39,180 bases of DNA from Candidatus Zixiibacteriota bacterium (lineage in GTDB: Bacteria > Zixibacteria > MSB-5A5 > JAABVY01 > JAHJOQ01), in assembly GCA_020053015.1 (NCBI GenBank), contig JAGVNY010000254.1, forward strand, positions 1-39,180, read 5' to 3'. Below, piece after piece: positions 1 through 39,180 of this stretch. The stretch's first letter is position 1; each line of letters begins with the position of its first letter. Both the position numbers and the translations under genes were made by a program. The notes beneath the pieces were generated by a model. The model was not told the DNA's origin. It was given only the letters and a program-made list of their open reading frames with translations, and ran no database searches.

Positions 1-1934
1 GAGTCAGGCTTCCATTCGTACAGCTCGCCTGCAGGAACCGCGATTTCCGCCCACCGTCGGTTGCCGGCGAAAACGTCCGCATATTGCACGCTGAACATAG
101 CCCGATCAAGCGCAGCCGAAACAGTCTGCCGGATCTCAGTTTGAGATGGCCAAACATCTCGCAAGTACAGCTGTTCGCCGTTCTCTCCAGCTCCGAGCGG
201 TTCAGACTCAAGATCAATGTCGATGCGACCCGCCAGCGCATAGGCAACCACAAGCGGAGGAGAAGCGAGATAGGCAGCCCGCACAAGAGGATTGATGCGG
301 CCTTCGAAGTTGCGATTGCCGCTCAGGACCGCTGCGGCGACCAGGTTGTTGTTGCTGACTGCGTCCGCGATGGATTTCGGAAGCGGACCGCTGTTTCCTA
401 TGCAGGTCGTACAACCGAACCCTACGACGCTGAAACCGAGACATTCGAGATAGTGTAACAGGCCTGCCTTCTCAAGATAGGCAACCACCACTTTGGAACC
501 CGGGGCTAGACTCGTTTTCACATGGCCGGGCACGTGCAATCCTTTCTCGACGGCTTTCTTCGCGAGCAATCCAGCCGCTATCATTACAGAAGGATTTGAA
601 GTATTCGTGCAGCTCGTTATAGCAGCGATCACGACCGATCCGTGTCTCAGTGTCGCGTCGATGCCATTCAGCCGGACGTTCGCCACAGCCCGGAGATCAG
701 CATCATGCAGAGCGAAACCCCTCTCTGATGTCGGTTTGGTCAAAGAGGTCAGAAACGCGCTCTTTGCTGCTCGAAGTGATACTCTGTCCTGAGGACGCTT
801 CGGACCGGCTATGCTACTTTCCACCGTGCTCATGTCGAGAGTAACCGTCTCGGAATACGCGGCTTCGGAGGAGTCGGCGCTCCGAAACATGCCTTGTTCC
901 TTGTTGTAGACCTCAACCAATTCAACGAGACCTTCATCTCGTCCCGTAGCACGCAAATACGAGAGTGTCTCGTTGTCGACCGGAAAGAAGCCCACCGTAG
1001 CGCCGTACTCTGGAGCCATGTTGGCAATCGTCGCTCGATCTGCGACACCCAGCGAGTCGAGGCCGCTTCCAAGAAACTCGACGAACTTCCCTACTACCCC
1101 CTTCGCTCGCAATTTCTCGGTAATCGATAGCACAAGATCGGTCGCGGTCACGCCTTCTCGTAGGCTTCCTTCGAGCCTGAAGCCTACGACCTCGGGAATG
1201 AGCATGTAGAGCGGCTGACCGAGCATCACAGCTTCGGCTTCGATTCCGCCCACACCCCAGCCCAACACTCCAAGTCCATTTATCATAGTCGTGTGAGAAT
1301 CGGTTCCGACGAGACTGTCCGGGTACGCTATGTGACTGCCATCAATCAGCTGCGTTTGGACGACCCTCGCCAGGTACTCGAGGTTGACTTGATGCACGAT
1401 TCCGGTCGCAGGAGGAACTACTCGGAGGTTTCGAAACGCGCGTTGTCCCCACTTCAGAAACTCATAGCGCTCCGCATTGCGCTCGAATTCTCGTTCCGCA
1501 TTGAAGGCGAGTGAATCAGCCGTACCGAAGCGATCGACCTGAACCGAGTGATCTATTACAAGGTCTACCGGCACTTGCGGATTTACTCTGCTTGGGTCTC
1601 CGCCTCGTCTCGCAACGGCGGAGCGCATAGCCGCGAGATCGACAATAGCCGGAACGCCGGTGAAATCCTGGAGCAAGACCCGCCCCGGCATGAAACCAAT
1701 TTCTGTCTTCAGGTAATGGCCTGCGCCGTGCTGTGCCAAAGCGACGATGCCGTCCTCCGTGATGCGGTGTCCATCGAAGTTCCTCAGAAGATCTTCCAGC
1801 AACACACGCAACGATATCGGCAGGCGATCAACGGCAGGAAAACCACTGCTTTCAAACAGAGGAAGGCTCAAGTAACCGAACTGCCCGTCTCTTGTCTTGA
1901 GCTTTGAAAGAAAGTCATGCTTCTTCAGGTACAT
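1..1934 (-). CDS. acnA: Aconitate hydratase (AcnA-type), 3' part truncated by the window edge
   Basis: Minus-strand frame reads MYLKKHDFLSKLKTRDGQFGYLSLP...GTDSHTTMINGLGVLGWGVGGIEAEAVMLGQPLYM...AAITSCTNTSNPSVMIAAGLLAKKAVEKGL...VVGFGCTTCIGNSGPLP, which are hallmark aconitase A motifs. The ORF runs off the left edge and so is missing from the ORF track. Confidence 0.95.
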   Translation of the reverse strand, partial: MYLKKHDFLSKLKTRDGQFGYLSLPLFESSGFPAVDRLPISLRVLLEDLLRNFDGHRITEDGIVALAQHGAGHYLKTEIGFMPGRVLLQDFTGVPAIVDLAAMRSAVARRGGDPSRVNPQVPVDLVIDHSVQVDRFGTADSLAFNAEREFERNAERYEFLKWGQRAFRNLRVVPPATGIVHQVNLEYLARVVQTQLIDGSHIAYPDSLVGTDSHTTMINGLGVLGWGVGGIEAEAVMLGQPLYMLIPEVVGFRLEGSLREGVTATDLVLSITEKLRAKGVVGKFVEFLGSGLDSLGVADRATIANMAPEYGATVGFFPVDNETLSYLRATGRDEGLVELVEVYNKEQGMFRSADSSEAAYSETVTLDMSTVESSIAGPKRPQDRVSLRAAKSAFLTSLTKPTSERGFALHDADLRAVANVRLNGIDATLRHGSVVIAAITSCTNTSNPSVMIAAGLLAKKAVEKGLHVPGHVKTSLAPGSKVVVAYLEKAGLLHYLECLGFSVVGFGCTTCIGNSGPLPKSIADAVSNNNLVAAAVLSGNRNFEGRINPLVRAAYLASPPLVVAYALAGRIDIDLESEPLGAGENGEQLYLRDVWPSQTEIRQTVSAALDRAMFSVQYADVFAGNRRWAEIAVPAGELYEWKPD

Positions 1935-1982
1935 CCGAATTCGCTCCGTTCTGTCCGTACTTCCGTCACGTCTGATGCATGT

Positions 1983-2639
1983 CTATGATAGCAACTGCGC
2001 CGCATCGACTATAAACTTCGCCCCCATGATGATTAAGAAGACGCCGCAAACCGCAAACACAATCTGCTGAAAGCGATTCCCGAAGAACTTCCCGCTCCTG
2101 AACGAGAGATTTGATAGAAAGCTGTACCAAACCAGATCACATAGCCAATGGCAGATAGCCATCGCCACAAAACCTATGAGACCAAACTCCTGAGATGCGA
2201 CGATCAGTGACGCTCCCACTGTGGCCCACCAGATGAGAAAGTACGGGCTCGTAATCGACAACACTGCGCCTGCCACTACTGGAGACTTGAATCCAATTGC
2301 AGGCGTGACACCGCCATTCTTGATGCTGCGGAACATCCCGTACGACATGAATAGGAGAAACAGTCCCCCAATAACACCTATCGCACCTCTGACTTCTACT
2401 GTCTTCAGCAAGTACTCGAACCCCAGGAATATGCCGACAATCAACGGAAACTCAACGAGGCCATGGCCGACGGCAACTCTTGCCCCTGCATTTGCGGATC
2501 GTCCTCCGTGCGCGACTGTGATGGCAGTAATAGGGCCAGGAGCGAGGACTCCTGACAGGGAGAGCAGCACCACCTTTATGAGAAACGCCGCAAAGACCAA
2601 ACTCGCCTCATTTCCCGAGAGTCGAAATCTCCCGTGCAA
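1983..2639 (-). CDS. LysE/RhtB family translocator
   Basis: 218 aa, multiple TM segments, 'LSGVLAPGPITAITVAHGGRSANAGARVAVGHGLVE' typical of the LysE family. Confidence 0.85.
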   Translation of the reverse strand: MHGRFRLSGNEASLVFAAFLIKVVLLSLSGVLAPGPITAITVAHGGRSANAGARVAVGHGLVEFPLIVGIFLGFEYLLKTVEVRGAIGVIGGLFLLFMSYGMFRSIKNGGVTPAIGFKSPVVAGAVLSITSPYFLIWWATVGASLIVASQEFGLIGFVAMAICHWLCDLVWYSFLSNLSFRSGKFFGNRFQQIVFAVCGVFLIIMGAKFIVDAAQLLS

Positions 2640-2769
2640 CGCACGCGCGCATCAAGAATCTAACCAGTTAAATGACAGCACGGTTCCACCCTGAGACGAA
2701 CAGCGACCCCGCAGGATCGCAGTGCGAGCCTCAAGTGTATGTCGCATCCAAATCAGAGCAAGTGAAACG

Positions 2770-5700
2770 TCACTTGCAGAATTCGCATGGCGCGGGGCCA
2801 CCGCCGAATATAAAGTTGATCAGATAGACTATGTCATCAATGTCCACGAAGTCCGAGCAATCGACGTCCCCTGATTCCCACGATGGCATAGGTGCCGGAC
2901 CGCCGCTGAATATGTAATGAATCAGGTAGACGATATCATCTATGTCCACAGATCCGTCACCGCCTACATCACCGCATACGAACTGCTGGTAATCATCAGC
3001 CACATGTCCGAGAAACCAAGCCTTGGCCCTGTCCGCATAATCTCGCAATGTGATGATGCTCCCATTCCTAACCGTCATGAATGAGGTGAAGATATTCAGA
3101 GTGTCACCGGGCTGAATTGTGTAGTCATTGAAGTAAGTGAACACCGACGTGGCATCGGTCCAATAGGTGAGATAGGACCAATAACCAATTCGCATCTGGG
3201 CCAGAAGTTGCGAAGGGTCAAAACCACCGAGAGTCCACACATAGATGACATTGTCGAGAATCTGAGCAGCGTACGGGTACGACTGAGTGTTTATTGAGGA
3301 CTGGCCAGTCCTTATGTGGCCCAGCATCGCCATAGCAGCGAATCTTGACTCATTGGACTGACAGCCGCTCCCGTCATTCTCCCAACCCTGCTGGATGAGC
3401 ATGTGGCGTTCCTGATCAATGTCCGAATAGTTGTCCGAGTATCCGTCGTTCGGCACATCCCAGTCGACGGCCTGACCAATTGTAAGGCCAGAATGCGCCT
3501 GATCGTCGTTCGAGAAGACCCTAAGTTGTTGAATCATGAACTGGCAACTGTCAGCCCTCGTTGGGGCATACCAGATCACTTCCACTCCAAGCAGTGAGTC
3601 CTTCGTCACCATCGATCCGGTATTGTACACCTGATACTCGCTCGTTACGACAACCGGCACAGTCGGATTTCCCCTATCAACAAGCCGCAGAGTTTGAGTC
3701 CCATACATGGCGTGGCTCAACACCGTGTCCTGTCCAAAAACATACCCGATTATGGGCGACCCGTCAAAAGCATAGACTGTTGCCCCTGGATCACATTCGC
3801 CTGCGCCGATGTAGTCGAAATTGACTCGCCCCAGACCTCGCCGGCCGAAGTTGCCGAAGTTCGACACAATAAGGTCAAGGCAGGGCGTGGAAATCGTGTC
3901 GTAGTGCGCCGGCCTTGCATCACACAGATCACCAACGCCATCGCCGTCCCAGTCTGCCTGATCCGGATTGTAGGCGAAGGGGCAATTGTCATCGTCACAC
4001 GCTGGGTTCGTGAACTCAGGGTTTCCATAACCGTCGCCGTCGGTGTCAGTGCAGAGGTCACATGCATCGCCCAGGAAATCATTGTCATAGTCTTCCTGAC
4101 CGGCATTCGAGATCGCCGGGCAATTATCGCATGCGTCACCGATGCCATCGCCGTCTGAGTCAGTCAGGTCAGGACACGGCAAGGTCGTCTTAAACATCGA
4201 CCTGCCATGGGTTCCGGCCACGAGGGTTCTCGATTTTATGTCAAACGCAAGGTCGTGTATCGGAGTCGCAATCGAGATACCGGTTCCGAGGGGCTCCCAT
4301 GTGCCTCCAGTGTTGGTACTGCGATAGACACCGTAATCGGTTCCGACGTACAGGTGCGATGCGTCATGAAAGTCAACGACCACGTCGTTAATAGGCATAT
4401 CTGGAAGGTTGCTGCTGATATCGCTCCAATTCTGTCCGTAGTCTGTCGTTCTGAAGATGTGCGGAAGATAGTCCGACTCCCTGTAGCCCGAAAAAGTCAC
4501 ATAAGCAACAGCCGCATCGTACGGGTCCACGGTCACTCGTGTCACCCATCTTTCCGGAAGTGCGGCGTCGATTCTCGTCCAGCTCTGACCGGTGTTCGTC
4601 GTCACCCACACATTTGCGTCATCTGTACCAGCGTATATCACTTGACCATCACTGCGAGCTACGTCAATAGTTGATATCGTCCCGAGGTATGCTTGATCTC
4701 CGTCAGTGAGATCCCCGCTAATCACCGCCCAGTTGCCCGCCGCATTCGTCGTTCGATATACCCTTTGAGATCCGTAGTACAACACGTTGTGGTCAGCCGG
4801 ATCAATTGCGATTGGAGTGCTCCAGTTGTGCCGATCACCGTCGTAGTCAATGCCGGCAATGGAACTGCCAAAAGTCTGTCCGCCATCCACGGACTTGTTG
4901 AGAACTCCATATTGATACTCGGCATACACAACGTTTGGGTTCTTATAGTCGACAACGCAGTAAAACCCGTCGCCTCCGAGCACCTGCTCCCATCCCGATA
5001 TAGCACCATCGGCAGTGCGCATCGTGCCGTTGTCCTGAGTCCCTCCGAACAGCTTCATGGGCGTAAAAGGATCGATGGCGATCGCGTAGAATTGAGTGTT
5101 CGGCATCGACAGCAGGCGGGTCCACGAGTTCCCGCCGTTCGGAGTAAGGGCCATACCACCATCGCTGCCGTTATATACCCATAGAGGGTCGCCGGGAGCG
5201 ATGAACAGCGCATGATGGTCAACGTGCAAATCGTTGTCGGCTTTGGACCACGAGCTGCCACCATTAGTGCTCCTGTACATTTCCACGCCAAGAGCGTACA
5301 CAATATTGGGATTTCCAGGCGCAACCCGCACCTGGCTGAAGTACCATCCACCATTCCAAGAACCGTAGAGTCCGCTGATCCCGCTGTCGTTAGTGCGAGT
5401 CCACGTAGTCCCAAGGTCAGTGCTCTTGTAGACGCCCTGAAACACGCCGCCGCCATTGGAGTAGATTGCGTACACTGTGCTCGATGACGGATCGATGCTC
5501 ACTCCGATTCTACCTAAGTTGGCACTTGGTTGCGGCAATCCCCCGCCAAGATATTGCCACGTGTCGCCGAAATCGGTAGATCTGTACAAACCGCTGGACA
5601 TGCCTTGGAACTGGTGGCGATCCATGTATCGCACCTTCTCCCACATGGCTGCAATCACGGTGCCTGAGGACGGATGATAAGCGATATCAACACATGATGT

Positions 5701-6486
5701 CGAATCCGAGACGAAGAGCTTTTGCTCCCATGAGCTGCCACCATCGGTCGATCGGTACACGCCGCGTTCGGGATTCGTTCCGCTGAAGTGCTTGCCTCCT
5801 GCGGCCACGAACACGGTCTCCGGCCGAAGAGCATCAATTACGATTCTGCCGATGTGATAGCTGTACGGCAGCCCGAGATACGACCATGACTGCCCGCCGT
5901 CAGTCGTCTTGTAGACCCCGGTGCCTTCGTAATTGTCTGAAGCTGCATTGGCTTCTCCCGTTCCGGCGTATAAGACGTTGGGATCTGTCGGATGCATCGC
6001 AACCGCACCCATAGACTGCGGTCCCTCTCCGTCAAACACCGGTTCCCACGGACTACCATACTGATTGAGCTTCAAGATTCCGCCAGCCGCCGAGGCAACG
6101 TACACGGGCGGCATGCCTGATGAGCCAACCGCGATATCAGTGATGCGGCCGGGGATGTTGTCCGGGCCGGCGACTGCCCAATTCACGTCAGCCGTTCCAT
6201 TCTCCGAGTAGCTGTCCTGCATCTCCTTCACTGCCTTGGCGGCCGCGATTCTTCGCTCTACGGGAATGTCGCCCTGCGGAAACGCACGTTGAGCGTAGAA
6301 CCAATCGTTAGGGCGCTGCTTAGCCTTGGGGACCTTACCGTTTCGTTTCATCGTGAACATAAGATTCTCGGAATCGACGTCACGACTGGATGCAACGGGC
6401 TCACCCGTCCTTATGGAATAGAAATATGCGGCAAGAAACGTGGAGCTGATTACAAAAGCTCCGATCAGTATCACGTGCTTCTTCAT
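2770..6486 (-). CDS. Secreted BNR/sialidase-like (VPS10/Xcc1710-type) beta-propeller protein with thrombospondin-3 repeats and C-terminal dockerin-like module
   Basis: ORF 2770..6564; preferred start [22 protein letters not shown] (signal peptide) at 6486. Many 'YKSTDGGxSW' repeats, '[15 protein letters not shown]' TSP3 repeats, C-term '[29 protein letters not shown]...[25 protein letters not shown]'. Confidence 0.88.
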
Positions 6487-6803
6487 GGCGGTTACCTCGC
6501 GGCTTGATTGGCCCTGGCGCTTACAGCCAGATTTCGTACGAAATCTCCTCGCCGCAAATGACACTCACGAAATCACGCGACGAGTTTGATCATTGAATGC
6601 AGTCAATAGTTAATATCGCCGCGAAGGCATGAAATGTCAACCGTGAAAACGTGCTTCGGGGCGCCTGGCTAAGCACAAAGACGATTAAACGACTCGCCGC
6701 ACACTCGCATTTAGATGCCTTGGCGATGCGCCAGCTCGACCGTCAAGCCTTCTGGACTCAGCTACTATCAGGAGTGCGAATGCCATAGTCATTGTTGTGA
6801 ACA

Positions 6804-6888
6804 TGCCGGAGGCCGGAATTGAACCGGCACAGAGCTAAGCTCCGAGGGATTTTAAGTCCCTTGCGTCTACCATTTCCGCCACTCCGGC
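6804..6888 (-). tRNA. tRNA-Leu (anticodon UAA)
   Basis: Minus strand GCCGGAGTGGCGGAAATGGTAGACGCAAGGGACTTAAAATCCCTCGGAGCTTAGCTCTGTGCCGGTTCAATTCCGGCCTCCGGCA: complete acceptor, D, anticodon (CTTAAAA loop), variable and T arms; CCA not encoded. Confidence 0.96.
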
Positions 6889-6891
6889 AAT
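6851..6891. repeat. Left copy of 41-bp direct repeat (5' half of tRNA-Leu), candidate att site
   Basis: tttaagtcccttgcgtctaccatttccgccactccggcaat, identical to 11087..11127. Confidence 0.85.
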
Positions 6892-7011
6892 GCGCAAGAC
6901 ACTCAACAATTTAGACTTATCTTGGAGAAGGCACAAGGGACTTTTCAGGCGATGCGTTCTTTCCTCTACTTAGCTGATAGACTTCCACTTGAGCAAAGCT
7001 TCTCTGCCCGC

Positions 7012-7032
7012 TGTGACCAATTTGTGACTACA
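7012..7032. repeat. Left copy of 21-bp repeat TGTGACCAATTTGTGACTACA
   Basis: Exact match at 10947..10967; contains an internal TGTGAC direct repeat with 11-bp periodicity. Confidence 0.75.
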
Positions 7033-7175
7033 ATCAGCTCCTAACCGTCAAGATCGACCGGAAGCCAACCTTAAGCACAACTTCTGAGCGCATGCATGCA
7101 CTTTGGCACCTGGTACTCAGAATTTCATTGCCCCTGATGCATTCAAGGTATTACGAACTGTGACCTCAGGAATAA

Positions 7176-7197
7176 AATAGTTGCATATGCAACTATT
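7176..7197. promoter_or_regulatory. 22-bp perfect palindrome, candidate MarR operator
   Basis: AATAGTTGCATATGCAACTATT just upstream of the MarR-family gene. Confidence 0.7.
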
Positions 7198-7223
7198 ATT
7201 CTGTAAGTTTGTGTAAGGATTGA

Positions 7224-7724
7224 TTGGCTGATCGCATCGAGAATCTTGGAGTACCAAGGATGAAAGCAACGAAGACATCGGACGCTGAGACTCTACGGGA
7301 ACTGATTCGCTCCTTCGTTCGCCGTTTTGGCTTGCTTGACCAATGCCACACGCCGTGCGGGTTACTGATGACGGTATCGGATGCACATGCGCTGGTAGAA
7401 CTGCTGCACAGTCCGGGCCTCGAACCTCTTGCACTCTCCAGGCGGTTGGGACTTTCCAAGAGCGCCGTGAGTCGTCTTCTACTCCGGCTGAAGAGGCGCG
7501 GTCAAATCACACAAGAAAAAGACCAGAACGATAGGAGAGCCGTCCATCTCTGCTTGACCGAGAAGGGGAAGCGCACGGCAAATCTGATCAACCTAGAAAG
7601 CATCGCGCTTTTTGGAAGCATTCTCTCCCGGATTCATAAACGTGACTCAAAGCGAATCTTAGATTCTCTTCCAATCCTGATCCAAGCGATACCCGAACCA
7701 GGCAGCTATTCGGATTCGGGATGA
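7224..7724 (+). CDS. MarR family transcriptional regulator
   Basis: 'LALSRRLGLSKSAVSRLLLRLKRRGQITQEKDQNDRRAVHLCLTEKGKR' winged-helix signature. Start may be ATG 7260 rather than TTG 7224. Confidence 0.88.
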   Translation: MADRIENLGVPRMKATKTSDAETLRELIRSFVRRFGLLDQCHTPCGLLMTVSDAHALVELLHSPGLEPLALSRRLGLSKSAVSRLLLRLKRRGQITQEKDQNDRRAVHLCLTEKGKRTANLINLESIALFGSILSRIHKRDSKRILDSLPILIQAIPEPGSYSDSG

Positions 7725-7761
7725 GGTCTGGACAGGGACTATTACTTGTGAGGTACGATTG

Positions 7762-8934
7762 ATGCATTACCTGCGTACTTGGCGTCGGTGGCAGAAGTTA
7801 GTGCTCTGGCTTTTGTCAGCGCTGGCACTAATTCTCATTGTTCGGTTTACCATCCTCGCTCCCTTGACTATCTCGGCGGTGAGCATTGAAAGGCGGAGTT
7901 TGACCGCCCAGGTGTACGGCAACGGCACAGTCGAAGCCAAAGTAGTTGTGCTGGTATCCAGCAAGGTCATCGGCAGAATTGAGACTCTGTATGCCGATCA
8001 GGGTGACAAGGTAGAGTCGGGACAAATTCTCGCCAAGCTTGAGAATGAAGATTTTCGGCAGCAGGTTCTTCAGGCCGAGGCCGGAGTAAGTAAGTCGAAA
8101 GCGAATCTCGCGGCGGAGGAGGCCAATCACCAGAAAGCACTGGCGAACCTGGAACTGGCCAACAAGGACTTCGTGCGAGTTAGAGGTTTGGTTGAGAGAG
8201 AGCTTGTCGCTCAAGAGGACGTCGACTACGTGGCTACTGCCCTCGAAGTGGCGAAAAGGGAAGTGGAGCGGACCAAAGCTGCCGTTGAGGCAGCCCGAAA
8301 AGATCAGCTCGTCTCTCAAGCCATCGAGGCGTTGGCTGAGAGCAGGAACAACGACATGGTAGTTAGGGCACCGCAAGACGGAATCGTTATTTCACGAGAC
8401 TTAGAAATAGGTGCAACAGTCGCACCCGGTAGCCCGATCTTTCGGATTGCGGACCCAACCATCGTCTGGATCAGCGCGAACGTCGACGAATCTACGCGGA
8501 ATGAACTGGCTGAAGGTCAAGAAGCCACAATTGTGCTCCGTTCTATGCCGAAGGAGCAACTGCACGGACGAGTGGCGAGGATAGGCTTGGAGAGTGACCG
8601 GGTAACGGAAGAGATTGAAGTGGATGTCATGTTTGACCCACCGCTAACGAGCTTTCGAGTCGGAGAGCAGGCTGAAGTTCACGTCATCACAAGGACAAAA
8701 GACGGTGCCTCCGCGTTGCCTGTTGCCGCAGTGACTTCAAAGGGAAAACAACGCCGCATTTGGCTTGTCGATAAAGGCAAGCTTCGCCTGAGGGAGATCG
8801 TCACCGGGATAGAAGACCGGGCCGGATTCGTGGAGATCGTGTCGGGATTAGACGATCAAGCGTTGGTGGCCGTCGCACCATTTTCAGTGATGGTCAATTT
8901 CAAAGACGGCATGAGGGTTAAGGTTAGACGATGA
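7762..8934 (+). CDS. HlyD/RND-type periplasmic adaptor (DevB-like membrane fusion protein)
   Basis: N-terminal TM, 'GNGTVEAKVVVLVSSKVIGRIETLYADQGDKVESGQILAKLENEDFRQQVLQAEAG' lipoyl/hairpin region, 'VRAPQDGIVISRDLEIGATVAPGSPIFRIAD'. Confidence 0.9.
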   Translation: MHYLRTWRRWQKLVLWLLSALALILIVRFTILAPLTISAVSIERRSLTAQVYGNGTVEAKVVVLVSSKVIGRIETLYADQGDKVESGQILAKLENEDFRQQVLQAEAGVSKSKANLAAEEANHQKALANLELANKDFVRVRGLVERELVAQEDVDYVATALEVAKREVERTKAAVEAARKDQLVSQAIEALAESRNNDMVVRAPQDGIVISRDLEIGATVAPGSPIFRIADPTIVWISANVDESTRNELAEGQEATIVLRSMPKEQLHGRVARIGLESDRVTEEIEVDVMFDPPLTSFRVGEQAEVHVITRTKDGASALPVAAVTSKGKQRRIWLVDKGKLRLREIVTGIEDRAGFVEIVSGLDDQALVAVAPFSVMVNFKDGMRVKVRR

Positions 8935-10133
8935 ATCTCGCGGTTCGAGACATTCTCCGCCATCGGTGGCGGTTCATCCAGACCAGTGTCGGATTAGGGC
9001 TGCTGATTGCGGTGGTGATGAGTATGGGGGGAATTTATCGGGGGCTGATCGCAGACGCGACGGTCGCTCTCACCTCGACAGGAGCTGATCTTTGGATCGT
9101 CCAGAAGGATACGGAAGGACCCTTCGCCGCAGCTTCGCGCCTGCCAGAGGATGCTGAGTATCGGATCGCGGCAGTTCCCGGTATTGCCCAAGCCTCCGGA
9201 CTTTCTTTTCAGAACATGCAGGTATCTCGTTTCGGCAAGCCGCTGCGTTTCTTTCTCGTCGGTTACAAGCTGAACGGCTTGGGAGGACCACCTGTTATCG
9301 TAGCCGGCCGAGGCATTCGTCAGCAGCACTACGAAATGGTCGTTGACAAGGCAATGAAGATTGAGCTCGGCGAGACGCTCAAGCTGGGGCTTAATCACTA
9401 CACGGTGGTCGGTATCACCAAGGGCATGGCCTCTGTAGCCGGAGACCCTTTCGCATATGTTACGCTGGCCAACGCCCAAGATATCCAGTTCAAAACCGAT
9501 AACGACGCGATCCGCAATAGCCGGGCCAGAATCGCTCAGAAGATGTCGCAGGTCGCTACGCTTTCCCCAGCTCAAATCACACAACTCACTCCCTTGGTCA
9601 CGGAGATTGCAGTATCCACGCACATGGTCAATGCAGTAGCGGCTACGTTAGCCCCCGGAGCCGATCTCAAAGAAATACAAGAGTCGATCCAGCGCTGGAA
9701 TCATTATCGAGCCATCTCAACGGCAGAACAGGAAAAGATTCTCACGTCGGGAATGATCCAGAAATCAAAGATGCAACTTGGATTGTTCCGGATCATTCTG
9801 CTTACCATCTCTGCCGTCATCATCACGTTGATTATTTACACCATGACAATGGAGAAGACCCGTGTAATTGCCACACTGAAGCTAATTGGATCTCCGAACA
9901 AGGTGGTAGCTGCGCTGATCCTACAACAGTCGCTGCTAATCGGGTTGATAGCATACGTCATCGGGTACGTCATCGTCAGCGCGACCTATGATAAGTTTCC
10001 CCGCCGGGTGGAACTGGTCGCATTCGACCTAGAGGCGCTTTTCGCCATCGTCATGATCATCTGTGTGTTGTCGAGCCTAATAGGTGTACGTAAGGCGCTA
10101 AAAGTCGATGCATCTCAGGCTTTGGGAGGATAG
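8931..10133 (+). CDS. ABC transporter permease, FtsX/DevC-like
   Basis: N-terminal TM, periplasmic domain 'GADLWIVQKDTEGPFAAASRLPEDAEYRI', three C-terminal TM segments; overlaps the upstream gene by 4 bp. Confidence 0.87.
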   Translation: MNLAVRDILRHRWRFIQTSVGLGLLIAVVMSMGGIYRGLIADATVALTSTGADLWIVQKDTEGPFAAASRLPEDAEYRIAAVPGIAQASGLSFQNMQVSRFGKPLRFFLVGYKLNGLGGPPVIVAGRGIRQQHYEMVVDKAMKIELGETLKLGLNHYTVVGITKGMASVAGDPFAYVTLANAQDIQFKTDNDAIRNSRARIAQKMSQVATLSPAQITQLTPLVTEIAVSTHMVNAVAATLAPGADLKEIQESIQRWNHYRAISTAEQEKILTSGMIQKSKMQLGLFRIILLTISAVIITLIIYTMTMEKTRVIATLKLIGSPNKVVAALILQQSLLIGLIAYVIGYVIVSATYDKFPRRVELVAFDLEALFAIVMIICVLSSLIGVRKALKVDASQALGG

Positions 10134-10834
10134 TGCTGGTGCATGCAATTGAGGTGAAAGGTCTGACCAAGATTTATGGAAAAGGCCACACTGAGGTAGT
10201 AGCACTGGCAGATGCCTCGCTGACGGTATCGCCGGGTGAATTGGTTGCTGTGATAGGTCCATCCGGTTCGGGCAAAACAACCATGCTCACTACCATTGGG
10301 CTCATTAACGAACCCACGCGAGGACTAGTAATCCTGGACGGTATAACGGTAGTCGATGGAAGTTGGGTCCCGGGACTGGATTTGAAGAGAATCCGCCGAG
10401 AGAGGCTGGGATTCATCTTCCAGTCCTATAACCTGATACCGTTTCTGACCGCTGTTGAAAACGTTATTGTCGCTCTGAATTTGAATGGCGTGCGTGGGAA
10501 GGAAGCCCGCATGCGCGCAGTTGAGCTCTTGGATAAACTCTTTCTAGGATCGCGATTGAAGAACTATCCTACCGAACTCTCAGGCGGGGAGGCGCAGCGC
10601 GTGGCCATCGCCAGAGCTCTGGCAAACCGTCCTAAAGTGATCTTGGCCGACGAACCGACCGCGGCGCTTGATACCGACAATGGGAAAAATGTGATGGAGC
10701 TGCTCAAGAAATTGGCAGTGGAACACAATTCCGCGATCATGGTGGTGACCCATGATTCCCGGATGGTCGAAGGCTTTGACCGTATCTTTGAAGTACATGA
10801 TGGACGGATCACGCATGAGCCAGTGAGAACGTAG
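10133..10834 (+). CDS. ABC transporter ATP-binding protein (LolD/MacB/DevA-like)
   Basis: Walker A GPSGSGKTT, signature LSGGEAQRVAIARAL, Walker B VILADEPTAAL, H-loop VVTHD. Confidence 0.95.
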   Translation: MLVHAIEVKGLTKIYGKGHTEVVALADASLTVSPGELVAVIGPSGSGKTTMLTTIGLINEPTRGLVILDGITVVDGSWVPGLDLKRIRRERLGFIFQSYNLIPFLTAVENVIVALNLNGVRGKEARMRAVELLDKLFLGSRLKNYPTELSGGEAQRVAIARALANRPKVILADEPTAALDTDNGKNVMELLKKLAVEHNSAIMVVTHDSRMVEGFDRIFEVHDGRITHEPVRT

Positions 10835-10946
10835 CGGACATTTCAGAGATACATGTCGCGTTACTGCCAGTGCCCTCCAGTTCAGCAGTCCTAAGCTGCC
10901 TGCCAGTCTTGGTACGTGTTCCAAGATCTGAACCTGCGTTACTTCG

Positions 10947-10967
10947 TGTGACCAATTTGTGACTACA
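10947..10967. repeat. Right copy of 21-bp repeat TGTGACCAATTTGTGACTACA
   Basis: Exact match to 7012..7032; similarity continues imperfectly for about 35 bp downstream in both copies. Confidence 0.75.
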
Positions 10968-11086
10968 TTCAGTCCCAAATGGTCAAACTCGATCCAAAGT
11001 GATACAAGAAGTGGCTAGCGCTATCTGACCGTCGCGCAATGCAATGCGCTGGGACTCAATCGTTTGCGTTTTCGTCTTGTTCGCTA

Positions 11087-11127
11087 TTTAAGTCCCTTGC
11101 GTCTACCATTTCCGCCACTCCGGCAAT
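11087..11127. repeat. Right copy of 41-bp repeat: truncated tRNA-Leu 5' half, candidate att site
   Basis: Exact duplicate of 6851..6891, spanning tRNA positions 1-38 and ending in the anticodon loop; no 3' half of a tRNA is attached. Confidence 0.85.
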
Positions 11128-11234
11128 CGGTGATGCGACAATATGTTATAGCAGCCAATCTCTGGAAGCAAGCTGCTTTTTCGCGGTAGTACCCATATGG
11201 AAGAATTGAGTGAAGGAGGGAAAGCAGGTTACAA

Positions 11235-12068
11235 CTACAGCCTTCGCTTGATGTTCCTCGCAATCATGCGCAGTCTGAACGGCTTGTCCGGAGTCATGAG
11301 GCTTTCAAGCTTGGCGTCGCGTGCCTTGCCAGTGCTGCTGCCGAGGTACACAGCGATGCGCGACCATATATCAGCAGAGAGCGGGTAGTCCTCTTGGAGT
11401 GTCAGATGAAGTCCCAGGTCTGAGATGCCGTCGTCAAACACTCGATGTCTTCGAACCGCCGTCTCGCGTTCCGGTGGAACGCCGTCGCCATAGAGAAGGC
11501 TCCTCAGTGGCTCAATGACATCCTGACGGGGACTATCTTCACCTGTGAGATGCGATGATTCCACTGCATCGATTTCGTCAGACGGTGGATGGACGATCCT
11601 AATGGACAGAGTATTGGAAACACTGTGTTTGAAGTAGAAAGCAGTGACGTCTATTTCACCCTTGAGAGGATCGCGATCGAAAGGGGGATTCGAGTTCGCG
11701 CTGGAGACATTTCCGACCAGGAAGAATAGTGCGTAGGCGGTGTCGTGCGGAGCGAGGAACGGCTCAGTGGGGATTTCGGCATCCAGGATCAGGCTCCGAT
11801 AGTAGAAAAGCGAATCAACTCCTCTGCTAACCACGAATAGGCGGACTCGACCGTGTGACGGCTCCTCCTGCGGCACCCAGACAGTATCATTGCCATGGTT
11901 GATGAGGAGAATGTCAATCAGCACAGGCTCATTGACCAGAAATGTTGATCTGTCGGTGAGGAGCGTTAACTCAAGACTGCTTTCAAGGTCGCCTACCGAT
12001 GCTCCATTCGCACAAATCGCCGCAAGCATCAGAAGACCCGAGATGATAATCGACCGAAGCTTCGTCAT
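11235..12068 (-). CDS. Hypothetical secreted protein
   Basis: ORF 11235..12116; start MTKLRSIIISGLLMLAAICANGAS (signal peptide) at 12068. 'LELTLLTDRSTFLVNEPVLIDILLINHGNDTVWVP' resembles an Ig-like/BsuPI-type beta-sandwich. Confidence 0.65.
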   Translation of the reverse strand: MTKLRSIIISGLLMLAAICANGASVGDLESSLELTLLTDRSTFLVNEPVLIDILLINHGNDTVWVPQEEPSHGRVRLFVVSRGVDSLFYYRSLILDAEIPTEPFLAPHDTAYALFFLVGNVSSANSNPPFDRDPLKGEIDVTAFYFKHSVSNTLSIRIVHPPSDEIDAVESSHLTGEDSPRQDVIEPLRSLLYGDGVPPERETAVRRHRVFDDGISDLGLHLTLQEDYPLSADIWSRIAVYLGSSTGKARDAKLESLMTPDKPFRLRMIARNIKRRL

Positions 12069-12142
12069 GTCTCCGCCAGTCCACGTATTTCCAGCGAAAT
12101 GTAGGTCAACCAGCATCTATACCTGCAAACAGGCCGTTACAG

Positions 12143-12682
12143 CTACTGTTTCCAGGGGTATGAGTTCCGCTCCACGCAGTGAATGCCGGACGTCGAGTCA
12201 GACAGATCGACGACGAAAGAGATGTCGGGCGAGGCGAGTGGCTCGGACACGTTGACCGTGTACATTCCCGGTGACACGCCTTCCAAGCGGTAGTCGATAT
12301 CGAACAGGCAAAGGCAGCGGCATCCCCCGTCCAGAGTGGAATCGATCTCAACAATCGTGATCACACTGTCGGTCATCAGGAACTCCGCTGCGATAACCGG
12401 ACAACAATTGAGTCCCGTGTTGATATGCTTTAGCAGCAGCGCCGACGACCCATCGTACGAATACTCGATGCAATCCTGATTCTCGGTAATGTTGTCAGAC
12501 TGAATCGAGTGTATTCCAGAGTATGTGTGATATTTGCACGACGATGCGACGACAACCTCGCCATCGAATTCGTCCGGCGGTTTGAGCCCCGGCTCGTCCA
12601 GAGACCTGCTGGCTTCCTCAGAACAGCCTGTCAGACAAAACACTGCCACGAGCAGTAACAGAGCAATACACCTGAACACCAT
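12143..12682 (-). CDS. Hypothetical lipoprotein
   Basis: MVFRCIALLLLVAVFCLTGCSEEASRS: signal peptide with lipobox LTGC; ORF 12143..12724 with internal ATG at 12682. Confidence 0.7.
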   Translation of the reverse strand: MVFRCIALLLLVAVFCLTGCSEEASRSLDEPGLKPPDEFDGEVVVASSCKYHTYSGIHSIQSDNITENQDCIEYSYDGSSALLLKHINTGLNCCPVIAAEFLMTDSVITIVEIDSTLDGGCRCLCLFDIDYRLEGVSPGMYTVNVSEPLASPDISFVVDLSDSTSGIHCVERNSYPWKQ

Positions 12683-12813
12683 ACTTCTGCTCTCGCAATA
12701 CAAAACGGCACTTAGCCGCCCCAATATAATAGACGGCGAGCTTTGGTATTCGTTCTATCTGAGACAGCAGATAAACCGCACTCAGTACCAAGCCTCCCTG
12801 CTCCCTGCGCCGG

Positions 12814-12865
12814 GGCGAGCTTGACACCGATGCCACCCTTTGAGCATTTCCCCGTCAAGCTCGCC
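12814..12865. repeat. 12-bp perfect inverted repeat (GGCGAGCTTGAC...GTCAAGCTCGCC)
   Basis: Arms 12814..12825 and 12854..12865 in the intergenic region between 12724 and 13049. Confidence 0.55.
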
Positions 12866-13048
12866 ACATTGCCCCCCCAAAGCCGCAACAGCAGGCTTAG
12901 CTACTGTCTATACTGAGAAGACCTCGTTGTCTTCGCCTCCCATCCTCCACTAAACCATGGATAGCTTCGCGGCACACAGAAGTCACGGTCTGCGTCACCT
13001 TGTCATTTCAGCAACAGCATCTTCCGAGTCTCGGACACATTGCCGGCC

Positions 13049-15739
13049 TCAAAACGGACAGACATGGACTGGGGCGGGGCCGCCCCCAAACACGTAGTTG
13101 ATCAGGTAGACAATATCGTCGATGTCTACTGGCGGGTCGCCTTGGCTCCCATTCGCGTCTCCGCAGCAAAGATCACCGACCGGCGACGGTCCCCCACCGA
13201 ACACGTAGTTGATTAGATACACGATATCGTCAATGTCAACTGCAGGATCGCCACCGCTGCCGTTCGCGTCACCAGGGATGCAGTCGAAATGATACCCTTT
13301 GACTTTGGCGATAGCGCCTGTACCAAGCGATACTTCCAGAATATGGAGCCCCGGAGGTCCCGAGATTTGCAGAAAATCGCCTTCCGGCCAGACATCTGAT
13401 TCGTCGATTTGGACCGCAGCACCCCATGCATTGATGGCCTCATCTCCTTGGCTATACTCAATCGTATCGCTACAGTTGAAGAAGACGGAATCGTAGGTCT
13501 TGCCACAGTACGAGACTGACAAAGGCTCGATGTAGCAAGAATCGCTGACGACGGTTATGTCAGGCGTGTTGTTTGGATCATCCAGCATTTGCTGCCAGGT
13601 GGAATCTGCAAAAGCCGCATTCCCAGTTGAGGGACAGTCACCCATAGTGCAAACCGGGTCGTAGTCAAGAACAAGTCTTCTGTAGCCGTGATCGCTCACA
13701 AAAAGGATCACTTGCTCGTTGGGCGTGGCCATGACGGAGTCCTGAATGTCTCTCAGCGCTCTTTCTAATCCGGAACCACTTGCCCAATAGTCGAACCCGT
13801 CGACGGGGCCCTTTGCGCAGACAGTGTAGAAATGAGTCCTATATGCGCCCTCGAAGTTGTCCCTGATGGTATTGATGTAGCCGACGTCCGAGAACTGATG
13901 AAGCGAGTCTGAGTCGGGAACGCCTGCATAGAAGATGATATGCCTCCCTTTGATCGGACCTGTGGGACTCGTCGGTTCCAGTGAGAACACTCCACCCTGT
14001 TTGCATGGTGCTTCAAACGGGAATGCACCAGCTGATGCGCGGGAATGGAGGCTGTCCGAGTTCCAGCCTTCCCCCGGACGAAGGAACTCCGCAGCATCGT
14101 CGTCGTAACCCCCATATTCGGAAGTCTGATCCGGAGAGGTCGCGGACAGTACTACGGTGTTTGGCCGGTCAATGAAATTCTCCATCATATCCCCACCATA
14201 GCACTGCGTGAACACGATGAGAGCACCGTCGATGATACTCGTCGGAAGATAGTGATCGAACATGAGACGAAGTCGAGTATCACTAATAGACGGCCAGTAG
14301 TGGGTGGTGTCAGTAACAACTTTGAAACAGATCAGTGAACCACCGATTTCCGTCTTGGCTCCGGGTCGGGTTTGTTCCACGTACGCTCTACCGCTGACGG
14401 ATTCGCCGCCGATGGTACCCTCTACGGAACAGGCACCTTCCCAGAAGACGGCTCCCGGAAAGACACTTGATAGCAGTGACCGCATGACTTGGTCTGGGAA
14501 ATCGGCTGTCACAACGAGGTCGATGTCGCGAGAATTCTGCAGAATATGCCACTTGGTTTCAAAGGTCGAATTGCTCTCAGGGTCGAGCCACCATTCGAGG
14601 ACTATCACCGTGTCCTGCAACAGGTCCAAAGAGCAGTCTTGATTGTAAAGGTTCATTCCACCCGTGAAGCTCCCGCTCCCCTTAGCCACTCCGTCTACCC
14701 AGACATCTCCAGTCATGATCTCACGACCGTCATCCAACTGCAGAGCGAACCATCTCCAGTTCACTTTCTTTGTGATCCCCATGAAATCTCCCCATTGATG
14801 GTCAAACCAAGCCTCCCCTTCAACGTACTCCTTGATTCCATGCGCTTCAATCACACCGGTGACTTTCATTCGTGGAAAGCTGTAGTAGTACGTGGAGTCT
14901 TCTCCGATTGGGATTCTCCCATCTCCTCCAACTAACATGGGTGCTTTGGTGGCCTGCATATACACATCAAGGGCAATCTTCTGGCCATCCTGATCGGCAG
15001 TCGCATCAACATTCAAGCGTTGCAGGAATGGATTCAGCGGCGCCCCTCCGCATTGATAGGCGTTCCACCATAGGTCGTTGTCCAGTATCTGATCTTCGTA
15101 GACGATGTCCAATTCGTCGCTACTGGCCGTCATAATGGCAGACAGTTTAGCTCCTGAATAATACTGTTTGGAGACTAGATCAGATATTGCGAACAAGCGC
15201 ATCGGGCCATCTTTGAAGAACGCAACAAACGCACCGTACTCCTTGCCAGTTGTCTGTCCAATGAGATGGAAGTTGGCGTACCACCATTCAACTGGGAATT
15301 GACTTAGCGGCTCATGTCTGCCATCATCGTTGGGAAAACGGATCGAGGTTCCGGGCGGGTACCAAGGGTAACCGTCACACCAGCCAGTTCCGCAGGAATC
15401 GGGGTCTAGGTACTTTGTCGGAACTTCAACATTCTCGAGTGAACCCACACAGATGGTATCTTCCATTTCCACTCCAAAGCACGGCTTGAAGAACTTCACA
15501 TGGTAGCAGCACCCCAGGCAACCGATAGGGGAGATTTCCCAGTAACCGGAAGCGTTAGTGGTTGTCTCATGGCACGTTGTAACCAGTCCGTACTTGATGA
15601 CCTGCACTTGGATCCCGGAATGGTCAGTTTGCCCCTGTAAGTAGGCATGTCCGTATATGCTCCATGCGCGGGCCGAAGTGGTGGCGAGTAAGCCCGCAAG
15701 CACAAGTGTAACGAAGAATATCACTCTCGAGCGTAACAT
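13049..15739 (-). CDS. Secreted multidomain protein: N-terminal beta-sandwich, CrtC/AttH lipocalin-like domain, clan CD (C13/caspase-like) peptidase-like region, dockerin-like C-terminus
   Basis: Start MLRSRVIFFVTLVLAGLLATTSARAW at 15739 with RBS aaggaaggg. 'QFPVEWWYANFHLIGQTTGKEYGAFVAFFKDG' (CrtC/AttH-like), 'ALIVFTQCYGGDMM' and 'VILFVSDHGYRRLV' (clan CD-like), '[32 protein letters not shown]' twice. Confidence 0.75.
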   Translation of the reverse strand: MLRSRVIFFVTLVLAGLLATTSARAWSIYGHAYLQGQTDHSGIQVQVIKYGLVTTCHETTTNASGYWEISPIGCLGCCYHVKFFKPCFGVEMEDTICVGSLENVEVPTKYLDPDSCGTGWCDGYPWYPPGTSIRFPNDDGRHEPLSQFPVEWWYANFHLIGQTTGKEYGAFVAFFKDGPMRLFAISDLVSKQYYSGAKLSAIMTASSDELDIVYEDQILDNDLWWNAYQCGGAPLNPFLQRLNVDATADQDGQKIALDVYMQATKAPMLVGGDGRIPIGEDSTYYYSFPRMKVTGVIEAHGIKEYVEGEAWFDHQWGDFMGITKKVNWRWFALQLDDGREIMTGDVWVDGVAKGSGSFTGGMNLYNQDCSLDLLQDTVIVLEWWLDPESNSTFETKWHILQNSRDIDLVVTADFPDQVMRSLLSSVFPGAVFWEGACSVEGTIGGESVSGRAYVEQTRPGAKTEIGGSLICFKVVTDTTHYWPSISDTRLRLMFDHYLPTSIIDGALIVFTQCYGGDMMENFIDRPNTVVLSATSPDQTSEYGGYDDDAAEFLRPGEGWNSDSLHSRASAGAFPFEAPCKQGGVFSLEPTSPTGPIKGRHIIFYAGVPDSDSLHQFSDVGYINTIRDNFEGAYRTHFYTVCAKGPVDGFDYWASGSGLERALRDIQDSVMATPNEQVILFVSDHGYRRLVLDYDPVCTMGDCPSTGNAAFADSTWQQMLDDPNNTPDITVVSDSCYIEPLSVSYCGKTYDSVFFNCSDTIEYSQGDEAINAWGAAVQIDESDVWPEGDFLQISGPPGLHILEVSLGTGAIAKVKGYHFDCIPGDANGSGGDPAVDIDDIVYLINYVFGGGPSPVGDLCCGDANGSQGDPPVDIDDIVYLINYVFGGGPAPVHVCPF

Positions 15740-16057
15740 ATTCCCTTCCTTCCTCTGGTCATTTCTGCGGAGACCCTCTCCGCGATTTCTATTGTGCGCT
15801 CGTCCGTATCCCGTCCGGGCTCGCGCACGGTCTCCAATGTCCCTGATGCTTCTCCCGCGGAGGTTGAAGGACATGGCCAACCCCCGCATACCTCGTCTGA
15901 ATCCCATAGCGCCTCCGATTCATGGGTTGGACCGCTCCGATGATCTCTCTCCGCCGTATAGGTTTTGCCAATCCATGATTCCTTACAGGCGAGTGCGAAG
16001 AATTCTAAGGTTTCTAAAGACAATTCATCCGTACTTCACTTTTCGTGGACTATGGAG

Positions 16058-16086
16058 TTGACATTTCGGCAGGTTGTGCGTATTAT
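16058..16086 (+). promoter_or_regulatory. Sigma-70-like promoter for the ECF/anti-sigma/CHAT operon
   Basis: TTGACA-17 bp-TATTAT, immediately upstream of the preferred ATG at 16111. Confidence 0.6.
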
Positions 16087-16110
16087 GGTCAGGCCAGGTC
16101 AAATAACTCA

Positions 16111-16653
16111 ATGGACTCTATGGAACAACTTCTGGAACGGGCGATTGCTGGCGATGAAATCGCCGAACAAGAGATATTTGGTCATTTGCTTGTAAGGTTT
16201 GTGCTTCTCGCAAAACGAAGAGTACGAGACAAAGAGGGGGCTCAGGACATTGCACAAGATGCATGTCTGACCATCCATGAGAAGTACAAAGCTGAGATCT
16301 TCGAGGTCAGCTTTGAGGCTTGGGCTTACGGTGTCTTGAGAATGAAGATCGGAAACTGGCTTCGGAAGCGGAAAGCGCGAAGCGCGTGCGAGGCTCTTGG
16401 CGACTGCCCAGTCACGCAACGGCAAACTGAGAAGTGTGAAGTGGATCAGGAGCTCAAGAGACAGCTGCTCGCGTGCCTGAAGAAAGTCCTCGCTGCGAAT
16501 CCCAGGTACGCTCGTGCGTTGAACCTAGTCCACCATGGCTACAAGAGCGAAGAAGTTTGCCTGAAACTCCAAGTCACTAAGGGCAACTTCTACGTTATTC
16601 TCAGCAGAGGCAGGTCCATGCTCAGAGCATGTCTTGGGGACGGAGATCTGTAG
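16111..16653 (+). CDS. RNA polymerase ECF-type sigma factor
   Basis: 'MDSMEQLLERAIAGDEIAEQEIFGHLLVRFVLLAKRRVRDKEGAQDIAQDACLTIHEKY...FEAWAYGVLRMKIGNWLRKRK' region 2; HTH-like region 4. Confidence 0.82.
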   Translation: MDSMEQLLERAIAGDEIAEQEIFGHLLVRFVLLAKRRVRDKEGAQDIAQDACLTIHEKYKAEIFEVSFEAWAYGVLRMKIGNWLRKRKARSACEALGDCPVTQRQTEKCEVDQELKRQLLACLKKVLAANPRYARALNLVHHGYKSEEVCLKLQVTKGNFYVILSRGRSMLRACLGDGDL

Positions 16654-16656
16654 ATA

Positions 16657-17349
16657 ATGTCGAAGTGCATCGAGCCTCAAGTCGGGAAGTTGCTCCACGC
16701 TTACGAGTTGAACGCGCTGTCCCCGCAGGAAACCGAACTTTTCGAGATACATCTCGTCAAGTGCGAGCATTGCTTCGAAGAGATCAAGCGATTTGAGCAG
16801 GAAATCGAGCTGCTGATGGGTGACGATGATGTCAAGAAGACGGTCGCCGAATCCGCGGAAGGACAGGAGGCTCTGAGATCGGAGCAGGGCACGTTGATCC
16901 GTTTGCTCAGGCCCAAGAGGTTCCCGCACATCAGAACTGTGGCAGCAGCCGCCGTGCTGCTTGCATTAGTGCTAATCGCGTCACCTCATTTCTTAACATA
17001 CGTGACACGGGACGATTCCGGAGGCGGTGCACAGACTGTGAGTCTTGTGGCTAACCGAAGCGAAGCCAACGAAGTCAGGCTTGAGTCGGGTGTAAAGGGA
17101 ATCGTTTTTGAGTTTCTGTGCGAAGGTGCGATTCCAGGACAGACGCATCACTTTGAGATACGATCCATTCCAGACGGCACACTGGACCCGATTTATCCGC
17201 ACGGCAGCTTAGACAGCAGTGGGACTGCCCGTGTCGAGGTCCAAGCTTCAGATTTGAAACCCGGTTTTTATGTGCTTACGACGTCCAAGAGCGCATCCGA
17301 TTCATCCGCAGTGTGTGGGCCATTCTACTTCAGAGTGCGTCCAGACTAA
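16657..17349 (+). CDS. Anti-sigma factor-like protein, zf-HC2 domain, one TM
   Basis: 'LFEIHLVKCEHCFEEIKRFEQEIELL' (HxxxCxxC), TM 'TVAAAAVLLALVLIASPHFL', extracytoplasmic C-terminal domain; follows the sigma gene by 3 bp. Confidence 0.75.
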   Translation: MSKCIEPQVGKLLHAYELNALSPQETELFEIHLVKCEHCFEEIKRFEQEIELLMGDDDVKKTVAESAEGQEALRSEQGTLIRLLRPKRFPHIRTVAAAAVLLALVLIASPHFLTYVTRDDSGGGAQTVSLVANRSEANEVRLESGVKGIVFEFLCEGAIPGQTHHFEIRSIPDGTLDPIYPHGSLDSSGTARVEVQASDLKPGFYVLTTSKSASDSSAVCGPFYFRVRPD

Positions 17350-17398
17350 GGGAACTCTCTTGCTGGGGTGATCGGATAGCCTGCTGCAACGGAGTGTT

Positions 17399-20300
17399 AT
17401 GACATCAGCACGCAAAGTGGCACTGGCTGTTCTGATCGCTTCATTCTTGGGGTCGGCGTTCTTCGTGTTTGGCGGTCTTTCAGTCGTCAGCGATACAGGT
17501 GATTCGAATCAGGTCATTGCCACTGTTCCGGATCTGCTGGCTATTGCATACTCCCTCGCGCAGCGAGGTGAGTGCGATTCCGCAATGAGTCTTTCGGACT
17601 CAGCAACGAACATCGCCAGGGCAAACCATCGCGACGGTGACACTCTCTGTGTGATAGCGCTTCTTCGGCACATGTGGGTTGCTGACAAGTGCGGCCGTCG
17701 TGGAGCAGGTGACAGCTTGATGTATGAGGCTATTGCTTTAGCGGAACACGACTCATCGATTCCCTGCGGTCTTCTTACCAAGACTCTCTTGGCCGCTGCA
17801 GGGCACTATCGTGGCCCTGCAAGATTCGCGGATGCCAAGCAACGCAGCCTTCTACTCGCAAATGCCGAGCGGTACTACGACCGTGCGCTGAGAAAAGCCG
17901 TGGAGTGTTCCGGCGAGGAGAGCTTCGACGTTTTCGGAGTCCTGAGTGAACTCGTTTCGTTCTATGGTTACTCTGCGAATGACCTCGCCAGGCGAGACTC
18001 CGCTCTGAATCGAATGGTGAATATCGGCAGAAGGGCCGACCGACTCGCTCCGGCTGAAGCGTTCAGCGTGTACTTTGACATTGGCTATCTGATGAAGCTC
18101 CTCAGCCGATATTCCGAGGCTGAATCTTACCTGCTTAAAGCGGCTGGCTATCTCGATAGCAGCTCTGCAATACCTCTGGAGAGGCAGGTTTCCAGCCTAA
18201 GCGAACTTGGATTTGTTCTGGAAGTGCAAGGGAAGTACGACGAGGCGGAGGAGTATCTAATACGTGCGAGAGGATTGGCTTTAGACTCCACTGTGCAGAA
18301 CACGACTACTTATGCAATCCTGCTCAAGAACTTGGGCAATCTTCATCTGATCCAAGGCAAGTACGCGGAAGCTGAAGAGGACTACTTGCGCTCGGCCAAG
18401 GTTAGGTATAGCATCAACACTAAAGACCCCAATATCGCCGAAGCACTGAACAATCTTGGCGAACTATACTCGCTGCTGCAGAGATATTCGGAAGCGGAGG
18501 GGTGCTACAAGGAGGCCATCGGGTTTCGGGAAAATCATTATGGCGTGGATTATCCAGATCTCTATCATCACTTGCGGGGGTTGGGTCGAATCTACATAGC
18601 CCAAGGACGATACGCTGATGCCGACACAGTCCTGTTCCGCTGCCTCAGGATATGCAGGCAATCACTCGGTTCTGATCATGTGCACACGGCGCTGACAGAG
18701 CAGACTTTCGGCGATTACTATCGAGCTGTCGGCATGTACGGTAGCGCAGAACGTTCCTATCTAGATGCCCTTGAAGTCGAGAAGAAGCGCTTAGGAAGCG
18801 GTCACTGGGAGACAGGAGAGACGCTTTACAGACTTGGGCTGTTGTATGAGTCCATGGGGAAACACTCGAAAGCATTGAGTTGTTTCCGTGACCTGATACA
18901 AGGCCGCCACAGGTTCATTGCGGACGTGTTTTCATACGCATCGGAGGAACAGAGGCTGCGGTATATTGACCAATATCCGGTGCTTCTGGACCCAATCTTC
19001 TCGTTTGCACTCAAAGATTCCATCTCCGATTCGCGGAAACTTGCCCTTGAGATGCTTGTCAGCGGCAAGGCGGTTGTGACAGATGCTGTCGTCGCTGACA
19101 GAAGAATCATGTGCTGCTCTGACACCGGGGAAGCTCGCGCTCAAAGGGATACTTTATCTCGCATCTGTGACGAGATATCGAGGCTCACTGTGATCGGTCC
19201 TGCCGGTTTGGCGTTGGAGAAACACCAACGGATGCTCGATTCACTGCTAAAAGCAAAAGACTCTGTCGAGGAGAAGATCAGCGCTTACTGCAGCAGATTC
19301 GCTGTCGACAGAAGAGTCCAGCGTTCCGGGTCGTCTGAGATTGCTGACCGCATTCCCAGAGATGCAGTCCTTTGGGAGTATGGAGTGTATAGGCCGTATG
19401 ATTTTGCGACGGTTGGAAACGATACTGAAAGGACGGGTAAGCCAAGATACCTTGCATTCGCGCTTGATTCCGACGGTCATGTTGACCTCAGAGACCTGGG
19501 TGACGCTGAGAAGATTGACAGCTTGGTTCTCATGAGCAGAGATATCATCTATGAATCAGGCAAGGCGATTGACGTCGCTTCAAGGCGCTTGTCGGAGAAA
19601 AGTCTGAGTCGAGTTACTTCCGAGCTATATCGGCTGGTGTCTCAACCTTTAGAAAGCACGCTTTGCGGTAAAGCCAACATCATCGTCTCCCCTGACGGCC
19701 AGTTGAATCTCATTCCGTTCGAGATTATGCGGACTACGGATGGGCGATACGCTGTTGAGAGATATAGCTTCAGCTATCTTACTACGGCGAGGGATCTTTT
19801 GGATCCACAGCAGGTAACTAATTCAACTGCGAATACTATGATAATCGCTGATCCTGATTTCGGGAAGATCACCGACAAGCAGGCACAAATCGAAGAAAAG
19901 GGTTCGATCCTATGTGGCGCCTGGCCGTTTATGGAGCTTTCGTCTACGCGAGCTGAGGCGAATTCAATCGGCAAGTTGCTCAGGGACAAAGGGGAACTTG
20001 TGGTTAACGAGTACTACGGAGATGCTGCTGAAGAGGGAATCTTAAAGGCACTCACTGAAGCGCCACGAATCGTGCACATCGCAACCCACGGATACTTCTG
20101 TGGTGGCGCCGAGACCAACTCCTTGCCAGTTGCGCGGAATCCTCTCTTGAAGACAGGCCTGGCTTTTGCAGGCGCGAATTACGTAGTCGGTCAAGATGTG
20201 TCAGAGGATCCCTTTGACCCTGACGATGGTATCCTTACGGGACTTGAAGTTTCTAACCTGGATTTGTTTGGTACGGAGCTGGTTGTCCTGTCCGCTTGCG

Positions 20301-20620
20301 AGACGGGCATCGGTGATATCCGAAATGGCGAGGGTGTCTTCGGATTGAGACGAGCGTTCCGACATGCCGGTGTGAGGAACATGCTCGCAAGCCTATGGAG
20401 AGTGCCGGACGCACAAACATCGGACATCATGAAAGGCTTCTATCGGAAGTGGCTGAGCGGATCGACGAAGAATGCGGCGTTCAGAGAGGCTGTGCTCGAT
20501 CTAATCGCTGATCATCATGCGAAATACGACAGTGTAGCGCTCCCGTATTACTGGGGCGGATTTGTGCTGATCGGTAACCCAGATCCTTTGAACAGAGACA
20601 CCGCAGCCATTCCCCGTTAG
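17399..20620 (+). CDS. TPR-repeat CHAT-domain protein (putative exported/membrane-anchored clan CD peptidase)
   Basis: N-terminal hydrophobic segment; TPRs ('LGNLHLIQGKYAEAEEDYLRSAKV...'); CHAT 'RIVHIATHGYFCG' and 'ELVVLSACETGIGDIRNGEGVFGLRRAFRHAGVRNMLASLWRVPD'. Confidence 0.92.
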   Translation: MTSARKVALAVLIASFLGSAFFVFGGLSVVSDTGDSNQVIATVPDLLAIAYSLAQRGECDSAMSLSDSATNIARANHRDGDTLCVIALLRHMWVADKCGRRGAGDSLMYEAIALAEHDSSIPCGLLTKTLLAAAGHYRGPARFADAKQRSLLLANAERYYDRALRKAVECSGEESFDVFGVLSELVSFYGYSANDLARRDSALNRMVNIGRRADRLAPAEAFSVYFDIGYLMKLLSRYSEAESYLLKAAGYLDSSSAIPLERQVSSLSELGFVLEVQGKYDEAEEYLIRARGLALDSTVQNTTTYAILLKNLGNLHLIQGKYAEAEEDYLRSAKVRYSINTKDPNIAEALNNLGELYSLLQRYSEAEGCYKEAIGFRENHYGVDYPDLYHHLRGLGRIYIAQGRYADADTVLFRCLRICRQSLGSDHVHTALTEQTFGDYYRAVGMYGSAERSYLDALEVEKKRLGSGHWETGETLYRLGLLYESMGKHSKALSCFRDLIQGRHRFIADVFSYASEEQRLRYIDQYPVLLDPIFSFALKDSISDSRKLALEMLVSGKAVVTDAVVADRRIMCCSDTGEARAQRDTLSRICDEISRLTVIGPAGLALEKHQRMLDSLLKAKDSVEEKISAYCSRFAVDRRVQRSGSSEIADRIPRDAVLWEYGVYRPYDFATVGNDTERTGKPRYLAFALDSDGHVDLRDLGDAEKIDSLVLMSRDIIYESGKAIDVASRRLSEKSLSRVTSELYRLVSQPLESTLCGKANIIVSPDGQLNLIPFEIMRTTDGRYAVERYSFSYLTTARDLLDPQQVTNSTANTMIIADPDFGKITDKQAQIEEKGSILCGAWPFMELSSTRAEANSIGKLLRDKGELVVNEYYGDAAEEGILKALTEAPRIVHIATHGYFCGGAETNSLPVARNPLLKTGLAFAGANYVVGQDVSEDPFDPDDGILTGLEVSNLDLFGTELVVLSACETGIGDIRNGEGVFGLRRAFRHAGVRNMLASLWRVPDAQTSDIMKGFYRKWLSGSTKNAAFREAVLDLIADHHAKYDSVALPYYWGGFVLIGNPDPLNRDTAAIPR

Positions 20621-21000
20621 TCGCTGGACCATCCCCGATCAACGAATCTCCAATCTCTTCAAACCGCAGCTTGTTTCCCATCGATATGGTTGCGGGAGCT
20701 CGCCTTATAGCAGCGCTCTGGCCGACTGATTTCGTCCGTTTTCTGTTATCCGTGGATAACTGGCCGCATCTTGCTTGACCCCATCGATAATTGCCGTATA
20801 TTGCAGTTGAACCCACCGGGGCACCAGGTAGAAGCATGCCTGATCAAGGCCCGTCAGAGGTTGCTGCTGATGACAATGATTCTCACTTGATGCACCCTGC
20901 CGTCTGTTGGACGGACATGCTCCGACCAATTGGTCGAAATGAAACATTCGCAGTATCACGATTGTCCAGATCGAGGTTGCACCTACCGGAGGAATCTGCC

Positions 21001-23622
21001 ATGAACAAACGCGTAGTCCTGATTGCCATGTTCCTGCTTGTGTGTGCCGCGGGGATATCACAAGCCGATGATCTCTACAAAGCATCAGTAACATCCCGAA
21101 GGGACGCTGAACTGCTGAATTCAATCGGAGCAGATCCTCTGCTGAGAATCAGAGATGGCTACCTCTTGCTTCTGAAAGGCGATCAGCCACAGGTTATCAG
21201 CTCGGCAGGTGTGACAATCGAGCACGTCGCCACCGACGTGGATCGGCGATCTGTCGCTATCGATGTCACCCGTGATCGTTCAAATGCTCGCTTATTCCCC
21301 GTTGTCTATCAAGAGGAGGGCGTCGTACTACTCCGAGTCACTCCAGACGATCTCCGTACCGACGGCAGAGTCTCCGGCCTTGCTCCGGTTCTGACAAGCC
21401 ATCTGAAGATCGTATACAGGGAACCGTTGAGCGTCGGCAAGTCATTCCCGTCGCGCTCAGTCGACCTCGACTCAATCATGAGTCTGATCCGAACAGACTC
21501 GCTTCAGTCGTATGTCACCCGGTTGCAGGCCTTTCCTCCTCGCGTGACCGGGAGCACATCAGATCACTCGTCGCGTGACTGGCTCGTCAGCAAGTTCCAG
21601 CAATTCGGCTATGATTCTGTCGTTCTCGATTCGTTCAACTACGGATCCACGCCGTGTCAGAACATCGTGGCATACAAAGTCGGATCGGCCTTTCCGGATC
21701 ACCACATTGTCATTGGTGCGCACAAGGACGCTGTGTCCGGTTCTCCCGGCGCTGATGACAACGCTTCCGGCACTGCAGGCGTACTTGAAATCGCTCGGAT
21801 CCTCAAGGACATTGAAACCGAGATGACGTTTGTGTTTGTGCTCTTCAATGCGGAGGAACAGGGTCTTTACGGTTCGTGGCACTATGCCGATGAAGCGGCG
21901 ACACGTGGCGACAGCATCGTGTTCATGCTCAATCTGGACATGATCGGAGCCGAAGACAACTATTTGGATGCGACCGTGTACCACGGTACTGATCTCACCT
22001 ACGCAAACTTCTGGAACGATGTCGCCGATTCGCTGCTGAACGTGACTGGTCATCTGAGCGGCACATCGCAATACTCCGACCACTATCCGTTTCAGCAAAA
22101 CGGATACGACGTCGTGTTTATCATCGAATACGAATTCTCTTCGGTCTACCACAGCTCTCACGACAGCACGAGCTATATGGACTTCAATTACATGACGCGA
22201 ATTGTCAAGGCCTCGGCCGCGACTGCATTCATGGTTGACGGATGGTACATTCCGAATCCGGGACTCGTATTCACGTATCCGTCCGGCGTGCCAGAGACAG
22301 TGCTTCCGGGCGTCCCCACTGAATTCCAGGTGCAAATCACCGGCGCGTCTGGAGGAGTCCCGGTTGAAGGAAGCGGAAAACTGCACAGTTCCGTCGGCGG
22401 GGGGCTTTGGTCAACCACCGACATGACTTATCTCGGGAGCAACCTATACGAAGCAACCCTTCCGGCTGCGACCTGTGATGACGGTTCGATCAGTTTCTAT
22501 GTCAGCGCTGAGGAAGCGCAGGGAGGCGAATTCTCCAATCCATCGCCACTCGATCCGTTTGAGACGTTCGTGGCTACTTCGATTGAGGTTGCCTTCAGTG
22601 ACAACTTTGAAACGAATAAGGGCTGGAGCGTTTCGGGAGGACTGTGGGCGAGAGGAGTGCCTACCGGTGGTGGGGGCTCCCACGGCAGCCCCGACCCTGC
22701 AGGAGGTCACAATTCTCTCAATGTCTTTGGATACAATCTTAGCGGTGATTATGAGGACAATCTACCCGAGCGTCACCTGACGAGCCCCGCGATCAATTGC
22801 AGCGGTCTTTCGGGCGTCAAGCTGGATTTCTGGCGCTGGCTGGGAGTGGAACAACCCGATTACGATCACGCCTATGTGCGAGTCAGCAATAACGGCACTA
22901 CATGGTCAACGATCTGGCAGAATACGGCCGAAGTCGCCGACGCCGCATGGCAGGAGATGGAGTTCGATATCTCATCGATTGCGGACAATCAGCCGACGGT
23001 CTACGTGCGATTCACGATGGGCGAAACCGACGGGTCCTGGACATACTGCGGCTGGAACATCGATGATCTCGAAGTCAAAGCTTACGTCTGCGAGGAACTG
23101 ACAGATTCGGACAGCGACGGTATCGCTGATCTCTCCGACAATTGCCCGCTGATCTACAATCCGAATCAGGAAGACGCTGATGGCGACGATGTAGGCGATG
23201 TCTGCGACAACTGCACAGATACGGACAACGATGGATTCGGGAATCCGGGCTTCCCAGCGAGCACTTGTGCTCTCGATAACTGCCCGCTGAAGTCGAATCC
23301 GCTTCAGCAGGACTTCGACTCCGACGCCATCGGTGATTCGTGCGATAACTGTATCTATGTCGCGAATGCTGATCAGACTGACTCCGATCAGGACGGCGTC
23401 GGCGATGTCTGTGAATGGATCTGCGGCGACGCCGATTCGAGCGGATTCATCGATATTGACGATGTAGTATTCCTCATTATCTATTCATTCGCCGGTGGTC
23501 CGCCTCCCGTCCCATTTGAGGCTGGCAATGTTGACTGCTTAGGAATTGTCGATATCGACGACGTAGTCTATCTGATAAACTACATCTTCGCCAACGGCCC
23601 TGTGCCATGCGCGGGATGCTGA
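21001..23622 (+). CDS. Secreted M28-family metallopeptidase with TSP3 repeats and dockerin-like C-terminus
   Basis: [22 protein letters not shown] signal peptide; '[35 protein letters not shown]...[18 protein letters not shown]' zinc-binding motifs; C-term '[29 protein letters not shown]...[21 protein letters not shown]'. Confidence 0.92.
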
Positions 23623-23704
23623 AGGTGCTACTGGCGGAATGCGAACCTCGCGCGGCATAGAGAATCCCGAGGTCGTCCCAAAAGCTGCGATATGCTCGAT
23701 TGGA

Positions 23705-23833
23705 GTAGGTCGGGTTCCGAATGCACCGCAACGGCGGGCATGAGAAACCCGACAACTCAATGTAGAGGCACATCCTCACTATGTGTGTCGGGTTTCTCAA
23801 TCCGGCTTCGCCGGATATCGGAACCCGACCTAC
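23705..23833. repeat. REP/MITE-like inverted-repeat element
   Basis: GTAGGTCGGGTTCCGA (23705..23720) is inverted at 23818..23833; inner TGAGAAACCCGAC (23741..23753) is inverted at 23787..23799. Confidence 0.8.
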
Positions 23834-23980
23834 AAAGAATGTCTCTCTCCTGGGTTTTTCAACACTCCCGAAGGCGGGAATCCATCCTAATCCGACTCTC
23901 AACATTCGTTTCGTATTACGTGCCAACTTCCAACTTGTGGGACAACCTCTCCTTTCCCGACGCAATCAACGTGCTGGCTT

Positions 23981-24003
23981 CTGTCAGGAAAGATTCCTGA
24001 CAG
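23981..24003. repeat. Palindromic hairpin CTGTCAGGAA-AGA-TTCCTGACAG
   Basis: 10-bp perfect stem with 3-nt loop, upstream of the cysteine desulfurase promoter. Confidence 0.6.
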
Positions 24004-24027
24004 CGCGAGGAAGTGCGGGGAAGTTCC

Positions 24028-24056
24028 TTGACTTCGAGGTTTGCATCTAATAGAAT
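24028..24056 (+). promoter_or_regulatory. Sigma-70-like promoter
   Basis: TTGACT-17 bp-TAGAAT upstream of the gene at 24082. Confidence 0.55.
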
Positions 24057-24081
24057 GTGCCCTATCTAACGAGGATGGTGA

Positions 24082-25281
24082 ATGGAAAAGCTAATCTACC
24101 TCGACAACGGCGCCACCAGTTATCCGAAACCCGAAGAAGTTTATGTCGCAATGGATCGGCTCTATCGCCAGTACGGCGTCAATCCCGGGCGATCGGGATA
24201 TGACCTGTGCGTCTATGCCGGTTCTGTCGTGCATGATACGCGGACGATGCTAGCGCAGTTCTTTGGCGGGACCGATCCTAACAGACTCATTTTCGCCTGC
24301 AACGCCACCGATGCGCTCAATCTCGCGATATTCGGAATGCTCAAAGAAGGCGATCATGCAATCACAACCAACATCGAGCACAACTCGGTGCTCCGGCCGC
24401 TCTATCATCTCTGGAAGTACAATCACGTCGAGGTTGATCACATTCCGTTTGACGGCGACGGATTTGTCGATCCGGATGACTTCGTCAAGAAGATGAAGAA
24501 CAACACGCGGCTCGTCGTGGTGAATCATGCGTCAAACGTAGTCGGCACCGTGCAGCCGATCGGCGAAATCGGCGCCCGATGTCGTGAGCGCGGTATTCCC
24601 TTCCTGATCGACGCTTCCCAAACTGCCGGCAAGATTCCCATAAACATAGATGAACAATGCATAGACGTCGTGGCTTTCACTGGCCATAAATCGCTTTTGG
24701 GGCCAATGGGCATCGGCGGGCTGTATGTTCGCGACGGCATCGAAATCCGTCATACTCGCGCAGGCGGCACGGGTGTCCGCTCGGCGATCCGCACGCACCT
24801 TGAGGAATACCCTTATCGCCTTGAATATGGCACTGGCAATCTCCCCGGTATATTCGGACTCCATGCAGGTGTCAAGTGGGTGCTCGACAAAGGCATCGAG
24901 AACATCCACAGACACGAAGCAAGACTTCTCACGAAGCTCCGGGATGGCCTCCGCGACATCCCCGACGTGACTCTCTACTGCCAAGACAATCTGACCGAGC
25001 ACATAGCTGTGCTCGCATTCAACATCGACGGTTTCGATGCCGAGGACGTTGGCACGATGCTCGATGTCGACTACAACATCGCTTGCAGAACCGGTCTGCA
25101 CTGCGCACCGCTTGTGCACGAACAACTCGGCACCGACAGCATCCGCGGCGCTGTTCGTTTCGGCATCGGCCCGTTCAACACCGACGATGATATCTCGACC
25201 GCAATCGATGCAGTCCGCAACATAGAGATGCACACGCGCACAAACCCCGCCCGCCTTTCCGCAGTCTCGCGCAGCAAGTAG
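24082..25281 (+). CDS. Cysteine desulfurase family protein (class V aminotransferase fold)
   Basis: 'YLDNGATSYPKPEEVYVAM', 'DASQTAGKIPINIDEQCIDVVAFTGHKSLLGPMGIGGLYV', 'RTGLHCAPLVHEQLGT'. Confidence 0.92.
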   Translation: MEKLIYLDNGATSYPKPEEVYVAMDRLYRQYGVNPGRSGYDLCVYAGSVVHDTRTMLAQFFGGTDPNRLIFACNATDALNLAIFGMLKEGDHAITTNIEHNSVLRPLYHLWKYNHVEVDHIPFDGDGFVDPDDFVKKMKNNTRLVVVNHASNVVGTVQPIGEIGARCRERGIPFLIDASQTAGKIPINIDEQCIDVVAFTGHKSLLGPMGIGGLYVRDGIEIRHTRAGGTGVRSAIRTHLEEYPYRLEYGTGNLPGIFGLHAGVKWVLDKGIENIHRHEARLLTKLRDGLRDIPDVTLYCQDNLTEHIAVLAFNIDGFDAEDVGTMLDVDYNIACRTGLHCAPLVHEQLGTDSIRGAVRFGIGPFNTDDDISTAIDAVRNIEMHTRTNPARLSAVSRSK

Positions 25282-25387
25282 AACGCGCTTGACATCGGCT
25301 ACCGTACGACAGATATTTGTCTCAACGAACCAGTGTAGGTCCGAAGAAAGAGATGGTCATCGGCGCAACGCCGGAAGGAGAAAGTGG

Positions 25388-25410
25388 GTCGAAACCGCTA
25401 CGGTTTTGAC
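25388..25410. repeat. REP-like hairpin GTCGAAACCGCTACGGTTTTGAC
   Basis: Imperfect palindrome; close relative at 27019..27041. Confidence 0.5.
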
Positions 25411-25563
25411 AGGCTGTGTAGCTCAACACCTCGGCAAATAGGGTTCCGCCCACTCTCGAGGGGTATACCGTATGCAATCTTGCACAGTGGAGGCTTATGT
25501 TGCGATCTTGCGCCCTAAAAGTGTAGTGAAGAAATGACATAACCATTGCTAAGTGCTTAACAT

Positions 25564-25594
25564 CATCTATTCATGTCTTGAAACCGAATAGATG
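25564..25594 (+). promoter_or_regulatory. Leader inverted repeat CATCTATTC-N13-GAATAGATG
   Basis: 9-bp perfect arms ending 16 bp upstream of the ATG at 25611. Confidence 0.5.
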
Positions 25595-25610
25595 TAATCG
25601 GGAGAATACT

Positions 25611-26621
25611 ATGGAAATAAGATCCAGTAAGAACTATAGGCACGGATTTGTCTTAACAGAACAAGAGTTGGTTCGGCTTGTTGACACAATAAAGGAACAA
25701 ATTCGCAAGATTCATACAGAACAACCTATTGAAGAGTCATATGAAATTCGATTCCGAAATGGTGCCATTGCCATTACAAATTCTTTGTCAGAAGTCTTGG
25801 CCCAGGAGAATCTAGGTTCCTCGCTAATCTTGAGGCTTGAGGGAACATTTACATCGACAGGAAGTGACGAAGCTGTCTCTATTGCATGGAGGTTTGAGAA
25901 TCTTGAATCCAGTGATTATGAGAATGAATACTCATTTGGTTACTCTGTGAGAGGGTATGAAAGGGATTGGGTATTTGTAACCAGTTCACAGCTTGAAGAG
26001 CGTTTACAACGAGTAAAACGATACAACCTGCGACAACACATTTCTTCTACACTAGTCTTGGCTATTGTCACCGTTTCGTCTCTTGGAACTTTCTCATGGC
26101 ATATGACTAGAGATTCAATGACAAGTATTGATACAGCCTCTTCAAAATGGGATTACCCAGTGCAACCACCCTCGATCGAGGTCATTGATCTCCCGCCAAT
26201 TAGCAAAGAAATCGAAGCTGCTCGAGATTCAGGTCTCATAAAGGATGCAGTTGATGCCGTCATTTATCTCCGTAAAGTGCAAGAGAAGAGAGATGATTTG
26301 TCCAGGAGAGCACACGCTAATTGGCTAGAAGATCGAGAGAACTGGTGGAAGGATATACATTCTAGAGCGGAGAAAGAGGAGAAACGAGAGATTCCCACCC
26401 TTCTAGTACTCGTAATTCCTCCGGGCGTTGTCCTTGTGGCACTTATGGGACTGTCGATCTTCTTGAGAGCATACTATCCCGCTTTCAATTTTTGCTGGGG
26501 AGACTACACGGAGGTCTTCAAGAAGAAAGAATCAATAAGAAGATTTGTGGCTGGTGCTATACTTGTTGGTATCTTGGTATCGTTTGTAGGTGGCATACTT
26601 GCAAACTTGCTCGGCAGCTAA
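25611..26621 (+). CDS. Hypothetical two-TM protein, accessory
   Basis: 336 aa from ATG 25611 with RBS 'gggag'; TM 'ISSTLVLAIVTVSSLGTFSWH' and C-terminal TM pairs 'TLLVLVIPPGVVLVALMGLSIFL' and 'FVAGAILVGILVSFVGGILANLL'; visibly more AT-rich than its neighbours. Confidence 0.7.
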   Translation: MEIRSSKNYRHGFVLTEQELVRLVDTIKEQIRKIHTEQPIEESYEIRFRNGAIAITNSLSEVLAQENLGSSLILRLEGTFTSTGSDEAVSIAWRFENLESSDYENEYSFGYSVRGYERDWVFVTSSQLEERLQRVKRYNLRQHISSTLVLAIVTVSSLGTFSWHMTRDSMTSIDTASSKWDYPVQPPSIEVIDLPPISKEIEAARDSGLIKDAVDAVIYLRKVQEKRDDLSRRAHANWLEDRENWWKDIHSRAEKEEKREIPTLLVLVIPPGVVLVALMGLSIFLRAYYPAFNFCWGDYTEVFKKKESIRRFVAGAILVGILVSFVGGILANLLGS

Positions 26622-26639
26622 ACGGGGGTACAAACCGGA

Positions 26640-26847
26640 TACATAGTTGGCAGAATAGACCGGATAGAAGGTTGACAGGTTAAGTTGGGCACGGAGGCAT
26701 TGAGAAGGGGGTGCCGAGGTGCCGTGGAAGGAGACCTGTCGAGTGGAAGAGCGGATGGAGTTTGTGATAATGGCGAAGCGAGGAGAAGAGACGATTGCGG
26801 AGTTGTGCCGGAGTTTCGGGGTGAGTCGGGAGACTGGATACAAGTTA
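26640..26847 (+). pseudogene. Remnant of an IS481-type insertion sequence (transposase N-terminus only)
   Basis: From GTG 26719: VPWKETCRVEERMEFVIMAKRGEETIAELCRSFGVSRETGYKL, an IS481-like HTH N-terminus, ending abruptly at a palindromic repeat. Preceded by 'accggatacatag...accggatagaaggttgacagg', resembling an IS end. Confidence 0.7.
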
Positions 26848-26877
26848 GTAGGTCCGAACCCCTGCGGTTCGGACTAC
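26848..26877. repeat. REP-like palindrome GTAGGTCCGAACCCCTGCGGTTCGGACTAC
   Basis: Long, nearly perfect stem-loop located at the truncation point of the IS481 remnant; GTAGGTCCGAA also occurs at 25335..25345. Confidence 0.65.
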
Positions 26878-27018
26878 TCGCGCGATCTTTGATCACCTGC
26901 ACATAGGCGGGACCGCTTCGTCCTCCGCCACGGCGGAGAACTTCGGGTACCGCCCTACAGCTTGCAGCGTCACTACCCAAGAGGGATTGACCTACTATCT
27001 GCGGGTTCGGACAGCGTT

Positions 27019-27041
27019 GTCGAAACCGCGATGGTTTTAAC
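27019..27041. repeat. REP-like hairpin GTCGAAACCGCGATGGTTTTAAC
   Basis: Relative of 25388..25410. Confidence 0.45.
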
Positions 27042-27149
27042 CTTCCGTTTGCGCCACAATAATTGACTTGCCTTTGAACGCCTCGTCGATTAATTCTCAC
27101 GAAATGCTCTGTCAAGCACACATCACAAGCCAGAGATAGGTTTTCGCAA

Positions 27150-29519
27150 GTGTTCGCAGCAATTGTCAACGGCATCATAAAGGGACGAATCGCGATCATC
27201 ATCGTGGTTCTTGCGCTCACCGTCGTGCTCGGCTATCACATCCAATTCATCAAATTCGACTCGTCGTCGGATGGCAGCATTCCGAAAGGCGATCCAAGCG
27301 CAGAGTATTTCGAGCAGGTCAAGAGCGATTTCGGCAACGATCAGGTTGCCATGCTCGTGGTGATCTCGGATGCCGAGCTTGGCATATTCGAGCCCTCTAC
27401 TCTTGCCAAGATCAAGCGACTAACAGATTCTATCGGCGATTTCGCAGGTGTGGACAATGTCGTCAGCCTCACCAATTCCCGCTTCTTAACAGGCGCAGGA
27501 GGCGAGCGTCTCGCCAACGATCCGATTATACCGGTACTGCCCGAGACAGTCGACAGCGCGATAGCAGTACGAGCACGAGTTCTCAAGAACAAGCTATTTC
27601 ACAAAACGCTCGTCTCTCCCGACGGCAAGGCCGCCGCGATCAACATATTTCTGTCGAATCTGCCCGACAGCACGCTTCAGTCTACCGGCGTCGATCGCAG
27701 AATCAACGAGATTGTCGAGAGTGAATCTGGACCGGAGAAGCTGTTGTATGCGGGTCTGATCCACACGCGCATGGAGATCAACAAAACCATGCATCGCGAT
27801 CTCAAGACATTCATTCCGATATCGTTTCTGCTGATAGTCGTGATACTGATTCTGTCGTTCAGGAACCTCGCAGGCGTCCTTCTTCCGGCTATCACGATCA
27901 TGATCTCTGTGACATGGACATTCGGTCTGATCGGCTTCTTCGGAGTTCCGATAAACATGACCATGACTATAATCCCGCCACTGCTTATCGCGATCACATG
28001 CGCCTACGCGATATATGTCGTTTCCGGTTTCTATGATCGTTCCCGCACGGAGATGGATTCAAAGAAGGTCGTAAGGGACACACTGCTGTTCATGGCTGCG
28101 CCCTTCGTTTCCTGCGTGATCACTGATCAGATCGGCTTCAGCTCGAACATCGTAAGCTCAATCCCGAACAACCAGAAGGCCGCCGTGTGGTGCACGATCG
28201 GAGTCGCGCTCTCGATGGCGCTTTGTCTCTCCTTTGTGCCCGCGATGCTGACTTTCGTCAAAGCTAAACACAAGAAGGCTGCCTCTGACCCGGATGAAAG
28301 CGAACACGGGCACGGAAGCGACTTCATGTCAAGATTGGTCGAGAGGATCATTCATTTCGATACAAAGCACCCGGTGATCATCTTCTCCGTTGCCGGATTG
28401 GTGCTTCTGCTGTCGTTGATCGGGATGTTCAGAATCCAGGTCAACACGGACTTCCTCTCCTACTTCAAGAAGGACTCGGAGATTCGCAAGACAGCCGATA
28501 TCATCGGCCAGAAGCTCGCCGGTGTTTCGACCTTTTACGTCATTGCCGAATCCGACTCAGCCGACATACTGCGCGACGCCGAAGTTCTTCAGCGAATCGA
28601 CAGTATCCAGAAATACATGGAGAGCCTGCCAGGGATCGACAAGACAAGTTCAATGGTGAACATACTGAAAGTCTTCCATCAGGCGATGAATAGCGATAAT
28701 CCCGACTCCCACATCGTAACGTCTTCGCAGGAGGCTCTCGACGAGGCAATCCTGCTCACGATAGATCAGGAAGATCCGGCGGTACGCGCGCATTACGTCG
28801 TGGAAGACTATAGCTCCATGGCGATATTCGTGAGATCGCAACTCGTGTCGACCAGCGAGCTCGCCAAAACCATCGAGAAGATTGAGCAATATGCGAGTGG
28901 CGTGCTGCCGAAGGAGATTGCGGCGAAAGCAACCGGCACAGTTGTGGTATTCGCCAAGTCAATATCTTCGATCATCAGCTCCCAAGTGAATTCCCTGATT
29001 CTTTCGGTGAGCCTGGTGTTCCTTATCATGGCCTATCTCTTCCGGTCGGTCAAGGTCGGTCTCATAACTCTGCTTCCCAACGTTCTACCGATCCTGACGA
29101 TCTTTGGATTGATGGGCTTCGTCGGCATAACTCTGAACATGGGGACAAGCATGGTCGCCTCGATCGCGCTTGGCATCGCTGTGGATGACACTATCCATTT
29201 ATTCGCGACTTTCCGCGACTTGTTAGCTCGCGGGATGGATCGCCAAGAGGCAGCAGTCGAAGCCGCAAGGCATTGCGGCAAACCGGTGATCTACACAAGC
29301 GTGGCGATGAGCCTGGGATTCCTGGTGCTGTGCCTCTCTGATTTCGGCATGCTCAGCTCGGTCGGATTCCTCGCCGGTGTCACTATGCTTGTCTGCGTTG
29401 CCTCTGATCTCTTCATGTCCGTTGCAATCATAACGAGATTCGACCTCTCCAAAAACCCTCGGCGAAAGCCTGCTGCAAGGAATTTGCCGACCGAGGCATC
29501 GCAATCCGGCGCCGCGTGA
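27150..29519 (+). CDS. RND/MMPL superfamily exporter
   Basis: 789 aa, two repeats each with a large periplasmic loop and TM bundle; 'GITLNMGTSMVASIALGIAVDDTIHLFATFRD' typical of the MMPL/hopanoid RND family. Confidence 0.9.
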   Translation: MFAAIVNGIIKGRIAIIIVVLALTVVLGYHIQFIKFDSSSDGSIPKGDPSAEYFEQVKSDFGNDQVAMLVVISDAELGIFEPSTLAKIKRLTDSIGDFAGVDNVVSLTNSRFLTGAGGERLANDPIIPVLPETVDSAIAVRARVLKNKLFHKTLVSPDGKAAAINIFLSNLPDSTLQSTGVDRRINEIVESESGPEKLLYAGLIHTRMEINKTMHRDLKTFIPISFLLIVVILILSFRNLAGVLLPAITIMISVTWTFGLIGFFGVPINMTMTIIPPLLIAITCAYAIYVVSGFYDRSRTEMDSKKVVRDTLLFMAAPFVSCVITDQIGFSSNIVSSIPNNQKAAVWCTIGVALSMALCLSFVPAMLTFVKAKHKKAASDPDESEHGHGSDFMSRLVERIIHFDTKHPVIIFSVAGLVLLLSLIGMFRIQVNTDFLSYFKKDSEIRKTADIIGQKLAGVSTFYVIAESDSADILRDAEVLQRIDSIQKYMESLPGIDKTSSMVNILKVFHQAMNSDNPDSHIVTSSQEALDEAILLTIDQEDPAVRAHYVVEDYSSMAIFVRSQLVSTSELAKTIEKIEQYASGVLPKEIAAKATGTVVVFAKSISSIISSQVNSLILSVSLVFLIMAYLFRSVKVGLITLLPNVLPILTIFGLMGFVGITLNMGTSMVASIALGIAVDDTIHLFATFRDLLARGMDRQEAAVEAARHCGKPVIYTSVAMSLGFLVLCLSDFGMLSSVGFLAGVTMLVCVASDLFMSVAIITRFDLSKNPRRKPAARNLPTEASQSGAA

Positions 29520-29603
29520 GCGCCTCGCACACCGGCTCGGAGGAGCTTCCTGACACAGAATTGCAAATCGAAACAACCGACATCGTCGTTAGAGCAACTA
29601 TCA

Positions 29604-29632
29604 TTGGACAATTGCGCTTTTCCAACTATATT
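29604..29632 (+). promoter_or_regulatory. Sigma-70-like promoter
   Basis: TTGGAC-17 bp-TATATT upstream of the HesB-like gene. Confidence 0.5.
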
Positions 29633-29686
29633 TACCTCGATTATTGCCGCCTGGTGGCGATAAGAAAATTGAGAGGTGTTATAAAG

Positions 29687-30025
29687 ATGTTCTTAGTTAC
29701 AGACAGCGCGAGAACGAAGCTCGCAGAGATACTCAGCTCCGAGCAGGCAAAGAGTAAGAACCTGATCCTCTATTTTGCGGGCGCGGGCTGAAGCGGCCCG
29801 CAGATCGGAATGGCTCTGGATGAGTCAACGGATGGTCTCGAGAAACTCGATTCAAACGGGATCACAGCCTACATCGATCCCGCGCTGAGCAAAGAACTCT
29901 CCAAGCTCGGCGACATACAGGTCGATTACATTATCAATGAATTCGGACAAAGCGGCTACACGGTTCGAGTTGGCGAACCAGGAACAGGTTGTGCGGGCTG
30001 CAGCTGCGAAGGCAGTCCGTCCTGA
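29687..30025 (+). CDS. HesB/IscA-like selenoprotein (in-frame UGA at 29789..29791 read as Sec)
   Basis: ORFs 29516..29791 and 29810..30025 lie in the same frame. Fused protein: MFLVTDSARTKLAEILSSEQAKSKNLILYFAGAG-U-SGPQIGMALDESTDGLEKLDSNGITAYIDPALSKELSKLGDIQVDYIINEFGQSGYTVRVGEPGTGCAGCSCEGSPS, a HesB/IscA-like fold with Sec where a Cys is expected. SECIS-like hairpin immediately downstream. Confidence 0.85.
29801..29818 (+). promoter_or_regulatory. Candidate bacterial SECIS element
   Basis: CAGA-U-C-GGAAUG-G-C-UCUG: short stem with apical loop starting GG about 16 nt after the UGA, matching the bacterial SECIS spacing and G-in-loop pattern. Confidence 0.65.
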
Positions 30026-30174
30026 ACCATCAGATATGTGGCCTGTGGCAATCGACTCCGAGTTCCGCCGCAGGCCTTAATGATCTTCCTCCCGTACTGC
30101 TCGCTTCCTTTCAGCCTTTCGACCAGGCAAACGGGACTCTCTGTCTCCTGAAATCGATTCGTTATAGACCGTTC

Positions 30175-30203
30175 TTGACTTGTGGCTAGGCCGCGAGTAT
30201 AGT
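30175..30203 (+). promoter_or_regulatory. Sigma-70-like promoter
   Basis: TTGACT-17 bp-TATAGT upstream of the enoyl-CoA hydratase gene. Confidence 0.55.
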
Positions 30204-30333
30204 AGATCACCCTTGCCACTGGGGGACACGGACTAAGAGGTGGGCGGACCACGGGTTGTGCTGCGATTAGCAGTCGAGGTCACCTGCCTGCAGCCAACTG
30301 GACTCAGTACCAAACGTCACGAAAGGAGCCGAG

Positions 30334-31116
30334 ATGGCTTTTGATCACATACGAGTGGAGATCGACAGCGCCATTGCCGTCATCACTATCAGCAGACCAA
30401 AGGCCCTGAATGCACTGGACACTGCTACAATTACTGAGCTCTCGGAAGGACTCACGCAGCTGGAAGCAAACCGTGCCGTGAGAGTCGTCATCATAACAGG
30501 AGAGGGAGACAAGGCGTTCGTTGCCGGAGCTGACATCCCGGAGTTACAGAGAGCGGACATGGCCGAAGCTATGAAGCTCTCCGCAGCAGGGCATACGCTA
30601 TTTGCCCGACTGGAAAGCTCCCACTTGGTGACAATCGCTGCGGTGAACGGCTTCGCTCTTGGGGGAGGCTGCGAGCTCGCGATGGCGTGTGACATCCGAT
30701 ACGCGTCGGATGCGGCGAAATTCGGTCAACCCGAGATCAATCTCGGAATCATCCCCGGCTATGGCGGTACACAGAGGCTGCCGCGACTCATTGGCCGTGG
30801 GAAGGCTCTGGAAATGCTGCTGACGGGAGACATGATTAAGGCCGAGGAAGCGCTCAGACTCGGTCTTGTCAACGCAGTTTTCCCCCTTGCAGAATTGATC
30901 CCTGCGTCCCGCAAGCTCGCCGACAAGATTATCGCAAGATCTCCACAGTCTGTCAGGGCTATCAAACGGAGCGTTCGCTGGGGACTCGATTCGTCGCTCG
31001 CGGCAGGGTGTGCGCTGGAAACTGCGGAGTTTGCCGCTGTTTTCGCGACTGAAGACAAGTCCGAAGGAACCACTGCATTCATTGAGAAGAGACCTCCAAA
31101 GTTCACGGGCAAATAA
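30334..31116 (+). CDS. Enoyl-CoA hydratase (crotonase family)
   Basis: 'GEGDKAFVAGADIPEL', 'AAVNGFALGGGCELAMACDIRYASDAAKFGQPEINLGIIPGYGGTQRLPRLIG'. Confidence 0.95.
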   Translation: MAFDHIRVEIDSAIAVITISRPKALNALDTATITELSEGLTQLEANRAVRVVIITGEGDKAFVAGADIPELQRADMAEAMKLSAAGHTLFARLESSHLVTIAAVNGFALGGGCELAMACDIRYASDAAKFGQPEINLGIIPGYGGTQRLPRLIGRGKALEMLLTGDMIKAEEALRLGLVNAVFPLAELIPASRKLADKIIARSPQSVRAIKRSVRWGLDSSLAAGCALETAEFAAVFATEDKSEGTTAFIEKRPPKFTGK

Positions 31117-31121
31117 TCCGA

Positions 31122-31150
31122 AGAGCCGGCAAGTCCGGCTCTCTTCTCTT
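31122..31150 (+). terminator. Rho-independent-like terminator
   Basis: AGAGCCGG-CAAGT-CCGGCTCT stem followed by a T-rich tract (tcttctcttt). Confidence 0.6.
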
Positions 31151-31278
31151 TCGCCATCCAACCATTGCAACTGCAACTACACGTCTCGAATCGCATCTTC
31201 CGTCTATTAAGAAATACCAACTGTTTCCGATAAATACATTAGTTCCATACCTGAACGCCAACTGCGAAGGGACGGAAG

Positions 31279-32493
31279 GTGCAAAGAACTGCTCAGAACT
31301 GGAACGAAGTGTCCCCGCGTTTCGAATCACAGCGATCCGCTCACTATCGTTCCACCGTCATAGAAACTCTTAAGTGGTTCTGTTCTGAACTCGATTCCAG
31401 CCAGATCACCTCCGCGCTCGAAGATCTCTTCTCGGAAGCGCCGTCCTGCAAGTTGATAAGGCTCGGCCTGAACTCGGACGAGCAGGATGACGAGTTCCAG
31501 CAACCAAGCCTATACGTTCAGGAGTCTGCCATAGAATGCAACGAAACGCCGTTCTACTCCGAAACCTCAGCCGCGCCGTGCACGTTGGTGCATCTCGAAA
31601 TAGCAGGCCAATCACTGGATGGAGCGCCCTGGGAGGCGAAGTTGCAGCTTGCTGTCAGCGCAGAGTCCGCTGATGTGTGGCAGACGATACTCAGAAGCAT
31701 AAGTGCGGTCCCAACCGGCGAACAACTTGTCGCGCCGCGAAACAGGGAAACCCCGGAGGCCGACGACACAGAGCTAAGACCGGAGAATGATGCAGTAGTA
31801 GTCGGAAGCGAATTGATGGCTATTGAGCTCGCTCACCTTCTTCGTAACCCCCTCGGTTCAATCATGGCGGCTGCAGGACTGCTTTCGGACTGTGATGAGT
31901 CGGCGAAGGAGTCGGAGAACGCTCAACTCCTCGATATCATTCAGTCTCAATCGGCGAGGATTGACAAGATGCTGCGCGATCATGTGCTCGCCTGCGAAGA
32001 GCCACAGACAAAATGGACCCGGGTCAATCTTGTCGATATTCTACGCGACTCAGCGTGGGGTTCTTCGGACAACCCTGGAGTGCCTCGGATTGCCATGAGC
32101 TTGCCGCCACAGGAGGGCAACGACGAGTCATCCATAATCAAATCCGATAGATCTCTGCTCTTGCAGTTGTTCAGGTTCCTAATGACAAATATCCCAATGA
32201 AGTTGACCGGTTGTGAATCCCTGAGCGTTCGAATTCGGAGAACAAGAAGCTCAGCTCTCGTCCAGCTGGAATACAACGGGAATGAACTCAGGCCGGAGAT
32301 ACTAAGGATGGTCGTGTTACCCTTTTCTGCCACCAAGGAAGGTGGATCCGGTCTGGACGTTGCGCCAGTCCACGGCATCTTGAGCGCGCTGCGCGGGGAG
32401 GTGTCAGTGGCTCCCTCTAAGTTGGGAACAGTTCTGACCGTGACTATCCCCGTCAATCAAAGTGATAACAGAAACAACAAGTGTGAAAGGTAG
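31279..32493 (+). CDS. Histidine kinase-like protein with degenerate ATPase domain
   Basis: HisKA-like 'ELAHLLRNPLGSIMAAAGLLSDCDE'; C-terminal HATPase-like 'LPFSATKEGGSGLDVAPVHGILSALRGEVSVAPSKLGTVLTVTIPV'. Confidence 0.75.
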   Translation: MQRTAQNWNEVSPRFESQRSAHYRSTVIETLKWFCSELDSSQITSALEDLFSEAPSCKLIRLGLNSDEQDDEFQQPSLYVQESAIECNETPFYSETSAAPCTLVHLEIAGQSLDGAPWEAKLQLAVSAESADVWQTILRSISAVPTGEQLVAPRNRETPEADDTELRPENDAVVVGSELMAIELAHLLRNPLGSIMAAAGLLSDCDESAKESENAQLLDIIQSQSARIDKMLRDHVLACEEPQTKWTRVNLVDILRDSAWGSSDNPGVPRIAMSLPPQEGNDESSIIKSDRSLLLQLFRFLMTNIPMKLTGCESLSVRIRRTRSSALVQLEYNGNELRPEILRMVVLPFSATKEGGSGLDVAPVHGILSALRGEVSVAPSKLGTVLTVTIPVNQSDNRNNKCER

Positions 32494-32502
32494 ATCGGAG
32501 CA

Positions 32503-33897
32503 ATGGGAAGAATTCTGATTGTCGATGATGACAGGTCGTTCTGCCAGTCGTTGTCGATCCTCTTGACAAGACACGGATGCGAAGTGTTCACTGCGCTCAC
32601 CGGCCGTGAAGCGCTTGAGGCTCTGAGCAAAGAGAGCTGCGACGTCGTTATCACTGACTTGAAGATGGAGGAGATGTCCGGTCTCGACTTGCTCAGACGG
32701 ATACGAGCGAATTTCCCTGAAGTCGAAGTCATTCTGTTGACTGCCTTCGGATCGATTCCTACAGCAGTTGAGGCAATCAAGGCAGAGGCGTTCGACTATG
32801 TCACGAAGCCATACAAGAATGCCGAGCTACTCGTGGTAGTTGATAAGGCCATCGAGAGAAGACGCTTAGTTGCCGAGGTCAAATACCTCAGGGAAGTCTT
32901 TGACTACAAATACAATTTCGGAGCCATAATCGGTCAATCGACGGCAATGCGGAAGGTCTGCGAGTCAATCTCCAAGATTGCAGCGGAAGACTCGCCGGCG
33001 CTGATCACCGGGGCATCCGGAACGGGAAAAGAACTGGTGGCAAAGGCAATTCACGACAATTCGCAACGCAAGGCCTCTCATTTCATGGCGATCAATTGCT
33101 CCAGCCTTCCTTCTGAAATCGTGGAAAGCGAGCTCTTCGGTCGCGTGAGGGGAACGTCAATGAAGCATGGCCAATCTGCCGTGACCGGATTGATATCCGA
33201 AGCAGACGGAGGAACGATCTTCGTCGATGACGTGGCAGACCTGCCCATATACTCGCAGAAGCGACTCCTAAACGTCATGAAGACGGGCATGATCACTCCA
33301 ATAGGCGCCGACACTCCTCGGGCGGTAAACGTGCGCATCATTGCTGCGACCTCAAGAAACCTGGCTCCAGCATCTGAGCAGGGAGTCTTTGACAAGGAAC
33401 TGTACGGCAAGCTTGCTTCGATCTCGATCTTTCTCCCGACTCTTGCTGAACGCGGCGACGACATTCTTCTGTTGGCCGAGCACTTCGTCAAGAAATACAC
33501 GCGAGAGTTCGGCAAGCAGCCGATGAGTATGACTCCGGAGGCTGCACGCATGCTGCTTAAGCATACATGGCCGGGAAACGTTCGCGAGCTCGACAGTGCT
33601 ATCAAACGAACAATTGCGCTGACCAACTCGACAAGGATCCGGCCGGAGGACATGGTTCTCGTTACCGAGCCCGCCGAAGGGCAACACAGTCTCAAGCTGA
33701 TGTCCTGTGGTGAGAAGAGCGCGTCCCTTGAAGAAAAAGAGCTGGAGTACATTGTCTCGAGCCTCAGAGAGAACAACTGGAATTACACCAAAACCTCAAA
33801 ACAACTTGGAATTGGACGCACGACTCTATGGCGAAAGATGAAGAAGCTGAGAGAATTCGAGAGAGAAGCGGCACGCACCGAGAATGTCACGAAATAG
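32503..33897 (+). CDS. NtrC-family response regulator (REC-AAA+-Fis HTH) lacking a recognisable GAFTGA motif
   Basis: REC 'ILIVDDDRSFCQ...DVVITDLKMEEMSG'; AAA+ 'GASGTGKELVAKAIH', 'ESELFGRVRGTSMKHGQSAVTGLISEADGGTIFVDDVADLP'; C-term 'NNWNYTKTSKQLGIGRTTLWRKMKKL'. Confidence 0.9.
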   Translation: MGRILIVDDDRSFCQSLSILLTRHGCEVFTALTGREALEALSKESCDVVITDLKMEEMSGLDLLRRIRANFPEVEVILLTAFGSIPTAVEAIKAEAFDYVTKPYKNAELLVVVDKAIERRRLVAEVKYLREVFDYKYNFGAIIGQSTAMRKVCESISKIAAEDSPALITGASGTGKELVAKAIHDNSQRKASHFMAINCSSLPSEIVESELFGRVRGTSMKHGQSAVTGLISEADGGTIFVDDVADLPIYSQKRLLNVMKTGMITPIGADTPRAVNVRIIAATSRNLAPASEQGVFDKELYGKLASISIFLPTLAERGDDILLLAEHFVKKYTREFGKQPMSMTPEAARMLLKHTWPGNVRELDSAIKRTIALTNSTRIRPEDMVLVTEPAEGQHSLKLMSCGEKSASLEEKELEYIVSSLRENNWNYTKTSKQLGIGRTTLWRKMKKLREFEREAARTENVTK

Positions 33898-34075
33898 GCT
33901 GAAGTACTTGCAGGAGTATTGACGCGATCATGATGTCAGAGCCTCGCCATAGTCGACCGACTAATTCCCTGCCCGAGACGGGTCGCTCGGCACACGCAGT
34001 CGGAGCGGCTCTGATCGTGGACTATGGCCGAACAGACCTCGACATTGCAGAGAGAGCGCTTCGCGGGGGGATGGC

Positions 34076-34627
34076 ATGAAAGCACTTGACCAGGCAATTG
34101 ACCGCGCCGTCACATCTCCTGCGAGCTTCGATCTTGATGCACAGATGTCCGTCTACTGTCCGCTCCAGAAGACCGTAGAATCCTCCGGGTCTATCAAAGA
34201 GCTCTTTGCCAGACTCACAGGCAAGCTGGACAAGTTCTTCTCTATCCACCGAGGTTCATACTCCCTCTATGTACCTGAGAGACAGACAATGAAAGTCCCC
34301 GTCGTGTGGGAAGATCACGAAGTAAAGTCAGGCATCGTGATAAATGTTGCTGCGAGCCAGTCGCTGATGAGGAATGTCTTGCAGAATGGAACGATCTTTG
34401 TCGAAGACTTCCCGTCGCACTTCAAGGGGAACATTGTCGAAAAGAAGCTGCTTCTCGCAGACGACTCCAATTCGCTCTCCGTCATTCCGCTACTACACCG
34501 GAGTGAGCAGATCGGCACGCTGAACTACGCCTCAGCGGCTCCATTCGCATTCTCGGTCTTCAGCAGCCACCTGTTCGACTACCTGTTCAAGATGGTGTCG
34601 GAGAGGTTCCATGCTCTTCAGCGCTGA
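34076..34627 (+). CDS. GAF-domain-like protein
   Basis: 'SIKELFARLTGKLDKFFSIHRGSYSLYVPERQTMKVPVVW...SVIPLLHRSEQIGTLNYAS' resembles a GAF sensor domain. Confidence 0.55.
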   Translation: MKALDQAIDRAVTSPASFDLDAQMSVYCPLQKTVESSGSIKELFARLTGKLDKFFSIHRGSYSLYVPERQTMKVPVVWEDHEVKSGIVINVAASQSLMRNVLQNGTIFVEDFPSHFKGNIVEKKLLLADDSNSLSVIPLLHRSEQIGTLNYASAAPFAFSVFSSHLFDYLFKMVSERFHALQR

Positions 34628-34749
34628 TCAAAAAAGTACTTGTCTGATCTCCGTAATGGACTATCTTTACTTGCCGAAGACGGGAACCCGGAACGCACGA
34701 AACTGTTTCTGATTGTGGTTGATTGCCGCAGTCAGAATAGAAAGTTGTT

Positions 34750-35334
34750 TTGACAAAAGGCGAATCGACAGGCAAGCAGAAAGAGTTCGAACAGATCGCG
34801 CTGAGTCATACGGATGCGCTGTTACGAACGGCTCTGCGTATGACGAAGAACGAGAGCGACGCAGAGGATTTGGTCCAGGAGACTATGCTCAAGGCATATA
34901 GGTTTTTCGACAGGTTCGAGAGGGGCTCGAATATCAAAGCTTGGCTCTTCAAGATAATGACAAACATCTTCATCAACGACTACCGCCAGAAGAGCAGGAA
35001 ACCGACCGGTGTTTCGTACGAGGACGTTGACGACAATTTCCTGTACCATCAAGTCGAAGGCTCGCATGGCAGCGCTGCCGATCCGGAAGAGATTCTGTTC
35101 TCCAAGATGATGGACACTGATGTGCGAAAGGCCATTGACGAACTGCCTGAGGACTTCAGAGTCGTGGTCGTGCTCGCCTTCCTCGAAGGTTTTTCCTACG
35201 AAGAGATAGCTGAGATCGCTGATATTCAACTCGGAACAGTCAAATCTCGTTTGCATCGCGCTCGCAAGCTTCTTCAGAAAGGCCTCTGGAATTATGCTTT
35301 GCAACGGGGATTCATGGCGGAAGGGAGCAAATGA
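34750..35334 (+). CDS. ECF RNA polymerase sigma factor (SigR/RpoE-like)
   Basis: 'ALSHTDALLRTALRMTKNESDAEDLVQETMLKAYRFFDRFERGSNIKAWLFKIMTNIFINDYRQK...EDFRVVVVLAFLEGFSYEEIAEIADIQLGTVKSRLHRARKLLQ'. Confidence 0.95.
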   Translation: MTKGESTGKQKEFEQIALSHTDALLRTALRMTKNESDAEDLVQETMLKAYRFFDRFERGSNIKAWLFKIMTNIFINDYRQKSRKPTGVSYEDVDDNFLYHQVEGSHGSAADPEEILFSKMMDTDVRKAIDELPEDFRVVVVLAFLEGFSYEEIAEIADIQLGTVKSRLHRARKLLQKGLWNYALQRGFMAEGSK

Positions 35335-36089
35335 ACTGCCGCGAAGCGTTACAGCACCTTTACGACTATCTCGACAAGGAACTCACTGATGACATGGTTC
35401 GAAAGATCGAAAACCACCTTTCGACCTGCGATCATTGCTTGGACAAGTTCGAATTCGAGAAGCTCCTACATGAAATGCTCGCGAAGAAGGGACAGGTCAG
35501 TGTCGACGCTGAACCGCTCAAAGCCAAAGTAATGGAGCGGATAAAGCAGCTAGAAAGCGAGGGCGATTCCGCAGGTTTTTTTAACCGATACAGACCGTAC
35601 ATCGCCGCGGCAACGGCCGTTGTGCTTGTCATTGTCGGTCTATTTACTTACCTGAAGGACTCCGACTCAAAGCTGTTCGCCGCGTTCGTGAAGTGCCACT
35701 CAGATACTGACCACGGCGATACGGCCCAAATGACACCGGCGGAAATCGAATCGTGTCTGAAGCACTTCAAGCAGCTCCCTGATGATCTCTTATTGTCTGC
35801 ATCGGATCGCAACCTGGCGACGGCAGTAGAAGCCGACTACGAAGGAGAGCAGGCCCTCCACTTGACCTATCACCCGTACCGGGGGGCGGACGTATCGATC
35901 TTCGTTATTGCCGACACGAGTTTCACTCCGCGACATGACATGCAAGTCGTTAACCACGGTCAGAAACGATACATGTGGGCGACAATGGACGACACTACTG
36001 TCTTGCTCTGGAAATGCCATAACGTCTGGTGCGCCGCAGTATCGACACTCGATGCCGAAACTCTCATTTCGTTCGTGTCGACTGACTGA
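35331..36089 (+). CDS. Zf-HC2/RsrA-like anti-sigma factor with TM and extracytoplasmic domain
   Basis: 'MNCREALQHLYDYLDKELTDDMVRKIENHLSTCDHCLDKFEFEKLLHEML' (HxxxCxxC); TM 'PYIAAATAVVLVIVGLFTYL'; overlaps the sigma gene by 4 bp. Confidence 0.88.
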   Translation: MNCREALQHLYDYLDKELTDDMVRKIENHLSTCDHCLDKFEFEKLLHEMLAKKGQVSVDAEPLKAKVMERIKQLESEGDSAGFFNRYRPYIAAATAVVLVIVGLFTYLKDSDSKLFAAFVKCHSDTDHGDTAQMTPAEIESCLKHFKQLPDDLLLSASDRNLATAVEADYEGEQALHLTYHPYRGADVSIFVIADTSFTPRHDMQVVNHGQKRYMWATMDDTTVLLWKCHNVWCAAVSTLDAETLISFVSTD

Positions 36090-36127
36090 AAAGCCCCGCG
36101 CTTCACTGCCTCCCCGACACAACCCAA

Positions 36128-38362
36128 TCACCGGCACTCAGCACACGGCTCTGGTCCTCCCGAGAAGATGAAATTGATCAGGTAGACCACGTCATCAATG
36201 TCAACTGGTACATCGCCACCACTGCAGTCCACATCGCCTGACTCAAGCGGAACCGGATCGGGACCGGACGCGAAGATGTAGTTAATCAGATAAACCACGT
36301 CGTCAATGTCCACTGCTGGATCGCCACCGCTGGCATCGGCATCACCGCATGTGTACTGCGGGTCGCACGCATCTCCCTTCCCGTCTTCGTCCGTATCTTC
36401 CTGACCTGGATTGGGCACTAAGATGCAATTGTCGCACGAATCGCCCAGAACATCGCCGTCACTGTCTTCCTGAGCAGGATTGGCACTAGACGCGCAGTTG
36501 TCGCATGCATCGCCTAAGCCGTCTCCATCAACGTCGCTCTGCGTCGGGTTGAACGCCAATGGGCAGTTGTCTAACGGGCAGTCGTTCTCGGGATGACCGG
36601 GATCGCCATAGTTGTCGCCGTCCTGATCGACGCACTGGTAATCGCCGAACGACCAGATTTGCGAGTACTCGGTTGAATCGCCGGACGCTCGAAATGCCTT
36701 CACGCGCCAGAAATAGGCGTTGCTGTCAAGAGCAACCGGTGGGACGAAGTTGTTGTCAGTGAGACCGGCATACACACGATACGTTGACGTGAAATTCGGG
36801 TCGTCGCTGATCTCCAACCTGTACGAGTCCTCGTCTTCGTGCCAGCATGTAGACCACGTGAACGTCGGCATCGGATCGAAATCGGGATCGCCATCCGCTG
36901 GCGTATATAGCCTCGGCTTCATAAACGGCATCAGAAATCGGGTTGCATATGCATCCTGTGTGCCGTCGCGTGTATCAGTCCAGATAGCGCTGATGGTGTC
37001 ATGCTTCGCATGAACGCCAATGTACTCGGCAAGCAATCCGGCCAGCGGCTTGCGCGCCGGTTGCTGAGTGATGTCAAGCGTGCCATTGGGCAAGCGAATA
37101 TCGGACGGAATACCCGGTCGAAAGACAAACGCATCCGAAGGATCACTTGAGACTTCTGATATCCGCATGTTCGTCGTAAACGTTTCAGCTCCGTCGAAAG
37201 AGGCGGCGAAGTACGAATCGAATTTCCAATGCGCTGGGTCATTGCGCTGGTCGTAGAAGATCACCAGCACCACACCATCCTCATTCACGAAAAGCCACGG
37301 GTGGAACTGGTCAACGTTCATCCCGGGCTCGTCATCATTGACAACCAGCCGATCTGACCATGTAATGCCTTTGTCGGTTGATACGCGAACGGTCACGTCT
37401 GTCTCAACAAGCTCATCGGATGAGAATTGGCACTGTGATATGTACATGCGGTTCCTGTAAGGCCCGGACGTTATGTCACAGTCGCCGTTCGGCATCCCAT
37501 AGACATTGACACCTCCGTCGACGTAGTCATAACCCAAGTTGTTCGTGAACGCCTTAGCCGGAATGGAAAACGTCTGTCCACCGTTGATCGAGAAATTGTG
37601 CATGATCGCAAGCTCAAATGTGCAATCAAACGGGTCAATCACGTTATATCCTTGCCAGAAGACATGGACGCCTCCGTCGGCATCTACGATCGGAATCGAG
37701 AACTGTCCGGCATCCACGGTGCCACAAGATTCGAAGACACCGGGAGGCCCGACAGTGATCGTGTCGTCGAACGAAGCTGTCCCGTCGGTCGACCGGACGA
37801 ACAGGATGCGCGTGGGGCCGTTGTAGAACCGCGTCCATGAGCAGTAGTAGTTTCCGTCGTATGGCCCCGCAGTCCTGTCGACAGCCGTGAACTGCTTGTC
37901 TTCAAACGTTCCATTCAGCCAGACACAGGTGTTGACCTGAGGCAGCCACGAAACGCCGTTGTCAGTCGACTTGCGAACCACGACGTAGCTCTGTCCGGGG
38001 GAGTTGGGATTGTAGCTGAGCATGTTTGCATAGAAATTGCCGAATCTGTCTCCCGTGAGGCATGGATCGGACTGCTGGTAGCCAACCGGAGATGCGGTGA
38101 AAAGGGAGTCACTCCAAGTCATACCCCCGTCCGTGGATACACCTATGCCAAGCCTGCGATAACCGAGCCTCCAATCGCGCCAGTCTGCGATAACAATCGA
38201 GGCATCGAGCGGGCTAATCCAAATCTGCTCCTCATTCTGCAGAAACTGTGTGACGTCAGAGTTCACCTTGACATTGGGCGGTGTCGCCTGCGCTGATCCT
38301 GCGCTCAGCAGGATCCAAGCGACAATCGCAGCCGCGATGCTGGTAGCGTGTTTCCAATACAT
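36128..38362 (-). CDS. Secreted BNR/exo-sialidase-like protein with TSP3 repeats and dockerin-like C-terminus
   Basis: Start [26 protein letters not shown] at 38362. '[15 protein letters not shown]', '[13 protein letters not shown]', TSP3 repeats, '[61 protein letters not shown]'. Confidence 0.88.
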
Positions 38363-38621
38363 TCCGATCCTCCCGATCTGTTCGTGGCACGATTCGATAG
38401 GCAGAACACTATTGACTATTGCGAGAACGACAACGAAGACGTCCTCAGGTGTATCTACGGATGAGAACGCAAAATGTTCAACATAACCGGTGGGTATCTG
38501 GAGCCAAAACGCGTGGGACCGCAGCTTCCAAATCGAGTCGCGGAATTCGAAAGAGCATGGAATTGAGAAGCAGCCTCTCAAGCGAAGGCGATACCGCACA
38601 AAATCGGGTGCTTCGCTCAGC

Positions 38622-39180
38622 CTATGTGCAATCAGTGCACGGTTCCGGCCCGCTGGCGAAAACGTAATTGATCAAGTAGACCACGTCATCGATGTCAATC
38701 GGCACAGAACCTCCGCTGCAGTCAGCATCGCCAGCCTCGATCGGAACCGGTGCCGGCCCGCCTGCGAATACGAAGGTTATGAGAAAGACAATGTCGTCGA
38801 TGTCAACGAAGCCACTTCCATCGGCATCGCCACAGAGCATACAGCACGATTTGCCGCGCAACTCGACTACCAGCGGGTTCAGTGCCGACGAATCGCTGTG
38901 GTACACGAGAGCAGTGTCCAGCATGTCCACTGCCGACAGCGATTTCCAGGCAATCAGTAACGAATCAGTCCGCGCCGGACCCCACTGGTGTGGAAGCGCT
39001 GTAAGCGCAGTCAGATTCTCCGGAGGATGGCACACGAAAACGACACTGTCGATCGTCACGTTGCCGTATCCTTCTTTCGCAAGTCGAATTGCCGAAGTGT
39101 CGGTTTCTCCCACTCCGATCGAGTCGAATTGCACGGTGCTTTCAATCATAAATATTGCGGGAGCCGTGAACAGAGGCAAA
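38622..39180 (-). CDS. C-terminal part of a dockerin-tailed secreted protein (N-terminus beyond the window)
   Basis: Ig/HYDIN-like '[30 protein letters not shown]' followed by '[31 protein letters not shown]...[27 protein letters not shown]'; frame open to the right edge. Confidence 0.8.

Follow-up and report, generated by a model that had tools for sequence, protein, structure and literature searches.

The question raised by this locus is whether a TGA codon within an otherwise continuous frame ends a gene or is read as an amino acid. In the window, by which we mean the whole stretch of 39,180 nucleotides of a Candidatus Zixiibacteriota contig that was analysed, open reading frames listed under table 11 include two separate ORFs (29516-29791 and 29810-30025), i.e., the two fragments that the preliminary description had predicted for automatic annotation and had itself joined into one HesB/IscA-like protein. 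This joining was confirmed: from the ATG to the terminal stop, and through the in-frame TGA, the sequence translates as MFLVTDSARTKLAEILSSEQAKSKNLILYFAGAG-U-SGPQIGMALDESTDG...GCAGCSCEGSPS, preceded by a ribosome-binding-site-like stretch and by the promoter described earlier, here a sigma-70-like consensus match (Table 1). We consider that the TGA is almost certainly read as selenocysteine (Sec), and that the gene very probably encodes a HesB-like selenoprotein with an A-type carrier fold, in which SelB recruited by a downstream hairpin would allow the UGA to be decoded as Sec in place of the first cluster cysteine (probability of about 0.95). The computational observations comprise the conserved read-through frame, the Sec-decoding machinery, the hairpin and the exchange between Sec and Cys; from the sequence we infer the biochemical role, in which the protein would resemble an A-type Fe-S carrier whose first cluster-ligand position is occupied by Sec.

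Table 1. Features of the selenoprotein locus, in window coordinates.
Feature	Position	Strand	Description
HesB/IscA-like selenoprotein gene	29687..30025	+	112 residues, Sec at residue 35; ATG 29687, terminal stop TGA 30023-30025
In-frame TGA, almost certainly read as selenocysteine	29789..29791	+	TGA in 75/75 distinct Sec-type homologues; Cys in the 4 strong TGA-less ones
SECIS-like hairpin	29811..29827	+	stem 29811-29816 with 29822-29827, 6 bp; loop UGGAU 29817-29821
Ribosome-binding-site-like stretch TGAGAGGT with GAGAGG	29669..29676	+	10 nt ahead of ATG 29687; sequence reading only
Sigma-70-like promoter match TGGACA-16-TATATT	29605..29632	+	consensus match only
C-terminal Cys-rich tail (CAGCSC)	29990..30009	+	sequence and alignment; presumed extra metal or Fe-S ligands

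Matches to the joined protein were obtained in 21 of 39 genomes (its own included), with the TGA present in 20 of these 21, and across the phylum 133 searched genomes gave 84 strong matches (at least 70 bits; phylum counts taken by hand from the match table), 80 of which carry an in-frame TGA. When 75 distinct Sec-type sequences, including one from Anaerobacillus (Bacillota), were read codon by codon, the aligned codon was always TGA and never TAA or TAG, and the terminal stops were mixed (31 TGA, 23 TAG, 21 TAA). On either side of the TGA, pN was well below pS (0.04/0.49 upstream and 0.02/0.38 downstream for the pair L021-L022), which points to purifying selection acting on both parts of the gene. 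An in-frame stop in a single draft metagenome-assembled genome (3.1 Mb, 88% complete, 263 contigs) is a common artefact, and the TGA could be taken for a true premature stop in a decayed or misassembled gene. However, the same codon recurs in distinct sequences from independent assemblies, with purifying selection persisting downstream, and because of this conservation and of the selection on both sides a pseudogene or a sequencing error, the latter raised as a concern in the preliminary description, is excluded as vanishingly unlikely. Nor do homologues terminate at this position, as had also been considered: they run past it with either TGA or Cys. Separately, in the genomes of families f3 and f10 (G024, G031, G130-G132, G015, G029) the IscA-type homologues are all weak (22-34 bits) and lack the TGA, and the seleno-HesB gene seems to be absent or lost in these lineages, though some have selB over its cut-off.

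The bacterial Sec-decoding trait is complete in this genome, all four components for which a check had been suggested being found: selB (295 bits, over cut-off) adjoins selA on contig C86, ~2 kb past selA this contig also carries a tRNA-Sec with anticodon UCA (selC; 74.2 bits), and selD lies on a different contig. Neither selB nor selC, whose absence would have spoken against a selenoprotein, is thus missing, and selB is also over cut-off in 34 of the 39 relatives. A UGA decoded as something other than Sec (i.e., as tryptophan, through general read-through or under a reassigned code) would have to be reconciled with this full machinery and its tRNA-Sec(UCA). Plain read-through would equally join both frames, but TGA is the normal terminator of the same gene in 31 of the 75 homologues and the residue that replaces it in TGA-less homologues is Cys, which makes such decoding extremely unlikely. 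As a side observation, selD (L048:205-2529, G000:C108) shares a single 774-residue frame with a NifS/IscS-like cysteine desulfurase, to which it is fused on the C-terminal side, and selenium delivery and selenophosphate synthesis thus appear to be combined in one protein; fusions of the cysteine desulfurase-selD type are known from other organisms.

Downstream of the TGA, a SECIS-like hairpin (UGGCUC-UGGAU-GAGUCA in the window) is common to all 75 Sec-type sequences. The preliminary description had placed such a hairpin about 16 nt after the UGA and given it a loop starting with GG; the presence of a hairpin was borne out, but in the conserved one the stem starts 19 nt and the loop 25 nt after the UGA, and this loop begins U-G-G. 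A nearer candidate (CAGAUC-GGAAUG-GCUCUG) was rejected on account of its weak fold (-2.4 kcal/mol) and of a 5' arm that varies freely across relatives. The folding energy of the hairpin region is not below that of shuffled sequences (z = 0.21), and because energy fails to separate it from shuffles we relied on covariation and synonymous constraint. Across the 75 distinct sequences, the four pairs closest to the loop are intact without exception and the next one out is intact in 74, and in a 34-sequence alignment three pairs have changed on both sides (G-U to U-A, C-G to U-A and U-A to C-G), with a covariation score reached by none of 500 shuffles; this covariation is real but thin, each double change occurring in one sequence only. 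The stronger signal comes from synonymous sites: Leu codon 9 is CTG in 74 of 75 sequences and Glu codon 11 is GAG in 73 of 74 (vs. 31% of Leu codons and likewise 31% for GAG elsewhere in these genes), and T occupies the wobble position of codon 8 in 74 of 75 despite a residue varying between A, T, V and S. Judged by conservation, the read-through gene and its hairpin go beyond chance.

The geometry of this hairpin also fits the published bSECIS model, as anticipated. The model describes a loop of 3-9 nt, a stem of 4-16 bp, a G among the first two nucleotides of the loop and a distance of 16-37 nt from the UGA (PMC13188914), for which the observed values are 5 nt (UGGAU), 6 bp, a G at loop position 2 and 25 nt. 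Its energy criterion is a minimum free energy of -7.5 kcal/mol or lower (PMC13188914), and the folding energy obtained here varies with the stretch folded (-6.5 kcal/mol when the 17-mer is folded, -7.3 once flanks are added, and -9.3 and -11.5 for stretches of 39 and 48 nt, respectively). No Rfam family matched the SECIS region.

The most probable course of events is that the hairpin recruits SelB carrying Sec-tRNA(UCA), which would bring it to UGA 29789 for Sec to be inserted. As a rule, insertion of Sec is in competition with termination, and some truncated product is consequently likely; the locus might even yield two products in regulated proportions, a truncated peptide of 34 residues and the full-length protein, with the UGA serving as a selenium-sensing switch. 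Neither a separate ribosome-binding site nor a conserved domain was seen for a stand-alone C-terminal fragment, however, and 27 of the 75 homologues have TTG or CTG where the window has its internal ATG (29810), so that we regard a two-product gene as very unlikely.

A natural control for Sec insertion as the function of the hairpin is provided by the 4 of 84 strong homologues that lack the TGA, all of which carry Cys at the Sec position. In G108 the Cys copy directly adjoins a Sec copy (L068 / L081, G108:C9:54714-55432), the same arrangement is found in G087 (L083) and G088 (L082), and in G089 (L084) the two copies are ~5.3 kb apart. In the tree, which is based on few columns and should be read with care, the Cys copies fall at two places within the Sec clade, each beside Sec copies (support 100/88 and 94/91), suggesting that separate tandem or near-tandem duplications gave rise to them at least twice. 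The hairpin is lost in all four Cys copies, as expected if it serves UGA decoding rather than the protein, and the retention of the hairpin in Sec copies with its loss in Cys duplicates constitutes a clean natural experiment. A change from Sec to Cys has been called rare in bacteria and documented mainly for FdhA and SelD (PMC13188914), alongside a HesB-like case from Desulfitobacterium hafniense for which a SECIS-like structure has been shown (PMC1794560). The present Sec/Cys pairs make this question testable.

HesB-like proteins are, as the preliminary description stated, a recognised selenoprotein family (PMC1794560, PMC13188914, PMC11097638), which has been in the literature for some two decades (PMC1088965, PMC1794560). 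The top NCBIfam match of the joined protein is IscA_HesB_Se (NF038090, 6e-15), followed by ErpA, TIGR00049 and HesB_rel_seleno (TIGR01911), and all 22 aligned relatives match both NF038090 and TIGR01911 at E <= 1e-3. The window protein shares with this family the Sec in UxGP at the IscA cluster-Cys position, the HesB/IscA fold and co-occurrence with the Sec-decoding trait, but differs in its Cys-rich C-terminal tail, the composition of which varies, and in scoring under both curated cut-offs (55.4 bits vs. 85 for NF038090, 34.7 vs. 66.35 for TIGR01911), as it does for Pfam Fe-S_biosyn (22.5 vs. 26.3). These cut-offs are annotation thresholds and no biological property; by NCBI's rule, such scores make the protein a divergent branch of the known HesB-like kind, and because the curated models score it under threshold, automatic annotation would split or miss the gene. 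The best E-value obtained for any of the 22 relatives suggests that the remaining aligned Zixiibacteriota members likewise fall under the NF038090 and TIGR01911 cut-offs. The UxGP motif, listed for HesB-like selenoproteins (PMC13188914), reads U-S-G-P in the window protein and is present in all 75 distinct homologues, although it was also the search pattern, and the Anaerobacillus homologue (L045) shares both GUGGPQIGMALDE and the same hairpin with the window gene. An AlphaFold model (22 relatives in the alignment, pLDDT 83) is most similar in Foldseek to IscA, SufA, ErpA-type HI1723 and DsrR structures, which supports a predicted HesB/IscA (A-type carrier) fold. No published report of a HesB-like selenoprotein in Zixiibacteriota was found in the literature searched, a limited search in which absence is no proof. 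What is new here is a divergent branch conserved across Zixiibacteriota, the HesB-like selenoprotein family itself being already known, and this functionally uncharacterised family is extended to most searched Zixiibacteriota.

As for function, Sec35 (motif GAG-U-SGP) would stand where the IscA/HesB cluster-binding set has its conserved first cysteine, and the protein may act as a carrier in Fe-S, metal or selenium handling, with the selenolate and the C-terminal cysteines as its binding site. It has in common with the A-type Fe-S carriers IscA, SufA and ErpA the fold and one conserved Cys position, occupied by Sec in the window protein; it differs from them in this Sec, in the GPxxGMALDE that follows and in that no isc/suf operon was found around the gene. 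The Fe-S carrier role is uncertain because the number of cysteines in the C-terminal tail differs between relatives in the alignment. It is quite possible, if somewhat short of an even chance, that the selenoprotein is no Fe-S carrier and that Sec and the Cys-rich tail form a site for thiol/selenol redox chemistry or for metal or selenium binding. Such a role would accord with the variable tail and with the lack of a conserved isc/suf neighbourhood among the flanks searched, and also with the HesB-like selenoprotein of Methanococcus maripaludis, which is without known function and whose mutant still fixed nitrogen (PMC11097638); the predicted A-type carrier fold and the location of Sec at the canonical cluster-ligating Cys position point the other way. 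The M. maripaludis protein resembles that of the window in being HesB-like with Sec, demonstrated there by mutagenesis and 75Se labelling (according to the citing statement in PMC11097638) and read here from sequence, but its host is archaeal, with SECIS elements of another type (PMC13188914). A further, rather doubtful proposal is that Sec dominates a HesB branch spanning the phylum, being near-invariant there, and that Cys occurs only in extra tandem or near-tandem SECIS-less copies. If true, this would suggest a function truly dependent on selenium, e.g., selenium handling or a selenolate-ligated cluster, with the Sec/Cys pairs serving as a back-up linked to selenium availability.

No conserved operon was found around the selenoprotein gene in the flanks of relatives (most only 1.5-5 kb), and the downstream enoyl-CoA hydratase and kinase are shared only by the f1 relative G002 (L019/L056). 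A cysteine desulfurase gene of family TIGR01977 (24082-25281, + strand; 442 bits, over cut-off), with the selenocysteine lyase SclA as second match, precedes the selenoprotein gene by ~4.4 kb; no match to it was obtained in the flanks examined for relatives. Elsewhere in the window, several genes encode large, probably exported proteins (2770-6564, 13049-15907, 36128-38599 and 38622-39179 on the - strand, 20791-23622 on the + strand), with similarity to sortilin/BNR, CrtC-lipocalin and M28 peptidase proteins, which have in common C-terminal dockerin-like repeats, some with thrombospondin-3 repeats; these dockerin-like repeats are a C-terminal module common in this genome. Finally, the gene at 17399-20620 (+ strand) encodes a protein with TPR repeats and, at its C-terminus, a CHAT (caspase-like) protease domain; it is preceded, at 16045-17349, by what seems to be a gene for an ECF-like sigma factor and by a putative anti-sigma gene.
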